In this document: in pieces, positions 1 to 64,000 of the stretch | Numbering within the stretch: position 1 is the first letter of the stretch | Layout of the letters: each line of letters begins with the position of its first letter | DNA from: Nakamurella antarctica | GTDB lineage: Bacteria; Actinomycetota; Actinomycetes; Mycobacteriales; Nakamurellaceae | Assembly: GCF_003860405.1 (NCBI RefSeq) | Contig: NZ_CP034170.1 | Location: forward strand, 2,232,001 to 2,296,000 | DNA: 64,000 nt | Direction of reading: 5' to 3' | Translations under genes and position numbers: made by a program | Notes under the pieces: model-generated | Seen by the model: the letters and a program-made list of their open reading frames with translations, nothing else | What the model was told of the DNA's origin: nothing | Database searches by the model: none

Positions 1-1179
1 CGAAACGCTGCCAAGGTGCTCGCTTCCCTTGATGGAATGAGTTCCATCGCCGAATTAATCAATCGTCTCGGCCCGTGCCCAGATTTTGATGACGCGGGCT
101 GGCAAGTTCTCCTCTCGGATCTCGTTGACGCCGGCTACCTCCTTGTGGCGGGAAAATCCGAGAGACCGTCGCACCGACCCGACACCGCGACAGTGGCTCC
201 AGAACATGAACAGCTCGCCCTTCTGGCTGGCCCTTCGCGAGCATCACTGGCGATGCGCAACCGCCGCGAGGCCGTCATTCAAATCCTTGGAGCGGGCCGC
301 ATAGCAGCATCCGTCGCGTCTCTGCTCGCAAACGCCGGAGTCGGGCGTATCCACCTCAACCCAGACAGGCCGCTGCGCCCTACCGATGTCTGCGCCGCGG
401 GAGTGGGGCATCCGCCGACTCCAGCTCACGCGACTAGGACGAAACGAACCGCCGTCGATCTGGCAGCAGGATCCGAGGTAAGGACTGAGACTGGCGAGGC
501 CACGGGTGCTGACCATGTTGACCGTGCGGGTTTGCTCGGGCCCAGCACCTCGCGACAAGCCCCACTTCGGGACCCTCGCAACCCGGTGCGCCCCGATCGT
601 GTGACAAGTCCGCGCATCGAACCAGTTGCTAGCGCCCGGGTGTCATTGGCCGAAGTGGTTCACCGCGTAGCCCCCCTGGTAGCGACCCATGCGCCAAGCG
701 GATACGTGCCGGCGACTTTGGTAGTGATAGCCGGCGATGGGCCACCCGATCCAGCACGGGTGAGTGATTTGATGGAGCGAGGTATCCCGCATTTGGCGAT
801 CCGCGCGGGCTCACTTCGAGGGGTCGTGGGTCCGCTGGTGCTGCCGCGCCGCACCGCCTGCCTCACGTGCACAGACTTACATCGAACGGCAATGGACCCG
901 GGGTGGCCGCTGGTCAGTCTTGCGCTGACACACTCGCACGCCGTGCCAACGGCGGTAATGACCGCAGCAGTGGCGGCGGCCAGTGCCGACCAAATTCTGC
1001 ATTTTCTCGACGGTATAGCTACCCCCGAGACAGTCGGGGGAACACTGGAATTCCAAGCTCAGCAGTGGCAACCGCGCCGGCGCTCCTGGGATCTGCACCC
1101 GGACTGCCGGTGCCAATCCCCCGCCGTGCGGCCAACGGTTCAGCCACCGAAAATAAGCCAGAAGAAACCCTTGGGCTAG
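1..1179 (+). CDS. ThiF/TOMM cyclodehydratase-like conserved actinobacterial protein (5' end outside window)
   Basis: The reading frame is open from base 1 and the first possible start (GTG at 16) falls inside the usual N-terminal helix-turn-helix-like part (LASLDGMSSI...), so the gene very likely begins before the window. A short Gly-rich stretch (ILGAGRIAASVASLLANAGV, about residues 90-110) resembles the nucleotide-binding start of ThiF/E1-like proteins, and the C-terminal third has paired cysteines (CLTC near residue 280 and CRC near 363) that could hold zinc. Homologues sit beside the AarF kinase and whiB7/uvrD2 in mycobacteria and are often called TOMM leader-binding proteins; their real role there is not known. 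No RiPP precursor was seen nearby. The family assignment is from memory of the neighbourhood and motif pattern. Confidence 0.6.
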   Translation, partial: RNAAKVLASLDGMSSIAELINRLGPCPDFDDAGWQVLLSDLVDAGYLLVAGKSERPSHRPDTATVAPEHEQLALLAGPSRASLAMRNRREAVIQILGAGRIAASVASLLANAGVGRIHLNPDRPLRPTDVCAAGVGHPPTPAHATRTKRTAVDLAAGSEVRTETGEATGADHVDRAGLLGPSTSRQAPLRDPRNPVRPDRVTSPRIEPVASARVSLAEVVHRVAPLVATHAPSGYVPATLVVIAGDGPPDPARVSDLMERGIPHLAIRAGSLRGVVGPLVLPRRTACLTCTDLHRTAMDPGWPLVSLALTHSHAVPTAVMTAAVAAASADQILHFLDGIATPETVGGTLEFQAQQWQPRRRSWDLHPDCRCQSPAVRPTVQPPKISQKKPLG

Positions 1180-1331
1180 CCGAAACTCCAGTGCAGGCTG
1201 CAGCAGAAGACGGCAGCAAAAACTCCGGGAAAGACGTCGGGACACTGAAATAGCAACCGCCGGTAAGCCTCCGACCTGCGGCGGCGGGCGTGTCCCACCC
1301 ACCCGAGGCCAGGACGGTCCACAATGGGAGG

Positions 1332-2651
1332 GTGTCCGACATTCCACAGGGTTCACTGAACCGAAGCGCAAAGCTGGCAAGCCTCCCGATTTCGGCCGCT
1401 GGTCGCGCCACCAAGGGCTTTGGTCAACGTCTTCTGGGTAAGGACAGGGCTGAAATCAGCGCTGAAATGCAGCGCCGCACCGCCGAGCAGCTATTCGAAG
1501 TGCTCGGCACCCTCAAGGGCGGCGCCATGAAATTCGGCCAAGCACTGAGCGTCTTCGAAGCCGCCCTCCCCGAGGAGGCGGCAGCGCCGTACCGCGCTGC
1601 TCTCACCAAGTTGCAAAATAGTGCGCCGCCGATGGATGGAGCCACCGTTCGGTCCATCATGGCCGAACAACTTGGCACTGGGTGGCCCCAATATTTTCGC
1701 GACTTCGACGACACGGCGGCCGCGGCCGCGAGCATCGGCCAGGTGCATCGGGCGATATGGCGAGATGGTCGCGATGTCGCAGTCAAGCTCCAGTACCCCG
1801 GCGCTGCGCAGGCGTTAACGGCTGATATGAACCAACTCTCGAGGCTCAGCAGGTTGATGACGCCCCTGTTGCCGGGCATCGAAGTGAAGCCGCTCATGGC
1901 CGAGCTGAAGGTGCGGATTCTCGAGGAAATTGACTATGCGGCAGAGGCTGCCAACCAACGTGCGTTCGCTGCGGCCTACGCGGACGATCCCGAAATTTAT
2001 GTTGGCAAGATTGTTGCCAGCGCTCCCAAACTCATTGTCTCCGAATGGGTCGAGGGCCGCGGATTTGCCTCGATTATTGAGAGCGGGACGCCCGAGGAGC
2101 GAAACCTCGCTGGCCGCTTGATGTCTGAACTGCACTTCTCAGCGCCCACCCGCGTTCACCTCCTACACTCGGACCCACATCCCGGTAACTACATACTCCG
2201 GGACGATGGGCGTCTTGGCGTCATCGACTTTGGGTCAATCGCTCCGATGCCGAACGGGTCACCGCCGATTATCGGCACTTTGGCGCGCCTTTCAATTCAA
2301 GGTGATGCAGAGCGCTTGGTGACGGGGCTGCGAGCAGAGGGCTTTATCCCCGCCAACTTCGATCCAGACCCTGATGTCCTGATGGCGTACTTGGTTCCCT
2401 ACGTTGAGCCGTTGCGGCACGAGATCTTCCATTTCACCCGCGCCTGGATGCAAGAGCTCGGGGCCAGGATGAGCGACTTTTCCAGTGCTGAAGTAAAAAT
2501 GGCGCGACGCCTCAATCTGCCGCCGTCCTACTTGATGATCCAACGAGTCACGCTGGGCTCCATTGGGGTGCTCTGCCAACTCGACGCTAGGGCTCCCTTT
2601 CGCGACATCGTGGCACGATGGCAACCAGGTTTTGCCCAAGATCCAGCCTGA
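1332..2651 (+). CDS. AarF/ABC1/UbiB-family atypical kinase
   Basis: The protein has the ABC1 kinase-like signature: an N-terminal KxGQ-type motif (MKFGQALSVFE), an Ala-rich loop (AAASIGQVHRA) in place of the usual P-loop, the VAVKLQYPG lysine segment, EIDYAAEAANQ, and the catalytic-loop/metal region HSDPHPGNYILRDDGRLGVIDFGS. Members act as atypical kinases or ATPases linked to quinone or lipid metabolism; the actinobacterial member next to whiB7 has no firmly known substrate. The frame opens at GTG 1290, but similarity to relatives starts at SDIPQGSLNRSAKLASLP, which favours GTG 1332. That start has a GGGAGG directly against it, an unusually short spacing, so the start is uncertain. About 110 bp separate it from the preceding gene. 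Confidence 0.85.
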   Translation: MSDIPQGSLNRSAKLASLPISAAGRATKGFGQRLLGKDRAEISAEMQRRTAEQLFEVLGTLKGGAMKFGQALSVFEAALPEEAAAPYRAALTKLQNSAPPMDGATVRSIMAEQLGTGWPQYFRDFDDTAAAAASIGQVHRAIWRDGRDVAVKLQYPGAAQALTADMNQLSRLSRLMTPLLPGIEVKPLMAELKVRILEEIDYAAEAANQRAFAAAYADDPEIYVGKIVASAPKLIVSEWVEGRGFASIIESGTPEERNLAGRLMSELHFSAPTRVHLLHSDPHPGNYILRDDGRLGVIDFGSIAPMPNGSPPIIGTLARLSIQGDAERLVTGLRAEGFIPANFDPDPDVLMAYLVPYVEPLRHEIFHFTRAWMQELGARMSDFSSAEVKMARRLNLPPSYLMIQRVTLGSIGVLCQLDARAPFRDIVARWQPGFAQDPA

Positions 2652-2698
2652 GCGGGATTCCGAAGCACCAGCCCCACGTTGAAATTTGCCCTGGCGTC

Positions 2699-2884
2699 TC
2701 AAGAAAGTGGCTTGGACCAAAATTGCGGGTCCAGCTTTGCCTCAATCGACCGGACGTTGGCCCTAGCGCACTCGTCGCAGGACCACCACTCGACCCCGGG
2801 GGACCGGACGTCCCGCTCCAGAGACCACGTCAGGGCACTCTCCGTGCTCGTCTTGCCGCATGCATTACAGGTCCTCAATTCCAT
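2699..2884 (-). CDS. Small zinc-ribbon protein, conserved hypothetical
   Basis: A 61-residue protein beginning MELRTCNACG has two CxxC pairs (CNAC near residue 6 and CDEC near residue 38), the layout of a small zinc ribbon, and ends in a charged segment (RANVRSIEAKLDPQFW). I recall similar short proteins in other actinobacteria; no function is known to me. The frame can be opened further upstream to 2947, but the added residues are low-complexity and unlike the family. It lies 81 bp after the whiB7 stop codon on the same strand and could be co-transcribed with it. The 3' end is 48 bp from the convergent kinase gene. Confidence 0.6.
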   Translation of the reverse strand: MELRTCNACGKTSTESALTWSLERDVRSPGVEWWSCDECARANVRSIEAKLDPQFWSKPLS

Positions 2885-2965
2885 GCGGCCCAGCGTAGGC
2901 GGCCAGCCCGCCCTGGGCGGACCGCCTACCGGACCGTGCGCCCGCATGATGCAGCCAGGCTTCTC

Positions 2966-3241
2966 TCACGCAGCGATCTTTCTCGGCCGACCGCGAGGGC
3001 GCTTGCGCGCGATAACTATGCCCTGGTCGAAGATCTCGCCGCCCCATACGCCCCAGGGCTCCTGACGTTCAAGAGCGCGTTCTAGGCACAGTGCTCGCAC
3101 CGGGCAGTCGATGCACAGCATTTTGGCGAGTTCCAATTCATTCGGCAGTTCGGCAAAGAAAAGATCTGGATCTCCTTCGTGACACGGAAGATCGCCGACG
3201 AGCGAGAGGTCCTCGCTCTCGCGGATGGGTAGGTTCAGCAT
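2966..3241 (-). CDS. whiB7: WhiB7-type Fe-S transcription regulator
   Basis: A 91-residue Wbl protein. The four cluster-binding cysteines are present (one near residue 20, then CIDC and a later C in LCIDCPVRALCLERA), followed by the GVWGG turn and a C-terminal AT-hook, RGRPRK. The AT-hook is what separates WhiB7 from other Wbl proteins. WhiB7 binds the housekeeping sigma factor and activates intrinsic antibiotic-resistance genes and its own promoter. A strong Shine-Dalgarno (GGAGGTGATC) precedes the ATG. A leader of about 450 nt carries an upstream ORF and competing hairpins (listed separately). As in mycobacteria it neighbours uvrD2 and the AarF kinase. Confidence 0.93.
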   Translation of the reverse strand: MLNLPIRESEDLSLVGDLPCHEGDPDLFFAELPNELELAKMLCIDCPVRALCLERALERQEPWGVWGGEIFDQGIVIARKRPRGRPRKIAA

Positions 3242-3299
3242 TCGCTGATCACCTCCAAGGTTGGTAGTTGTGTCTCCGCGCCCTCCGGCCGGAACTTAC

Positions 3300-3347
3300 A
3301 AAAAAAGCGGGTGCCGGTAGGTGAAAACACAACGGCCGCGGCAACCC
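3300..3347 (-). terminator. whiB7 leader intrinsic terminator
   Basis: On the minus strand GGGTTGCCG (3347-3339) can pair with CGGCACCC (3316-3309), giving eight G/C-rich pairs with one bulged T and a 22-nt loop. Two bases later comes a run of seven T (3306-3300). This has the layout of a Rho-independent terminator and would end transcripts about 60 nt before the whiB7 start codon. Its 5' arm is also the 3' arm of the hairpin at 3333-3369, so the two cannot form together. No folding energy was calculated. Confidence 0.6.
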
Positions 3348-3369
3348 TTTTCAGGTTGATCCGCGGCCG
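3333..3369 (-). promoter_or_regulatory. whiB7 leader antiterminator hairpin
   Basis: Perfect arms CGGCCGCGG (3369-3361) and CCGCGGCCG (3341-3333) enclose a second stem, AACC/GGTT, giving about 13 pairs with a 7-nt loop on the minus-strand RNA. It overlaps the 5' arm of the U-tailed terminator just downstream, so forming it would prevent termination. It begins 21 nt after the stop codon of the upstream ORF. By analogy with known attenuation of whiB7/wblC leaders, translation of that ORF could decide which hairpin forms; the switch itself is inference. The stem followed by TTGTGTTTT could also end transcription weakly itself. Confidence 0.55.
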
Positions 3370-3390
3370 AAGGTGAGATTCAGATGTGCT

Positions 3391-3612
3391 CTAAGTGAGC
3401 AACTCTCCCCTACACCGACGGGTGCTGACATTGGCCTGCGGTCGCGTGCGAACGTGCTCACCGGTGGTGGAGCCCAGTTCAGGCGTGCCTACACCGCTGA
3501 GATGCTCGACCACCCAGCGCTGGCTGGCGCAGTTCTGTCCTGCGACGCGGGAGAGCCCGGCAACGGGCGAGACTCCGGCAGCGCCGATCTCATTGTGGAT
3601 ATAAATGTTCAT
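3391..3612 (-). CDS. Candidate upstream ORF in the whiB7 leader
   Basis: A 73-codon frame starts at ATG 3612 with a good ribosome-binding site (GGAGG, 7 nt before the ATG) and ends with TAG 3391, shortly before the antiterminator hairpin. The peptide begins MNIYIHNEIGAAG and ends in an Arg/Cys-rich tail (STRRCRGELLT). Its stop codon lies within a small hairpin TGCTC-ACTTA-GAGCA (3398-3384). No known domain or classical arrest motif is visible. Position and RBS argue that it is translated as a regulatory leader that senses ribosome inhibition; the product itself may not matter. A GTG six codons upstream (3630) is less likely as start. Confidence 0.5.
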   Translation of the reverse strand: MNIYIHNEIGAAGVSPVAGLSRVAGQNCASQRWVVEHLSGVGTPELGSTTGEHVRTRPQANVSTRRCRGELLT

Positions 3613-3682
3613 TGCCGTCCCTCCGTTCACTCGGGCCCATCCCTGGCAGGGGCGGCCTTTGAAAGTATGCCGCGCAGTAGCA

Positions 3683-3718
3683 GCGGCTCGAGATGCACAC
3701 TATGGCGACTCGAGCCGC
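3683..3718. repeat. 10-bp perfect inverted repeat over the whiB7 -10 region
   Basis: GCGGCTCGAG (3683-3692) and CTCGAGCCGC (3709-3718) are perfect inverted copies with 16 bp between them, spanning most of the spacer and the -10 of the proposed whiB7 promoter. It could be an operator for an additional regulator, or a hairpin at the very start of the transcript. Confidence 0.5.
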
Positions 3719-3739
3719 GGGCGCAACTGAATTAAATAC
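3697..3739 (-). promoter_or_regulatory. Probable WhiB7-autoregulated promoter
   Basis: Minus strand: -35 TTGCGC (3726-3721), 18-bp spacer, -10 TAGTGT (3702-3697). Directly upstream of the -35 is an AT-rich block (TATTTAATTC, within 3739-3729). WhiB7-dependent promoters are known to carry an AT-rich stretch about 3 bp upstream of a -35 that the AT-hook contacts, and this matches closely. Transcription would begin near 3690, giving a leader of about 450 nt before whiB7. A 10-bp inverted repeat spans the spacer and -10. Confidence 0.6.
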
Positions 3740-3858
3740 CTTTCTTCAGCAAAACGCCGCCCTTCGGCCCCTCCGCGCAGACGCGCAGGCATCCACTCAC
3801 TGATGAGGACTGATACACGTTGCTGCGCCATCGATTCGGACTGCTGAGCGCGTCCGCT

Positions 3859-6110
3859 CTAACTCGTTTTGGTAGCAGCCCTTTTGATGCTCTTCGCCAC
3901 CATCGCAAGCACATCAGCGCCGAACGAATCCAACTTCACTCGTCCGATGCCAGGGATGGCAAGCAGCCCACCGTCGTCGAGAGGGCTGCGCTCGGCGATG
4001 GCCTGCAGGGTGACGTCGGTGAATATGACATACGGCGGCACCGACTTTTCGCTCGCCAACGTTCTGCGCCACGCCTTGAGTTCGTCCAGTAGGTCCGGAT
4101 CTGCTGTGGAAGGACAATTCGCGCACCGGCCGGTCTTGATTTCGGCGGGCGTGTTGAGTGGCCCGGTGCAGAATCGGCAGCGACCAGGTGCTGCGCGGCC
4201 ACCGGCTTTGCTCACCGGTGGCGACTCAGGCGCCAGACCGTTCAGAAACCTACTGCGCCGTCTCGTTTTTCGGCCACCCTCGGATCGGGACAGCCCCAAG
4301 AGAGGAACAGCTGTTGCTTGGCCCTGGTAACGCCGACATAAAAGAGGCGCCGTTCCTCCTCGACTTCCTCCGGGGTCTCAGCATGCTGGATAGGCATGGT
4401 TCCGTCCGTGAGTCCGACGAGGAACACTGCCTCCCATTCCAAACCTTTGGCTGCATGCAAAGAGGCGAGGGTCACGCCTTCAACGGTGGGCGCGTGCTGC
4501 GCTTCTGCCCGCTGATTCAGTTCGGCAACTAACTCCCCCAGCCCTGCTTGCGGATCGGCGTCGGCGAGGCCCTCTGCCACCCCAACGAGCGCGACCAACG
4601 CGTCCCATCGATCGCGCAGCGCGCCCGGCGCTGGCGCGGTGTCGGTAAGACCGACCGTTTGCAGCACGCGCTGGGTCAGCGGCACCAACGTGCTCGGCGC
4701 ACCCGCGACGAGAATCCGCGCGGGGCTCACGCGGGCGGTGCCAATCGACGTACCGGCGCCTGCTGACCTATCCGTACCGGAAAGCGCAGAGTCGACGGCT
4801 GCCACCTGCCCGCTGCTTGCCAGTCCCGCAGAAACTGACCCTGCAGCGTCTAACCCTGCAGCGTCTAACCCTGCAGTGTCTGAACCTGCAGCAACTGATT
4901 CCGCAGCCTGGCGCAACGCCATCATTGCTTGGCGAACTTCGGCCCGCGCGAAGAAGCGTTCACCACCCCGCACCAGATATGGCACACCCGCTGTCGCAAG
5001 TGCTTGCTCAAAGACCTCGGATTGCGCGTTAATCCGGTACAGCACGGCGATCGAGGCAGCCGACATGCCCGCAGCGATCATTGCTTGGCACCGCTGAGCT
5101 ACGGTGCGGGCCTCAGTGGCCTCATCGGGGTGTTCGGAGTAGACCGGCTCCGGACCGTCAGGCAGGACCGGCCGTAACCGTAGACGCAACTTTGCCGAAG
5201 GTCCTGTGGCACCCGCGATCACCCGGTTGGCAAGGGTCACCACCTGCGGTGTGGAACGGTAATCGCGTTCAAGACGGACAATCGCGGCGTGCGGATATTT
5301 CCGATCGAAATTCAACAGGTATTTTGGAGACGCTCCGGCAAAGGAATAGATGGTCTGGTTCGCATCGCCCACCACGGTCAATTGGTCGCGGCCGCCCAGC
5401 CAGGTATCTAAGACCCGCTGCTGCAGTGGCGTCACATCTTGGTACTCGTCGACGACGAAACACCTATAGCGGGAACGGAATTCGCGAGCCACAGCTTCGT
5501 CCGCATCAAGAGCACCGCACATATTCAGCAGGATGTCGTCAAAATCGAGTTGTCCCGATGCGTCCTTGGCCTGTTCATAGGCGTCGAATGCTGCGGCGAT
5601 GACGGCGGCGTCAAGCGGGGTGTCCCGCTTGACCTTCGCGACCCCGGACACGTACGTGCCGGGAGTCAGCAATGTCGCTTTGGCCCACTCGATCTCGCTG
5701 GCTAGGTCTCGCAAAGTTGCCACGTCGGTGCCGGTGCCTACTCGACGCGAGGCAACCGCCACCAGCCGAAGTTTCTGCTCGATAACGGGTCGGACCTGCT
5801 CGCCCGTGACCTTCGGCCAGAAATAGCGAAGCTGCCGGAGCGCCGCGGCGTGAAAAGTTCGGGCTTGAACTCCCGGAACGCCGAGATCGCGCAACCGAAC
5901 CCGCATCTCGCCCGCGGCTCTCGTCGTGAACGTCACAGCAAGGACTTCGCCCGCCGGATGCGCTCCCGATTGCACGAGCTGCGCAATGCGATGGGTGATG
6001 GTCCGCGTCTTTCCCGTTCCAGCCCCGGCAAGGACGCACAGCGGGCCGGAGGGAGCAAGAACCGCAGAGCGTTGCTCGTCGTCCAAGCCAACTAATGGGT
6101 CCGAAATCAT
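3859..6110 (-). CDS. uvrD2: UvrD2-type superfamily 1 helicase, with an apparent 1-nt frameshift
   Basis: The N-terminal part (6110 to about 4297) is a UvrD/PcrA helicase: Q-motif DDEQRSAV, Walker [16 protein letters not shown] Walker [14 protein letters not shown], and a late [20 protein letters not shown] and [12 protein letters not shown]. The frame then runs into TGA at 4242. The expected C-terminus lies in another frame from about 4294 to 3859: a CxxC-x14-CxxC tetracysteine (CRFC...CANC) and an HRDC domain (LDELKAWRR ... [13 protein letters not shown]), as in mycobacterial UvrD2. One additional G in the GGGG run (plus-strand cccc 4294-4297) would join them as ...[11 protein letters not shown].... 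Five 15-bp repeats add an Ala/Gly/Ser-rich linker near residue 425. ATG 6110 ([13 protein letters not shown]) is preferred over ATG 6128. UvrD2 is a 3'-5' DNA helicase of DNA maintenance. Confidence 0.85.
4831..4905. repeat. Five 15-bp tandem repeats inside uvrD2
   Basis: Units of the type gcgtctaaccctgca repeat five times in phase (4831, 4846, 4861, 4876, 4891). The second and third are identical and the rest have diverged. On the coding strand each adds five residues (AGLDA-like), making an Ala/Gly/Asp/Ser-rich linker between helicase motifs. Confidence 0.85.
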
Positions 6111-6178
6111 GATTCCATGCTCGCACACGTGTACGACAAATCACCGCAACTATCCACAGGAGAGGCCAGAATTCGCAA

Positions 6179-7204
6179 TCAGCCCGTCGCCCACCCGTCG
6201 ATGAGTTGGCGTGCAATTGAAACCGCGGACGGCAGAATGAGCCCCTCTACGCCGCCGCCGGCGGCCAACGCTTCGCGAACCCTGTCTCGGCTGACCCATT
6301 GCGCCTTCTCGATCTCGCCGGGACGAGGGGTGAGTTCTGCACCAATCTGTGCCTTCGCCGCAAAACCGACCATCAACGAACGGGGAAACGGCCACGGCTG
6401 CGATCCGAGGTAGTTGACCTCTGAAACGGCAACTCCCACCTCTTCGCCGACCTCCCTGATCACGGTCGCTTCCAGGGACTCCCCAGCCTCCGTAAAACCG
6501 GCGAGTATCGAATATCTGTCGACAGGCCAGCTCGGCTGCCGCGCCAAGACACAGTGATCCGCGCCATCATGGACCAGCATGATGACTGCCGGATCAGTCC
6601 GCGGAAACTCAACATGGCCCTGTTCGCAAGTTCGTGTCCACCCCGCGGCGGAAGGTCGGTTGGGCAACCCGCAGCGGGGACAAAACTGCGCCATGGCGTG
6701 CCACGTCAGCACCGCGGTGGCCGAAGTCAAAAGCCCTGATTCGGTGTCGGAAAGGATGCCACCCCACTGCCGCAGCCCGCCGCCTGTGCGCCCCCACCCG
6801 TCGTCGAACGCGCGATCAGTTGCTTCCACTTCGCCGGGCAGCGCCCAATGATCAATGCCGTCAACGGTTCCCAACAGCACGGCATCTGCCGGAACCGTGG
6901 GCGCCATCTCCAAAGCATCGCTGTAACGCAGGTGTACTGACGTTCCGTCGGTGTCTGCTGCTACCCGACCGTTGCTGTCTACGATCAGCACCTTGGCTCT
7001 GGGCCATTCGTGCTCTATTCGTTCTGGGTTGCGTTGGTCCTCGCCCCGATCCGCCGTCCCTCTGGACAACACCGGCTCCACCGGGCGTCGAAGCCAACCG
7101 CTGGCCTCCGCGCTCAATGCCGCAGCTGCGAGGCTCGAAACGCCCACCTCGCCGAGGCTTTCGTCGCCGGCATTTTCGCCGACTGGGCTGTAGGGAGAGG
7201 TCAT
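6179..7204 (-). CDS. nudC: NADH pyrophosphatase / RNA-decapping Nudix hydrolase
   Basis: The protein has the NudC layout: a variable N-terminal domain, a zinc-ribbon segment (CPRCGLPN near residue 170, then a single C in RTCEQGHVEFPR), a Nudix box GFTEAGESLEATVIREVGEEVG, and the NudC-specific SQPWPFPRSLMVGF motif. Family enzymes cleave NAD(H) to NMN and AMP and can remove NAD caps from RNA. The second half of the usual C-x14-CxxC zinc site looks altered, with only one clear cysteine and a His. The ATG at 7204 (MTSPYSP) overlaps the stop of the upstream M16 gene by four bases (ATGA), so it is preferred over the longer frame to 7366. The mycoredoxin gene that mycobacteria keep between nudC and uvrD2 is missing. 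Confidence 0.9.
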   Translation of the reverse strand: MTSPYSPVGENAGDESLGEVGVSSLAAAALSAEASGWLRRPVEPVLSRGTADRGEDQRNPERIEHEWPRAKVLIVDSNGRVAADTDGTSVHLRYSDALEMAPTVPADAVLLGTVDGIDHWALPGEVEATDRAFDDGWGRTGGGLRQWGGILSDTESGLLTSATAVLTWHAMAQFCPRCGLPNRPSAAGWTRTCEQGHVEFPRTDPAVIMLVHDGADHCVLARQPSWPVDRYSILAGFTEAGESLEATVIREVGEEVGVAVSEVNYLGSQPWPFPRSLMVGFAAKAQIGAELTPRPGEIEKAQWVSRDRVREALAAGGGVEGLILPSAVSIARQLIDGWATG

Positions 7205-8709
7205 GGCAGGTCCACGCCGCCGATGCTGGCAAGCTCGGATCCCATGGCGCTCAGATCGCCGACCACCACACCCATAAACGCTGACGGTGCAAAAATGACC
7301 CTCGCCATCGCGTGGACCTCGTCGGCAGTGACAGTTGCCAAGCGGTGTTGATGCGCAACCAACCACTGCGCATCGAGGCCCGAGCCGGCTAAGGACGACA
7401 ACATCGAGGCATACCCCGACTGGGTGGCCAACGACGCCGCCAAGGTTCCCAACGCGTAGCTACGCGCCGATTCCACCTCCGCAGATGTCGGCGCTACCAG
7501 GGCGATCCGCCCAAGTTCGTAGCGCGTTTCCCATAGTGCTGCGGCAGTGGATTCAGTGTTGCTGTCGAATGCAATGGTGAGAGCGGCTGCTCCGGGCCAG
7601 AACTCGACTCCTGATCGCGCACTGTAGGTGTATCCCTTATCTTCTCGAATGTTCTCCACCAATCTCGAAGAGAAATATCCGCCGTAGATCAGGTTGGCCA
7701 GCTGCTGGGCTGCGTACCCCTCGTGGTCTCGCCCCACCGCAGCGCCCGAGAGACGGACCTGCGACTGGACCGCCCCCGCCTTGTCGTATGCACTTATCGA
7801 GCCGGGTTCTACCGCCGGGGGACTCGCCATCTGCTGCGCGGTGCGGTCCGATTGCCACGGCTCGAGAGCCTTGGCCAACAGTCGAAGCGCCGCCGCGGGC
7901 TGCAGATCCCCCACCATCACCAAGGTCGCCCCCGCAGGGACCACGCTTCGCTGGTGGAGGGACCTCACCACGGCAGGTGTCACGAGAGCCACGTCAGCCG
8001 CTTCTGGCATATCCCAGGCTGCGGGGTGGTCGCCAAATCGCGCGCGCTGCAGATGACGGTTCGCCACCACTCCTGGCTGCGCTGAAGCGATTAGCAAATG
8101 CTCAACAAGGCGATCCCGTTCTCCAGCAACATCTTTGGCACGGTAGGCGGCGCCAGTAAGGGTATCGGCAAGCACATCGACCAGCACACCTATTCCGGTG
8201 GACAACACCGAGCCCGCGAACACCAACCGCTGCGCGTCAACGGATGCGCCCAGGTGCCCGCCGACAGTTGCCAACTCAGCGTCCACCCCTTCGCGGTCCC
8301 GACGTTTGGTTCCCAGCATCACACTCGCTGCCAGAACTTCCGCTCGGGCCGCATGGGTCCCTGCCGCAGAAGCCTTACCGCCGAAAGGGATTCGCAGCCG
8401 CAGCTCGACCAGTGGCGTTCCCGCTTTGCGCGCCACGATCACCCTCAGCCCCGACTCCAGCACGAGCTCGGAGACCTTGGTCTGAGACCTCCGGACCGGC
8501 GACGTCAGCTCCGGAATAGTCCGCGGCCCGCCGGCGGTGATACCAATCTGCGCAGCTGTTCGAGCAGGCACACTCCTCGCGGCCCGCCGTCGTGGCAAGG
8601 CAGTCTTGGCCGATGTAGCTTTCGACGAAGCAGCCCTCGCACCAGCGTCCTCGGGCACAGTGGCCTTCGCTGCACTCGTTGCAACGGTGGTAGTGCGAGC
8701 GCGGGCCAT
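7201..8709 (-). CDS. M16-family peptidase-like protein, probably non-catalytic partner
   Basis: This has the two-domain M16 fold but lacks the HxxEH zinc motif at the expected place (the segment reads GTHAARAEVLAASVMLGT). It keeps the later substrate-contact motif (FSSRLVENIREDKGYTYSARS, about residues 335-355). In bacteria with paired M16 genes one subunit carries the zinc site and the other carries this Arg/Tyr motif, and the two form a heterodimer. The first 60 residues are Ala/Arg/Lys-rich and low-complexity. The start overlaps the stop of the active partner gene by one base (TGATG), which supports co-translation. Confidence 0.85.
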   Translation of the reverse strand: MARARTTTVATSAAKATVPEDAGARAASSKATSAKTALPRRRAARSVPARTAAQIGITAGGPRTIPELTSPVRRSQTKVSELVLESGLRVIVARKAGTPLVELRLRIPFGGKASAAGTHAARAEVLAASVMLGTKRRDREGVDAELATVGGHLGASVDAQRLVFAGSVLSTGIGVLVDVLADTLTGAAYRAKDVAGERDRLVEHLLIASAQPGVVANRHLQRARFGDHPAAWDMPEAADVALVTPAVVRSLHQRSVVPAGATLVMVGDLQPAAALRLLAKALEPWQSDRTAQQMASPPAVEPGSISAYDKAGAVQSQVRLSGAAVGRDHEGYAAQQLANLIYGGYFSSRLVENIREDKGYTYSARSGVEFWPGAAALTIAFDSNTESTAAALWETRYELGRIALVAPTSAEVESARSYALGTLAASLATQSGYASMLSSLAGSGLDAQWLVAHQHRLATVTADEVHAMARVIFAPSAFMGVVVGDLSAMGSELASIGGVDLP

Positions 8710-10034
8710 CAGCGCGTTCCTTCCGGGTTGATGCGCAGTACTGCGCGACGCTGGGGGTCTAAAGAGCTTGCTGCCACGGCAATCTCGGTGGGCGTGATCT
8801 CCGCGAAGATGCCGGGGATTTCGTTGATCAGCTCGGCGCGGGAGTGCAGCAGCTCCATCGACCCGAACGATCGCGTTCGAGTACCGATATTGTCGTTCTC
8901 ACGGTAGAGAGCTGCGGTGAAACGTGCTGCTGCTCTCACGCATTCAGACTCGGTAGGACCATCCGCTGCGAGAGATGCAATTTGCTCGTCAGCTGCTGCG
9001 ATCACTTCGGCGGCCGGGATATCGGGAGTGTGCAGCGCGCCGAGAACGAATACGTCGGGATCGCGCGCATCCAGCGGTCCTCCCATAATGCCAGGGCCAG
9101 CCCAGATCTCGGTGGCAAGTTGCTGGCGGGCAACGACGACTGACTGCAGCCGGGAAGCCTCACCTTCGGAGAGAATGGAGCCGAGCGCAACGTGAGCTAA
9201 GTAGCCGCGCAAGTCGGCCACCGGGTCTGGAAGCCGCCAGCCAACGGCGAAGGCAGGAGCGGGCGCCAGCGGATCCGTGATGTCTGCCTCCTTCACTCGG
9301 TCCGGCCACGGTTCCGCGAACGACGGACGCAGGGGTGCCGGCCGAAACGGTACGTCGCCAAAGTGGTGTTCCACCATGTCGCAAACGCGATCGGAATCGA
9401 ATTCGCCACAGACCGTCAGCACCGCATTTGCCGGGGTGTAGTACTTTTCGAAAAAGTCGGCGCAGTCTTCTACAGTCGCTGCGCGCAGATCTTCGAACGC
9501 ACCGTACCCGTCATGGGCGTTGGCGAAAGTATCAAACAACACCGGCGGCAGTGTGATCCAGGGAAAGCCCCCGTAGGGACGGCTGAGTACGTTGAGTCGA
9601 ATTTCTTCGCTCACGACATCGACCTGATTGGCCAGGTTCTCTGCGGTAATTTTCGGCGCTCGCATCCGGTCCGCCTCGAGGAACAGACCGCGCTCCACTG
9701 CAGTGGCAGGCAGCACCTCAAAATAGTCGGTGTAGTCGGTGTGGGTGGAGCCGTTGAAGATGCCCCCCGAAGCTTGGACCAGCCGAAAGTGCTCAAGCTT
9801 GGGGAGGGACTCGCTTCCCTGGAACATAAGATGCTCGAAGAGGTGCGCAAATCCGGTGCGGCCCAATGGTTCCGAGCGAAATCCAACATCGTAGTGGACT
9901 GCCGCGCCGACCACACCCGCAGAATCATCCGGCGCAAGCACCACCCGCAGCCCGTTGGCTAACGTCATGCGGGAGATCGGATAATTGGCAGCCGGGATTC
10001 GGCTTCGCGTTTTCTTTGTTCCAGGAGAGGTCAC
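8709..10034 (-). CDS. M16-family zinc metallopeptidase
   Basis: A pitrilysin/processing-peptidase-type protein with the inverted zinc motif HLFEH (in GRTGFAHLFEHLMFQGSESL, about residue 65) and a downstream acidic segment NQVDVVSEEIRLNVL, about 75 residues later, that supplies the third zinc ligand. It cleaves peptides. It pairs with the following non-catalytic M16 gene and with nudC in one minus-strand operon. The start MTSPGTKKTRSR is an ATG with an AGGAGAGG-like ribosome-binding site (cctctcct on the plus strand). No signal peptide is seen, so it is presumably cytoplasmic. Confidence 0.92.
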   Translation of the reverse strand: MTSPGTKKTRSRIPAANYPISRMTLANGLRVVLAPDDSAGVVGAAVHYDVGFRSEPLGRTGFAHLFEHLMFQGSESLPKLEHFRLVQASGGIFNGSTHTDYTDYFEVLPATAVERGLFLEADRMRAPKITAENLANQVDVVSEEIRLNVLSRPYGGFPWITLPPVLFDTFANAHDGYGAFEDLRAATVEDCADFFEKYYTPANAVLTVCGEFDSDRVCDMVEHHFGDVPFRPAPLRPSFAEPWPDRVKEADITDPLAPAPAFAVGWRLPDPVADLRGYLAHVALGSILSEGEASRLQSVVVARQQLATEIWAGPGIMGGPLDARDPDVFVLGALHTPDIPAAEVIAAADEQIASLAADGPTESECVRAAARFTAALYRENDNIGTRTRSFGSMELLHSRAELINEIPGIFAEITPTEIAVAASSLDPQRRAVLRINPEGTR

Positions 10035-10117
10035 TATTCCACTTTAGCGGCGCGAACTATCCGACTTGAGACGCGCCGGCTACCGAGCAATCCTCCTAGC
10101 CAACGCAGCACGGAGCG

Positions 10118-10732
10118 TCAGCTCCGGCTGATATCGCTATCGAAGAGATCGCCAAGTTCCGTAGGTGCCCCAGAGTCGAGGGATTCGACCGGCCCCGAAA
10201 CTGCGGAAACCCCAGCAACACCAACAGGTGCAGCCTCAGGCATCACCACCGCTCGTTGAGCGCCCGCAGCTCGGCGGATTCGCGGCGCGACCTTCTTGTT
10301 TTCGCGAAGCAGTGTCAGCGCTGCGCCCGCCGCTATAACTCCGAGTATCAAAACACCGATGGGCAAAAGCTTTTGCGTCGTCGAAGCGGGCGGTTTCGTC
10401 GAGGTGCCGAACACCCTGGCCCTGGTTGGTTCCGACCTCAGGTACTCGACCAGGACGGATTGGTCCACGCGAAACCCGCACACGGCGATGTTGGCGCTAA
10501 CGATCCCGGAGCTTGTATTCATATCGACTGCCGTGTTCGCACCAGCGACGGTGCAGGGCTGGCTTGCCGTCACAGTGGCATAAGCCTGCACTGGATCGGC
10601 TGAAATAGGATCAGTGCTGGATCGTAGACTCCACCACCAAGTGCCGAGCCCGACCACCAAAATCACGGCCAACAGGAACAAGGCGATGATCAACGGGTTG
10701 AGCCGCTGCTTTTTGCCGCCGTGCTTACCCAT
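10118..10732 (-). CDS. Hypothetical protein with two membrane segments
   Basis: 204 residues. A basic start (MGKHGGKKQRLN) is followed by a membrane helix (about residues 13-33, IIALFLLAVILVVGLGTWWW), then an external domain of about 85 residues with two cysteines (SQPC and IAVCGF) that could pair. A second helix (LLPIGVLILGVIAAGAALTLL, about 122-142) leads to an Ala/Arg-rich and then acidic cytoplasmic tail. I do not recognise the family. It stands between the dipeptidase and the M16 pair on the same strand. Confidence 0.7.
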   Translation of the reverse strand: MGKHGGKKQRLNPLIIALFLLAVILVVGLGTWWWSLRSSTDPISADPVQAYATVTASQPCTVAGANTAVDMNTSSGIVSANIAVCGFRVDQSVLVEYLRSEPTRARVFGTSTKPPASTTQKLLPIGVLILGVIAAGAALTLLRENKKVAPRIRRAAGAQRAVVMPEAAPVGVAGVSAVSGPVESLDSGAPTELGDLFDSDISRS

Positions 10733-10822
10733 GCTTGTTGATCACTGTTCCTTTCCACCATGCCCGTTCTTCGCTTGGATCATGACATATGGTCGCCCAT
10801 CTGGCCCCGAACCCGGCGCTCA

Positions 10823-12250
10823 TTACCGTGCGATACCCGCGCGGCCAACGGCGGCGATTTCGGTCCAAAGATGCGCCACTGCCTCGCAGCCGCGAAAAAG
10901 CAGCGCCACTTCGGTGTTCTCGTTCGGCGCGTGAATCTGGTCGGAGTCGGTCATCACCCCAAGGAAGATCAGCGGTGCACCCATCGCCTCGGACAACTCG
11001 GCCTCCGGCCCGGACCCGCCTTCGCGCGTGAACAGCACGGGTTGATTATCGAAGGCGCGACTCAGCGCCCGCGCTCCCGCCACCGTTGCCGGGTGCGTGG
11101 TGTCGACGTAGAGCGGTCGCACTCCGCCCGCTTCCCAGTTCATCGTCACCTCGACGCCGGCGGGAGCTACAGCGGCGAAAAATTCCGTGACGGCAGTCCT
11201 GATCTGCTCGGGGTTCTGCTTTCCCACCAAACGAAAGGTCAGCTTGGCGAAGGCATCGGTCGGCACGATCGTCCTGCTACCGGGCCCGGTGTAACCGCCC
11301 CAGATTCCGTTGATTTCCGCAGTGGGGCGGGCGCCGATACGGTCGAGCGTCGACCAACCGCCCTCCCCCGCCGCGGCCCGGGACGCTGCTGGGCCGGTGA
11401 CCCATGCATGCTCATCGAACGGCAGCGCAGCGGTCGCCGCAGCCTCCTGCTCTGTCGGTTCCACCACCCCGTCATAGAAACCGGGAATGGTGATGTGCCG
11501 GTCCTCGTCATGGATCCGGGAAAGGATGCGGGCGAGTTCGGTGATCGGGTTGGGAACGGCGCCACCGAACGAACCGGAGTGCAGGTCGATATCGGGGCCG
11601 TGGACGTGGAGTTCGCCGGCGACTAGGCCGCGCATTCCCACACACACGCTGGGCGTTTGCGCATTAAACATTCCGGTGTCGCTGACAACCACCAGGTCGG
11701 CATTCAGCTCAGCCGCGTGCGCGGTCAGCAGCTCGGAAATATGCGGCGAACCCGACTCTTCCTCCCCCTCCACAAACATCGTGAGGTGAACCGCCGGCGA
11801 CGTCCGACCGGTCGCGGCAAGGTGGGCTTTGAGGCCGAGGACGTGCATAAAGATGTTGCCCTTGTCATCGCTTGCTCCGCGGCCGTGCAGCACACCGTCA
11901 ATGACGCGCGGCTCGAACGGCGGGTATGTCCAGCGCTCCTCACCGTCAGCTGGCTGGACGTCGTGGTGGCCGTACACCACCACGTGCACGGCGTCCTTGT
12001 CATCGGACGGCCAATGCGCGTAAACGGCGGGAAGCGCCGAAGTCTCTTCCCACATCTGGACAGTGGGAAAACCTGTGCGGCGCAGGACATCTGCCAGAAA
12101 CTGCGCACTGGCGGCCACGTCCGGGTGGTGGGCCGGATCAGCACTTACCGATGGGATACGCAGCCACTGCATGAGCTCTTCGAGCCAGGCAGCAGAGCCT
12201 TCCGAAACATGTCGTTGTTCTTCGCTGGTGCTGTGCGTTTCGACGGTCAT
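10823..12250 (-). CDS. M20-family dipeptidase
   Basis: M20 metallopeptidase with the metal-binding segments VVVYGHHDVQPAD (His/Asp), HGRGASDDKGN (shared Asp) and MFVEGEEESGSPH (catalytic and metal Glu), and a late GGSGPEAELS/SDQIHAPNE region. These cytosolic enzymes remove C-terminal residues from dipeptides or short peptides such as carnosine-like or Cys-Gly substrates; the substrate is not evident here. The start MTVETHS at 12250 has a GAGGT ribosome-binding site, while the longer frame to 12358 overlaps era. It lies 60 bp after era. Confidence 0.9.
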   Translation of the reverse strand: MTVETHSTSEEQRHVSEGSAAWLEELMQWLRIPSVSADPAHHPDVAASAQFLADVLRRTGFPTVQMWEETSALPAVYAHWPSDDKDAVHVVVYGHHDVQPADGEERWTYPPFEPRVIDGVLHGRGASDDKGNIFMHVLGLKAHLAATGRTSPAVHLTMFVEGEEESGSPHISELLTAHAAELNADLVVVSDTGMFNAQTPSVCVGMRGLVAGELHVHGPDIDLHSGSFGGAVPNPITELARILSRIHDEDRHITIPGFYDGVVEPTEQEAAATAALPFDEHAWVTGPAASRAAAGEGGWSTLDRIGARPTAEINGIWGGYTGPGSRTIVPTDAFAKLTFRLVGKQNPEQIRTAVTEFFAAVAPAGVEVTMNWEAGGVRPLYVDTTHPATVAGARALSRAFDNQPVLFTREGGSGPEAELSEAMGAPLIFLGVMTDSDQIHAPNENTEVALLFRGCEAVAHLWTEIAAVGRAGIAR

Positions 12251-12309
12251 ACCTCGCACCTTAACCCGCGGGCACCGGCAAGATGTGTCCCCCTCGGGCC
12301 TGCCGCAGC

Positions 12310-13215
12310 TCAAGCATCGAAACCGAGCTTGCGCAACTGCTTGGGGTCGCGCTGCCATTCCTTGGCGACGGTCACGTGGAGATCGAGGTAGACCCGTGAG
12401 CCCAACAATTCTTCGATCTGGGTCCGCGAACTTCGCCCGACAGCGGCCAACTTTTCGCCGCCTTTGCCGAGCACGATCGCCTTTTGCGATTCGCGTTCCA
12501 CGTAAATGGTGGCGAAGACGGTCAGCATTCCGGGCTTGCCTTCGCGCGGCAGAATTTCGCTCACGAGCGCGGCCAACGAATGCGGCAGCTCTTCCCTGGC
12601 TCCGTCCAAGGTGGCCTCGCGGATGATCTCGGCGATCCTGGTCTCCACCGGCTCATCCGTCACTTCCGCGTCCGGATACAGCCGCGGGCTAACGGGAATG
12701 TGCGTCACCATCAGGTCAAGCAGAGTCTGGACTTGGAAATCCGCCTTCGCCGACACCGGAATGATGTCGGCGAATGGTCGGATCCTTTCCAGCGCCATCA
12801 GCTGCGCCACCAACTGTTCGGGTTTGACCAGATCGGTTTTCGTGACAATCCCAATGACAGGCGTCTTACCCGCCTGTTCGGTCAGTTCCTCGGCGATACG
12901 CCGATCGCCCGGCCCAATCTTTTCATTGGCCGGGATGGTGAAACCGATAACGTCGACTTCACTCCACACCGTCCGCACCACTTCGCCCAGCCGTTCGCCC
13001 AGCAGCGTTCGCGGGCGGTGCATGCCCGGGGTGTCGACGATGATGAGCTGCGAGTCCTCGCGAGTGACGATTCCGCGGATCGCGCGCCTAGTGGTCTGCG
13101 GTTTGTCGGAGGTGATAGCGATTTTCTGCCCGACAACAGCGTTGAGCAACGTGGACTTGCCAGTATTGGGCCGCCCTACGAAGCAGCCGAATCCTGAGCG
13201 ATGTTCGGAGCTCAC
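12310..13215 (-). CDS. era: GTPase Era, 30S ribosome assembly
   Basis: 301 residues. G1 GRPNTGKST, G2 with KPQTTRRAIRG, G3 DTPGM, G4 TKTD and a C-terminal KH domain (AIVLGKGGEKLAAVG) identify Era. It binds the 3' end of 16S rRNA and helps 30S maturation. The GTG start overlaps the stop of the CBS-domain gene by four bases (GTGA). It is the last of phoH-ybeY-CBS-era, a conserved actinobacterial order that groups rRNA-processing functions. Confidence 0.96.
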   Translation of the reverse strand: MSSEHRSGFGCFVGRPNTGKSTLLNAVVGQKIAITSDKPQTTRRAIRGIVTREDSQLIIVDTPGMHRPRTLLGERLGEVVRTVWSEVDVIGFTIPANEKIGPGDRRIAEELTEQAGKTPVIGIVTKTDLVKPEQLVAQLMALERIRPFADIIPVSAKADFQVQTLLDLMVTHIPVSPRLYPDAEVTDEPVETRIAEIIREATLDGAREELPHSLAALVSEILPREGKPGMLTVFATIYVERESQKAIVLGKGGEKLAAVGRSSRTQIEELLGSRVYLDLHVTVAKEWQRDPKQLRKLGFDA

Positions 13216-14669
13216 TGCGTACGCACCCGCCGATTCTTGTCTTTACGCGATTGTTTGGTCTCTCCATTGTGGTCTGCACTGGGCTCAGTTGCAGCTACCA
13301 ACTCGGAGCCTTCAGCTGATTCGTTCCCGGTACCGGCTTCCGGAGAAGGTTCCGGAGACGGTACCGGTTCGGCCAACTCCGCGGGCGTGAGCCGTCGCAC
13401 CACAACGCTCTGGACACGAGGCCGGTTTCGCCTATCAAATCCTGGTTCGCCGCGAAGTAGGAGACCCTCGACCCAGGCTTCTGCTCCCGCCAACGGCACC
13501 CTGCCGAGCAGCTGACCCAGTAACCCGCCTACTGTCTCGACGTCCTCGCTCGGAAGTTCCACGTTGAAGATGTCGCCCAAGTCCTCCACGGAGAGTTTCG
13601 CCGATACGCGCACCGAGCCGTCGGCGAGATGCTCGATAGGGTCGGGGGTATCGGCGTCGTACTCGTCTGTGATCTCGCCAACGATTTCTTCAAGGATGTC
13701 CTCAATGGTCACGACGCCGGCGGCTCCGCCGTATTCGTCGATGACGACCGCGAAATGCGTGTGGTCTCGCTGCATTTCGCGCAGCAGGGCATCGACATTT
13801 TTTGATTCCGGGACGAATTGCGCCGCGCGCATCACTTCTGTCAGCGCCGGGCCGCTGGTCCCGGCCGGGAGATACAGAGCCCGCTTCACCATGTCCTTCA
13901 AATAGACGACACCCAGGATGTCGTCCGCGTTTTCGCCGATGACGGGGATCCGGGAGAAGCCCGACAGGTCACACAGGTGCAGTGCTTGGCGGACTGTCTT
14001 GTTGGATTCGATCCACACCACTTCGGTCCGTGGCACCATCACTTCACGAACAATCGTGTCGCCCAGGGCGAAGACCGACTGCAACATCTCGCGCTCTGTT
14101 TCTTCCACTACGCCGCGGTCGCCAGCCATATCCACCAGTTCGCGAAGTTCGATTTCCGAGGAAAACGGTCCTTCCCGGAATCCGCGGCCCGGAGTAATCG
14201 CGTTACCTCCCAGGATCAACACACTCGTCACCGGCGAGAGGATAGTGCCGAGGCCCTTCACCAAACCCGCTGATGCTAGTCCCACGTTGTAGGGGTGTTG
14301 CCGGCCCAGAGTCCTTGGCAGCACACCAATCACGACGTAGGACACTACGATCATGACGGCGATTACCACGAGGCCGACCAGGATGTTGAACCCAAAAATA
14401 CTCAGTGCGACAGCCGAGACCAGCACGGTGGCAGTGAGTTCTGCTGCTACCCGGAGCAGCAACAACAAGTTGGTGTACCTGGGGCGATCGGACACGATCG
14501 TCATGAATGACGCTGCCCCCCGTCGGCCCTCGCGGTGTAGTTCCTCGACGCGGGCTGAAGACGCCATGGTGAAGGCGGCATCAGCTGCGGCGCAGAGGCC
14601 TCCCAAGGGCACGAGCGCGGCAGCGATGATCAGCAGTACGACGTCGGTGGCGTCCATCGCTGTTATCAC
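13212..14669 (-). CDS. CNNM/CorC-HlyC-type membrane protein with CBS pair
   Basis: Three to four hydrophobic segments in the first 150 residues ([66 protein letters not shown]) form the DUF21/CNNM domain. Two CBS motifs (about 200-320, [12 protein letters not shown] and [26 protein letters not shown]) and a CorC/HlyC domain follow. Relatives transport or control Mg2+ or Co2+, and the 'hemolysin' name is historical. The last 50 residues are Pro/Glu/Ser-rich. GTG 14669 overlaps the ybeY stop by four bases; ATG 14657 is an alternative. Confidence 0.9.
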
Positions 14670-15265
14670 CGGTTTGCCTCACCCGTAGCCTTCGCCTCGG
14701 GCACAGCAGACTCGGTGGGTGAGTTCGCGGGGACGGTGTCGCCGAGGCCAACGGTATCAAGCACCGCCGCATCCAACGCAGCGAATTTTGCCTTCGCCGC
14801 CCCTGTTGCTCGCACCTCACGCCAAGAATCGAGTAACTCGTTTTGCAGTCGGAACATTTCGCGTTCTTGGGATGCTTCCACGTGGTCGTAGCCCAGCAAA
14901 TGTAAAATTCCGTGCACCGTCAGCAGGTGCAGTTCATCATCAAGGCTGTGGCCAGCCGACTTCGCCTGCTCCAGCGCAACGGCGGGACACAACACCACAT
15001 CGCCGAGAAGGGCTGGCCCCGGTCCGCTCTCATCCGGGCGACGGGCGGTATCGAGCTCGTCCATCGGGAAGCTCATCACGTCGGTCGGACCCGGCTCGTC
15101 CATCCATTTGATGTGGAGTTCTGTCATAGCTTCCACGTCCATCAGCAGGATGGACAGCTCGGCAAGCACGTTGATCCCCAGTTCTCGGAGCGAGAACTTG
15201 GCAACTGACACCAATGCGGTCTCGTCTACGCCGACACCGGATTCGTTTGCAATTTCAATGCTCAT
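14666..15265 (-). CDS. ybeY: Endoribonuclease YbeY
   Basis: The zinc motif [11 protein letters not shown] (about residues 119-129) and the conserved [10 protein letters not shown] segment define YbeY, the endonuclease involved in 16S rRNA 3' maturation and ribosome quality control. The body is of normal length, but about 50 residues (Ala/Thr/Glu-rich) follow the domain. The ATG overlaps the phoH stop by four bases (ATGA), and the stop overlaps the next gene. Confidence 0.94.
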
Positions 15266-16509
15266 GACGATTCAGCTTCTCCGGCGACGCGCTCCGTGAG
15301 CTCCGCAGCTTGCGCTGCCCGGGCCCGCCGCTGCGCTGCCCGCCGGCCCGAGACCTCGGCCACCGGCTGGTGAGGCTCGAACTGGGCTGGTCGGCCGGGC
15401 TGCCGATTTTGCACTAAAGGAAGTGGTTCCGCCGTCGCCGCGTCCCAGCGCTCGTAGGCTTCGACGATGCTACCGACGAGGCGATGCCGCACCACATCGG
15501 TCGATGTCAGAATCGAGAAGTGGACGTCTGCGACATCACGCAAAATATCGCGCACCACCTGCAGGCCAGACTTCTGACCACCCGGAAGGTCGATCTGCGT
15601 AACGTCTCCGGTGACAACGATCTTCGACCCGAAGCCCAGGCGCGTCAGGAACATCTTCATCTGTTCCGGGGTCGTATTCTGCGCCTCGTCCAAAATGATG
15701 AAGGCATCGTTGAGGGTTCGGCCGCGCATATACGCCAAAGGTGCGACCTCAATGGTTCCTGCCTGCATCAACCGAGGTATTGATTCCGGGTCCATCATGT
15801 CGTGCAATGCGTCGTAGAGCGGACGCAAGTAGGGGTCAATCTTCTCGTTGAGGGTGCCTGGAAGGAACCCGAGGCGCTCGCCGGCTTCCACCGCGGGCCG
15901 GGTCAAAATGATCCGGCTCACCTGTTTTGTCTGCAGGGCCTGGACCGCCTTGGCCATCCCCAGATAGGTCTTTCCAGTGCCCGCAGGCCCGATGCCGAAG
16001 GTGATGGTGTTCGCATCGATGGCGTCGACATACTTCTTCTGGTTTGCAGTTTTGGGGCGAATAGTGCGCCCGCGCCGGGAAACGATATTGAGCCCCAGCA
16101 CTTCCGCGGGAGAGTCCGAACCGGCTGTCAACATGCTGATCGACCGGCGGATCGCATCCGGGGTGACGCGCGACCCGGAAGCCTGTACGTTCAGCAGCTC
16201 CTTGATGACGCGTTCGCCAAAAGCAACGTCCTTGGCCTGTCCGCGCAGCGTCATCCGGTTGCCGCGAACATGAATCTCTGCCTGAAGCTGTTCTTCCAGC
16301 TGTCGCAAGAGGGCATCCCGAAACCCTAGGAGCCCTTGCATATCCCGCTCTTGCGCCACGACGATAGTGGCTTCAATGCTCCCCGAAGAGCCCGAACGGG
16401 CAACTTCGAGCGGCGTGTCATTGTCTGAGATTTCCGACTCGCTGACTGCAAAAAAGTCGGAATCGGAAAGACCGCGGGCTTGGGCTGCGGCCGATTTTCT
16501 GTCCGGCAC
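15262..16509 (-). CDS. phoH: PhoH-family ATPase
   Basis: The PhoH core carries Walker [17 protein letters not shown] (about residue 172), [15 protein letters not shown], and Walker B IILDEAQN, with GDVTQIDLP downstream. The N-terminal 150 residues include the usual small KH-like region ([10 protein letters not shown]). PhoH works beside YbeY and Era in RNA metabolism; its exact activity is unsettled. It starts with GTG 16509 and has an Arg/Ala-rich tail after residue 370. It is the first gene of the phoH-ybeY-CBS-era unit. Confidence 0.93.
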
Positions 16510-16627
16510 CTGGCGTACTGCCTACCTTCGTTGATCGTCTGGAGTGGCACGAGAATCGTGTATCCCCATCCTAACGGTGACCGCTCTGGCGAGTCACCGA
16601 GATTTACGCCTCCCAGGTCCGCTGCCA

Positions 16628-16978
16628 CTAAAAACCTGGCATCCCTCGCCCCGCAAGAAGGTGCAAATGCGCGTGGAAGACCGTCTGGCCACCCTTCTCG
16701 CCGGTGTTGAAAATGAGCCGATAGCCATCACCCACACCTTCTTCGGCAGCAATCGACGCCGCCATTGAGATCAGCTGGGCAGCCGTCGCAGGCCTTGCGC
16801 AGGCAAGCTCAGCGGCGTTCGCATAGTGCTCGGTGGGGATCAGCAAAATATGGGTGGGAGCCTTGGGAGCGAGGTCGCGGAAAGCAAGGACGTCATCGCT
16901 ACGGCTCACGATGTCGGCAGGAAGGTCGCCCGCAGCAATAGCGCAAAAAACACAGAATTCTCTCTCTTCAACACTCAT
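16628..16978 (-). CDS. HIT-family nucleotide-binding hydrolase
   Basis: 116 residues. The CxxC start (CVFCAIAAG), a middle ILLIPTEHY and the histidine triad HAHLHLL near the C-terminus give a complete HIT (HinT-like) protein, which hydrolyses AMP-linked substrates. The ATG at 16978 (MSVEEREFC) is the natural start. The frame stays open upstream into the previous hydrolase gene only because of the frameshift there, so an apparent 339-residue fusion is not believed. Confidence 0.88.
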   Translation of the reverse strand: MSVEEREFCVFCAIAAGDLPADIVSRSDDVLAFRDLAPKAPTHILLIPTEHYANAAELACARPATAAQLISMAASIAAEEGVGDGYRLIFNTGEKGGQTVFHAHLHLLAGRGMPGF

Positions 16979-17027
16979 AGCAGGTAACGCTAGTCGGCTA
17001 CGGATTGACAGAGCGCGACGCTCCCTC

Positions 17028-17647
17028 TCACCTATTGGGGGCGATCTCACTGCCCGTTCCGAGAACCCACTGCAGCACGCTCGGCCACTCGCCGTAGCCA
17101 TCACCCAACGCCAGATGCCCCTGTCCGCGCAACAGGTGCACCTTGACGCCCAAATCTTGCGCCCAGGCGACTCCCCCGCACCTGGGAAGTACTCATCATC
17201 ATCATCGGTGACGACCACTTCCACCGCGCCACAGAGCGCAAGAGCCCGCGCAATCTCTTCATCATCCGTTGCCGGGTGAAACGCCGCGATTTCTGGGTGG
17301 GAGGCGAGCACCGCCGCAGATACGGGTGCTACCAACAGCACTCGGTCGAGAGGGAGGTGGTTGCCCGAGCGCAGCGCGCCGACGGCCAACCGGATGATGG
17401 CCCACGTCCCGAGACTGTGTGCGACGAGGACCCTGTGACCCGGTGGGAGCGCCGCCAAACCCTCTAGCGCCTGCCGGTCCCACACCCGTGGCGACGGTGT
17501 GTCGGGGTCTTCGAGCTGCGGGTATTCCACCGGAATAGCCAACTCGCGCAACGAGTTTGCCAATGTGTGCTGCCAATGTTCCGGAGGCCGACGATTGGTC
17601 CAGCCGTGCAAGATCAGGACACCGGACGGCGCGGGGGCGACTCTCAT
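17028..17647 (-). CDS. RBBP9/YdeN-type serine hydrolase, with an apparent 1-nt frameshift
   Basis: The N-terminus (VLILHGWTNRRPPEHWQ) and nucleophile motif VAHSLGTWA match the RBBP9/YdeN alpha/beta-hydrolase family. After FPGAG (about residue 158) the frame becomes meaningless. Adding one G to the run read as c17173-17177 on the plus strand restores ...GVAWAQDLGVKVHLLRGQGH, then LALGDGYGEWPSVLQW, the family's His-bearing end, and a stop at 17028. As written, the frame instead runs on into the HIT gene. Either the gene is broken or a base is missing from the assembly. Confidence 0.7.
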
Positions 17648-17694
17648 ACCCGGTCAACTTACCCTCGGAGTCAACCCGCCGCGTAGCGAAAAGT

Positions 17695-18486
17695 TTACAG
17701 CATCGCGACGGCGGCATCCCGGCACACGGTCCATGCCGCGTCTTCGGGATCGATCAATTCGTAGTGCCCGACCCCGGGCAGCGGAACAAATCTGGCGGGG
17801 TCGCCAGCGAGAATCGCTGCCTCGACGTACAACTGCGATTGGCTGATCGGCACCTCGTCGTCCAAGTCGCCGTGGACGCACACGATCTGGGCTCCGTCGC
17901 CCACATGCGACATCGGTGAGGCGTGGTGATATTGCTGAGGGACGGAACCGGGCTGGCCGTTCATCATGTCGATAATGGCGCCGTTGCCAAGGTTCTCGGC
18001 CACGGCAGCCGCGAGGTCCAAGACGCCCGCTTGGCTCACGGCGCCGCGCAGCGGCACCCAGTTACTCGACGGGCCGATGGAACCAGCCGTGCCAAAGCGC
18101 AATGACGGGCGGTGCGCGAGCCACGCGGCGAGGTGGCCGCCCGCGGAGTGGCCGATAGCAACGACTTTGCTCAAATCCAAGCGACCGTCCGCCAGGTACT
18201 GACCGGAGGTGGCGAGCGCGTCGACTGCGCGGCTGACGTCAGCGAGCGTGCGAGGCCAACCGCCACCGCTCGCGCCGCCCACTCTGCGGTATTCGACAGC
18301 GGCGGCGGCGATACCCATTCCAGCAAGGTCCGCGGCCAGCGGTTCGGCGAGTTCCACGCCGTACTTGGACCGCCAGAAGCCGCCGTGGATTACCAGCACC
18401 ACCGGCAACCGATCGCCAGTGGGTATATGCAGTTTCACGTGCTGGTCGGGGTGCGAGCCGTAGCTGTATTCGTGGACTTTCGTCAT
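17695..18486 (-). CDS. Alpha/beta hydrolase (esterase/kynurenine-formamidase-like)
   Basis: An HGGFW oxyanion motif (about residue 35) and the nucleophile elbow GHSAGGHLAAW place it in the BD-FAE/hormone-sensitive-lipase-like group; acid and base are likely in HGDLDDEVP and GVGHYEL. It has no signal peptide and is presumed cytoplasmic. Substrate unknown. ATG 18486 (MTKVHEY) follows the rsmE stop by five bases; a GTG at 18501 inside rsmE is an alternative. Confidence 0.8.
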   Translation of the reverse strand: MTKVHEYSYGSHPDQHVKLHIPTGDRLPVVLVIHGGFWRSKYGVELAEPLAADLAGMGIAAAAVEYRRVGGASGGGWPRTLADVSRAVDALATSGQYLADGRLDLSKVVAIGHSAGGHLAAWLAHRPSLRFGTAGSIGPSSNWVPLRGAVSQAGVLDLAAAVAENLGNGAIIDMMNGQPGSVPQQYHHASPMSHVGDGAQIVCVHGDLDDEVPISQSQLYVEAAILAGDPARFVPLPGVGHYELIDPEDAAWTVCRDAAVAML

Positions 18487-18491
18487 AGCGG

Positions 18492-19250
18492 CTACCGCCA
18501 CCGTGGGGTCAGCGCGCCGAGAGCGCCCAATGCAACCGCGCCGGCCGTCGAGGTCCGGAGGACCTCGTGGCCCAGACGAACCGGTACCGCTCCGGCTTCG
18601 GTGAACTCCGCCACCTCGTCCGGGGAGATACCGCCCTCCGGGCCGATCACCAAGACGACATCGGTTACCGGAAATTCAATCTCGGTAATCGACTGAGATT
18701 GCGCTTCGTGCAGAAGGAGCGCCGTTCCGCCTCCCGCAATCGTGCTGGCGATAAGTATGGCCACCTGCCGGGAGGATGCCAGATCCCCGATGAGCGGGAA
18801 CCACACCCGGCGCGACTGCTTTCCCGCTTCCCGCGCGACCGCCTGCCATTTATGGACGCCTTTGGCCGCCTTCTCCGGACTCCAGCGCGCTACGCAGCGG
18901 GACGCCGACCACGGGACAATCACGTCGACACCCGCCTCCGTCGCGAGATCGACCGCAAGATCACTGCGCTCCCCCTTGGGCAGCGCCTGCACAATAGTTA
19001 CCCGTGGCGTGGCTTCGGGTTCGACTATCGCCTCCTGGCAAAGAAGAGACAGCTCGGCCTTGCCGACTGCGAATACCGTTGCACTGCACCAGCTACCGGC
19101 GCCGTCGGTAAGGATTAAAATCTCACCCACCCGCATCCGCCGCACGGTGGCGGCATGCCTGCCCTCGGCGCCGTCGAGAACAAACGCGCCCGCAGACGGC
19201 ATCCGGGGCACCAGAAAATACGGCGCCCCGGCTGGGCGGGCGGTGATCAC
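18492..19250 (-). CDS. rsmE: 16S rRNA m3U1498 methyltransferase
   Basis: A SPOUT-class methyltransferase with the knotted SAM site [18 protein letters not shown] and [12 protein letters not shown] at the C-terminus, and an N-terminal PUA-like part ([14 protein letters not shown]). RsmE methylates U1498 of 16S rRNA. The GTG start overlaps the dnaJ stop by four bases. It keeps the usual place after hrcA-dnaJ. Confidence 0.94.
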
Positions 19251-20395
19251 CGACCTACGAGCGAATCACGAATCCGGGAGAATATCGAGCCTTGGCTCCG
19301 CTCGGCCAGTTCTGCCTGTTCCTCGCCCCGAAGGCTGGCAAGTTCGCGGAGCAATTCGGCCTGACGTCCCTCGACCTTGGTCGGCGTGATGACCTCGATG
19401 TGAACGAATAAGTTGCCGGAACCAGTACCGCGCAGCCGCGGCATACCCTTGCTGCGGATGGTGAGGACCGTGCCCGACTGGGTGCCCGCCTTGATATCCA
19501 ACTCTTCGGTGTCGAGCAGCGTGGTCAGCGTCATCGACGTTCCTAGCGCCGCGGCTGTCATCGGGACGTGCACCGTGCAGTGCAGATCGACTCCGTCGCG
19601 GGTGAACATGTCGTGCGGCTTTTCGCGAACTTCAACGTACAGGTCGCCGGGCGCGCCCCCGCCTGGTCCCACTTCGCCCTGGCCCGACATCCGCACGCGG
19701 ATGCCTTCACCCACACCAGCGGGGATGTTGACTCGGACGCTGCGGCGCGTGCGCACTCGACCGTCCCCGTTGCACTGGCGGCACGGGTCGGGGATGACTT
19801 CGCCGAAACCCTTGCAGACGGGGCATGGCCGGGCAGTAACGACTTGACCGAGCAGCGAACGCTGGATTTGCTGGATCTCGCCGGCCCCCTTGCAGGTGTC
19901 GCACACCTGAACGGTGGTGCCTTCGGCCGTTCCCGCGCCCTGGCACATGCTGCAGATCGTCGCCGTCTCGACCGCGAGATCTTTGGCAACTCCCGTCGCG
20001 CACTCCTCCAGCGTGAGCTCAATCGGGATCAGCGCGTCGTCACCTTGCCGCACGCGTGATCTCGGCCCGCGCTGGCGGCCGCCGCCGCCGCCGAAGAAGG
20101 CGTCCATGATGTCGCCGAAGCCCATGTTGCCGAAGGGGTCTTGGCCTTGGCCGCTGGAGTTGCCGCCGGAACCCAACGGGTCGCCGCCAAGGTCAACGAC
20201 CTGACGCTTCGCCGGGTCCGAGAGGACCTCGTAGGCGGAACTTACCTCTTTGAAGCGCTGCTGCGCCTCCGGATCCGGGTTGACATCCGGATGCAATTCG
20301 CGCGCTAGCTTGCGATAAGCGCGTTTGATCTCGTCGGCGGAGGCATCCTTGCGAACGCCCAACAGTCCGTAATAATCGCGAGCCACCCTCTGCAC
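19247..20395 (-). CDS. dnaJ: Chaperone DnaJ (DnaJ2-type)
   Basis: It starts with a J-domain ([10 protein letters not shown] ... HPD), followed by a Gly-rich stretch and four CxxCxGxG zinc repeats ([36 protein letters not shown]), then the C-terminal substrate domains. It is a co-chaperone of DnaK. Several GTG codons compete as start: 20395 has an AAAGG 6 bp upstream, 20386 gives the usual MARDYYG beginning, and the frame opens at 20428. The gene directly follows hrcA, the usual heat-shock arrangement. Confidence 0.95.
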
Positions 20396-20489
20396 CACAA
20401 ACCTTTCCCGCAGAGACCATCTCTGCACATCGACCCACCTCGACGAGGCGTGGCTATCTTGCTTTCATTTTCTTCATTCAATTGCTGCT

Positions 20490-21512
20490 CTACCGTTCGG
20501 CGAGAATCTCCCCGACATATCGTGCAACAGCTCGCACGGCCGACATAGTTCCCGGGTAGTCCATTCTCGTCGGCCCGACCACTGCCAGCCCACCCATGAC
20601 CGTCTCGCCCGCCCCGTAGCCGGTACTCACCAGGGCGGAAGCTGAAAGGTTCACGTCATCATTCTCCCGGCCGATCCGCACTGTCACTGCATCAGCCGTT
20701 GTGGCCAAGGCCAGCAGCTTCAGCAGAGTGACCTGCTCGTCCAGCGCTTCCAACACCCCGCGCAGAGTCGCAGGCTGGTCCACCCACGCACCGGAGAGAT
20801 GAGAGGTGCCAGAAAGCACCAACTTGTCGCTGGAGTAATCCACCAGAGCGCCCAGCAAAACGCCCACGACGGAATTGAACAAGCCAGTCACCGCCGTCGG
20901 CACCTGGTTGGGCAGCAAGGCGACCGCGTCTGCAGCCTCAGCCAAACGGCGTCCGTTGACCGACTCGGCAAGCCTGAGTCGGAGTTGAACCAGCGAATCC
21001 TCGGCGACGTCGTGGTCCAGGTCGACCATCCGCTGCTCCACTCGCCCTGTGTCGGTGATGACCACCACGAGGAGCTTGCGCGGCGAAAGCTGAACGACCT
21101 CAACATGTCGCACCGTTGAGCGAGACAGTGTTGGGTACTGCACGACCGCCACTTGGCGGGTGATCTGGGCGAGCAGCCGAACGCTGCGCTGAAGAACGTC
21201 GTCCAAGTCGACGCCCTCGGATAAGAATTGTTGGATCGCGTGCCGTTCCCCACTGGATAACGGCTTGACCTGGGACAACCGGTCCACGAACAGGCGATAG
21301 CCCTTGTCGGTGGGAATCCGGCCGGCTGAGGTGTGCGGTTGCGCAATGTAGCCGTCCTCCTCGAGCACCGCCATATCGTTGCGAATGGTGGCCGGCGAGA
21401 CACCCAATTGATGACGATCTACCAGAGACTTTGAACCCACCGGCTCGTGGGTCGCAACATAGTCGGCAACGATGGCGCGCAGAACCTCAAATCTGCGGTC
21501 TTCCGCGCTCAT
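20490..21512 (-). CDS. hrcA: Heat-shock repressor HrcA
   Basis: About 340 residues: an N-terminal winged helix ([54 protein letters not shown]) and the HrcA C-terminal domain. HrcA represses chaperone genes by binding CIRCE. I found no clear CIRCE element before this operon, so its targets are probably groESL elsewhere. ATG 21512 (MSAEDRR) has an ideal AGGAGG site; the frame opens earlier, at 21581, without one. Confidence 0.95.
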
Positions 21513-21802
21513 CGGTTCCTCCTGCCTGTTGACCTGCTTCCGCGTTCTTCGGATCCCTGGGGCGTCCGCGCGAACTGGCACTCGGCCCGCCCGTCTGCCA
21601 AGTGTAGTCGTCGGGTTCGCAGCGCCTGGGCAATGCCAAGGAAGCGGCCACCCCTCGACGAGCGACCACCCCCAGGGTGAGAAGTCCCGAAGGTCGGGTC
21701 ACAGCAGTTACTTGGCAGTCTCACAGTCGCCGCTCTTAAGATAAAACCCACAGCAAGGCGCCGGTGCGGGTTTTGTATCGTCAGGAAACGGAGTGGCAGG
21801 CA

Positions 21803-22915
21803 ATGAGGTCGATGTCCGGTGCCATAGCTACGGTTGCCCTGCTTACCTTGGTCGCTGGGTGCGTCGCGACTGGAGCCACTTACCCGGGTGCGACACCGGC
21901 GCCGACCGACATCCGGTCGGCAGCATCGTCATTGGCCGACCCACACTCAGCGGCAGTGTCATCGAGCGGAGCGCCGGAGGCATCGCCAGCGGAGGCGCCC
22001 GCATCGGGGACTGACGCGATATCCGAGGCAAAGGCACTGAGCGTCGACTCGTCAGGAGTTGACGATTCACCGGCCGCAGCCGGGGACTCTGCCGCCGACA
22101 GTGGCAACGCGGTTGCCGAATCGATGGTGTGGGTTCCTGCTGGGGATCACCGGGTACCCGGCACGCTGGCATTGCCCGCTGTCCCGACGGAGCATCTCTT
22201 GCCGGTGGTTCTACTTCTCCACGGTGATATGAGTAGTCGCAACGAGAACGGTGACTTGTTTACCCGACTCGCCGCGGACCTAGCAGGTAGAGGCATCGCT
22301 TCGCTGCGGATAGATTTCGCCGGCTCTGGGGACTCCGAGCAGTCGGGCATGGCTTTGGACTACCCCGGTATGGTCACGGACGCAACAGCATCGCTGACGT
22401 ATCTGAAGGACGATTCACGAATCGATCCGAATAGGGTCGCAGTCCTGGGGCTGTCTCGCGGAGGGTCAATCGCAGCCACCCTGGCGGGAACGGTTCCTGG
22501 TGTTGCCGCGTTGGCTGAATGGTCGGGAGCGGTGTACAACGGTTTCGACGAAGACCCCGACGGCCACGATCAGGCTCGCACGGACGGATACGCCACAGTC
22601 GGCGGAGATACCAACCCGTTTCCGTTGTCCTTGAACTGGTTTGACTCCATTGAGCAGTCCCATCCGCTAGACGATGTCGCGGGATACACCGGCCCCGTAC
22701 TTGCAGTGACGGGATCGGCAGATACGGTGGTCCCGCCGGTGGCTTCGGATGTACTCGTGCAAACTCTGGCCAGCACGGATGTAACGCGCTACGTCATCGA
22801 TGGCGCGGATCACGAATATGACGCGACCACTGACGATCAGACTCACGCGGAGGAAGCCCTCGCGGTGACCACTCACTGGTTTGCCTCCAGACTCACCGGA
22901 TCTCCCACGAGTTGA
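21803..22915 (+). CDS. Secreted lipoprotein alpha/beta hydrolase
   Basis: A short basic start, a hydrophobic segment and lipobox LVAGC indicate a lipoprotein. A Ser/Ala/Asp-rich linker of about 80 residues follows, then a dienelactone-hydrolase-like domain: VVLLLHGDMSSR, GLSRGGSIAA nucleophile elbow, Asp in TGSADTVVPP and His in DGADHEYD. It is probably an extracytoplasmic esterase or acyl hydrolase. ATG 21803 (MRSMSGA) gives the cleanest signal peptide; the frame opens at 21764. It is transcribed away from hrcA. Confidence 0.82.
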   Translation: MRSMSGAIATVALLTLVAGCVATGATYPGATPAPTDIRSAASSLADPHSAAVSSSGAPEASPAEAPASGTDAISEAKALSVDSSGVDDSPAAAGDSAADSGNAVAESMVWVPAGDHRVPGTLALPAVPTEHLLPVVLLLHGDMSSRNENGDLFTRLAADLAGRGIASLRIDFAGSGDSEQSGMALDYPGMVTDATASLTYLKDDSRIDPNRVAVLGLSRGGSIAATLAGTVPGVAALAEWSGAVYNGFDEDPDGHDQARTDGYATVGGDTNPFPLSLNWFDSIEQSHPLDDVAGYTGPVLAVTGSADTVVPPVASDVLVQTLASTDVTRYVIDGADHEYDATTDDQTHAEEALAVTTHWFASRLTGSPTS

Positions 22916-23487
22916 GTCTTCACTGAAATGGTGACCTCGGCCCCATCCGTTTCCGCGCCGCATTCATCATCGACAAAGCCGCATCTTCCGTCATCGCCTC
23001 CAACCCTCGAACGCGGCAGGCGCCAACCGCAAGCACCCTGCTGCGCCCGTGTTAAATCGGAGGAGCCCCTCAACTTCCTGGCTGAACCGCCGCGTAGGCG
23101 AGGAAGCAGCCGCAATCAGGTCGCGCCGTCAGTAGTCCTCTTTGCTTAAGAGTGGCCGTTGCTTCAGAGGGGCCGTTGCTTCAGAGGGGCCGCCAGTAGC
23201 AGGACCCACCACCTGCTGGCAGCATAGGTATTACTATGCCTCTAGTACAGGGAGGGGCCGTCCGATCTTGGCCCCTGCTCCCGCTGGTGACAGACGTGTA
23301 GGTGCCCCGACATTCGAGACGTCGAATTCACGGGCCACCACCTCACCACTACGCTGGGGCGTCTCCGGGATGAGTCCTCATCTTTGAGATGCAGCATCGG
23401 ACGCGCGGCCACCTCCGAGCGTCGCACCTCTGCGCCAGTTACTCTTGCGGTACTCGCCACAGGCGCAAAAGGAATCGAAAGGCCCAG
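22916..23487. other. Intergenic region with small repeats
   Basis: No convincing gene in about 570 bp. It holds a 17-bp tandem duplication (23154-23187), a bulged hairpin (23192-23220, arms GCCA-GCAGG and CCTGC-TGGC) and an AT-rich 6-6-6 inverted repeat GCATAG-gtatta-CTATGC (23222-23239). The last two lie about 250 bp before the next gene and may be a terminator and an operator; both are tentative. Confidence 0.4.
23154..23187. repeat. 17-bp perfect tandem duplication
   Basis: GGCCGTTGCTTCAGAGG occurs twice head to tail (23154-23170, 23171-23187), followed by the start of a third copy (GGCCG). It lies in non-coding sequence. Confidence 0.85.
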
Positions 23488-23793
23488 ATGATCTTCAAGG
23501 ACGTATGCGACGGACGTCCCTACCCGGATCACGGTTTTTCCACGAAGGACTGGGCGCGCATTCCCCCGCAGCAGGTCCGCCTCGACGAGCTGATCGCCAC
23601 CAAGCGGGAGCTGCGTCTCGACACCCTCCTAGACGACGATTCCACGTTTTACGGCGACCTCTTCCCGCACGCGGTGCTGTGGAATTCCAAACTGTACTTA
23701 GAAGACGGCTTGCACCGCGCGCTGCGTTCGGCCCTTCAGCAGCGGACCGTCATTCACGTACGGGTCCTGGATCTGGACTTCTTGAAAAGCTGA
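23488..23793 (+). CDS. Conserved actinobacterial hypothetical protein (Rv2375-like)
   Basis: A 101-residue protein (MIFKDVCDGRPYPDHG...). The segments STFYGDLFPHAVLW and LYLEDGLHRALRSALQQR are typical of a short family that I recall beside hrcA in mycobacteria, as here. No function is known to me. The pattern of a conserved 'DGLHR' loop slightly recalls ParB/Srx-like nuclease domains, but this is not proof. ATG 23488 has an AAAGG site; the frame opens upstream at 23389 without similarity. Confidence 0.8.
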   Translation: MIFKDVCDGRPYPDHGFSTKDWARIPPQQVRLDELIATKRELRLDTLLDDDSTFYGDLFPHAVLWNSKLYLEDGLHRALRSALQQRTVIHVRVLDLDFLKS

Positions 23794-23836
23794 GTAGCGC
23801 AGCTACTTGAGCCGCTCGCAGATCTAGAATCGGCTT

Positions 23837-25090
23837 CTAATCGAGCAGCCGGATGGCGAGCCCGTCGGCCAGCAACCGACCCTGCAGGGTCAGAACAGCC
23901 CGGCCTCGCTCCCAGTCCGCTGGCTCCAGCAGACCTTCCCGCACCGCGTGCCCAGCCTCGACGGTCCCCGCCTCGGTGAACAGGTCGGAAGGTAAACCGG
24001 CGGCGAGCCGCAGGCCCAACAAGATGCGCTCAACCCGACGAGCTTTCCCGTCCAACACCTCGCGGGCGTATCCGGGAGAGACGCCCTCGGCCATCGCAGA
24101 TGCGTACTTGGCAGGATGTTTTACATTCCACCAGCGGACGCCACCGACATGCGAGTGGGCGCCGGGACCAATCCCCCACCAGTCGCCGCTGGACCAGTAA
24201 CTCAAGTTGTGTCGACATTGCGCGTCATCGTTGGTGGCCCAATTTGACACCTCATACCAACGCATCCCCGCTTCACTTAATGCCCTGTCCGCCAATAGAT
24301 ATCGGTCAGCCAGCACGTCGTCATCCGGCATCGGCAGCAGCCCCGCCTTGACCTGGCGAGCCAGCTTGGTGCCGGGCTCGACTATCAGCGAATACGCGCT
24401 GACGTGGTCGACCTGCGCCTCGATTACCGCTTGCAGCGATTCGGCGAACTCTGCGTCCGTCTCCCCCGGCGTCCCATAGATGAGGTCGAGGTTGAGATGT
24501 TCGAAACCTGCCGCGCGCGCTTGCGCCGCAACTTCCAGCGCCTTGCCGGGCGTGTGGTTGCGCTCCAGCACCGCGAGTACTTTCGGCGAAACTGACTGCA
24601 TCCCCAGGCTTAGCCGGGTGTACCCCGCCTCCCGAAGCCCGGCGAGCAATGCGGGGTCGGTGGACTCGGGGTTCGCCTCCGTACTCACCTCGGCATTATC
24701 GGCGAGCCCGAAGCGCTGCTCAATGCGCTGCAATACCGCCGTCAACGGGCCCGCACCGATCAGTGAGGGAGTGCCGCCGCCGACAAATACGGTCGATACG
24801 CGCCGGCGAACACTGCTGCCAGTGTGCAGAACCTTTGCTGCCAAGTCGATTTCGGCTAACGCACCCGCAAGCCAGCTGTCGATAGCGCTGTTGGTGCGGT
24901 GTGCACCCGTGGTTGGCATCCCCAGCTCGCCGGCGGTGTAGGTGTTGAAATCGCAGTAGCCGCAACGGGTCGCGCAAAACGGCACGTGGATGTAGAAACC
25001 TAAGCCGCGTTCGGCGATGCCCTCATATGCCTGGTCTGGCAACGAGCCGTCGACAGCGACCGGATCACCCTCAGGAAGTGTTGATGGCAC
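23837..25090 (-). CDS. hemW: Radical-SAM haem chaperone HemW
   Basis: The radical-SAM cysteine motif CATRCGYCDF (about residues 39-48), VFVGGGTPSLI, and a C-terminal HemN-type domain identify it. HemW proteins, formerly called coproporphyrinogen oxidase (HemN-like), bind haem and deliver it to target enzymes; the CxxxCxxC without a fourth nearby cysteine fits HemW. GTG 25090 is the start. It is near, but not within, the haem operon. Confidence 0.9.
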   Translation of the reverse strand: MPSTLPEGDPVAVDGSLPDQAYEGIAERGLGFYIHVPFCATRCGYCDFNTYTAGELGMPTTGAHRTNSAIDSWLAGALAEIDLAAKVLHTGSSVRRRVSTVFVGGGTPSLIGAGPLTAVLQRIEQRFGLADNAEVSTEANPESTDPALLAGLREAGYTRLSLGMQSVSPKVLAVLERNHTPGKALEVAAQARAAGFEHLNLDLIYGTPGETDAEFAESLQAVIEAQVDHVSAYSLIVEPGTKLARQVKAGLLPMPDDDVLADRYLLADRALSEAGMRWYEVSNWATNDDAQCRHNLSYWSSGDWWGIGPGAHSHVGGVRWWNVKHPAKYASAMAEGVSPGYAREVLDGKARRVERILLGLRLAAGLPSDLFTEAGTVEAGHAVREGLLEPADWERGRAVLTLQGRLLADGLAIRLLD

Positions 25091-25096
25091 AGCAAC

Positions 25097-25192
25097 TCAA
25101 TTCAAAATAGCAAAAACTGCAAGAACCAGGATCAGCGCCAGCAGTGTCGCTGACATGAATATCCTGGTTCGTTGCGGCAGCGGACGGCTCAC
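25097..25192 (-). CDS. Candidate 31-residue membrane peptide
   Basis: A GTG at 25192 overlaps the stop of the 75-residue ORF by four bases (GTGA). The peptide is a basic start (MSRPLPQRTRIF) followed by one membrane helix (SATLLALILVLAVFAILN) and a stop at 25097, seven bases before hemW. The overlap and the clean hydrophobic segment suggest a real small membrane protein, but no homologue is known to me. Confidence 0.4.
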   Translation of the reverse strand: MSRPLPQRTRIFMSATLLALILVLAVFAILN

Positions 25193-25416
25193 ATTGTTCT
25201 TTCTGCTCTGGCAACCTCTGCGTCAGCCAACTCTTTCTCCGATCGCGCAGTATGACGACGCAGCGCGAACTCCACCACTCGATCGATCACCCACGATGTA
25301 CCCCAGGCCAACGGCAGCAGAACCACCAGCAGCAACGGGATCTGAACCAACAGAGGCAACAACACCAACCACGACTCGACCGCATCGATTCCGTCGATCA
25401 GCCACTGCCAACTCAT
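25189..25416 (-). CDS. Small membrane protein, 75 residues
   Basis: It begins MSWQWLIDGIDAVESW, directly next to the lepA stop (25417). A hydrophobic stretch of about 35 residues (LVLLPLLVQIPLLLVVLLPLAWGTSWVI) could form one or two helices, and a charged tail (RRHTARSEKELADAEVARAERT) follows. I do not recognise the family. Its end overlaps the next tiny ORF, which suggests translational coupling. Confidence 0.6.
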   Translation of the reverse strand: MSWQWLIDGIDAVESWLVLLPLLVQIPLLLVVLLPLAWGTSWVIDRVVEFALRRHTARSEKELADAEVARAERTM

Positions 25417-27282
25417 CTACTTCTTAGCTTCCTTGCCGGTGGGCGCGTCGGTGGAAAGCGCGGCGATAAAGGCTTCCTGTGGGACCTCCACGCGCCCGAC
25501 CATCTTCATTCGCTTCTTGCCCTCTTTCTGCTTTTCCAAGAGCTTGCGCTTACGGGAGATGTCGCCGCCGTAGCACTTGGCCAACACGTCCTTTCGCATC
25601 GCCCTAATGCTTTCACGGGCAATGACTCTGGCCCCGATGGCCGCCTGGATCGGCACTTCGAACTGCTGACGGGGAATCAGCTTGTGCAGCTTCTCCGTCA
25701 TCGAAACGCCGTAGGCGTAGGCATTCGTCTTGTGCACTATTGCACTGAACGCGTCGACGGGCTCACCCTGCAGCAGGATGTCGACCTTGACGAGATCACC
25801 CTCCTCGGTGCCGATCTCCTCGTAATCCAGCGACGCGTACCCGCGCGTGCGCGACTTCAGAGCGTCGAAGAAGTCGAAGATGATCTCCGCCAGCGGCATC
25901 GTGTAGCGAAGCTCAACCCGGGTCTCCGACAGGTAATCCATCCCGCCCATGGTCCCGCGTCGAGTCTGGCACAGCTCCATGATGGCGCCGATGTACTCGC
26001 TCGGAGAAATGATGGTGCACTTGACGATCGGCTCGTGAACATGAGCAATCTTGCCGCCTGGCCAGTCGCTCGGGTTGGTGACGACGTGCTCGCTACCGTC
26101 ATCCATCGTGACACGGTAGACGACGCTGGGTGCGGTGGAAATGAGATCGAGACCGAACTCGCGTTCCAGCCTGTCCCGGGTGATTTCCAGGTGCAGCAAG
26201 CCGAGATACCCGCAGCGGTAACCGAAACCTAGAGCGGTAGACGATTCCGGCTCGTACGTCAGCGCGGCATCGTTAAGACGCAACTTGTCGAGCGCGTCAC
26301 GCAGGAGCGGGAAGTCGGAACCATCCAAGGGGAACAGCCCGGAGTAGACCATCGGCTGCGGGTCTTGATACGCACCAAGGGTTTCGGTGGCGCCGTTGAC
26401 CGACGACGTGATGGTGTCGCCAACCCTGGACTGACGCACATCTTTGACGCCCGTGATGATGTAGCCCACTTCGCCGACACCCAACCCCTTGGTGGGGACC
26501 GGTTCTGGTGAGATTACCCCCACCTCGAGCAGCTCGTGGGTGGTTTTCGTCGACATCATCAAAATCTTTTCGCGCGGGCGGATTTTGCCGTCCACCACTC
26601 GCACGTAGGTGATAACGCCGCGATAGATGTCGTACACCGAGTCGAAAATCATCGCCCGCGCAGGCGCATCGGAATCGCCGACCGGATGCGGGATATTAGC
26701 CACGACCCGATCAAGTAGTGCTTCAACTCCCTGGCCCGTCTTACCGGAGACGTGCAGCACCTCTGATGGGTCGCACCCGATGATGTGCGCCAACTCCGCC
26801 GCATATCGCTCTGGCTGCGCCGCCGGCAAGTCAATCTTGTTCAGCACTGGAATAATGGTGAGGTTGTTCTCCAACGCGAGATACAGGTTTGCCAGCGTTT
26901 GGGCCTCGATTCCTTGTGCAGCGTCCACCAGCAGAACCGCACCTTCACACGCCGCCAGCGACCGTGAAACCTCGTAGGTGAAGTCGACGTGGCCAGGGGT
27001 GTCGATCAGGTGCAGGATGAAATCTTCCTTCACCCCTGCGTCGTTCGTTACGGCCCACGGCAAGCGGACGTTCTGGCTCTTGATGGTGATACCGCGCTCG
27101 CGCTCGATATCCATCCGGTCCAGATACTGCGCACGCATCGAGCGGGAGTCGACCACACCGGTGAGCTGCAGCATCCGATCTGCCAGGGTTGATTTACCGT
27201 GGTCAATATGGGCGATGATGCAGAAGTTACGGATGCGCTCGGGTTGAGTGAACGTCGTATGCGCGAGCGAGCCTTGGGTCAC
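25417..27282 (-). CDS. lepA: Elongation factor 4 (LepA) GTPase
   Basis: 621 residues. GTPase motifs [29 protein letters not shown] and NKIDLP, EF-G-like domains, and the LepA-specific C-terminal domain ending in [10 protein letters not shown]. LepA binds ribosomes and helps initiation or back-translocation. Length is normal. It is followed without a gap by two tiny membrane ORFs and then hemW. Confidence 0.97.
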
Positions 27283-27460
27283 AACTCATCTTCCTGCTGG
27301 CGGGTCCGCCCGGTGGCGCGCCGAAAGCATCAAATGAACTGACGCGTCACTGGCGAAGCCGCAGAGCGGGCGGGGATATCACTCCATAGTCCCACGACTT
27401 TGACGCGGCTGGAGTATCCCGGCAAGGCGTTGTGGCCCGAATGGGGCTGCTGAAGGTTTA

Positions 27461-27841
27461 TCAGCTGCTGACGGGCCGAGATTCCCGCGCGATCTGTAGA
27501 GCCCACGCGATGAGCGGGAACTGCATCGGAAGCCGCATCCACGCAATCAGCTGGAATCCGCGGGACTGACGCCGTGATCGCATCGCCATTGAAATATTCG
27601 CCGGGTAGACGGCCACCAGCAGAGCAGCACTGGCCAACCCTCCGATCGCTCGGGTCTTTGGCGCCGCGACCAGACCTGCGCAGACAAGCTCTGCGACCCC
27701 GCTCACCGCGACGAGCATTTCCTTGCCCGGCAGCGATCTGGGCACAACCGCAACAAAAGGCTTGGGAGTGACGAAATGCATCACTCCGGAGATGCTCAAC
27801 ATGGTGGTCATCAACAATGCGCGTGTGGTCGTTGCCGTCAT
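27461..27841 (-). CDS. DoxX-family membrane protein
   Basis: 126 residues with about four hydrophobic segments. The layout SGVMHFVTPKPFVAVVP, then VSGVAELVCAGLV and a cluster of basic residues before the last helix (WMRLPMQFPLIAWALQIA), is typical of DoxX/DoxD-like proteins. Their role is poorly known (redox or sulfur linked). It is a separate transcript between lepA and the divergent lipase. Confidence 0.75.
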   Translation of the reverse strand: MTATTTRALLMTTMLSISGVMHFVTPKPFVAVVPRSLPGKEMLVAVSGVAELVCAGLVAAPKTRAIGGLASAALLVAVYPANISMAMRSRRQSRGFQLIAWMRLPMQFPLIAWALQIARESRPVSS

Positions 27842-27954
27842 GTGTTCATACTGCGCCTGTCGAAGCTGTTTCTCCGGCAGCTGCGCTCCATTTCACCGGT
27901 GGCTTCGCCCCAACCTGATGCGTCAGTTCCTGACGCGTTAGCTACGGTGATGAG

Positions 27955-29034
27955 GTGAAATCGCTGCGCCACCCCGGCCGATCCAGGCCCCTACGCGATG
28001 CCCTTCTCACGGTGGTGATCGCCAGCGCGGCGTTCCTCGCCGGTTGTTCGACGAATACCGAAGCCGGGACAGGATCAATGGCTTTATTGCCCGCCAGTGC
28101 GAATGTCAACCCCAGTTTTGGACCTGCACCTGCAGTTTCAACTACATCTGCGACAGCTTCCTCAGCAGACCTGCCCTCGCGTCCTGCGCCGTCAGTCACG
28201 AACGCGCCGTCCCTCACGAACGCGCCGTCCCTCACGAACGTGCCATCCATCACGAACGCGCCATCCACCTCCTCTTCCTCTGTCTCAGCCACCCCTGTTC
28301 CCCGCACCCCTGTCGCCGCGCCGCTCCCGGCAGGGCCGCTGCCAGGCATGAACGATGCCTCCTGTCGCTCGCAACACCTGCCCGTCCTGCTACTGCACGG
28401 CACGTTTTCGAAAATTTCTGCCGACTACTCCCTCCTCGTTCCGCAGCTGCAGAAACAGGGGTGGTGCATCTTCGGCCGGGACTATGGGCTGATGGGAACT
28501 GGCCCCGTGGCGGACTCGGCTGCTAGCTTCGCAAGTTTTGTGAGCGCAGTCCGCCAGGCCACCGGAACCTCCCAAGTGGACGTCGTGGCCTATAGCCAGG
28601 GTGGGTTGGTGTTGCGCACGGCATTGCGTAATTACCAGATCGCCGATTTCGTGGACACGGCTGTCCTCATTGCACCGTCTTTCCACGGCACGACTTCCCC
28701 GCTGATTGACGCGTTGCCTGACGGCCTTTGCCCCGCATGTGCGGATCAGAAGGCCGATTCGGCTCTCATCGACAGTCTGAACGCCGGGGGCGATCTCGAC
28801 GGCACGGTGCGGTACGCCGTCGCATCCCTCACCACCGATCAAGTCGTTATTCCTTGGCAGTCTCAAGTACCGCAGGGTCCCAGCGATCGCGTGACAAGCG
28901 TCGTCGTTGATCAGGTTTGCCCGCTCTCCACCGCCCGCCACGAGAATCTGACCAGGTCGGCGGCTGTCATCAGCTGGACAGTCGCGGCGTTGGCAACGCA
29001 GGGTCGACCACACGCCGCCGACATGGTGTGTTGA
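27955..29034 (+). CDS. Secreted lipoprotein lipase/esterase
   Basis: Signal peptide with lipobox LAGC (about residue 31), then a Thr/Ser/Pro linker containing four 6-residue repeats, then a triacylglycerol-lipase-type alpha/beta hydrolase: LPVLLLHGTFSK oxyanion motif and VVAYSQGGLVLRTAL nucleophile elbow. The catalytic His is likely in TARHENL. It probably hydrolyses lipid esters outside the membrane. The start is GTG 27955. Confidence 0.82.
   Translation: MKSLRHPGRSRPLRDALLTVVIASAAFLAGCSTNTEAGTGSMALLPASANVNPSFGPAPAVSTTSATASSADLPSRPAPSVTNAPSLTNAPSLTNVPSITNAPSTSSSSVSATPVPRTPVAAPLPAGPLPGMNDASCRSQHLPVLLLHGTFSKISADYSLLVPQLQKQGWCIFGRDYGLMGTGPVADSAASFASFVSAVRQATGTSQVDVVAYSQGGLVLRTALRNYQIADFVDTAVLIAPSFHGTTSPLIDALPDGLCPACADQKADSALIDSLNAGGDLDGTVRYAVASLTTDQVVIPWQSQVPQGPSDRVTSVVVDQVCPLSTARHENLTRSAAVISWTVAALATQGRPHAADMVC
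28195..28266. repeat. Four 18-bp tandem repeats in the lipase linker
   Basis: Units of CTCACGAACGCGCCGTCC type repeat four times (28195, 28213, 28231, 28249), encoding x-TN(A/V)PS. The first two differ at one base and later ones have drifted, so this looks like slippage in a surface linker. Confidence 0.9.
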
Positions 29035-29169
29035 GCATCCGATTAGCAGGTTCGCTCTCGGACCGGGGCTGACGCGATCGGTGCGTCTCCCGGGTCGAAG
29101 TGTGGATGAGGGTCCGGGTCACAGACTCGCTCGCGGTCTCAGCACAGCTGAAGTGGAGAAGCCGATACT

Positions 29170-29190
29170 GGAGTGCGCAGCGCGCACTCC
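29170..29190. repeat. Palindrome upstream of the rpsT promoter
   Basis: GGAGTGCGC and GCGCACTCC flank AGC, a perfect 9-3-9 inverted repeat ending 5 bp before the -35. It could end the preceding lipase transcript (no T-run) or be an operator. Confidence 0.55.
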
Positions 29191-29195
29191 ATGAT

Positions 29196-29225
29196 TTGAG
29201 CTGCGCGCGGTGTTGCTGCTAACCT
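29196..29225 (+). promoter_or_regulatory. Probable rpsT promoter
   Basis: -35 TTGAGC (29196-29201), 18-bp spacer, -10 TAACCT (29220-29225), placed about 165 bp before the rpsT start. It is the best match in the region; the start of transcription is inferred. Confidence 0.4.
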
Positions 29226-29393
29226 GAACCCTCGTGTGTGTCGGGCCCCAACGGCCTTGTTGACCGGTGTGGTTCAGTGGCCTACCAGCCGCAAAATCGC
29301 AAAGTCAATGGTGGCAAGCACACACCACGTCCTACATGAAAAGCAGTTCGGCATGAGCGAATACACCTCTTAAAGAAACGAAGGCAATCCCGC

Positions 29394-29654
29394 GTGGCAA
29401 ACATCAAGTCCCAGATCAAGCGCAACAAGACCAACGAGAAGGCGCGACTGCGCAACAAGTCGGTCAAGTCGGCACTGAAGACTGCTGTCCGCCGTTTCCG
29501 TTCGGCCGCCGAGGCTGGCGACAAGGATCAGGCTCAGCAGGAGTTGCTTGTTGCCTCTCGCAGCCTCGACAAGGCCGTGTCCAAGGGCGTTATCCACGCC
29601 AACCAGGCAGCGAACCGCAAGTCCTCCATGGCTCTGCGCGTCAACTCACTGTAA
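29394..29654 (+). CDS. rpsT: Ribosomal protein S20
   Basis: 86 residues, strongly basic, beginning [15 protein letters not shown], with the S20 pattern ([29 protein letters not shown]). It binds 16S rRNA early in 30S assembly. GTG start 29394. It lies opposite holA, the usual actinobacterial arrangement. Confidence 0.97.
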
Positions 29655-29710
29655 ATCCCCTCCGCGGGGCAGGGCAGCGCGATCTCCTTTCGCGACACAT
29701 CTTTTTCAGC

Positions 29711-29747
29711 AACGGCGATACCTAGCCTTACGGCAGGTGTCGCCGTT
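29711..29747 (+). terminator. Hairpin after rpsT
   Basis: AACGGCGATACCT and AGGTGTCGCCGTT form a 13-bp stem with one mismatch and an 11-nt loop, 57 bp after the rpsT stop, followed by GTTGTGCGTTGTG. Weakly U-rich, but the position between convergent genes supports a terminator. Confidence 0.65.
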
Positions 29748-29807
29748 GTTGTGCGTTGTGCTGGTGTCTCGCGAAGCCTTGCCTCGTGTCCCGGCGGTTC
29801 AGCAGGT

Positions 29808-30764
29808 CTATTTCATCCGTCGAGCACGGCCGATATCCATGATGGCTTTCTCCAGTGCGTAGTCCGGGTCTGCGGCTCCACCCTTGACCTCGCCATTCAG
29901 CCTCGCAGTGACCGCAACCGCGTTCGCCAGGCCGGCGGGGGTCCAGCCGCGCGACTGGCCTTGAGCCCTCTCAACCTTCCAGGACGGCATACCCAGTTGG
30001 CTCGCCAACTGGTAGGTGTTGCCACGTCCCGCACCTGCCACCTTCGCGATGGAGCGCACCGCGTCTGCGAGCGCATCTGCGATCAGCACGTGTGCCAGGC
30101 CTACGGACAACGCCCAACGCAAAGCTTCAAGACCGCCAGGAATGTCGCCAACAATTACTTTGTCCGACACCGCGAATCCGGTGACGTCGGCTCGCCCCTT
30201 GTAGTACCGGCGGACCGCTGCGTCGTCCACTAAACCTCCGGTGTCGGCCACCAATTGACTGGCCGCGCTAGCCAACTCCCGCAGATCCGATCCAATAGCT
30301 TCCACCAGCGCTAGCGCTGCATCGGAAGTGGTGGTGCCGCCGGCGGCTTTGATCTCTGCTCGGACAAACGTAGCCCGCTCGTCCGGCCTAGAAATTTTGC
30401 TGCATTGAATTGGCTGAGATCCCACTTTCAAGCAGGCGTCCACGAGAGCCTTGTTGCGCGCTCCGCCGCCGTGTTGAATCACCAAAGTCACGCCGTCGAC
30501 AGGATCAGCTATGTAGCTGATGATTTCCGTAGCGAGTTCCTTTGCCGCTTCATGGGCTCCCCTGATTACCACCACCCGTGGCTCGGCGAACAGACTCGGC
30601 GCCACGAGCTCAGCGAAGTCGGCCAGGGAAAGTCCTACCGCCGAGGCCTCTCGCCGCTCTACCTCCGGATCCACCTTGCGCGCCCGAACGAGGGCAGTGT
30701 GCACCGCGCGGTCAATCAGCAGCTGCTCGTCGCCAGTGATCAAGACCGGGGTGGCTGTGGACAT
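29808..30764 (-). CDS. holA: DNA polymerase III delta subunit
   Basis: About 318 residues of the HolA clamp-loader fold: VLITGDEQLLIDRAV at the N-terminus, PSLFAEPRVVVIRGAHEA, FVRAEIKAAGG and GSDLRELASAASQL. It opens the beta clamp within the replisome. ATG 30764 (MSTATPV) is the natural start; the frame reaches 30944 without similarity and crosses into the divergent gene. Confidence 0.92.
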   Translation of the reverse strand: MSTATPVLITGDEQLLIDRAVHTALVRARKVDPEVERREASAVGLSLADFAELVAPSLFAEPRVVVIRGAHEAAKELATEIISYIADPVDGVTLVIQHGGGARNKALVDACLKVGSQPIQCSKISRPDERATFVRAEIKAAGGTTTSDAALALVEAIGSDLRELASAASQLVADTGGLVDDAAVRRYYKGRADVTGFAVSDKVIVGDIPGGLEALRWALSVGLAHVLIADALADAVRSIAKVAGAGRGNTYQLASQLGMPSWKVERAQGQSRGWTPAGLANAVAVTARLNGEVKGGAADPDYALEKAIMDIGRARRMK

Positions 30765-30907
30765 GACTTCATCCTGCCAGCGATGACCGACAGGACAGGA
30801 CCATGACGAGGTTTGTCCGTGGTGCATACACAAGTCTGGGCTACCGTTACTCGGGGTAGCTGCTCTCTGCGGCGCCACTTCCCTTGCCGCCTCACCTAGG
30901 AGTCTCG

Positions 30908-31666
30908 TTGAGCTCGCTTCGCCACCCTGCTGCCACACAAACAAAAAATACCGCCAAGAAGATCACTACCGGTCTCGCCGCGGCAGCCACTGCACTGCTT
31001 TTGATGAGCGGTTGCTCCTCCGATGGCGGCAAGGCCGCAGTTGCATCGGCGCCATCGCCGGCGTCATCGGCGTCACCGTCATCGGCGGATGCAGCCGTGA
31101 GCACCCCCGCAGCGGCCTCTGGTGGGGCCGCCGCCTGCACTTACACCCCGGCAGGCCCGACGGCAAAGTCGAACAACCCGCCCCCGGCAACTGCGGCCAC
31201 CAGCGGTTCCCCCGTTGCCACGATGACTATCGGCCAAGGCACTATCGCGCTCACGCTGAAGCCGGCAACAGCGCCTTGCACGGTAAACAGCTTCACATCG
31301 CTGGCGAGCCAAAAGTACTTTGATGGCACCAAGTGTCACCGGTTGACGGCCTCGCCTTCGCTGAGCGTTTTACAGTGCGGGGATCCCACTGCCACTGGTA
31401 CCGGGGGCCCCGGGTACGAATTTGCTGATGAGCTCGCAGGCACTGAGACCTACCCCCGTGGCACGCTCGCCATGGCGAACGCCGAGCCTGGGACCAACGG
31501 TTCGCAGTTCTTCTTGGTGTACGCAGACTCCACCCTGCCGCCGTCTTACACGGTGTTCGGCACTATCACTTCGGGTCTTGAAATCCTCGATGGCATTGCC
31601 GCCAAGGGCATCTCGGGCATTGCGCCCACAGATCCGGTGGACATCGCCTCGATTGTTGTTCAGTAG
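30908..31666 (+). CDS. Secreted cyclophilin-type peptidyl-prolyl isomerase lipoprotein
   Basis: Lipobox LMSGC follows a basic start and hydrophobic segment, and an Ala/Ser/Pro linker leads to a cyclophilin domain (TMTIGQGTIALTL, FTSLASQKYFDGTKCHRL, NGSQFFLVYADS, YTVFGTI). The usual active-site FHR is replaced by CHRL, with the Arg kept. It would assist folding outside the membrane. A TTG start at 30908 has an AGGAG site 6 bp upstream and is preferred over 30884. Confidence 0.85.
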   Translation: MSSLRHPAATQTKNTAKKITTGLAAAATALLLMSGCSSDGGKAAVASAPSPASSASPSSADAAVSTPAAASGGAAACTYTPAGPTAKSNNPPPATAATSGSPVATMTIGQGTIALTLKPATAPCTVNSFTSLASQKYFDGTKCHRLTASPSLSVLQCGDPTATGTGGPGYEFADELAGTETYPRGTLAMANAEPGTNGSQFFLVYADSTLPPSYTVFGTITSGLEILDGIAAKGISGIAPTDPVDIASIVVQ

Positions 31667-31681
31667 ATTTTGTCCCAAAGC

Positions 31682-31722
31682 ATTTGCCGAGATCCCCGCA
31701 CCAGAAGGGGGTCTCGGCAAAT
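31682..31722. terminator. Bidirectional hairpin between the cyclophilin gene and hemA
   Basis: ATTTGCCGAGATCCCC and GGGGGTCTCGGCAAAT pair over 16 positions (one U-G) around a 9-nt loop, between two convergent genes. No long T-run follows on either strand, but size and place fit a shared terminator. Confidence 0.75.
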
Positions 31723-31748
31723 GGCCTCCCCGCACAGCCGAATAATTG

Positions 31749-33017
31749 TCAGCCTTGAGTGGGTGGGGTGAGCTCAATACCGAAAAGGGTGTGCAGCGCG
31801 CTGAGGTAGCCCGCTGAGTCCCCGGAGCGCGCTAGTTCGTGGGCCCGCAGAGTCGGGGTGTGCAGCAGCGAGCGGGTCACGCGGTGCATTGCCATCTCCA
31901 GGTCGGCGGCGATGCCTTCGTCATATTTGCCCCGCAGCCGCTCCATCTCCTTCGAAACCATCCCGGACACATGCGAGCGCAATGCGATCACCGCTGGGTC
32001 CAGCACTCTCACCGCCTGGTCGTCTTCAAACTCGGCGACGGCGGCGATTACCACGTCCTGCGCAGCAATCAGCGCTTCAGCCTGCTCGGCCGGGGCATTT
32101 TCTGCCACGGTCTGGAGATCGATCACACGCACGTTCGGCAGACTTCGCACATCGAAGGAGATATCCGCGCGCAATGCGAGGTCTACGATCGTCAGCTGCT
32201 CACGTTGGGACGTCCGGGCAAGCGCAATCGTGTCGGCGTCTAGGGCACCGCCGGTGGTTCCGCTGCAGGCTACGACCAGAGCCACCTCGGAAATTGCTGC
32301 TTGCAGCTCAGCCGCCAGCACGGGCCTTGCGTGATGTGTGGCAGCGAATGCTTCAGCGTGGTTGCTGGGTGAGAAAACTAGCAGATCGGTGCATCCGCGC
32401 TCGCGCAGGGCTGCGGCCACCACTCGCGCATAAGCGCCGGTGCCGACAATTAGTGCGCGTTTGCCAGCCACTGACAGATCGCCACTTTCGGCCACATCCA
32501 AGGCGACTGAAGCCACGGAGCGACCCGCCGCACCGAGACCCGTTCCAGCCACTACTTTTTTCGCGGTTCGCGCCGCATTCTGGAAGAGCCTGTTCAATGC
32601 CGGGGACGCAGTTTCTTCTCGCTGCGCTCGGCGCAGTGTGCGGGAGACTTGGCCCGAGATTTCGGCCTCGCCAACGACCATGGAATCTAACCCGGCTGCC
32701 ACGGCAAACAGGTGAGCCGCCACGGGGGCACCGACCCGAACATGCAATTGGCCTGCGACCACCGATTCCTCGATGCCGGTGATCGCTGCCAGCTCGTGCG
32801 TCACGGCGTCAACCGCGTCGTGGAATCTCAGAGCATCCACGTAAATCTCGACCCTGTTGCAGGTGGCCAAGACTGCGACGCCAGCAATGGGCGAGGATGC
32901 TTGCACCGATGTATCAGCGTTAAAGAGGTTGACGCCAAGCTCGCTGGCCCCAGCGGAATAGCGTTCAAGGTCGGCGAGCTCCAAATCATGATGGGAGACA
33001 CCAAGGACCATGAGCAC
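31749..33017 (-). CDS. hemA: Glutamyl-tRNA reductase
   Basis: 422 residues. The N-terminal VLGVSHHDLELADLE, catalytic cysteine in LATCNRVEIY, the GLDSMVVGEAEISGQV signature, and a NADPH-binding region (ALIVGTGAYARVVAAAL) give a complete HemA. It makes glutamate-1-semialdehyde, the first committed step of tetrapyrrole synthesis. It is read away from the hemE-hemL genes, from a shared region of about 160 bp. Confidence 0.96.
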   Translation of the reverse strand: MLMVLGVSHHDLELADLERYSAGASELGVNLFNADTSVQASSPIAGVAVLATCNRVEIYVDALRFHDAVDAVTHELAAITGIEESVVAGQLHVRVGAPVAAHLFAVAAGLDSMVVGEAEISGQVSRTLRRAQREETASPALNRLFQNAARTAKKVVAGTGLGAAGRSVASVALDVAESGDLSVAGKRALIVGTGAYARVVAAALRERGCTDLLVFSPSNHAEAFAATHHARPVLAAELQAAISEVALVVACSGTTGGALDADTIALARTSQREQLTIVDLALRADISFDVRSLPNVRVIDLQTVAENAPAEQAEALIAAQDVVIAAVAEFEDDQAVRVLDPAVIALRSHVSGMVSKEMERLRGKYDEGIAADLEMAMHRVTRSLLHTPTLRAHELARSGDSAGYLSALHTLFGIELTPPTQG

Positions 33018-33178
33018 ATCCGAAATGCTACAGGCGACGCTCCACTGTATGTAGTAAGGCGACCCTAACGGCAGCCATCCTTCACCTGCGGAAATGCCAA
33101 TTTTTCGACACTGTGTCCAGCGTCATGCTCGCCACGGGATGAGGACGACGAGGTCGTCCCTGGCACAATGGTGGGGTC

Positions 33179-34252
33179 ATGACTGAAACCAACGCGCTCC
33201 CATCCGACCACCCTGTCAACGACGGCCGAACGGCTTCCTCACCGTTGCTGGCCGCCTATCGGGGTGAGCGAGTACACCGTCAGCCCGTGTGGTTTATGCG
33301 GCAAGCGGGCCGTTCCTTGCCCGAGTACCGGGAACTTCGCAAAGACGTCGGGATGCTCGAATCCTGTGTGCGGCCTGAGCTCGCAGCCGAAATCACCCTG
33401 CAGCCTGTTCGCCGACACGGAGTGGACGCGGCCATCTTGTTCAGCGACATCGTTGTGCCGCTGAAGCTGGCTGGTATCGACGTGGACATAGTGGCCGGCG
33501 TTGGTCCCGTTGTCGGTAAGCCGGTGCGCACTGCCGCCGACGTTGCCGCCTTACCCGAACTGGATCCTGCCGCGCTAGCACCGATCGCCGCCGCCGCAGC
33601 GATCTGCGTCGCCGAACTTGGGAGCACGCCACTGATTGGTTTTGCCGGTGCACCGTTCACTCTTGCGTCCTACCTCGTTGAGGGAGGCCCTTCGCGAGAA
33701 CACCTGCGCACCAAGGCTTTGATGTACGCCGAACCCGAAACCTGGGATGCGTTAGCGTCGTGGGTAGCTCGCGCGACAGCACTGTTCCTGCGCGCCCAAG
33801 CACTGGCGGGCGCGTCAGCGGTCCAGCTTTTTGACTCGTGGGCCGGGGGCTTGTCGCTGGCTAATTACACCCGCTACGCAGCTCCACACTCGGCTGCCGT
33901 GCTGGCCGCGGTGGCAGACCTCCCGATACCTCGAGTGCATTTCGGCGTTGGCACCGGTGAGCTCCTTCCCGCGATGCGGGATGCGGGCGCGACAGTAGTG
34001 GGGGTCGACCACAGGATCGGACTCGATGTTGCTAACGACCGCCTCGCAGGCACCGTGCCTCTGCAAGGAAATATTGATCCCGCACTCCTATTCGCCGGCC
34101 AGGACGTACTGCACGCGCACACGCTCGACATCCTGGCGCGTGGCACACAGGCACCGGGGCATGTTCTCAACCTGGGTCACGGCGTCCCACCCGACACCGA
34201 CCCGAATGTTTTGACCAGACTGGTGGAATTTGTCCATCAGCAACGGGTCTAA
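33179..34252 (+). CDS. hemE: Uroporphyrinogen decarboxylase
   Basis: 357 residues with the UROD signatures [16 protein letters not shown] and [17 protein letters not shown], and a C-terminal [13 protein letters not shown]. It converts uroporphyrinogen III to coproporphyrinogen III. First gene of the + strand haem run; cgoX starts 17 bp after its stop. Confidence 0.97.
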
Positions 34253-34269
34253 CCGCAAGCGAGGACCAC

Positions 34270-35727
34270 ATGATGGACAAGGCGCTGGACGTCCTCGTTA
34301 TAGGCGGTGGCGCGTCAGGGTTGGCAGCCGCCTTCGAACTCACCCGGAATGGCCGGACGCCCACCGTTTTGGAAGCCGGACCGCTGCTGGGCGGCGCAGT
34401 GCGTCGACACCGGGTCGGCGGTCTGGACCTGGACGCCGGAGCGGAATCGTTTGCCATTGCTCGGCCCGCGGTCCGCACATTAATTGACGACCTAGGCATG
34501 GCGGAGTTCGTCGTCACCCCGGAACCAGGAAGTGCGTGGGTGCGGTTTGCGGGCGGGCAAGCGCCGTTGCCGGTTGCTAGTTGGTTGGGCATTCCCAGCA
34601 GGCCATTTGCCCGAGACGTCCGACGCGTCATCGGGGTAACCGGTTCGCTGCGTGCTGCCGCAGACCGGGCGATGCCTGCGAGGGGTGTTGCCGCCGGCAC
34701 CACCCTGGGCTTTCTGGTGCGTCAACGGATGGGCTCCCGTGTGCTGCGGCGGCTCGTGGAACCCGTGGTGGGTGGTGTCCACTCCGCCAATCCTGAGGAT
34801 CTCGAAATAGCCAGCATTGCACCGGGGTTGCCAGCCAACTTCCTCACCGCCGGCTCGCTGGCGGGAGCTGCCGGTGCCATGCGAGGAGCGGCTGGCCCCG
34901 CCGGTTCCGCGGTGAACGGCCTGCGCGGCGGGATGTTCACGCTGATCGACGTGTTGGCTGAGAAGATTACGCAGGCTGGCGGCCACATCTGGACGCATTC
35001 GCCCGTTGCCGGGTTGTGGCGAGAAGAAAATTTCTGGCACGTCAGCGCCATCATCAACGGCGTAGCCAGCCAGCTGACGGCGCGGTCGGTGGTGGTTGCG
35101 GCGCCCGCTCAAGCGGCGCAGATGCTATTGACACCGCTCCTGCCCGGGGCCAACTGGCCGGCGGCAGCCTTGACCACGGGCGTCCTACTGGCGACATTGG
35201 TGGTTAACAAGCCCGAGCTCAACTGCTCCCCCCGCGGCTCCGGAATGCTTGTTTCGGCGCGCGTCGGGGGCGTCAGCGCCAAGGCTTTGACGCACGGAAC
35301 CGCGAAATGGGCATGGCTCGCGGAGGCTGCAGGCCACAACCAGCACGTGCTGCGGTTGTCCTACGGCCGAGGAAGCGGTGACCTGCCAACAGCAGACCAG
35401 TTTCCGCGTCTAGCCCTCGCCGACGCCAGCGACTTGCTGGGAGTGGCGCTTGGCGAGGCCGACCTCCGCGATGTCGCGCTGACCGAGTGGGCCGCGGTGC
35501 AGCCGAGAACGGCGCCTGGTCACGCTGCCGCGGCAGACACTATTCGGGAGGCCGCTCAACATCTACCTGGACTCGCTGTCACCGGAGCTTGGTTGGCCGG
35601 AACCGGGTTAGCCGCGGTCATCGATGATGCCCGCCGCGTAGCGCGAGACCTGCCTCACAACAGCACTTCCTCCAGTCGCAACCCGATCCAACTAGAGGAA
35701 GATGGAGCGTATGACGAGCTCGCCTGA
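34270..35727 (+). CDS. cgoX: Coproporphyrinogen III oxidase (CgoX/HemY type)
   Basis: A flavin amine-oxidase-like protein: FAD-binding GGGASGLAAAFEL, then LEAGPLLGGAV and DAGAESF, ending TGAWLAGTGLAAVIDDA. In actinobacteria this enzyme oxidises coproporphyrinogen III to coproporphyrin III rather than acting on protoporphyrinogen, which fits the chdC and cpfC genes beside it. Its last 26 bases overlap the chdC frame. Confidence 0.92.
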   Translation: MMDKALDVLVIGGGASGLAAAFELTRNGRTPTVLEAGPLLGGAVRRHRVGGLDLDAGAESFAIARPAVRTLIDDLGMAEFVVTPEPGSAWVRFAGGQAPLPVASWLGIPSRPFARDVRRVIGVTGSLRAAADRAMPARGVAAGTTLGFLVRQRMGSRVLRRLVEPVVGGVHSANPEDLEIASIAPGLPANFLTAGSLAGAAGAMRGAAGPAGSAVNGLRGGMFTLIDVLAEKITQAGGHIWTHSPVAGLWREENFWHVSAIINGVASQLTARSVVVAAPAQAAQMLLTPLLPGANWPAAALTTGVLLATLVVNKPELNCSPRGSGMLVSARVGGVSAKALTHGTAKWAWLAEAAGHNQHVLRLSYGRGSGDLPTADQFPRLALADASDLLGVALGEADLRDVALTEWAAVQPRTAPGHAAAADTIREAAQHLPGLAVTGAWLAGTGLAAVIDDARRVARDLPHNSTSSSRNPIQLEEDGAYDELA

Positions 35728-36496
35728 TATCCCTGTTACCTCCGCCACAGCTGCCACGGACGAAGCCACGCCGGTGGCGGGGCCTGCACCCACTGCGGCA
35801 GCGGCACCTTCCAAGATTTCTGCCCGGGTCATTAACGACAAGATTCGCTACACATCGTGGAACGTCTTCTCCCGCCTCGACGATCTCGACATCGACCCGG
35901 CAGATGCCGCCGCAGAACTCGAGGCGCTGATTGCCGACCTCGAGGCCAAGGACGTCGTGGTTCGCGGCATCTACGACGTCTCCGGGCTCCGCGCAGACGC
36001 AGACCTCATGGTGTGGTGGCACGCCGATACCGCTGAAGAACTCCAAGATGCAGTCCGCCGGTTCCGCCGTACCAGCGTTGGCCGGAGCATGGGAAACACC
36101 TGGGCCGGCATGGCGCTGCACCGCCCCGCCGAGTTCAACAAGAGCCACGTACCGGCGTTTCTCGCTGGATCGGCGCCCCTGGACTGGGTGTGCGTGTACC
36201 CGTTTGTGCGCTCCTACGAGTGGTATCTGTTGCCTGACGCGGAGCGGCGAGAGATGTTGATGGAACACGGGATCATGGGCCGCGAGTTCAATCAGGTGCT
36301 CTCCAGCACCGTCGCCGCGTTCGCGTTGGGTGATTACGAATGGATGCTCGCGCTGGAATCTACTGAACTGCATGACATCGTCGACCTGATGCGAAGCCTG
36401 CGCGCCTCCACGGCGAGACTTCATGTCCGCGAAGAGATTCCGTTCTTCACCGGCCGCCGGGTCGACGCGGCCCAGGCCGTCGAGGTGATCCGATAA
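35711..36496 (+). CDS. chdC: Coproheme decarboxylase
   Basis: Chlorite-dismutase-fold ChdC (HemQ). An Ala/Thr/Pro-rich lead of about 40 residues precedes NDKIRYTSWNVF, ADLMVWWHA, and CVYPFVRSYEWYLLPDAERREMLMEHG, which carries the conserved tyrosine and the haem-ligand histidine. It removes two propionate carboxyls from coproheme to give haem b. Starts at 35702 and 35711 are both possible and overlap cgoX. The stop and the cpfC start share a base (TAATG). Confidence 0.94.
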   Translation: MTSSPDIPVTSATAATDEATPVAGPAPTAAAAPSKISARVINDKIRYTSWNVFSRLDDLDIDPADAAAELEALIADLEAKDVVVRGIYDVSGLRADADLMVWWHADTAEELQDAVRRFRRTSVGRSMGNTWAGMALHRPAEFNKSHVPAFLAGSAPLDWVCVYPFVRSYEWYLLPDAERREMLMEHGIMGREFNQVLSSTVAAFALGDYEWMLALESTELHDIVDLMRSLRASTARLHVREEIPFFTGRRVDAAQAVEVIR

Positions 36497-37707
36497 TGAC
36501 AATTCAGTCGTCACCATCCTCGCCCGCTTCCTCGCCGCTCACACCGGGTTGGGACGCTGTCCTGCTCGCCGGTTTCGGCGGTCCCGAGTCTTCCGAAGAC
36601 GTGATGCCGTTCCTGCGCAACGTGACTCGCGGTCGCGGGATTCCCGAAGAGCGACTGGTTGAGGTCTCGCACCACTACCAGGCGCTCGGCGGATCGTCGC
36701 CGATTAACGACCAAAACCGTGCCCTGCAAGCGGCTTTGCAAGCTGAACTGACCCGCCGTGGCATCGACCTGCCGGTGCTGTGGGGCAATCGCAACTGGGC
36801 CCCCTACATGGCTGACGTCGTGGAGCAGGCCCACACCGATGGCCAGACTCGGCTGCTTGGCCTGGCTACCTCGGCCTATTCGTGCTACTCCTCCTGCCGC
36901 CAGTACCGGGAGGATTTCGGCATGGCGCTGGAGAAGACCAACCTGATCGGCAAAATGCGAATCGACAAGATTCGGCACTACTACAACGCTCGCGGATTCC
37001 TAGAACCGGTGATGGACAGCCTCGTTGAAGCAGTCCATCAAGCGATACGTTCGGGATTATCCGCTGCGGATGTAGAAGTGGTCTTCACCACGCACTCCAT
37101 CCCCCACTCCATGGCCGACACCTCCGGGCCCGCGGGGACATACGCCCCGGGCACCGGCGGAGCCTATGTGGCGCAACACCTTGCTGCGTGTTCCACCGTG
37201 GTCGCCGCGGCCGAGCACACGTTGGGCACCTCGCTGAATTGGCAACTCGGCTACCAGTCCCGGTCCGGTCCGCCGTCCATGCCATGGCTCGACCCTGACG
37301 TCAACGACATCATCTCCGGCCTGCCAGCGCAGGGCAGGGCAGGCGTGATCGTGGTGCCCATCGGGTTTGTCTCTGATCACGTCGAAGTTGTCTGGGATCT
37401 GGACAACGAGGCGAAGGAGACTGCCGGCGAGCACGGACTCTTCTTCGCTCGGGTCGCTACTCCCGGCACCGACCCCCGGTTTGTGAGCGCGCTCGCAGAC
37501 TTAGTGGAGCAGCGTCTCGATCCGTCCCTTCCCGCCGAGGTGATCACGGACCGTCCAGCCTCGCCGAATATCTGCGGGGTCAACTGCTGCCGCAACGCCC
37601 GCGCCGTCAAACCCACCACGTCCGCTCGGGATTCTGCCGCAGATTGGGAGGGCACCGGGATCGAAACCGAGCGTCTGGAAGCATCTGGGATAGGCCGTGA
37701 ATGGTAG
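36496..37707 (+). CDS. cpfC: Coproporphyrin III ferrochelatase
   Basis: A 403-residue ferrochelatase: AVLLAGFGGPE-like start (VLLAGFGGPESSEDV), TTHSIPHSM with the catalytic His, WQLGYQSRSGPPSMPWL, and VVPIGFVSDHVEVVWDLD. The C-terminal CGVNCCRNARA is the actinobacterial [2Fe-2S] cysteine motif. It inserts iron into coproporphyrin III. An extra tail of about 40 residues follows the cysteines. The hemC start overlaps its end by seven bases. Confidence 0.94.
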   Translation: MTIQSSPSSPASSPLTPGWDAVLLAGFGGPESSEDVMPFLRNVTRGRGIPEERLVEVSHHYQALGGSSPINDQNRALQAALQAELTRRGIDLPVLWGNRNWAPYMADVVEQAHTDGQTRLLGLATSAYSCYSSCRQYREDFGMALEKTNLIGKMRIDKIRHYYNARGFLEPVMDSLVEAVHQAIRSGLSAADVEVVFTTHSIPHSMADTSGPAGTYAPGTGGAYVAQHLAACSTVVAAAEHTLGTSLNWQLGYQSRSGPPSMPWLDPDVNDIISGLPAQGRAGVIVVPIGFVSDHVEVVWDLDNEAKETAGEHGLFFARVATPGTDPRFVSALADLVEQRLDPSLPAEVITDRPASPNICGVNCCRNARAVKPTTSARDSAADWEGTGIETERLEASGIGREW

Positions 37708-38648
37708 GCGCTGAGCGTACTTCGGTGATCCCGCGAACCCTGAAGTTGGGGACCAGGGGCAGCGCGTTGGCGATGACCCAATCCGGCATTGTCGCGCGTT
37801 CTGTGGAAGCCGCAACGGGACGCATTGTCGAACTTGTGCAGATCCGCACCGAGGGAGACATCAACCTGGGGCCCCTGGCGACCATCGGCGGAACCGGTGT
37901 TTTCGTCGCCGCCGTTCGCGCGGCGCTGGCTGCGGGCGAGGTCGACTTGGTCGTGCACTCCTGCAAGGACTTACCTACGGCTCCTGTCGACGGCATCACG
38001 CTGGCGGTCGTGCCGCCACGGGAGGACCCGTCAGATGCACTGTGCGCGAGAGACGACCTCACATTGGATGAGCTTCCGCTGGGTTCGAAAGTAGGGACCG
38101 GCTCGCCGCGGCGCGCTGCACAGCTGTTGCGCCTTCGGCCAGACCTGACTATTTCGGACCTGCGCGGAAATGTGCCGACCAGGCTCGGGAAAGTCAGTAA
38201 CGGCGAGTTAGACGCGGTAGTGCTCGCAGCCTCCGGGCTCAATCGCCTCAGCCTCGCAGGCAGCATCACGCAGATTTTGACGGCAGCACAGATGCTTCCG
38301 GCGCCCGGCCAAGGCGCGCTTGCAGTGGAGTGCCGCACTGCCGACGTCGATACCGATTTCTACCAAGCGTGTATCGGTCAGCTCGACGATTTCGCCACCC
38401 GTGCCTGCATCGCCGCCGAACGCTCATTCTTGGCCGTACTTGAGGCTGGCTGCACTGCCCCGGTGGGCGCGCTGGCAACGATCAGCGGCGATGAGATGAC
38501 GATCCTCGGCGCAGTCTTTGCACCCTCTGGAAGCACCGAGCTTCGCGGCAGCGCAAGCGGTTTCGCCGCCGACGCGGAGGTGATTGGCGCTGATCTGGCG
38601 TCGCAGCTGCTCGCCGAAGGCGCCGCCGCCTTGATGGCAACGGGGTGA
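37701..38648 (+). CDS. hemC: Hydroxymethylbilane synthase
   Basis: Porphobilinogen deaminase: LGTRGSALAMTQ, VHSCKDLPTAP, VGTGSPRRAAQL, SDLRGNVPTRL, PGQGALAVEC and the dipyrromethane-bearing cysteine in FLAVLEAGCTAPVGA. It joins four porphobilinogens into hydroxymethylbilane. One uncommon residue is the Cys in HSCKDLP, where Met, Leu or Ala is usual. The stop overlaps the hemD GTG by four bases. Confidence 0.96.
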   Translation: MVGAERTSVIPRTLKLGTRGSALAMTQSGIVARSVEAATGRIVELVQIRTEGDINLGPLATIGGTGVFVAAVRAALAAGEVDLVVHSCKDLPTAPVDGITLAVVPPREDPSDALCARDDLTLDELPLGSKVGTGSPRRAAQLLRLRPDLTISDLRGNVPTRLGKVSNGELDAVVLAASGLNRLSLAGSITQILTAAQMLPAPGQGALAVECRTADVDTDFYQACIGQLDDFATRACIAAERSFLAVLEAGCTAPVGALATISGDEMTILGAVFAPSGSTELRGSASGFAADAEVIGADLASQLLAEGAAALMATG

Positions 38649-39448
38649 CCAACGCTCCGGGTTCTGCCGCACCGGGTTCTGCAGGGCCTCTCGCGGGCTG
38701 GCGAGTGCTGGTAGGCCGGGGAGCAGGCGAACTCGTGGACATACTGGCCGATGCAGGAGCGACGGTGAGCGCAGTGCCACTGATTCAGATTGCGCAGCCT
38801 GTGGACAGAACGGAACTTGACGCTGCGGCGCACCGCTTGGCCGCGGGCGATTTCCAGTGGGTGGGTGTGACCTCCGCCAACGGCGTTGCAGCCGTAGCGA
38901 ACACCTTGTCAGCGTTGAAACTCGCCATCCCGGCCAAGACGCAGATTGCAGCAGTCGGACCGGCCACTCTTGGCGCCGCTCGCGCTGCCGGGTGGAGGGT
39001 CGATCTGTCCCCCACGGAAATATTTTCCGGAGCCGCGCTGGCCGCATGTTGGCCAGCGCCAGCACTTGGTGGCGCATCGGTCTTATTGCCGTCATCTCAG
39101 ATTTCCCTGGGCACGTTGGCCGCGGGTCTCACGCAGGCTGGGTACACCGTTGAGCGGCTCACCGCCTACCTGACACTGGAGACACCGCCGCCCGCGGAGG
39201 TGGTCAGGGATCTTGAATCGGGGCAGTATGACGCTGTGCTGCTTACCTCCCCATCTACGGTGCGGGCCCTAACCCAGGCCGCAATTCCATCATCGGAGAC
39301 GGTTGTCGGGTGTATTGGCGTCACCACGGCCGCGGCCGCCCGAGACGCTGGCCTCACTGTGACGTTCACGGCTGCTGAGGCAACTGCCTCGGCGCTGGCC
39401 GACGGGCTTATTTCCGCCGCAGTTTCTTTCTCACGCAGTGCAAAGTAG
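38645..39448 (+). CDS. hemD: Uroporphyrinogen-III synthase
   Basis: 267 residues with the loose HemD pattern: WRVLVGRGAGELVDILADAGA, a middle WVGVTSANGVAAVANTL, AAVGPATLGAARAAGW, and ERLTAYLTLETPPP. It closes and inverts ring D. The usual HemD sequence is weakly conserved, so position between hemC and hemB is strong support. It is not fused to a methyltransferase, unlike many actinobacterial CobA-HemD proteins. Confidence 0.9.
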   Translation: MTNAPGSAAPGSAGPLAGWRVLVGRGAGELVDILADAGATVSAVPLIQIAQPVDRTELDAAAHRLAAGDFQWVGVTSANGVAAVANTLSALKLAIPAKTQIAAVGPATLGAARAAGWRVDLSPTEIFSGAALAACWPAPALGGASVLLPSSQISLGTLAAGLTQAGYTVERLTAYLTLETPPPAEVVRDLESGQYDAVLLTSPSTVRALTQAAIPSSETVVGCIGVTTAAAARDAGLTVTFTAAEATASALADGLISAAVSFSRSAK

Positions 39449-39466
39449 CACTAGGAGGGCACGCAG

Positions 39467-40471
39467 ATGATGGAGAACTTCACCGCGCCGGAGCACCGTC
39501 CGCGCCGCTTGCGGCGAACTCCGGCGCTTCGCCGCTTGGTGGCCGAAACACGTTTACACCCAGCTGATCTCATCCTCCCGCTGTTCGTGAAGGAGGGTAT
39601 CGGTGAGCCATCGGCCATCACGTCAATGCCGGGGGTGGTCCAGCACACCCGGGATTCGCTGAAAAGAGCTGCGGCGCAGGCTATCAGCGCCGGAGTCGGC
39701 GGGCTCATGCTCTTCGGTATCCCCGCCCATCGAGATTCCATCGGCTCCGGCGCCACCGACCCGGACGGTATTTTGAACGTCGCGCTCCGTGATCTGAAAT
39801 CAGAGTTCGGCGATGCAGCCGTTTTGATGGCGGACCTGTGTCTGGACGAGTTCACCGACCACGGACACTGCGGCGTGCTCACCGCCAGCGGCGCTGTTGA
39901 TAATGATGCGACTGTAAAGCGGTATCAGGAGATGGGGATCGCGCAGGCTGCCGCCGGGGCCGATGTCGTTGGCCCCTCGGGAATGATGGATGGCCAAGTC
40001 GGCGCGATCCGCTCATCGCTGGACGCTGCTGGCTACACCGACACCGTCATCCTGGCTTACGCTGCGAAATATGCCTCGGCTTTCTACGGCCCCTTCCGCG
40101 AGGCGGTGGACTCCGCATTGACCGGCGACCGACGGAGCTATCAGCAAGACAGTGCCAACCGGCGCGAATCGCTCCGCGAGGTTGCCTTGGACATCGCCGA
40201 AGGCGCCGACGTGGTGATGGTAAAACCGGCCATGTCCTACCTCGACATCGTCGCCGACGTCGCAGGCTCCGTTGACGTTCCCGTTGCTGCGTATCAGGTT
40301 TCAGGTGAATATTCCATGATTGAAGCGGCAGCAGCTCGCGGCTGGATCGACCGAAATCGCGCCATCGTGGAGAGCCTGCTCAGTATCCAACGGGCCGGCG
40401 CTAGCCTCACTCTCACCTACTGGGCGGCTGAAGTCGCCGGCTGGCTCAACCAGGAAGCAGGAACTCGATGA
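39467..40471 (+). CDS. hemB: Porphobilinogen synthase (ALA dehydratase)
   Basis: 334 residues. [12 protein letters not shown] start, metal region [15 protein letters not shown] (Asp in place of the second cysteine, the Mg-type form rather than the three-cysteine Zn-type), active-site lysines in [16 protein letters not shown] and [13 protein letters not shown]. It condenses two 5-aminolevulinates. An AGGAGG lies 8 bp before ATG 39467. The end overlaps hemL by four bases. Confidence 0.96.
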
Positions 40472-41805
40472 CCACCCACTCCCCCGCCAGCGCAGCACTT
40501 TTTGCCCGCGCGCTCACGGTCACTCCCGGCGGTGTGAATTCGCCGGTGCGTGCGTTCCGCTCCGTCGGGGGCACTCCCCGCTTCATGGCATCTGGCCGGG
40601 GCGCGTGGATCACGGACGTTGACGGGAAGCACTACGTCGACCTCGTCGGATCATGGGGTCCGATGATCCTGGGTCACAGCCATCCCGACGTCATCGCCGC
40701 AGTTACCGATGCCGTCTCTCGCGGGCTCTCCTTCGGCACGCCCGGGGAGGGTGAGGTCCTGCTTGCCGAGGAAATCGTCAGGCGAGTCGCGCCCGTCGAA
40801 CAGGTGCGCCTGGTCTCGTCAGGCACCGAGGCAACAATGTCTGCCGTCCGGCTCGCCCGCGGCTTCACCAAGCGGACCAAGGTCGTCAAGTTTGCCGGCT
40901 GCTACCACGGTCATGTCGATGCGCTGTTGGCGTCGGCCGGGTCCGGCGTCGCAACGTTAGCGCTACCCGATTCCGCTGGCGTACCCGCAACCACCACAGC
41001 TGACGTGATCGTAGTGCCCTACAACGACATCGCTGCGGTCGAGCTTGCGTTTAGCAAGTACGGCGACGAGATCGCCTGCGTCATCACCGAAGCGGCCGCC
41101 GCCAACATGGGAGTGGTTCCACCACTGCCCGGGTTCAACAAAATGCTGGCAGAAATTGCCCACCGCAACGGTGCGTTGCTCATTTCGGATGAAGTGATGA
41201 CGGGTTTCCGGCTCTCCCGAGCAGGCATGTACGGGTTGGAAGCAGCTGGGTTAGATCCCGTGGCGCAGGGCTGGGCGCCGGATTTGCTCACCTTCGGCAA
41301 GGTGATCGGCGGCGGGCTCCCCGTCGGAGCCTTCGGCGGTCGAGCTGACGTCATGGCGTTGCTTGCTCCGGAAGGACCTGTCTACCAGGCAGGGACGCTG
41401 TCGGGGAACCCGGTCGCCACCGCCGCTGGCCTGGCTAACCTGCGCGGCCTCAACGACACCGTGTACGCACACCTCAACGAAACCGCCAACACTGTCGGGC
41501 GCTTGGTCTCTGATGCGCTCTATGCCGCCGGCGTTCCGAACCGGCTGCAAAGAGCTGGCAACTTGTTTTCGATCTTCTTCACCGCCGAGCAAGTCTTCAA
41601 CTACGACGATGCCCGCGAGCAGGAATCGTTCCGATACGCAGCGTTCTTCCATTCCATGCTCGATGCTGGAATCTATCTGCCGCCCTCCGCTTTCGAGGCG
41701 TGGTTTGTATCTGCTGCCCATGATGATCTTGCGTTGCAACAGATCGCGGACGCGCTGCCAGCGGCTGCCGCAGCTGCGGCATCGGCGACGCCTGCACGGG
41801 CGTAG
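40468..41805 (+). CDS. hemL: Glutamate-1-semialdehyde 2,1-aminomutase
   Basis: 445 residues. PLP enzyme with [54 protein letters not shown] and the PLP lysine in [20 protein letters not shown]. It makes 5-aminolevulinate from the HemA product. Last gene of the haem run; start overlaps the hemB stop (ATGA). Confidence 0.97.
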
Positions 41806-41933
41806 GAGCCACCTGACGTTAGGAGTCGCCGGTAATTCGCGTCCGATACCGTCAACCCCGATCGGGTACGGTCCCCCGCGGGGAAATACTTCGGGGTGCG
41901 GGCTGATATCCGAAAGGGCGAACACCTCGGGAC

Positions 41934-42044
41934 GTGCACCGGCTCTCTGACGATGTCGTGTACTACAAATGGCCGTACGCGCGGCAGCAAGAGTACTGCG
42001 AGCGCTACCGCTGGCGAGGCGACCGAGGCAACGCAACAATCTAG
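41934..42044 (+). CDS. Possible 36-residue ORF or gene remnant
   Basis: From GTG 41934 to TAG 42044 the translation is aromatic and charged (LSDDVVYYKWPYARQQEY, then CERYRWRGDRGN), unlike the Ala/Arg/Pro-rich noise usual in shadow frames here. A weak AAAGGG lies about 16 bp upstream. It may be a small protein, the end of a lost gene, or chance. Confidence 0.2.
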   Translation: MHRLSDDVVYYKWPYARQQEYCERYRWRGDRGNATI

Positions 42045-42238
42045 TCATCTTCACGGTGCGCCAACCAGCCACACCGCGCTGCCTCAGCAATGACCCGCGT
42101 GATTTCGCTACGCTCGCACATCCAAGCCATCACTGCTTCGACCGAAAGTAGCGTGGGCGTTACGAGGCGAGGCAGTGGTTCTAGCCCCCGCTCCACTACT
42201 GTCCGACGACAAGGAACCTCGGATCAGTTGATAAAAGA

Positions 42239-42250
42239 TCCTACAATAGG
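42239..42250. promoter_or_regulatory. Operator-like site TCCTACAATAGG before the sugar importer
   Basis: The element contains the inverted half-sites CCTA-caa-TAGG and ends 2 bp before the -35 of the importer promoter. A related CCTATATCCTATG lies in the spacer/-10. TCCTACA recurs at other promoters of this cluster, so it is a candidate site of the GntR/FCD regulator. Confidence 0.4.
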
Positions 42251-42252
42251 GG

Positions 42253-42281
42253 TTGCAACTACATTTCCTATATCCTATGCT
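42253..42281 (+). promoter_or_regulatory. Promoter of the sugar ABC importer operon
   Basis: -35 TTGCAA (42253-42258), 17-bp spacer, -10 TATGCT (42276-42281), about 75 bp before the GTG start of the binding-protein gene. Confidence 0.6.
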
Positions 42282-42357
42282 TAGACCACGTCTTTGTGGC
42301 ATCGCCATCGAGCCGATGCCACCTCCCGTCCATGGAATGTCTTCGAAGGAGAAGCAC

Positions 42358-43704
42358 GTGATCACACAGAATCGGCGAGGGGTAGGCATTGGTGCCGCCC
42401 TCATTGCTGCTGCACTCGCTATCACCGCGTGTAGCTCTAGCTCAGATAGTGCCGGGGCTAAGGGTTCCGACGCGGCGGGTCCGAGCGCCAGTGCCAGTGC
42501 AGCGAGTCCGGTAACCATCAAGGTTCAAAGTTGGCTGGTCGGAGACGACCCCACCACTGTCGGCCCCACCCTGAAGAAGATTGACGCAATGTTCATGGCG
42601 GCCAATCCTGGTGTCACGATCGACCATGTCGGTCTTCCATTCGACAACTATTTCACCCTGCTCCGTGGCCAGGTCGCAGCTAAGGCCGGTCCAGATGTCG
42701 TCATGGCGTACAACTCCTCGGCAACCCTGGAGTTCCAGAAAGGCCTCCTAGGGCTTGGTTCGTACTACACCGCGGAAGACCGCAAGGGGTTAGTGGGCTT
42801 CCAATACGGCACCGACACTCAGAAGATCGACGGCGAGCCTTACGTGACTCCGATCCTGAGCGAGGGAAACCTGCTGTACGTCAACAAAAAACTTGTGAAG
42901 CAGTGCGGGGCCGATCCTGAAAAAATTCCCCGCGAATGGGACGGTTTTGTCAAGGTTTTGGAGCAGTGCAAAGCCGCCGGCGTCGTTCCCATGAACCTCG
43001 GAATGAAGGATGGCTACGCAATCTCCTGGTACACCCAGAATGCCACTGCCCAACTGCTGAGCCAGGACGAGTTGTTGAAGTCGGCCGATGGCAGCGTTCC
43101 GATGAACAATCCCGGAAACGTGTGGGCACTTAACGCAATTCAGGACTTGCAAAAACGCGGTCTGTATACCCCTGGCGCAGAGGGAATCACTGTCTTCTCC
43201 GAGGCACGCAATAACTTCGCGGCAGGCAAAGCAGCATTCCACTTCGGCAACTTGAGTGAGGGCGGCCAGCTGTACAAGAAGCCGCTGGGCGCCGATCTGG
43301 GCGTTGCGCTGTTCCCCAAGATTCCGGGCGACAAATATGGGGACTTCATTGTTGCTGGGCCCGGTGTTGGCTGGGCAGTGACAAAGTGGGCGAAAAACCC
43401 TGACATGGCGGCAAAGTACATCAAGTTCACCCAGAGTCAAGAGCCTCAGCAGATGCTGTTCGACCAGGGTGGAGAGCTGCCTGCCAATAGCGCAACCGCG
43501 CCGAAGAGTGACTACGCACCGGTGCAGCAGACAATTGATTGGCTCGCACTTCCGGATAATCACCTGGGCATGGTCATGTCAACAGAAGCCGGCGCTGCTA
43601 TCTGGAAGAACGCAACGCTCCTGTTGTCCGGCGACCTCAGTGCTGATGATCTGATCGGCCAGATGCAAGCGGCTCAAGATCTCGTCAATAAGACTAAGAA
43701 GTAA
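42358..43704 (+). CDS. Sugar ABC transporter substrate-binding lipoprotein
   Basis: The start is GTG 42358 with GGAG 6-9 bp upstream, giving a signal peptide with lipobox ITAC (GALIAAALAITACSSSS). A family 1 solute-binding protein follows (VTIKVQSWLVGDDP, AKAGPDVVMAYNSS, YVTPILSEGNLLYVNKKLVKQCG, FTQSQEPQQMLF). It would capture a carbohydrate outside the membrane for the two permeases that follow. The frame opens earlier, at 42253, but those residues lack sense. No ATPase gene is present, so a shared MsmK-type ATPase is likely. Confidence 0.9.
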   Translation: MITQNRRGVGIGAALIAAALAITACSSSSDSAGAKGSDAAGPSASASAASPVTIKVQSWLVGDDPTTVGPTLKKIDAMFMAANPGVTIDHVGLPFDNYFTLLRGQVAAKAGPDVVMAYNSSATLEFQKGLLGLGSYYTAEDRKGLVGFQYGTDTQKIDGEPYVTPILSEGNLLYVNKKLVKQCGADPEKIPREWDGFVKVLEQCKAAGVVPMNLGMKDGYAISWYTQNATAQLLSQDELLKSADGSVPMNNPGNVWALNAIQDLQKRGLYTPGAEGITVFSEARNNFAAGKAAFHFGNLSEGGQLYKKPLGADLGVALFPKIPGDKYGDFIVAGPGVGWAVTKWAKNPDMAAKYIKFTQSQEPQQMLFDQGGELPANSATAPKSDYAPVQQTIDWLALPDNHLGMVMSTEAGAAIWKNATLLLSGDLSADDLIGQMQAAQDLVNKTKK

Positions 43705-43728
43705 CTTCTTCGTGCGGAAGGACGGGTA

Positions 43729-44637
43729 GTGGCGATCCAGATACGTCGAAGCAGCAGAGGCGTCAAAGAGACTTCCCGATGGGAGTGGCTCTTCATCCTT
43801 CCTCTTCTTGTGGGCATCACTCTGGTCTTTATCGCTCCGAGTTTTGAGGCGATCGCCAAGTCCTTCACGAGATGGGACCCTGGGTACGACAGCCCGTTTG
43901 TTGGGCTGGAGAATTACCAGGATGCGCTCACAGACCCGTCCTTCCGCACGATCATCTTCAACCAGTTCTATTTCCTTTTAGCGGTCCCGCTGTGGACATT
44001 CTTGCCGCTGTTCTTCGCTGCTGTCCTGCGAAAAGGAGTGTCCCGACCAGCTATCTTCCGGTCGATCCTGTTCTTCCCCTCGATCGTGTCGGCCGCAGTG
44101 ATGGGCTTGCTCTTCGTACAGATTCTCGCGCCCCTCGGTCCCCTCAACGAAGCGCTGCGGGCGATCGGTTTGGACTCGCTGACCAGAGGGTGGCTTGTCG
44201 ATTCGAGTACCGTCAAACCGGTCATCGTGGCGGTGATCGCGTGGGCCACTCTCGGCACGGGTGTGGTGATTTTCTCCGCTGCTCTCAGTGCCGCCCCGCC
44301 TGATTTGTTCGAGGCTGCCGAGCTAGACGGTGCAGGTTTCTGGGCTCAATTCCGCTATGTCATCATCCCAACGTTAAAACCGACGATTCAAGTCTGGGCG
44401 GCAATTCTCTTCATCACCGTGTTTGTTTCGATGTTTCCGTGGATCTACACGCTGACGAGAGGAGGACCCGGGGATTCGAGCGGCACCCTCGACTTCCGCA
44501 TCTATGAAAGCGCTCTCGTCTTCGGCAACTTCGGGATCGCAGCGGCGCAGATGGTCATCATGCTCGTCATCGTCGTCGTGCTGGGAGTCGTGGGAGCTCT
44601 TGGTGGGCAAGGCTGGCAGCGTCGGAGGAATCGATAA
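43729..44637 (+). CDS. Sugar ABC transporter permease (MalF/UgpA type)
   Basis: 302 residues with six hydrophobic segments and the EAA loop EAAELDGAGFWAQFRYVIIPTLKP, which contacts the ATPase. GTG start 43729 follows a GGAAGGA site. It forms the importer with the next permease. Confidence 0.92.
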   Translation: MAIQIRRSSRGVKETSRWEWLFILPLLVGITLVFIAPSFEAIAKSFTRWDPGYDSPFVGLENYQDALTDPSFRTIIFNQFYFLLAVPLWTFLPLFFAAVLRKGVSRPAIFRSILFFPSIVSAAVMGLLFVQILAPLGPLNEALRAIGLDSLTRGWLVDSSTVKPVIVAVIAWATLGTGVVIFSAALSAAPPDLFEAAELDGAGFWAQFRYVIIPTLKPTIQVWAAILFITVFVSMFPWIYTLTRGGPGDSSGTLDFRIYESALVFGNFGIAAAQMVIMLVIVVVLGVVGALGGQGWQRRRNR

Positions 44638-44639
44638 TT

Positions 44640-45533
44640 GTGACAACAGCAACAGCACAAGGCGGCGTCCCGATCGAATCGGCCCCTAAAAAACCGCGCC
44701 AGTCGCTCAAAGGCCAGATGAGGGCATGGGGAACCGTGGCGTGGCTATGGGTGGCCATGATCCCATTCCTCTACCCCTTCCTTTTTATGGTCGTTACCGC
44801 CCTGCGCACTCCGAACGACTACCTACAAAACTCGGTCAGCATCATCCCCTCTGCCGTCACCTTCGAGCACCTATCGCGGGCTTGGACCGCCGGCGGGCTC
44901 GGATTAGCGATGGGCAACTCCCTCTACACCTCTGTTATCGGCGTGCTGGTGTCCTGCGCGCTCGCCACCACTGCTGGATTCTTCTTCCTGCGCCACAACA
45001 GTCGGCCCGCGAAGTTTGTTCGCATTGCGACGTTCGCCAGCCAAGCGCTGCCAGCTCCTGTCTGGCTCATCCCCCTCTATGTTGCAGCGAGCGACTGGGG
45101 GGTTGCAGATCAATTGTGGTTCCTGGGGATTCTCTACGGTCTGGTCGCGGCTCGTTTCGGGGCTTACCTCATGTACGCCTATTACCGCGGATTGCCCACG
45201 GAAATATTTGAAGCGGCCCGGGTGGATGGCGCGTCAACCGTCAAGCAGTTCACGGCTATTGTTTTGCCGCTGAGTTTGCCTCCATTGGCCACACTCGCGG
45301 CGCTCACCTTTGTCTGGTCTTGGGGTGACTTCCTTCTCGCACTCGTGTTTACGGGTGCAAGCGGCAATCCCACCGTCACGGTGGCTGCGGCAAGCCTCGT
45401 CGGCCAGTACAGCACAGGACAGCAAACACAAGCTGCCGCACTAGTTATCAGCATGATTCCGATGCTGATCGTATTCGCCTTCGCCCAGCGGTTCCTTGTC
45501 CAAGGCGCGTTGGCAGGCAGCGTCAAGTCGTGA
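44640..45533 (+). CDS. Sugar ABC transporter permease (MalG/UgpE type)
   Basis: 297 residues, six membrane segments, EAA loop FEAARVDGASTVKQFTAIVLP. GTG start two bases after the previous stop. Its end overlaps the aminotransferase start by four bases, so that enzyme is translated with the importer. Confidence 0.92.
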   Translation: MTTATAQGGVPIESAPKKPRQSLKGQMRAWGTVAWLWVAMIPFLYPFLFMVVTALRTPNDYLQNSVSIIPSAVTFEHLSRAWTAGGLGLAMGNSLYTSVIGVLVSCALATTAGFFFLRHNSRPAKFVRIATFASQALPAPVWLIPLYVAASDWGVADQLWFLGILYGLVAARFGAYLMYAYYRGLPTEIFEAARVDGASTVKQFTAIVLPLSLPPLATLAALTFVWSWGDFLLALVFTGASGNPTVTVAAASLVGQYSTGQQTQAAALVISMIPMLIVFAFAQRFLVQGALAGSVKS

Positions 45534-46714
45534 CCGCGACTCGTACGCAGCCACTCAATTCTCCACCCCCCGGGTTGACCGACATCGAGGCGATTCGGGC
45601 GCTCTACCGGCTAGACCCAGACGTGGTCCATCTCAACCACGGGTCCTACGGCGCCGTACCGCAGTTCGTAGTCGCAGAGCGCCGCCGCATCGAGGACCGC
45701 ATCGACGCCAATTCCAACCGCGAGCTGCGGTATCTGCTCGAATCGGAGTTCCACACCACTCGGCACACGTTGGCCGCGTTTTGCGGCATCGACCCCGGCG
45801 GTCTAGCGATGGTGGAAAATGTCACGACGGGCGCGAGCGCTGTTCTTGAATCCTTCCCTCTGCGCGCATCCGATCAGGTAGTCGTCCCCGACGATCTCTA
45901 TCCGTCCGTGCACATGGCAGTGCAGCGGGCTTGCTCTCGCGCAGATGCTGAGCTCGTGTCGGTACCTACCCCCTTCCTGACACCCGTGAACGAGTGCGTC
46001 GATCGGCTTCTGAGCAAGGTCGGTTCGCGGACGCGTCTTGTCGTCACAGACCACATCAGCACCATGTCTGCGCGCGTGTGGCCGGTCCACGAATTGGGGT
46101 CCACACTCGCGGACCGAGGGGTTGCCTATCTCGTGGATGCCTCTCACGCGCCCGGTCCGATCGAGCACCCAGCCAAGGACCTTCCCTGCGACTTCTGGAT
46201 CGGCAGCTTTCACAAATGGGTAGGGGCTCCGCGCGGCTCCGCGGGTCTCTGGGTGGCGCCCCAGTGGCGGTCGTCCATGCAGTCCCCAGTTATCTCCCAC
46301 GCCAATGGATGGAACTATCCGCAACTCTTCGACTGGAGCGGCACGCATGACGTCACGCCGGCGCTGGCAACGCCGTCGGCCATCGCCTTCCTGGAGTGGC
46401 TGGGCGGATCAGTGCTGTGGCAGCGCTCCGTATCTGTGGCCCGGACGGCCAACGACTTCTTGCATCACCGCTGGGGTGGAAGGGTTCTGGACCCGTCTCC
46501 CGCCATACCGATGATTGTGGTGGAGGTCCCCGAAGCAGTGGTGGCACCCGAGCAACTGGGGAATGCTGCGCGGTGGTTGAGCGACGTGGCGAAGGTAGAA
46601 GCCGTCCTGTTCCCGATGTACGGATCGGGGTGGGCGAGGCTCTCGACCCCGGTGTACGCCTGCGAGGCCGATATTGCGAAGTTCGCCGAGGCCCTCGAGG
46701 CGTACCCGGGCTAA
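45530..46714 (+). CDS. Class V aminotransferase-like PLP enzyme
   Basis: 394 residues, resembling isopenicillin-N epimerase/cysteine-desulfurase-type enzymes: VHLNHGSYGAVP start, MVENVTTGASAVLESF, LVDASHAPG and the PLP lysine in FWIGSFHKWVGAPRGSAG. The reaction could be transamination, epimerisation or elimination. Being coupled to the importer suggests an amino sugar or amino acid as part of the substrate, which is inference. It converges on the oxidoreductase gene with 18 bp between. Confidence 0.8.
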   Translation: MTATRTQPLNSPPPGLTDIEAIRALYRLDPDVVHLNHGSYGAVPQFVVAERRRIEDRIDANSNRELRYLLESEFHTTRHTLAAFCGIDPGGLAMVENVTTGASAVLESFPLRASDQVVVPDDLYPSVHMAVQRACSRADAELVSVPTPFLTPVNECVDRLLSKVGSRTRLVVTDHISTMSARVWPVHELGSTLADRGVAYLVDASHAPGPIEHPAKDLPCDFWIGSFHKWVGAPRGSAGLWVAPQWRSSMQSPVISHANGWNYPQLFDWSGTHDVTPALATPSAIAFLEWLGGSVLWQRSVSVARTANDFLHHRWGGRVLDPSPAIPMIVVEVPEAVVAPEQLGNAARWLSDVAKVEAVLFPMYGSGWARLSTPVYACEADIAKFAEALEAYPG

Positions 46715-46732
46715 GTCGGCCGCGGCATCTGT

Positions 46733-47806
46733 TTAATCCGCCAGGGTCAGCTGCTCGATGAACACCTTTTCTCCGTCGCGGAAGCTGGACTCTTGGATCG
46801 CCGCCACTATTTCAACGGTGCGCGCTCCAAGCTCCGCGGGAGAATTATTTTCCACGTCCCGACCCAGAGCCAGATCAACAAACCTATTGAGAGGTTCGAC
46901 GCATTGATACGCTCCCTCGTTCGCTAGCGGGGAAGCCGACCACACGACACCGTCGTGACGCCGAATTTCGGCCCGTTCTCGTTCGACATCGAGTAGTAGA
47001 ACGCCTTCGCTTCCGAAAAGTCGAATGTCAACCTGGAACTTGTCGTCGTCAGGCAGCGTGCCAGCGCCAGCGAGCGTTCCCTGAGCTCCGTTATTGAAGG
47101 CGACGGTTGAGCAGTTGTACAGATCCACCCCGGCCCCCGGCCCTGAGGCCAGTGCTCGGACAGAAACTCCTCGCAGGTCGGTCAACCACAGTGCCAGCGC
47201 CACCAGATGGCTCAATTGTCCGTGAGCGTAGCCCCCGCCTTGGAGCGGGTTTTGCCACGTTCCTGGGTCCGGCGATGCGATGGAGGGAGTCCATTGGGAC
47301 GGCACGGTTCCAGCGCCGGAGAAGAACTGCTTGGTCGGTGAGGCCATAAATGCCTGCACGTATTCGACTTCTCCGATTCCGACATCGTGAAGTGCGCGGC
47401 GGGCTTCGACGATGAAAGGCGCATAGTTCCATCCAAAAGGAACCAGCACATTCTTTTCTCTACGTTCTGCTTCCTTCACGATTTTCCAGGCATCAAGCGC
47501 GGTCAGGGTCATGGGCTTCTCGCACAGGGTGTGGGCTCCTGAGGCGAGCGCGGCCATCGTGTGTTCGAAGTGCACGTGATGCGGTGTCGACACGATCACC
47601 GCGTCTAAATCTTCCTTGAGCAAATCCCGATAGTCGGTGAACGCCGTCTGAAACCCGAATTCCTTTTTGACGGTGTGCAATATTTCTTCATCCGGTCGGA
47701 CTACCCCGATAAGTTCCACATCGTCCCGGGCAGCCAGCAGAGGGAAATGATTGGTTGTAGCCCACCACCCGGCTCCGATTGCGCCAACCCGCAAGCGTCG
47801 ACTCAT
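46733..47806 (-). CDS. Gfo/Idh/MocA-family oxidoreductase
   Basis: 357 residues. NAD(P)-binding start RVGAIGAGWWATTNHFP, then IVSTPHHVHFEHTMAAL and the signature CEKPMTLT with the catalytic-region lysine. Such enzymes oxidise or reduce hydroxyl groups of sugars, inositols or sugar acids. It is the last gene of the minus-strand arm; its ATG overlaps the MBL gene stop (ATGA). Confidence 0.85.
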   Translation of the reverse strand: MSRRLRVGAIGAGWWATTNHFPLLAARDDVELIGVVRPDEEILHTVKKEFGFQTAFTDYRDLLKEDLDAVIVSTPHHVHFEHTMAALASGAHTLCEKPMTLTALDAWKIVKEAERREKNVLVPFGWNYAPFIVEARRALHDVGIGEVEYVQAFMASPTKQFFSGAGTVPSQWTPSIASPDPGTWQNPLQGGGYAHGQLSHLVALALWLTDLRGVSVRALASGPGAGVDLYNCSTVAFNNGAQGTLAGAGTLPDDDKFQVDIRLFGSEGVLLLDVERERAEIRRHDGVVWSASPLANEGAYQCVEPLNRFVDLALGRDVENNSPAELGARTVEIVAAIQESSFRDGEKVFIEQLTLAD

Positions 47807-48789
47807 GACGCCACCCCTGCCACAGAGCGCACCGTGGGGGGAGTGGTGCTGTGGTCTATCTCCAACTCACCGCGTGCCTGCATCCGTTCCACGTGTCCGT
47901 AGACGGGTAGTCCCAGATACGGCCAAGCGGTTGGGTCCCACGGCCCGAACAGCGGAGCAGCACCATTGATGATGCTGGTGAGGGTCTGCGGTCCTTCCGC
48001 CAACTGGGAATCAATGGAACTCTGCAACTCGTCTACGAACTTGGTGGTTTCGTCGAGGAAGTCAGTGGCCGCTTCAGCGTCCATCACCCGGTAGTGGGAA
48101 GTAAGAAGCAGGGCCGGCGCGAACTTGCGCACGAGCGCCACCGTGGCCAAGTAGTCATCGAGGTAGCGGTAGGTCGGCGGAAAGGCGGGCTCCCCGTTCG
48201 CTAGCGGCACCGTCGCCCCCAACACTGCATCACCGATGACGAACGCACGGCTACGCGGATCCCAGATGCTCACGCTCCCATACGAATGGCCCGGAGTGTG
48301 CACGAGGCAGACCTTCCAGTCTTCGCTGAGGCGAAAGGTTTCCTCCCCGCGCATCCCCACATCTACCCGCGTCAATTGCGTGGCGGCGCGTATACCGGCT
48401 TTGCTTTCCTCGGTCTCGTCGACTCCATGACAGGCCAACTCGCCATACCGCTCCACAATCAGAGCCTCTACAGACTCCGTCTGGTGACGATCGGCCTCGC
48501 CAGCCACAAATGTCGCGTTCGGAGACCACTCACGAAACGCAGCGTTGCCGCCCGTGTGGTCAAAATCGCAGTGTGTCGACACCACATATTTGAGGCTCTC
48601 GGGCGTGACACCCAGTGACTCGAGCGCGGGAATGAAGACCTCCCGTGCGCTGCTGTCGAAACCGGTGTCGACGATCAGGCTTGCCTCCTCTCCGCGAAAG
48701 AGATAGCTCGCGATGAACCGCTCGCCGATCGGCGCGACGATCCGCATCAAGCCGGGTGCAACCTCAGTCGTATTCGTCTCGTTCGTCAT
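47803..48789 (-). CDS. MBL-fold metallo-hydrolase
   Basis: Metallo-beta-lactamase fold with the metal motif STHCDFDHTGGN (HxxxDH, the first His of HxHxDH replaced by its local sequence THCDFDH), VHTPGHSYGSVSIWD and a late SHYRVMDAEA. The substrate may be a lactone or a thioester. In this cluster hydrolysis of a CoA thioester or sugar lactone is plausible. ATG 48789 (MTNETNTTEV) has AAAGGA upstream; the frame opens at 48915. Confidence 0.82.
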   Translation of the reverse strand: MTNETNTTEVAPGLMRIVAPIGERFIASYLFRGEEASLIVDTGFDSSAREVFIPALESLGVTPESLKYVVSTHCDFDHTGGNAAFREWSPNATFVAGEADRHQTESVEALIVERYGELACHGVDETEESKAGIRAATQLTRVDVGMRGEETFRLSEDWKVCLVHTPGHSYGSVSIWDPRSRAFVIGDAVLGATVPLANGEPAFPPTYRYLDDYLATVALVRKFAPALLLTSHYRVMDAEAATDFLDETTKFVDELQSSIDSQLAEGPQTLTSIINGAAPLFGPWDPTAWPYLGLPVYGHVERMQARGELEIDHSTTPPTVRSVAGVAS

Positions 48790-48829
48790 CACGCGGTGTC
48801 CTTTCGGCTGAAACCGTTGGTAGGTAGAA

Positions 48830-49618
48830 CTATTCGCCGGTAAATTGTGGAGGGCGCCGCTCTGCGAACGCTGCGCGCCCCTCAGCGGCATCCTGTGTGC
48901 CGTGCTCGTACACAAAGGTGTCGTTCTCGTAACCGAGACCTATCTCAAGACTTGTGCTCATGGATACGCGAACTAGGTGCTTGGCATACTGCGCCGCGAT
49001 GGGCGCATTGGCTGCGATCCGCGCTGCGAGAGCATCCGCTTCGCTCAGGAGTACTTCCGGTTCAACCACCCGCTGGACTAGCCCCATCGCGCAGGCTTCT
49101 GCCGCAGAAAGTCGGTCACCGGTAAGAAGTAATTGCAGCGCATTCCCGTAGCCGATAATCCGTGGCAGAAGCTGGGTCGCCCCTGCTCCCCCGTGCCAGC
49201 CGAGTTTGATTTCGGCAGCGCAGAAGGTTGACGTCGGAGTGGCCAGGCGAATGTCGCTGAACAACGCCAGTTCAAGTCCACCGCCGAACGCATAGCCGTC
49301 GATGGCGGCTATCACCGGCTTACGGACGTTTCCGATGGCGCGCGCGTAATCCACCCGATTACGAAGCTGCCAACTTGTGCCGTACTGATCGAGGGCACTC
49401 ACATCGCTGCCTGCGCAGAAAGACTTCGGTCCGGTTCCCGTGAGCACCACCACCCGTACGGCGTCGTCGTCATTGACCTGCCGAACCAACTCGGCCACAC
49501 GAACACCCATCGCGGGCGTGATGGTGTTGAGTTTTGCAGGGCGGTTGAGCGTTATTCGCGCTACGTGCTCACTGGTGTGCTCGTAGATCACCAGATCTTC
49601 GATGGATTCTTCGGTCAT
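48830..49618 (-). CDS. Enoyl-CoA hydratase/isomerase (crotonase) paralogue 1
   Basis: 262 residues. Crotonase fold: ARITLNRPAKLNTITPAM, oxyanion-hole segment FCAGSDVSALDQYG, GYAFGGGLELAL, and AAEIKLGWHGGAGATQLLPR with the first conserved Glu. The second catalytic Glu position reads LQLLLTG, so a simple hydratase reaction is uncertain. It closely resembles the crotonase at 52247, including the unusual WQLRNR-DYAR and the AFAERRPP tail. The ATG overlaps the stop of the glycoside hydrolase gene. Confidence 0.88.
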   Translation of the reverse strand: MTEESIEDLVIYEHTSEHVARITLNRPAKLNTITPAMGVRVAELVRQVNDDDAVRVVVLTGTGPKSFCAGSDVSALDQYGTSWQLRNRVDYARAIGNVRKPVIAAIDGYAFGGGLELALFSDIRLATPTSTFCAAEIKLGWHGGAGATQLLPRIIGYGNALQLLLTGDRLSAAEACAMGLVQRVVEPEVLLSEADALAARIAANAPIAAQYAKHLVRVSMSTSLEIGLGYENDTFVYEHGTQDAAEGRAAFAERRPPQFTGE

Positions 49619-50643
49619 TGCGTGCCTTCCAATCCGGCTCGCAGGCGTTCGCCTGCAAATCTCAAAATGCTGCCCTGACCCCACACGTTGGTTTCTGTAG
49701 GGAGAGTTCGGTACATCTGATCGTCGTCGACATCTGCGGCACCGGCCCAGGTGCAGGCCGACGTTCCCCAAAAGGATCCGTCCGCATCGATTCGCCCGGC
49801 GACTGCTTGCCATGCGCGGTCAGCCGCTTCGGCAAATTCCGGACCCAGCAACCCTGCCGCGACGCCCGCGGTAAATGCGGCGCCGAAGAAGGCTGTCGCC
49901 GAGGATTCCAGGTAAGCCTCGCGATCATGTAAAAGCGTTCGCCACATTCCTGCGCAGTCTTGTACTGACAGCACCGCGTGTGCCAGCTCAGCAAAGTCTT
50001 GCTGCGCCCAAAGTGGCGGCTGCTCCATCAATCGCAGGGTATCGATCATTCCGAGCAGGGCCCAGCCGCTGCCACGGCCCCACCCATAGCCGTGGCCCAC
50101 TCCCGTTCCCGTGTCAAAACTATGACGCAGGAAAGGGCCCCTCGGATCCCGCAGCACGTCCATGTGCGACTTCCATGCTTCGAGCGCCTCGTCCCTGCGC
50201 TGCTCGCCTCCCAGCGCCGCGAGGAAGGGCGGCACGTGATAAATCGAGTCCACCCACACCGTATGTCGGTATTGCGGCTGATCGGGTCGATACAGCGGAG
50301 CTCCGTCCGGCGAGCGCGGGACGTTGGCTAACCACTGTGCAAGGCGCTGGGCCGAAGGGTGATCGCGCCCGACGGCCTTCACCAGCGCGAGCCCCGGGGT
50401 GAGGTGGTCGGTCCAGGACGGCGTTTGCTCGGTCCAGTTTTGTAAGAAGCGGAGGGCATGCTCTCCAGATGCCTCATCCGCTGCCAGCTCGCGAGCTTCT
50501 TGAAGCCCGTCGATCGCAATCCCGTCTCCCCAAAACCAGATCGAGAAGTCGTATCGACGGGTTCGCTCCGCGCATCGCACGAGGACCTCAGTCGCTGCTA
50601 GCGGGGCAGGTTTGCTCATACCCATTTCATCCTTGCTCATCAT
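49615..50643 (-). CDS. Glycoside hydrolase family 88/105-type unsaturated glycuronyl hydrolase
   Basis: 342 residues, an (alpha/alpha)6-barrel type protein. Motifs WGDGIAIDGL, YRHTVWVDSIYHVPPFL with a conserved Asp, and GHGYGWGRGSGWALLGMIDTL, the hallmark of YteR/unsaturated rhamnogalacturonyl hydrolases. They cleave the delta-4,5-unsaturated uronic acid from oligosaccharides made by lyases. There is no signal peptide, so it acts on imported sugars. First gene of the four-gene minus arm, with several possible ATG starts within its first 25 bases. Confidence 0.8.
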   Translation of the reverse strand: MMSKDEMGMSKPAPLAATEVLVRCAERTRRYDFSIWFWGDGIAIDGLQEARELAADEASGEHALRFLQNWTEQTPSWTDHLTPGLALVKAVGRDHPSAQRLAQWLANVPRSPDGAPLYRPDQPQYRHTVWVDSIYHVPPFLAALGGEQRRDEALEAWKSHMDVLRDPRGPFLRHSFDTGTGVGHGYGWGRGSGWALLGMIDTLRLMEQPPLWAQQDFAELAHAVLSVQDCAGMWRTLLHDREAYLESSATAFFGAAFTAGVAAGLLGPEFAEAADRAWQAVAGRIDADGSFWGTSACTWAGAADVDDDQMYRTLPTETNVWGQGSILRFAGERLRAGLEGTQ

Positions 50644-50950
50644 GGTGAACCTACGAACGGCCGGTTATCCCCGCGTTCGCTGGGCGTGCGCTACGTTATG
50701 TAGGACTAAATACGGTCTCATTTCGAATGTCAACCCTTTCCTCACCGACCTGCGCGATCACAAGTCTTGGCTCGAGGATCTGGGAACAGCCTCTGACGCG
50801 ATTGAGCCCGCGCCTTGGTGTTTCGCGCCGCACAAAATGTAGGAGGAGTCAGCCACACATGAAACAGAACGCATCGCTCAACAACCCCCGGCTCGCGGCG
50901 CCATCGTCACGACTGGAGTTGCCAACCACCCGCGTAGCACCGGCCGCGTC
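50644..50950. other. Divergent control region of the two catabolic arms
   Basis: About 300 bp between the glycoside hydrolase (-) and the binding-protein-like gene (+). It holds a near-ideal minus promoter, two TGTAGGA elements (50699-50705 and 50838-50844) and a short plus-strand ORF (50860-50954). Confidence 0.55.
50699..50733 (-). promoter_or_regulatory. Promoter and operator-like site of the glycoside hydrolase arm
   Basis: Minus strand: perfect -35 TTGACA (50733-50728), 17-bp spacer, -10 TTTAGT (50710-50705), running directly into TCCTACA (50705-50699). The element also contains CTAC-gttat-GTAG (50691-50703). Binding there would block the polymerase. Confidence 0.55.
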
Positions 50951-50954
50951 ATGA
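50860..50954 (+). CDS. Possible 31-codon leader ORF
   Basis: ATG 50860, 13 bp after an AGGAGG-like run, to TGA 50954, which overlaps the next start (ATGA). The peptide is MKQNASLNNPRLAAPSS-like and polar, with no domain. Its overlap suggests translational coupling to the following gene. Confidence 0.35.
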
Positions 50955-52090
50955 AAGAACTGCGCGGAATTACCTGGACACACGAGCGCGGCTTCGCGCC
51001 ACTGAAGCGACTCGCGGAATTGGCACTGCTCGATGGCCCCCTGCGGGTGGACGCGCCGCCAATCGTCTGGGAGGCACAAGATCTCGCCGGGTTCGAGAGC
51101 AGGTCGATTGCGGAACTGGCGAGAGAATACGACCTTATTGTCCTCGACCATCCGGGCCTTGGCCGGGCATGGAGCGCGGGCGCATTGGAGCCACTACAAG
51201 AATTGTCAGGACTGACCCCGGCAGATCTCGAGGGCCGCTTCGTGACCGGGAGCCTCGCGTCATATCACTACAGGGGCGCCCAGTGGGCGATTCCGATCGA
51301 CGCTGCCACGCAGGTATCCGCGTGGGCGGATTGCCAACCGGCCGCCACCTGGGCCGAGGTCATCAGCCGTCAGGACGATCGGATGGCCCTTCCCACAAAA
51401 TCGCCACACGCGATGCTTACTTTTTTGGGAATCGCCGCGGCGGTGAGCCCAGGGTTCGAGATGAGCGCCCACGAACTCGTCCCCGCACGCACCGGCGAGA
51501 ACGCAATGGAAATCTTTGGGAACATGGTGCGCTCCATGCCTTCTGCCTCATTGGACATGGATCCGATCAACATTCTCGAGAAGATTTCTGATGGTCAGCT
51601 AGATGCCTGCCCTCTTCTTTACGGCTATGTAACCTACGCCCGGCCAAGCAGCCGCAAACGCATCATCACGTTCGCTAACGCACCAGGCACGCACAGCGGC
51701 GCCCCGGGTTGCATTCTCGGCGGGACAGGTTTGGCGCTCTCCCGCCACAGCGCCAACAAGGAAGGAGCACTCGCGCATCTTCGTCAGATTTCGAGTGAAA
51801 CAGCGCAGCAGGAAGTGTTCGGGGCGGCTGGCGGCCAGCCCGCCGACGCCACGGTGTGGGGTGAATCAAGCCTGGACCGCGAATCGAACGGGTTCTACTC
51901 GGCCACCTTGCGCAGCCAATCCGGGAGCATGGTCAGGCCCCGTTATGACGGGTGGATCGACTTTCACCACGATGCGTCGACATTCCTCCTGACGAGCGCA
52001 CGTGATAATCGCCGCCCCCCGGAGGTCGTTGCCCGGCTGAACAAACTCCATCGCGAAGCGATTCAATCCTCGAGTTCGCCGGTGCTCTAG
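50951..52090 (+). CDS. Solute-binding-protein-like protein without signal peptide
   Basis: 379 residues. The body looks like a family 1 extracellular binding protein: YDLIVLDHPGLGRAW, GAQWAIPIDAATQVSAW, KRIITFANAPGTHSGAPGC, LGGTGLALSRHSANKEGALAHL. But it starts MKELRGITWTHERGFAPL, with no signal peptide or lipobox, and no alternative start supplies one. I recall proteins with this start near CoA-transferases and crotonases in proteobacteria. It may bind a ligand in the cytoplasm; no function is established to my knowledge. Confidence 0.75.
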   Translation: MKELRGITWTHERGFAPLKRLAELALLDGPLRVDAPPIVWEAQDLAGFESRSIAELAREYDLIVLDHPGLGRAWSAGALEPLQELSGLTPADLEGRFVTGSLASYHYRGAQWAIPIDAATQVSAWADCQPAATWAEVISRQDDRMALPTKSPHAMLTFLGIAAAVSPGFEMSAHELVPARTGENAMEIFGNMVRSMPSASLDMDPINILEKISDGQLDACPLLYGYVTYARPSSRKRIITFANAPGTHSGAPGCILGGTGLALSRHSANKEGALAHLRQISSETAQQEVFGAAGGQPADATVWGESSLDRESNGFYSATLRSQSGSMVRPRYDGWIDFHHDASTFLLTSARDNRRPPEVVARLNKLHREAIQSSSSPVL

Positions 52091-52095
52091 GCACA

Positions 52096-52114
52096 TTTTC
52101 CTGCCGGAGGAAAA
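52096..52114. terminator. Small hairpin after the binding-protein-like gene
   Basis: TTTTCCT-GCCGG-AGGAAAA, a perfect 7-bp stem with 5-nt loop, 5 bp after the stop codon. Short and AT-containing; a weak terminator or 3' end stabiliser. Confidence 0.35.
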
Positions 52115-52141
52115 GTCGACGGGGCCACGGCGAGTTGCTCC

Positions 52142-52177
52142 TTGTGGAGACCCCACGGGTCGTGTTAACTCCTACAT
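52142..52177 (+). promoter_or_regulatory. Promoter and operator-like site of the second crotonase arm
   Basis: -35 TTGTGG (52142-52147), 17-bp spacer, -10 TTAACT (52165-52170), running into TCCTACAT (52170-52177) and a following GTAG (52183-52186). The layout is the same as at the glycoside hydrolase promoter. Confidence 0.5.
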
Positions 52178-52246
52178 ATGACGTAGTGCCTGCAGCGCAA
52201 GCCACGAAATCAAGTAGACCCGTGCCTTTACTGTCGGAGGAATTAC

Positions 52247-53032
52247 ATGACATTTACGGAATTACCGGACGAGCTGAAGGCAGACATCGTTGGTCCTGTC
52301 ATCACCATCACCATCAACCGACCGCAAAAGCTCAACACCCTCACTCCCGCGATGGGCCGCGCACTCAAGCAACTCGTCCTTGAAATAAACGAGAACGAGC
52401 AGGTCAGGGTCGTCATCCTGAAGGGAGAGGGCGAGCGCGCCTTTTCTGCTGGCAGCGACGTGTCGGTCCTCGATGAGTACGGCACTAATTGGCAGCTGCG
52501 GAACAGGACGGATTATGCGCGCGAGATCTGGGCGATCAGAAAGCCGGTCATTGCGCAGATCCGGGGGCACTGCGTGGGCGGCGGCCTCGAGCTGGCACTA
52601 CTGAGCGACATTCGGGTTGCTGACCACACTGCTTCCTTCGCCTCCGGCGAGATCAAACTCGGCTGGCACGGCGGCGCCGGCAACACCCAGCTCCTCCCGC
52701 GAACTATTCCACTGGGCGGCGCGGCGCTCATGCTCTTCACCGGAGATCCGGTGTCGGCCGCGGAAGCTCTTCGGCTTGGGTTGGTCGATGTGCTTGTCGA
52801 GCCCGATCAACTAGATCACACCGTGGCCGACATCGCCGAGCGGATTGCACGGAACTCGCCCATCGCGGTTCAGTTGACGAAACACTTGATTCGAACCTCG
52901 CAATCAACATCGCTCGAGGTTGGACTAGCTCACGAGAATGACCTCTTTGCATACTGTTTCACCACCAACGACTCTCAAGAAGGTCGCGCCGCATTCGCGG
53001 AACGTCGACCGCCGAACTTCGCCGGAAACTGA
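52247..53032 (+). CDS. Enoyl-CoA hydratase/isomerase (crotonase) paralogue 2
   Basis: 261 residues. ITITINRPQKLNTLTPAM, FSAGSDVSVLDEYG, CVGGGLELALLSDIR and SGEIKLGWHGGAGNTQLLPR define the crotonase fold. The second catalytic-Glu position reads ALMLFTG, as in paralogue 1 where it is also not Glu. Strong RBS GGAGG before ATG 52247. Followed by the CoA-transferase, which could supply its CoA-ester substrate. Confidence 0.9.
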   Translation: MTFTELPDELKADIVGPVITITINRPQKLNTLTPAMGRALKQLVLEINENEQVRVVILKGEGERAFSAGSDVSVLDEYGTNWQLRNRTDYAREIWAIRKPVIAQIRGHCVGGGLELALLSDIRVADHTASFASGEIKLGWHGGAGNTQLLPRTIPLGGAALMLFTGDPVSAAEALRLGLVDVLVEPDQLDHTVADIAERIARNSPIAVQLTKHLIRTSQSTSLEVGLAHENDLFAYCFTTNDSQEGRAAFAERRPPNFAGN

Positions 53033-53068
53033 TCCGCAAGCCCCTTCAGAACGGAAGAACTTTCGACC

Positions 53069-54262
53069 ATGAGCACTAACGTATCTCGCCCTCTTGATGG
53101 GCTTAGGGTGATTGATCTGTCCCAAATGCTGGCGGGACCAATCTGCGCCATGCGGCTCGGAGATCTGGGTGCCGATGTGATCAAGGTCGAACCGCCCGCT
53201 GGTGAGTGGACCCGCACGCACCCCTTCGCCAACGCCCGCGTCAATGGGGAGTCGACCGCGCTCCTAGGGCTCAACAGGAACAAGCGCAGCGTGGTGATCA
53301 ATGTCAAAGATCCCGAAGCGCTTGAGGTGCTGCACGAACTGATCGGCACAGCGGATGTCGTGTTGCAAAATTTCCGAGTAGGGACTGCCGAGCGCTTGGG
53401 CATTGGGTACGAGCAGATAGCGGAGCGGCACCCACATATCGTTTACTGCCAGATCAGCGGGTACGGCGAGGACGGCCCGTACCGAGATCGACCGGGACAG
53501 GACCTCCTCGTACAAGGCGTTTCCGGCTCGATGTGGTCGGTCGGATCACGTACCGATCCTCCTCTGCCCGGGGCATTGTGGGCGGTGGATGCGATGACCG
53601 GTTACCAGGCTGCAATCGGCATTTTGTCCGCCATCCGGGAGCGCGACAAGACGGGGCTCGGGCAAAAGGTATCGGTCGACATGTGGTCTGTGGTCATGGA
53701 TTGCCAGACTCAGGAGTTCACTACGTACTTGAACTGCGACATTTTGCCCGAGCGCAGCGAGGAGCAATTTGCCCACGCCTGGACCAACCCGCCTTACGGA
53801 ACTTACAAGACCAAGGACAGCTACATCGTGCTCTCCCAGCTGCCCATTGATGTGCTCGGCGAAGCCGTTGACGACGACCGATTAAGGGCAATCAGCTCAT
53901 GGGACGAGGCAGAGGAAAGGCGGGATGAGATCCGGCGCATTCTTCTTCAGATCATGCCTACTCGCACCACGGCCGAGTGGCTAGAGGTGTTGTACGCCGC
54001 CAAGCTGTGGGCGGGCCCTGTCTACACCTATGCCGACATCGAGGCTGATCCCCATGTCAAAGCCCGCGGAATGATTTCCACAATTTCGCATCCCACAATC
54101 GGAGAATTAAGGCTTCCGTCTGTACCCATTCGCTTCTCTCGAAGCACCGCAGACATTCGAGTCGCCCCCCCTTTGCTCGGGCAGCACACCGAGGAATTGC
54201 TCGAAGAGATCGGCATCTCCGCGGCTACCAGGGACGCTCTCCGAGAACGTGGTTCGATCTGA
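53069..54262 (+). CDS. CaiB/BaiF-family (class III) CoA-transferase
   Basis: 397 residues: LDGLRVIDLSQMLAGPICAMRLGDLGADVIKVE, NRNKRSVVINVKDPE, VLQNFRVGTAERLGIGY, and the catalytic Asp in RPGQDLLVQGVSG. It moves CoA between carboxylic acids. In this cluster it would activate an acid intermediate for the crotonase(s). The gap to the crotonase is 36 bp. Confidence 0.93.
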   Translation: MSTNVSRPLDGLRVIDLSQMLAGPICAMRLGDLGADVIKVEPPAGEWTRTHPFANARVNGESTALLGLNRNKRSVVINVKDPEALEVLHELIGTADVVLQNFRVGTAERLGIGYEQIAERHPHIVYCQISGYGEDGPYRDRPGQDLLVQGVSGSMWSVGSRTDPPLPGALWAVDAMTGYQAAIGILSAIRERDKTGLGQKVSVDMWSVVMDCQTQEFTTYLNCDILPERSEEQFAHAWTNPPYGTYKTKDSYIVLSQLPIDVLGEAVDDDRLRAISSWDEAEERRDEIRRILLQIMPTRTTAEWLEVLYAAKLWAGPVYTYADIEADPHVKARGMISTISHPTIGELRLPSVPIRFSRSTADIRVAPPLLGQHTEELLEEIGISAATRDALRERGSI

Positions 54263-54379
54263 GCCAGCGCAAGAGAGTTGCATACTTTCAGGAAGTCCTT
54301 CGCTACACCCAGCATCTGACCTACACCGGTAACACAGGCAGCACCCGCGCAGCATCTATGGAAAGCTGGTAATAGCATC

Positions 54380-55345
54380 ATGAGTCACGTTCTCACTGGG
54401 GTTGCACCAGTCGCCCCGACGGTCTTCGCCGAGGATGGAAGCTTCGACCCGGCAGGGCAAAAGCGAGTCGCTCGGTATCTGATCGATGCCGGCAGTGATG
54501 CTATTTGTTTGCTGGCGAACTATTCGGAACAATTCTCCGTGACCGACTCCGAACGCGATGCCATCATCGACCACACGATGGAGGAGGTGGGCGCGGAAGT
54601 TCCAATAATGGTTACGACGAGCCACTTCAGCGCTCGCATAGCGGTGGAACGTTCGGTGGACGCTCAGCGCCGCGGTGCCAGCGTGGTCATGCTCATGCCT
54701 CCGTTTTACGGCGCCACCATGTCGGTGGACGACCAAAGCGTCTTCGACTACTTTTCCCGCGTCGCGGATTCAATTGACATCGACATCATGGTCCAAGATT
54801 CTCCGTTGAGTACCACAAAGCTCTCCGTCGAACTGTTGACGCGGCTGGCTAGAGAAATACCTCAGATTCGGTACGCCAAAATTGAAGTACCCCGGACTGC
54901 GGAGAAGCTGCGGGCACTCACAGTGGGAGCGGGAGACAAACTCCCCGGGCTATTCGACGGCGAGGAGTCGATCACGCTCATTCCAGATCTTCATGCCGGG
55001 GTTGTCGGAACGATGTGTAGCGCCGTCATTCCCGACCGGCTTGGCGGCATTGTGCGCGCATTTGCCGCTGGGAATGTAGAAGGTGCGACCCAGGAATGGG
55101 AGCAAATTCTTCCCCTCATTCACTACGAAAATAGGCAATGTGGACTTCTGGCCGCTAAGCAGCTGCTATTCGAAGGCGGAATCATCACCAGCCCGGCAGT
55201 CCGGGCACCTATACAGCCCCTTCAGGATTGGAAGGTGCGCGAGCTCATGGCATTGGCAACGAAGAATGACGCACTAATCCTGCGGTGGGCAAAAAAAGGC
55301 GGTCGCCACCCCTCGATCCACCCCCAGCCACGCGGCCGAGCCTAG
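54380..55345 (+). CDS. DapA/NanA-family aldolase or dehydratase
   Basis: 321 residues, a class I aldolase barrel: VAPVAPTVFAEDGSFDPAGQ, CLLANYSEQFSVTDSER, VVMLMPPFYG, and the Schiff-base lysine in IRYAKIEVPRT. The NYSEQF in place of the usual GxTGE site resembles sugar-acid enzymes such as 2-keto-3-deoxyarabonate dehydratase more than true DapA. It would split or dehydrate a 2-keto-3-deoxy acid. 117 bp follow the CoA-transferase; a CCTACACCGG lies there at 54320. Confidence 0.82.
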   Translation: MSHVLTGVAPVAPTVFAEDGSFDPAGQKRVARYLIDAGSDAICLLANYSEQFSVTDSERDAIIDHTMEEVGAEVPIMVTTSHFSARIAVERSVDAQRRGASVVMLMPPFYGATMSVDDQSVFDYFSRVADSIDIDIMVQDSPLSTTKLSVELLTRLAREIPQIRYAKIEVPRTAEKLRALTVGAGDKLPGLFDGEESITLIPDLHAGVVGTMCSAVIPDRLGGIVRAFAAGNVEGATQEWEQILPLIHYENRQCGLLAAKQLLFEGGIITSPAVRAPIQPLQDWKVRELMALATKNDALILRWAKKGGRHPSIHPQPRGRA

Positions 55346-55403
55346 GGATGGCGCGAAACCTAGGCACTCTTGACGCTTTCATGAAGCGAAATGCGACACG
55401 TCC

Positions 55404-56165
55404 TCACGCTGGGTCGGGCGTTCCAGCATCTCTTGCCCACCCGCGGCCAAGCACGGATTCAATGTCCGATTGGCTCGCTATTAGGAGCCTGCTCATTGCC
55501 TTCTGCGCTTGGACGGCTGATCTTGCGGCAATGGCATTAGCGATTTCCAGATGCTCCTCAGCCCTGGATCCGTGCCCCATAGACACCGTGACCTCTCGGC
55601 TGAGCCGCAGTCCTACTTCAATGGCCGCGCCGATTTGCATGAGGAGATCGTTATGCGCGGCCGCGAATAGCGCCCGGTGAAACTGCATGTCTACCTCAAT
55701 GAATGTCGCCGCGTCACCCTCGACCAGTTTCATTTCTCGGGCAAGGGCAGAAATGAGGCTCACTTCGGAGTCTGCCGCCCGAACCGCTGCGTGAGCGCAG
55801 GCAGCTGGCTCGATCATCGCCCGCAGGTCTGCAACGTCGCGCAAAAGCTTCAGGTCGATCTCCGCAGTCGATCGCCAAGAAAGAACCTCCGGATCCAGCA
55901 TGTGCCATTGATCAGAGGGGAGCACCTGGGTGCCCCTCTTCGAACGGCTTTCCAGAAGCCCTTTGGAGGCCAGCACCCTGATGGCTTCGCGAATCACCCC
56001 ACGGCCGACGAGCAACTCGGCGACGAGATCCTCTTCCCTGGGAACAATTGAACCGACGGGGTATTCCCCGAGGACAATCCGCCGACCTATCATTTCCACT
56101 ATCTGCGTGTGGGTACGTGATAGCCGCGGCCGATCAGCACCCTCGGCGAGCGGAGTGTCGTTCAT
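55404..56165 (-). CDS. GntR/FCD-family transcription regulator
   Basis: An N-terminal winged helix (GSIVPREEDLVAELLVGRGVIREAIRVLASKGLLESR) and a C-terminal FCD domain (RAMIEPAACAHAAVRAAD, DMQFHRALFAAAHNDLLMQI) typical of acid-binding regulators (FadR-like). ATG 56165 (MNDTPLAEG) has AAAGGAG upstream. Convergent with the DapA-like gene. A CCTACAAAAGG lies 27 bp before its start, so it may control itself and the cluster; the ligand would be a pathway acid. Confidence 0.9.
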   Translation of the reverse strand: MNDTPLAEGADRPRLSRTHTQIVEMIGRRIVLGEYPVGSIVPREEDLVAELLVGRGVIREAIRVLASKGLLESRSKRGTQVLPSDQWHMLDPEVLSWRSTAEIDLKLLRDVADLRAMIEPAACAHAAVRAADSEVSLISALAREMKLVEGDAATFIEVDMQFHRALFAAAHNDLLMQIGAAIEVGLRLSREVTVSMGHGSRAEEHLEIANAIAARSAVQAQKAMSRLLIASQSDIESVLGRGWARDAGTPDPA

Positions 56166-56191
56166 AACCGCTCCTTTGCTCATCAAAGTTC

Positions 56192-56202
56192 CCTACAAAA
56201 GG
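56192..56202. promoter_or_regulatory. Operator-like site before gntR
   Basis: CCTACAAAAGG, with CCT/AGG inverted ends, lies 27 bp before the gntR ATG and resembles the CCTACA elements at the other cluster promoters. Confidence 0.35.
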
Positions 56203-56578
56203 TGATTCAGAACTACCTGACCATAGTGAACCACCTGCACGCTTATGGCCTAGTTTATAGATACGCGAGGCACGGCGGCAGCCTTCTCACCTTGGCGAGA
56301 TGTACGGGGATACAGCTGCCGGAAAATACTCATACTCTCGGAATTAATACTCGTCCCGGGTGCGCCATTTCCCTAGCTCGCACCGATCAGCCTGCGCCCC
56401 CAGATCATCCTTCGCGCACCCTACTGTGGTGTTGCTTGAGCAATCGATCCATCCAGCCAACAAGCCCCAGCTCCCTCAGATTCTGCCACCGGTGGCGTCA
56501 TGGTCCGTATTTTAGGCTAGCGACGTGAGAGAAGATGCCAGCTCCGCGTCGGTGGATACAGCAGCAGGTGCATCAGGA

Positions 56579-56598
56579 TCGAACTACTGTTCTATAGT
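56579..56598 (+). promoter_or_regulatory. LexA (SOS) box-like site overlapping a -10
   Basis: TCGAAC-TACT-GTTCTA (56579-56594) matches the actinobacterial SOS box TCGAAC-N4-GTTCGA at 11 of 12 positions, and its end overlaps TATAGT (56593-56598), a good -10. The next gene starts 53 bp downstream. Confidence 0.55.
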
Positions 56599-56651
56599 CA
56601 GTACAGTGCTGGGCAACGGTCCCATCCCCACTCCTGAGAAAAGGTCGCCAC

Positions 56652-57662
56652 ATGCCGCCGCGTTCACGTATCGCGTTTGCACCTCTGGACTTGGACGCTG
56701 CGCGAAGGGCGCTCGCTGACGGTAAAAACGTCCGCGTCGGCATAGTGCCGATGGGCCTGTTTCCCTCCGGCGGCAGTGGGCGACTGCGTGCCATCGGCGA
56801 CCCTGCCACCGAAGGCGAAGAATTTCTGCACGTGGAAGTCACCCTCGCTGGCTCGAAAGACGTCATCCCATTTGCTCCGGGAGATTTGACGCCCATCAAG
56901 CGGGGCCAAGCCGAACCAGAGCCAGTTCGCTCGGCGAAGCCAGCTACACCCGTTCGCGCCGCACGCACGGCGATTGCGCCTCGCGCCGCCTCGGCGCTGC
57001 GTTCAGTTTCCGCGGTGGCAGCACCTCCCACCCTCGCCGCGGTCCCCGCGCTCCCATTAATGCCCATTGTGCCCGCTCAGCCGCTCTCGGGCAGCACCTC
57101 AAGGCCCTCACTGAATGCCGTGCCTGACCAGAAACTTGCCACCCCTGCACGCTTACACGCAGCTGGCGCTCTCACCGCAACATCGGATCCTGCTGCGCCG
57201 AAAAGCGCTGCGCCGCACAGTACTGCGCCGAAAAGCGCTGCGCCGCACAGTACTGCGCCGAAAAGCGCTGCGCCGAAATCCGTCTCTCCCACTACGGGCG
57301 TTGCGGCCGCAACCGAGGTGGCAACCGGTTCACCTGGAACTGAGCCCCGCTCGAATCAGCCAGCGAAGAAAAATTCACGCGGCAAACGGTTGCCGGTGAT
57401 CATCACCCTGAGCACCACGGGCGTGGAGAATACCGCGTGGCAAATCGAAGCCCGCCAAGGAACGAAAATAGTGGTCCGAGCAGCTACCGTCGCGCCGACG
57501 AGAGCCGCCGAGTTGGTGGCAACCCTCAACAATGAGTCGCTGACCGATTATGTCGCTGGAGTTCTCGCCGAGCATCGCAAGCACGTACAGGAACGGGCAG
57601 ATCACTTGGCGGCCGCGTTGGCAATCGCCCAGGCAGAACTCGACCAATACCCACAAAGCTGA
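56652..57662 (+). CDS. DUF6319-like hypothetical protein, repeat-containing
   Basis: 336 residues in three parts: a conserved N-terminal domain (RIAFAPLDLDAARRALADGKNVRVGIVPMG..., about 1-90), a long Ala/Pro/Ser linker with repeats APKSAAPHST, and a conserved C-terminal domain (LPVIITLSTTGVENTAWQIEARQG..., about 240-336) ending in a helix rich in Ala, His and Glu. The family name is from memory. No signal peptide or membrane segment. It may be DNA-damage controlled, given the LexA-like box. Confidence 0.65.
   Translation: MPPRSRIAFAPLDLDAARRALADGKNVRVGIVPMGLFPSGGSGRLRAIGDPATEGEEFLHVEVTLAGSKDVIPFAPGDLTPIKRGQAEPEPVRSAKPATPVRAARTAIAPRAASALRSVSAVAAPPTLAAVPALPLMPIVPAQPLSGSTSRPSLNAVPDQKLATPARLHAAGALTATSDPAAPKSAAPHSTAPKSAAPHSTAPKSAAPKSVSPTTGVAAATEVATGSPGTEPRSNQPAKKNSRGKRLPVIITLSTTGVENTAWQIEARQGTKIVVRAATVAPTRAAELVATLNNESLTDYVAGVLAEHRKHVQERADHLAAALAIAQAELDQYPQS
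57195..57275. repeat. 30-bp tandem repeat, 2.7 copies
   Basis: A 30-bp unit (57195-57224) is repeated exactly at 57225-57254 and in part to 57275. Each codes APKSAAPHST. Perfect identity of the copies suggests recent slippage. Confidence 0.9.
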
Positions 57663-57715
57663 GTCACTCGCATCGCGATCTGGCCGTGCGCCACGACCCG
57701 CACTGGCTCTGGGCT

Positions 57716-60181
57716 TTAACCGACCCCGACGCGGAGGGAGGGCCCTCGAGTAGCCGTTGAGATGCCGCCCGCGCCCAGACACACCGCGATATCCCCGTCG
57801 GTATCAGTGCGCAGCACCACCCGCGCGCCAGCCGCGCGCACCGTGTCGAGCGCAAATTTGGTGGGATGCGAAAAGTCGTTCCCGATACCCACGCCGATCA
57901 TCACGACTTGCGCGTCGACGGCCGCAATCAGCGCGGGCAACAGGGTGGCCGAGCCGTGATGCGGGAGCTTCAACACCTCTGCCCGCACATCGACGCCATC
58001 GGCGAGCAACGCTCGCTGCGCCTCGTCTTCGATATCCCCCGTGAATAGAATCCTGATTCCGCCCACATCTGCGCGGAACACCACCGATTGATCGTTCGGT
58101 GAGAGGAAGCTCCCGATCCTGCCACGATCTGGTCCCAATACGTCAAGTAAGACATCGCCGGCCGAGAATCGTTGTCCCATAGCGAGTTCCATCATGGGAA
58201 TACCGCGAACGGCAGCCAACCGGGTCACCGTCTGCCACGCAGACTTCGGCTCCCGACCGGGACCTACTGCGAGGGCGCCGACAGTCCGCCCCCGGATAGC
58301 ACCCTCGAGCCCGTCAACATGGTCGGCATGCAGATGTGTTAACACCAGCAACGTGATCGCCGTGATTCCTAATCGCTCGAGGCAAGCATCCATGAGATCC
58401 GGATCTGGCCCGGTGTCGATGACAACGGCTGAACCGGGTTCGCCTGTGGACAGCACGAACCCGTCCCCCTGTCCCACTTCGCATCCCACCACCGCCCAGG
58501 CTTCGGGTGGCCAACCTATGGACAACGCCGCGCTCGGGATTAGCACCACTGCAACGCCTGCCGTTAGCGCCGCAGCGAGTGCTCGAATCCGTCGGGCACG
58601 CAGGGTAAATGCTGCCGCCGCAGCAAGGGCAGCGAGCCCCATCACGCCCCACACCGATGACGACCATGGCACCGTCGCCAGCGGCCAATCGGCGGCCATG
58701 TGCGCGACCGACGCGATCCAACCCACCAGTGGACCAGCCCCTGCTATCAAAATTTCCGCAGCCCAGGGCACGAAAACCACGACAGCTGCAGCGGCTGCGC
58801 CAAGAATGAGCAACGGCGCCACCACCGGAGCAACCAGGATGTTTGCGGGTACCGACGCGAGCGAAATCGAGCCCGAAATAGCTGCCACTATTGGCATCGT
58901 GAACAGGTGCGCCACGATAGGCACCACCAGCAGATCCGCCCAGCCCGCGGGCCATCCCCTGCGCTGAAGGGACTCTGACCACGCGGGAGCGACAAGCACG
59001 AGACCCCCGGTCGCCAGGACGGACAGCGCGAAACCAGGACTCACCGAGAGTGCGGGGTCATAGAAAAGCAACCCGATGACGGCTGCGAACAACGCGGGCA
59101 GCGCCGTCCGCGTTCGTCCGACGAGAAGCGCCAGCATGGTTACCGCACCCATCACGGCCGCGCGTAAGACGGATGGCCCGGGCCGCACAATCACTACAAG
59201 CATCACCAGCAGGACAAACCCCAGCACCGCAGCAGGCCTCGGACCTGCCCTACGAAAGAAGACCATTGCAGCACCGCACAAAATCGAGAAATGGCTGCCC
59301 GATACAGCCAGCAAGTGCGCAAGACCCGCCACTTTGGCGTCGGCCGAAAGTGCGACGCTGATGCCGGACACATCACCCAGAATGATCCCTGGCAGCAGCC
59401 CCGCCGACTCGGGCGCGAGCCGTGCGCTCGCGTGCACAAAGTCATCACGAACTCGCACCGCGGCCCTCTGATACCAGGGAGCGGCGCCGGTGACCTGCGG
59501 GTCGGACTTTGCCGTCAGTGTTGCGCCAGGAAAGGCCGAATACGCGTCTGGAGCGAAAGTCCCATAGGCGACGACCTTTTCACCCGGAATCAGATCGCCC
59601 CAGGTCGACCCAACACCGAAAACAGTGATTGAGCTGCTGGTCGATCTCACGCCATCGCCGGTGTCCACGCCCACTGACCACGCCCTGATCAGGAACCTGC
59701 TGTTTCCCGGTTCTGCGGCGCCGAACGACGATTCCATCCGCTGCGGATCGGAGGTGATCGTCAGCTCAAGGCGACCCCAGTCGCCCAGAGCCGCGGCCAG
59801 ATTGACTGGATCTTTCTCCGCGGCGTGCACCCGGAGCGCTGCCGCGCCGCTCGATGCCAACAAGCACAGGAATACAGCGGCGCACCCCGGCAGGACAGCG
59901 GATCTCATGAGGAAGGACGTGTGTGAACTTCGTGACCTGATCAGCAGCCCCAGCACGAGAGCGAGCAAGCTCAAGGCTGACACCGTCCCGAAACCCAGCG
60001 CTGGGCGAAGCCACAGGGTAAGGGCGCTGCCCATCCATACCGCAGCGGCTGGCGCCGCTAACCGCAGGTCGATCGGCGGCTTCACCTCTGCCTCGACCAT
60101 TCGCGCGGAACGCTTGATGCGAGCACGATTCGGAGCGGCGTGCACCGGCTGCGATCCGTGGGCTGGCGCAGCTCTGGTCAC
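57716..60181 (-). CDS. comEC: ComEC/Rec2-family DNA-uptake channel protein
   Basis: 821 residues. Several membrane segments, an OB-like extracellular domain (LNLAAALGDWGRLELTITSDPQ), the Competence core (GLLPGIILGDVSG, LLAVSGSHFSILCG) and a C-terminal MBL-fold nuclease-like domain with LVLTHLHADHVDGL and LKLPHHGSATLLP. It carries single-stranded DNA across the membrane in transformation. GTG 60181 overlaps the comEA stop by four bases; ATG 60100 is an alternative. Confidence 0.92.
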   Translation of the reverse strand: MTRAAPAHGSQPVHAAPNRARIKRSARMVEAEVKPPIDLRLAAPAAAVWMGSALTLWLRPALGFGTVSALSLLALVLGLLIRSRSSHTSFLMRSAVLPGCAAVFLCLLASSGAAALRVHAAEKDPVNLAAALGDWGRLELTITSDPQRMESSFGAAEPGNSRFLIRAWSVGVDTGDGVRSTSSSITVFGVGSTWGDLIPGEKVVAYGTFAPDAYSAFPGATLTAKSDPQVTGAAPWYQRAAVRVRDDFVHASARLAPESAGLLPGIILGDVSGISVALSADAKVAGLAHLLAVSGSHFSILCGAAMVFFRRAGPRPAAVLGFVLLVMLVVIVRPGPSVLRAAVMGAVTMLALLVGRTRTALPALFAAVIGLLFYDPALSVSPGFALSVLATGGLVLVAPAWSESLQRRGWPAGWADLLVVPIVAHLFTMPIVAAISGSISLASVPANILVAPVVAPLLILGAAAAAVVVFVPWAAEILIAGAGPLVGWIASVAHMAADWPLATVPWSSSVWGVMGLAALAAAAAFTLRARRIRALAAALTAGVAVVLIPSAALSIGWPPEAWAVVGCEVGQGDGFVLSTGEPGSAVVIDTGPDPDLMDACLERLGITAITLLVLTHLHADHVDGLEGAIRGRTVGALAVGPGREPKSAWQTVTRLAAVRGIPMMELAMGQRFSAGDVLLDVLGPDRGRIGSFLSPNDQSVVFRADVGGIRILFTGDIEDEAQRALLADGVDVRAEVLKLPHHGSATLLPALIAAVDAQVVMIGVGIGNDFSHPTKFALDTVRAAGARVVLRTDTDGDIAVCLGAGGISTATRGPSLRVGVG

Positions 60182-61212
60182 ACTGTCACCAGCGGCGACA
60201 GCGTTGCATACCGCGATGGCCCAATGCCGGACACTTCTTGCAGTTGCTCTACCGCGGTGAAGGGGCCATCGCTTTCGCGACGCCCGATAATGTTTGCGGC
60301 CATGACCGGGCCCACCCCGGGCAGGGTTTCCAGCAGCGTCGCATCGGCGGTGTTGAGGTTGATCAGCTTCCCGGTATTAGCAGCCCCGGAGTTACTCGAC
60401 TGCTGCGTGCCCACAACGTTTCCGGCTCCGGATATCACTACGACAGAGTCCCCGTCGGAGAGTTTCGCCGCCAGGTTGAGGCCGGTCAGATCCACTCCTT
60501 CGGCTATCCCGCCCGCTGCCGCGATGGCATCCGCCACTCGCGCCCCAGGCTCCAGACGGACCAGCCCGGGCCTGGCTACTTTGCCAGTTACCGAGACAAA
60601 AATCTCAGTCAGCGCAGGCGCGGCTGTCGCTGGCGGCGACGAGACCCGAGACGCACTTGCTGCTGCCGATTCGCCAGCACCAAGCCCAGTCAGACCCAGC
60701 CCGCTCAGCGGCATAGCCGGGACTTGTTGCTGGCTAGGAACAGTCAGCCACACACCGAGTGCGGCCGCTACCGCGGCAAGAGCGGCGACCGAAGCTAGGA
60801 CGAGCGCTCCCTTTCGTCCGGGATCTACGCGAGCACCCCGCAGTGGCTCTGGGATCCACCGAGTCTTGAACCGGCCCCATCGACCTGACGGCCCGGCCCC
60901 CTGGTGCCGCAGCCGGCCCCGGCTCCCATCATGGCGAGAGCTGCAGTTCCCCTCGGCGTCTACGTCATCACTGCCGCATTCTGCGCACGATTCATTTCCG
61001 GCATCGTTACCTTCTGCACTGATGCCGCTAGTCTGCAGCGGCGAAACAGCCAGCACAGTCGCTGGACCGGAGGGGTGTGACTGCGCGCTTACCGGGGCCT
61101 TCCAGTCTGGGACCCAGCCTGGCGCCGTGCTCGCGAGCGGCGACTCGTCACTCGTAGTGCCCCGACCCACCAGCACCTGGAGCCGCCTCGTCGGATCACT
61201 GGGGGTGCGCAC
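60178..61212 (-). CDS. comEA: ComEA-type DNA receptor
   Basis: 344 residues: an N-terminal cytoplasmic part of about 135 residues that contains a CAEC cysteine pair, one membrane helix (ALVLASVAALAAVAAALGVWL), an SLBB domain (VSVTGKVARPGLVRLEPGARVADAIAAAGG) and a C-terminal helix-hairpin-helix pair (LINLNTADATLLETLPGVGPVMA). It binds double-stranded DNA outside the membrane. The cytoplasmic extension is longer than usual. GTG start 61212. Confidence 0.93.
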   Translation of the reverse strand: MRTPSDPTRRLQVLVGRGTTSDESPLASTAPGWVPDWKAPVSAQSHPSGPATVLAVSPLQTSGISAEGNDAGNESCAECGSDDVDAEGNCSSRHDGSRGRLRHQGAGPSGRWGRFKTRWIPEPLRGARVDPGRKGALVLASVAALAAVAAALGVWLTVPSQQQVPAMPLSGLGLTGLGAGESAAASASRVSSPPATAAPALTEIFVSVTGKVARPGLVRLEPGARVADAIAAAGGIAEGVDLTGLNLAAKLSDGDSVVVISGAGNVVGTQQSSNSGAANTGKLINLNTADATLLETLPGVGPVMAANIIGRRESDGPFTAVEQLQEVSGIGPSRYATLSPLVTV

Positions 61213-61317
61213 TTTTGTACGGTAGGTGCCGCGGGTGCCGCGCGCTGGCCGTCATGTGGCAGAAGTGGACAGATTCCCGCTTGTGGACAACTCGCTAGAG
61301 CGGTGATCCGTAGCCGA

Positions 61318-61563
61318 CTAGATCAGCCGAACAGACTCAGCGCTTGGTCCACTGCCCAAGGTGACCACGTCGCCACGTTCAAGTTGTCGTCCTCGGCGCA
61401 GTTCGACATCGCCGTTCACGCGGACGCTGCCATCAGCGATCACCTCTTTAGCCTCCGACCCAATTTCAATCAGGTCCGCAAATTTGAGCAGCTGACCGAG
61501 CCGGATACCACTGCCGGTGATCTCGACCTGACGGATATCGGAAGCTTCAGGCACCGGGCACCT
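61318..61563 (-). CDS. S4-domain RNA-binding protein
   Basis: About 80 residues, mostly an S4 domain (IRLGQLLKFADLIEIGSEAKEVIADGSVRVNGDVELRRGRQLERGDVV). Similar short proteins (YbcJ/YaaA type) bind RNA, but the target is unknown. ATG 61563 and GTG 61554 are both possible; the gene overlaps the end of the phosphatase gene. Confidence 0.82.
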   Translation of the reverse strand, partial: RCPVPEASDIRQVEITGSGIRLGQLLKFADLIEIGSEAKEVIADGSVRVNGDVELRRGRQLERGDVVTLGSGPSAESVRLI

Positions 61564-62209
61564 CATCTTCGCCGCCGGGGATGACGACACTGGCAAGTCC
61601 GGCATTGTAGGAATGGAGTCGCCAGCCCGAGGTAATGTCGGCGCCGTCAAGGCGATGCAGTACCACCCAGTGGCAGTTGTTGACGCCAATCAAATGGCCC
61701 CACACCGCATCCGGCAAATCGAGTAGCAGCCCGGTCAGGCCGACAATAAGCCCGCCGTGCACCACCAGAAGCGCGCTATCCGTGTTTCCCGCATCCAATT
61801 CGGTCACCACCTGGTTTGCCCGCTGCGCAACCTGCCAGCGCGACTCCCCGTCCGGGGGCGATTTGTGCGCCGAAGTGGTGCGCCACTGTGCCCACTCGCC
61901 GGGCCAGCCAGTAACCACGTCGTCTCGGGTCAACCCTTCCCACTGGCCCATATGCGTCTCACGCAGGCGCTTGTCGATCAACACCTTCTGACCCAGCAGC
62001 GCTGCAACCTCCAGCGCCGTGTCGTGAGCCCTGTCAAGATCAGAGGAGACGATGACACCCGGGGCAAGCGCCGCCACCGAGGGCGCCGCCGCCACCGCTT
62101 GGCTGCGGCCCACTGCGTTGAGCGCAATATTGCTATGGCCCTGCATTCGGAACGCAACATTCCAGTCCGTCTGGCCGTGGCGCATCAGGACAAGGCGTTC
62201 CAGGGTCAT
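61547..62209 (-). CDS. Histidine phosphatase (GpgP-like)
   Basis: 220 residues with the RHG motif MRHGQTDWN, ETHMGQWEGL and a second His in VVHGGLIVG. In mycobacteria the gene after rsfS encodes glucosyl-3-phosphoglycerate phosphatase (GpgP), and this gene has the same place. The substrate is inferred from position. ATG overlaps the rsfS stop. Confidence 0.85.
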   Translation of the reverse strand: MTLERLVLMRHGQTDWNVAFRMQGHSNIALNAVGRSQAVAAAPSVAALAPGVIVSSDLDRAHDTALEVAALLGQKVLIDKRLRETHMGQWEGLTRDDVVTGWPGEWAQWRTTSAHKSPPDGESRWQVAQRANQVVTELDAGNTDSALLVVHGGLIVGLTGLLLDLPDAVWGHLIGVNNCHWVVLHRLDGADITSGWRLHSYNAGLASVVIPGGEDEVPGA

Positions 62210-62832
62210 CCCAAGTCCTTGCTGGTCACCTCTGAATGATCATCATCCTCGTCTGGATCGGATCCGTCACCGAGCTCTGACTCGAGTTCTGCTAGTTCCT
62301 CGTCTTCGTCCTGGCTGAGGGTGCCAGCACTGCCGCCGTCGAAATCGCGGACAATACCTGCCGCTGCGGCGGACAAGTCGGCCATTGCGGCGCTGGGGAG
62401 CGAGTACTCCGCGCCACCTAGCTGATCCTCTGGCACCTTTGCGAGGTCCTCGATCGTGAGGTTAGGACCATCCGGGCCTTCCTCGTAAGCGAAAGTCGGG
62501 CAGTCGCGCCAAAGCCTCTCGAGTGCATAGAACACTCTCTCCTCGTTGTGCTGGACGTGCACCACGATGTCGAGGAAGTCGAGAAGAACCCAACGACCGT
62601 CCTTTTCGCCCTCCCGACGGGTCGGCTTCACACCGAGCTTACGAAGCTGCTCTTCGACCTCGTCCACGATCGCCGAAACCTGGCGTTCGTTGGAGCCCGA
62701 TGCGATTACGAAGGCGTCGGTGATGGCCAATCGATCGGACACATCGATAATCACCACGTTCTGGGCCAACTTGTCCGCTGCCGCATGTGCGGCCGCCAAG
62801 GCCAGTGTGCGAGCGGAATCTGTTGCAGTCAC
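62206..62832 (-). CDS. rsfS: Ribosomal silencing factor RsfS
   Basis: The N-terminal 120 residues are RsfS ([60 protein letters not shown]). It binds L14 and stops subunit joining in starvation. Unusually it carries an acidic tail of about 85 residues ([17 protein letters not shown] ... DEDDDH). The start overlaps nadD by four bases. Confidence 0.93.
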
Positions 62833-63581
62833 TGCTCTCCCTCAAAACTTTCAGTAATTTCTTTCGCGATACCAGGCGGCAACACGATGCCGTCCGGTCT
62901 GTGTTCTGGTTCCGGCACTCTTCGTCGGTGCTCGCCGGAATCCTCTTGGTACAGCCTATGTTTGGCGATGTATTGCACAACGCCGTCCGGTACCAGATAC
63001 CACACCGGGCCGCCGCCGCGCACTCGCGCTCGGCAGTCTGTGGATGAGATGGCCAACGCCGGAACTTCCATCAACGTGACGGCATCCGGCGGCAACGTCA
63101 ACTCGGCCATGCTGTAGCCAGGCCTGGTGACACCGATGAAATGTGCCAAGCCAAACACCTGGGCGACATTCTTCCAACTCATTATGGCGGTCAAAGCATC
63201 TGCGCCCGTGATGAAAAACCAGTCAGCTTCCGGGTCGGTCCGGCGCAGATCGGTGAGCGTATCGACGGTGTAAGTCGGTCCGGGGCGGTCAATGTCGACT
63301 CGTGAAACGGAGAACCGCGGGTTGGCTGCGGTGGCGATTACGGTCATCAGGTAGCGGTCTTCCGCAGGTGTCACGCCAGCCTTCTGCCACGGTTGCCCGG
63401 TGGGGACGAAGATAACCTCGTCAAGGTCGAACCTGTCCGCTACTTCGCTCGCCGCCACGAGGTGGCCGTGGTGGATCGGGTCGAAGGTGCCACCCATAAT
63501 TCCGATACGCCGGCGGGCCCCGCTGTGCCTGGTGATCGGACTCATAAAAACGCCACCGTTGGCGGCGGCGGCGCGGGTCAT
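62829..63581 (-). CDS. nadD: Nicotinate-mononucleotide adenylyltransferase
   Basis: 250 residues. [15 protein letters not shown] with the HxGH motif, [35 protein letters not shown] and the late [13 protein letters not shown]. It makes nicotinate adenine dinucleotide in NAD synthesis. ATG 63581 overlaps the proA stop by four bases; ATG 63545 (MSPITRH) is an alternative. About 35 residues follow the normal end. Confidence 0.95.
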
Positions 63582-64000
63582 GAAACCGGCCGAATCTGCC
63601 CGGTTCCGATGACGATGTACTTAGTAGAGGTGAGTTCGGCCAGACCCATTGGTCCGCGCGCATGCAGCTTTTGGGTGGAGATTCCCATCTCGGCACCGAA
63701 CCCGAACTGGCCGCCGTCCGTGAAACCCGTTGATGCATTGACCATGACAGCTGCGGCGTCGACCCTGCGCGTGAACTCATTGGCAGATGCCAGGTCCGAC
63801 GTCACGATTGCTTCGGTGTGGCCGGTCGAGTGCGCTGCAATATGGGCCAGCGCTGCTTCGAAGTTGTCGACCACGGCTGCGGCGATATCCATTGAAAGGT
63901 ACTCAGCGTCGAAGTCAGCCTCGGTCGCGGGTACGGTACCACCGATGAGCGCCGACACTCTTGCATCGGCGTGGACTGTGACACCTGCTTCTTGGAGTGC
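63578..64000 (-). CDS. proA: Gamma-glutamyl phosphate reductase, C-terminal part (5' end outside window)
   Basis: The frame is open to the window edge. It contains the C-terminal ProA segments [62 protein letters not shown] and a final [14 protein letters not shown]. ProA reduces glutamyl phosphate in proline synthesis. It precedes nadD as in mycobacteria. Confidence 0.95.

Follow-up and report, generated by a model that had tools for sequence, protein, structure and literature searches.

The window, a stretch of 64,000 nucleotides of the Nakamurella antarctica genome, harbors 13 genes at positions 42,337–56,186 that combine a sugar importer with enzymes of CoA metabolism, which raises the question of what a CoA-transferase and two crotonases contribute to the breakdown of an imported sugar. 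Pfam searches recovered the domains named in the initial annotation at the expected places, namely SBP_bac_8/1, two BPD_transp_1, Aminotran_5, GFO_IDH_MocA, Lactamase_B, two ECH_1, Glyco_hydro_88, CoA_transf_3, DHDPS and GntR+FCD; the signal-less sugar-binding protein (SBPL) was recognized by its predicted fold (Table 1). Position 42,239, previously taken as the start of the cluster, represents an upstream motif, and the first gene starts at about 42,337, a start placed by the codon model. In textbook pathways, sugar acids are dehydrated by metal-dependent enolase-type or iron-sulphur IlvD-type enzymes. For the cluster described here, a CoA-dependent sugar-acid dehydration pathway is tentatively proposed as the best reading.

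Table 1. Features of the gene cluster and its TGTAGGA-type boxes (positions refer to the window).
Feature	Position	Strand	Characteristics
TGTAGGA box, candidate operator, upstream of importer operon	42239..42245	-	
Lipoprotein sugar-binding protein, ABC importer	42337..43704	+	SBP_bac_8 / SBP_bac_1; lipobox-like ITACSSS
ABC sugar permease A	43729..44637	+	BPD_transp_1
ABC sugar permease B	44640..45533	+	BPD_transp_1
Class V PLP enzyme, probable passenger	45530..46714	+	Aminotran_5
Gfo/Idh/MocA oxidoreductase, candidate sugar dehydrogenase	46733..47806	-	GFO_IDH_MocA
MBL-fold hydrolase, candidate lactonase or thioesterase	47803..48789	-	Lactamase_B
Crotonase ECH1	48830..49618	-	ECH_1; Glu144 equivalent kept, Glu164 equivalent is Gln
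GH88/105-type hydrolase, without signal peptide	49615..50643	-	Glyco_hydro_88, 124 bits
TGTAGGA box, GH88/SBPL divergent promoter region	50699..50705	+	inverted repeat CTAC-N5-GTAG
SBPL, sugar-binding-protein fold, without signal peptide	50951..52090	+	motif GxTWxHxRG...DHP; predicted fold
TGTAGGA box between SBPL and ECH2	52170..52176	-	
Crotonase ECH2	52247..53032	+	ECH_1
Family III (CaiB/BaiF) CoA-transferase	53069..54262	+	CoA_transf_3, 354 bits
DapA-superfamily enzyme, close to L-2-keto-3-deoxyarabonate dehydratase	54380..55345	+	301 bits to 3fkk / 7c0c
GntR/FCD regulator	55404..56186	-	Pfam GntR + FCD
TGTAGGG box upstream of GntR gene	56191..56197	-	

Comparison of gene neighbourhoods indicated that the core gene set is conserved. 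Of 101 loci inspected, 97 had the genes for the CoA-transferase and SBPL next to each other; SBPL loci number at least 588 in total. Within 6 kb, a MaoC gene was present in 65 loci and a crotonase gene in 23, and both in none, so that the two hydratase types appear to be interchangeable; locus L116, located inside the crotonase clade, carries MaoC in place of the crotonase. Furthermore, GH88, CoA-transferase, crotonase and MBL genes occurred together in all other actinobacterial genomes with a close GH88 relative (8/8), as well as in a second cluster of N. antarctica; near weaker GH88 relatives (E 1e-14 to 1e-34), CoA genes were not found. The core was found across several actinobacterial families, in Pseudomonadota and in one acidobacterial MAG. 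Hosts of this family of sugar-breakdown gene sets are soil, plant-associated and small-genome bacteria, and SBPL-marked loci occur, among others, in Mesorhizobium and Rhizobium and on megaplasmids of Sinorhizobium. The initial annotation would have been contradicted by arms that always occur apart; instead, the arms are found together in other genomes, and the CoA-transferase and crotonases belong to a sugar-catabolic set. Its view of the cluster as undescribed also holds for the open-access literature, where full-text searches with gene-name combinations retrieved no paper on the combined gene set and no matching pathway. In the passages of a fitness-data paper matched by term (PMC9007349), the module is not mentioned.

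The class V aminotransferase, initially counted as part of the cluster, looks like a passenger based on its genomic distribution. Close homologues are encoded in 53 of the 395 class genomes; none of the other cluster genes lies near them in the two neighbourhoods examined (L155 and L156), and the gene was not found in the SBPL neighbourhoods. It was therefore dropped as a core gene.

Regarding regulation, a GntR-type gene was also observed in L153, L030, L033-L035 and most of L186-L193. The TGTAGGA motif occurs seven times in the 64 kb, four copies being located upstream of cluster genes. The GH88/SBPL promoter region contains a second box at 50838, and the boxes at 52170 and 50699 have CTACGT..TATGTAGGA in common.

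No Pfam match was obtained for SBPL. Its AlphaFold model (pLDDT 94) predicts a sugar-binding fold, showing Z scores of 35-37 against the ABC sugar-binding proteins LpqY and SmoF (for LpqY, LpqY-trehalose, Z 37.1 and rmsd 2.5 over 363 residues). The predicted model thus resembles solute-binding proteins, whereas a signal peptide or lipobox was not found in the sequence: SBPL and its relatives have no hydrophobic leader, and only a few residues precede the first strand. SBPL has its predicted fold in common with LpqY and SmoF but differs from them in the missing signal peptide and in adjoining a CoA-transferase.

In the proposed pathway, the ABC importer would take up a sugar or small oligosaccharide, from which GH88 would release a monomer to be oxidised by the Gfo/Idh enzyme, a homologue of which (about 50% identical) adjoins the CoA-transferase in L033-L035. 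The MBL enzyme would open the resulting lactone or cleave a thioester later. Its H-C-D-x-D-H motif is invariant in five homologues, and the nearest solved structures in profile comparisons include B3 beta-lactamases, AHL lactonase, 4-pyridoxolactonase and the PqsE thioesterase. Subsequently, the CaiB-type transferase, whose catalytic Asp174 is conserved in 114 of 114 sequences, would place CoA onto the carboxylate of the sugar acid. Since the thioester would render the alpha proton acidic, the crotonase pair could remove the hydroxyl at the beta position in the manner of CaiD acting on carnitinyl-CoA, and the enol product would correspond to a 2-keto-3-deoxy acid. The DapA-family enzyme would convert the latter towards 2-oxoglutarate semialdehyde, while SBPL may hold the sugar part in the cytoplasm or hand it to the transferase or hydratase. 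GH88 is only loosely placed in this scheme, and the order of steps could be reversed, with CoA attached before GH88 acts. Another option is that CoA is attached to an aldonic acid derived from a neutral sugar, a reading favoured because the cluster encodes a keto-deoxy-pentonate dehydratase homologue.

The crotonases were compared at the catalytic positions of rat enoyl-CoA hydratase. ECH1 falls into one clade with ECH2 and with the second crotonase encoded in GH88 clusters. In ECH2, Glu135 corresponds to Glu144 and Leu161 occupies the Glu164 site. Across the alignment, Glu144 and the oxyanion motif G-S-D are present in 34/34 sequences, and Glu164 in 5/34. Neither window crotonase possesses both glutamates of a canonical enoyl-CoA hydratase, and, as Glu164 is mostly missing, these enzymes may be other than ordinary hydratases.

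A precedent for this chemistry is the CaiB/CaiD system of Escherichia coli, in which a family III CoA-transferase and a crotonase process a polar beta-hydroxy acid as CoA ester. The window likewise encodes a family III CoA-transferase with the catalytic Asp and a crotonase. However, the window transferase reached 105 bits compared to the cut-off of 413 bits for L-carnitine CoA-transferase, and its neighbours encode a sugar importer, SBPL, GH88 and a keto-deoxy-acid enzyme rather than carnitine functions.

The initial assignment of the downstream enzyme to the DapA family was correct and could be refined to L-2-keto-3-deoxyarabonate dehydratase as nearest relative, since all other DapA-family structures scored far lower than 3fkk / 7c0c. 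Together with the dehydrogenase and the candidate lactonase, this homologue resembles Weimberg-type pathways, in which pentoses are oxidised without phosphorylation and whose 2-keto-3-deoxy-pentonate dehydratase is represented by homology; relatives additionally encode an FAH-type dehydratase and ALDH. In contrast to these pathways, the window contains CoA-transferase, crotonases and SBPL instead of an IlvD or enolase sugar-acid dehydratase. In other module loci, the remaining steps of oxidative sugar breakdown are represented by a mutarotase (RhaM or DUF4432), SDR/Gfo/AKR dehydrogenases, a fuconolactonase-like amidohydrolase or 7-bladed lactonase and, as enzymes for keto-deoxy acids, relatives of FAH-type 2-keto-3-deoxy-D-arabinonate dehydratase, KDG kinase, KDPG aldolase and an RraA-like aldolase. 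A 2-oxoglutarate semialdehyde dehydrogenase gene was not found in the window cluster; the ALDH of L034 has a 44% homologue at position 879,002 of the N. antarctica genome.

The main rival reading, considered unlikely, assigns GH88 a central role. Accordingly, the transferase would act on a saturated oligosaccharide with a uronic acid at its tip, activating the C6 carboxylate, and the crotonase would remove the 4-hydroxyl; the MBL enzyme would free the thioester, GH88 would cut the 4,5-unsaturated uronide, and the freed sugar and deoxy-keto acid would enter the keto-deoxy-acid enzymes. GH88/105 enzymes require an unsaturated uronide (PMC8511951), and neither a lyase nor another source of 4,5-unsaturation was found among the 13 ORFs. 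The corresponding step is known in CoA-free form from Formosa agariphila, where the oligosaccharide dehydratase P29_PDnc, apparently cofactor-independent and located in an ulvan locus, dehydrates the terminal uronic acid and feeds GH105 (PMC8511951), whereas CoA activation is proposed for the window. Moreover, close GH88 relatives were found solely beside CoA-transferase, crotonase and MBL genes in the eight genomes mentioned above, and GH88-type clusters L153 (sister cluster), L190, L191 and L192 encode the KDG kinase and KDPG aldolase of the unsaturated uronide pathway (GH88/GH105, KduI, KduD, KdgK, KdgA). On the other hand, GH88 is missing from most module loci, a KduI-like gene was not found among the 13 ORFs, and the downstream enzyme resembles a dehydratase of the pentonate (C5) and not the C6 route. 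GH88 itself shows distant similarity to GH105 structures, including unsaturated 3S-rhamnoglycuronyl hydrolase, but its top curated model is a beta-galactosidase, scoring far below the cut-off.

Alternatively, the CoA genes might serve the degradation of an acyl group or aglycone that the imported compound carries, apart from the sugar route. The nearest solved structure of the transferase, succinate-hydroxymethylglutarate CoA-transferase, agrees with this idea, which nevertheless is judged quite improbable: mutarotases, dehydrogenases and lactonases stand out among the conserved neighbours, but no esterase, thiolase or acyl-CoA dehydrogenase does.

Enolase-family genes were detected near 36 of 71 MaoC-type loci, and the assumption that the module always replaces an enolase or IlvD dehydratase was dropped for this reason. 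They also occur in most GH88-type clusters, where one exceeds the galactonate dehydratase cut-off. Given their presence in many MaoC- and GH88-type loci, the CoA step would be redundant there unless otherwise used. Such a use could be CoA-dependent epimerisation or re-hydration of the sugar acid, comparable to carnitine racemisation, feeding an ordinary enolase-type dehydratase. Crotonase and MaoC hydratases work in both directions, and loci combining the module with an enolase-family gene would be accounted for. This alternative appears improbable overall, as enolase or IlvD genes were found neither among the 13 ORFs nor within 10 kb of 18 of 23 crotonase-type loci; the IlvD genes of N. antarctica are located outside the cluster at 596,531 and 1,680,958. 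Finally, the reading that transport and CoA genes without a common role lie together by chance, with which the aminotransferase agrees in being unlinked in the two relatives examined, is extremely improbable and is refuted for the core by its phylogenetic spread.

Beyond N. antarctica, the module possibly represents a widespread undescribed route, a claim advanced with more reserve than the reading of the cluster itself, in which a sugar acid would be carried as CoA thioester, water eliminated by a crotonase or MaoC pair, and the internalised sugar-binding protein would serve as substrate-holding subunit. If true, CoA thioesters would offer a third way of dehydrating sugar acids, and the predictions of this route are testable in genetically tractable rhizobia. 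Likewise, the role suggested for SBPL would provide a function for a family now annotated merely as 'extracellular solute-binding protein'.

Screening of the window's ORFs confirmed the domain list of the initial annotation, all members of which were found on 13 ORFs organized in three blocks and a separately encoded GntR/FCD regulator (GntR). Designations used for the encoded proteins are GH88 (GH88/105-type hydrolase), ECH1 and ECH2 (crotonases), MBL (MBL-fold hydrolase), Gfo (Gfo/Idh/MocA oxidoreductase), CaiB (family III CoA-transferase), DapA (DapA-superfamily enzyme) and SBPL (sugar-binding-protein fold). As read from the ORFs, the cluster is preceded by genes resembling those for haem synthesis and followed by a ComEC-like gene. 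Positions of the relevant features in the window and in loci fetched for comparison (L-numbers) are compiled in the table.

Features of the window cluster and of comparison loci
Feature	Sequence	Position	Strand
Cluster of 13 ORFs	window	42337-56186	
Block 1: importer and aminotransferase	window		+
Block 2: GH88-ECH1-MBL-Gfo	window		-
Block 3: SBPL-ECH2-CaiB-DapA	window		+
SBPL	window	50951-52090	+
CaiB	window	53069-54262	+
DapA	window	54380-55345	+
GntR, after block 3	window		-
TGTAGGR box upstream of importer	window	42239	
TGTAGGR box, GH88/SBPL region	window	50699	
TGTAGGR box, GH88/SBPL region	window	50838	
TGTAGGR box before ECH2	window	52170	
TGTAGGR box before GntR	window	56191	
Shortened MBL	L153	3718-4095	
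Bordetella cluster with MaoC in place of crotonase	L116	9986-11119 and flanks	
GH123-like and DUF5107 proteins	L186	3883-7784	
Genes adjoining the module	L030	3027-6395	

Searches of Pfam and NCBIfam returned no match for the ORF at 50,951, and annotated plasmid records label SBPL as solute-binding protein, nothing more. The predicted model of the window protein (pLDDT 94) resembles sugar-binding proteins, including LpqY and SmoF, with Z values of 35–37 for the predicted structure, and profile comparison also revealed this likeness. A signal peptide is absent, the first strand starting at residue 4. A second family with this fold, of approximately 397 amino acids and likewise without an obvious signal peptide, is encoded near SBPL in six loci (L040, L044, L045, L050, L055 and L056); the member from L056, the sole one tested, matched Pfam SBP_bac_1.

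Within the class, SBPL is present in 21 of 395 genomes, the window's own genome harboring three copies, and a CaiB-type gene adjoins it in most of the 20 wide neighborhoods fetched. A scan considering one genome per species yielded at least 588 SBPL loci, 80 of which were kept; these mostly originate from Alphaproteobacteria, with some from Burkholderiales and Nonomuraea and one from an acidobacterial MAG. Genes in the fetched loci were called by us, start positions possibly being wrong. CaiB was encoded near SBPL in 97 of 101 loci. Within 6 kb of SBPL, 65 loci contained a MaoC hydratase and 23 a crotonase; no locus combined the two, and 13 lacked either. These counts are not independent since Mesorhizobium is over-represented. 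Widening the range to 10.5 kb added a single locus featuring both hydratases, L055, the crotonase of which is an outlier to those of the module. Judging from this gene content, the SBPL-CaiB core is conserved. Adjoining the module, L030 also carries genes that, as read from the sequence, look like those for a DUF1537 kinase, a RuBisCO-like protein and an Asp/Glu-racemase-type protein.

Trees of CaiB and SBPL largely separate into a crotonase and a MaoC group. The Bordetella locus L116 encodes MaoC, yet falls within the crotonase group, as expected if both hydratases do the same job. The catalytic Asp of CaiB is kept in all 114 sequences, and so is crotonase Glu144 (34/34) together with the G-S-D oxyanion motif (one has T for S), while Glu164 is kept in only five of 34. 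Short MaoC forms possess the D..P.H motif, and long forms (170–190 amino acids) have the D and a different residue at the position of the catalytic H. Since the long form is encoded next to a short one with both D and H (L062, L063, L090, L095 and others), this arrangement suggests a heteromeric hydratase.

The window's own genome contains a second cluster, L153, comprising genes for CaiB, GntR, an Rbs-type importer, a crotonase, MBL, GH88, an SDR, KDG kinase and KDPG aldolase as well as a divergent enolase gene. Its CaiB and crotonase are 52% and 53% identical to their window counterparts, respectively, whereas its MBL lost the middle part through an internal deletion (125 vs. approximately 328 amino acids), and the MBL step may therefore be dispensable or supplied by the window copy. 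Searches with both GH88 proteins identified eight further genomes (E below 1e-90), all of which encode CaiB, a crotonase and MBL nearby, eight referring to genomes and not to independent events, as L192 is a near repeat of L191. The GH88 arm is thus conserved, too. In L186, GH123-like and DUF5107 proteins adjoin the GH88-CaiB cluster. Two crotonases occur in six of seven small-genome members of the GH88 clusters; ECH1 and ECH2 both lie within the clade of these members' second crotonase, and the window CaiB groups with CaiB proteins of GH88 clusters. Based on these groupings, the window cluster is a GH88-type cluster additionally holding SBPL and Gfo.

The TGTAGGR motif, chosen post hoc, occurs 14 times in the window vs. 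5.5 expected, and five of these boxes represent candidate GntR/FCD operators. As the motif was picked after inspection, these occurrences give no more than a hint that the cluster operons are controlled jointly.

Regarding downstream metabolism, the window DapA scored 301 bits against L-2-keto-3-deoxyarabonate dehydratase, far above any other DapA-family structure. Crotonase-type loci often encode an FAH-type relative of 2-keto-3-deoxy-D-arabinonate dehydratase and also an ALDH, and MaoC-type loci encode RhaM, a fuconolactonase-like amidohydrolase, an RraA-like aldolase or an FAH protein resembling 2,4-didehydro-3-deoxy-L-rhamnonate hydrolase. KDG kinase and KDPG aldolase are present in several GH88-type clusters, and the enolase of the one such cluster tested scored above the galactonate dehydratase cut-off. 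These neighbors indicate that the clusters are centered on 2-keto-3-deoxy sugar acids. The module is provisionally regarded as undescribed, on the basis of open-access literature.

The CoA genes could be the source of the dehydration yielding 2-keto-3-deoxy sugar acids. In a rival reading, the CoA step would make the 4,5-unsaturated uronide for GH88, for which a CoA-free precedent is documented (PMC8511951). An argument for dehydration by the CoA genes is that neither enolase nor IlvD is encoded in the window cluster or close to 18 of 23 crotonase-type loci. An argument against it is that 36 of 71 MaoC-type loci have enolase genes close by and that most GH88-type clusters contain one. In this proposed dehydration, sugar acids would be converted as CoA esters by the chemistry that CaiB and CaiD perform on carnitine.
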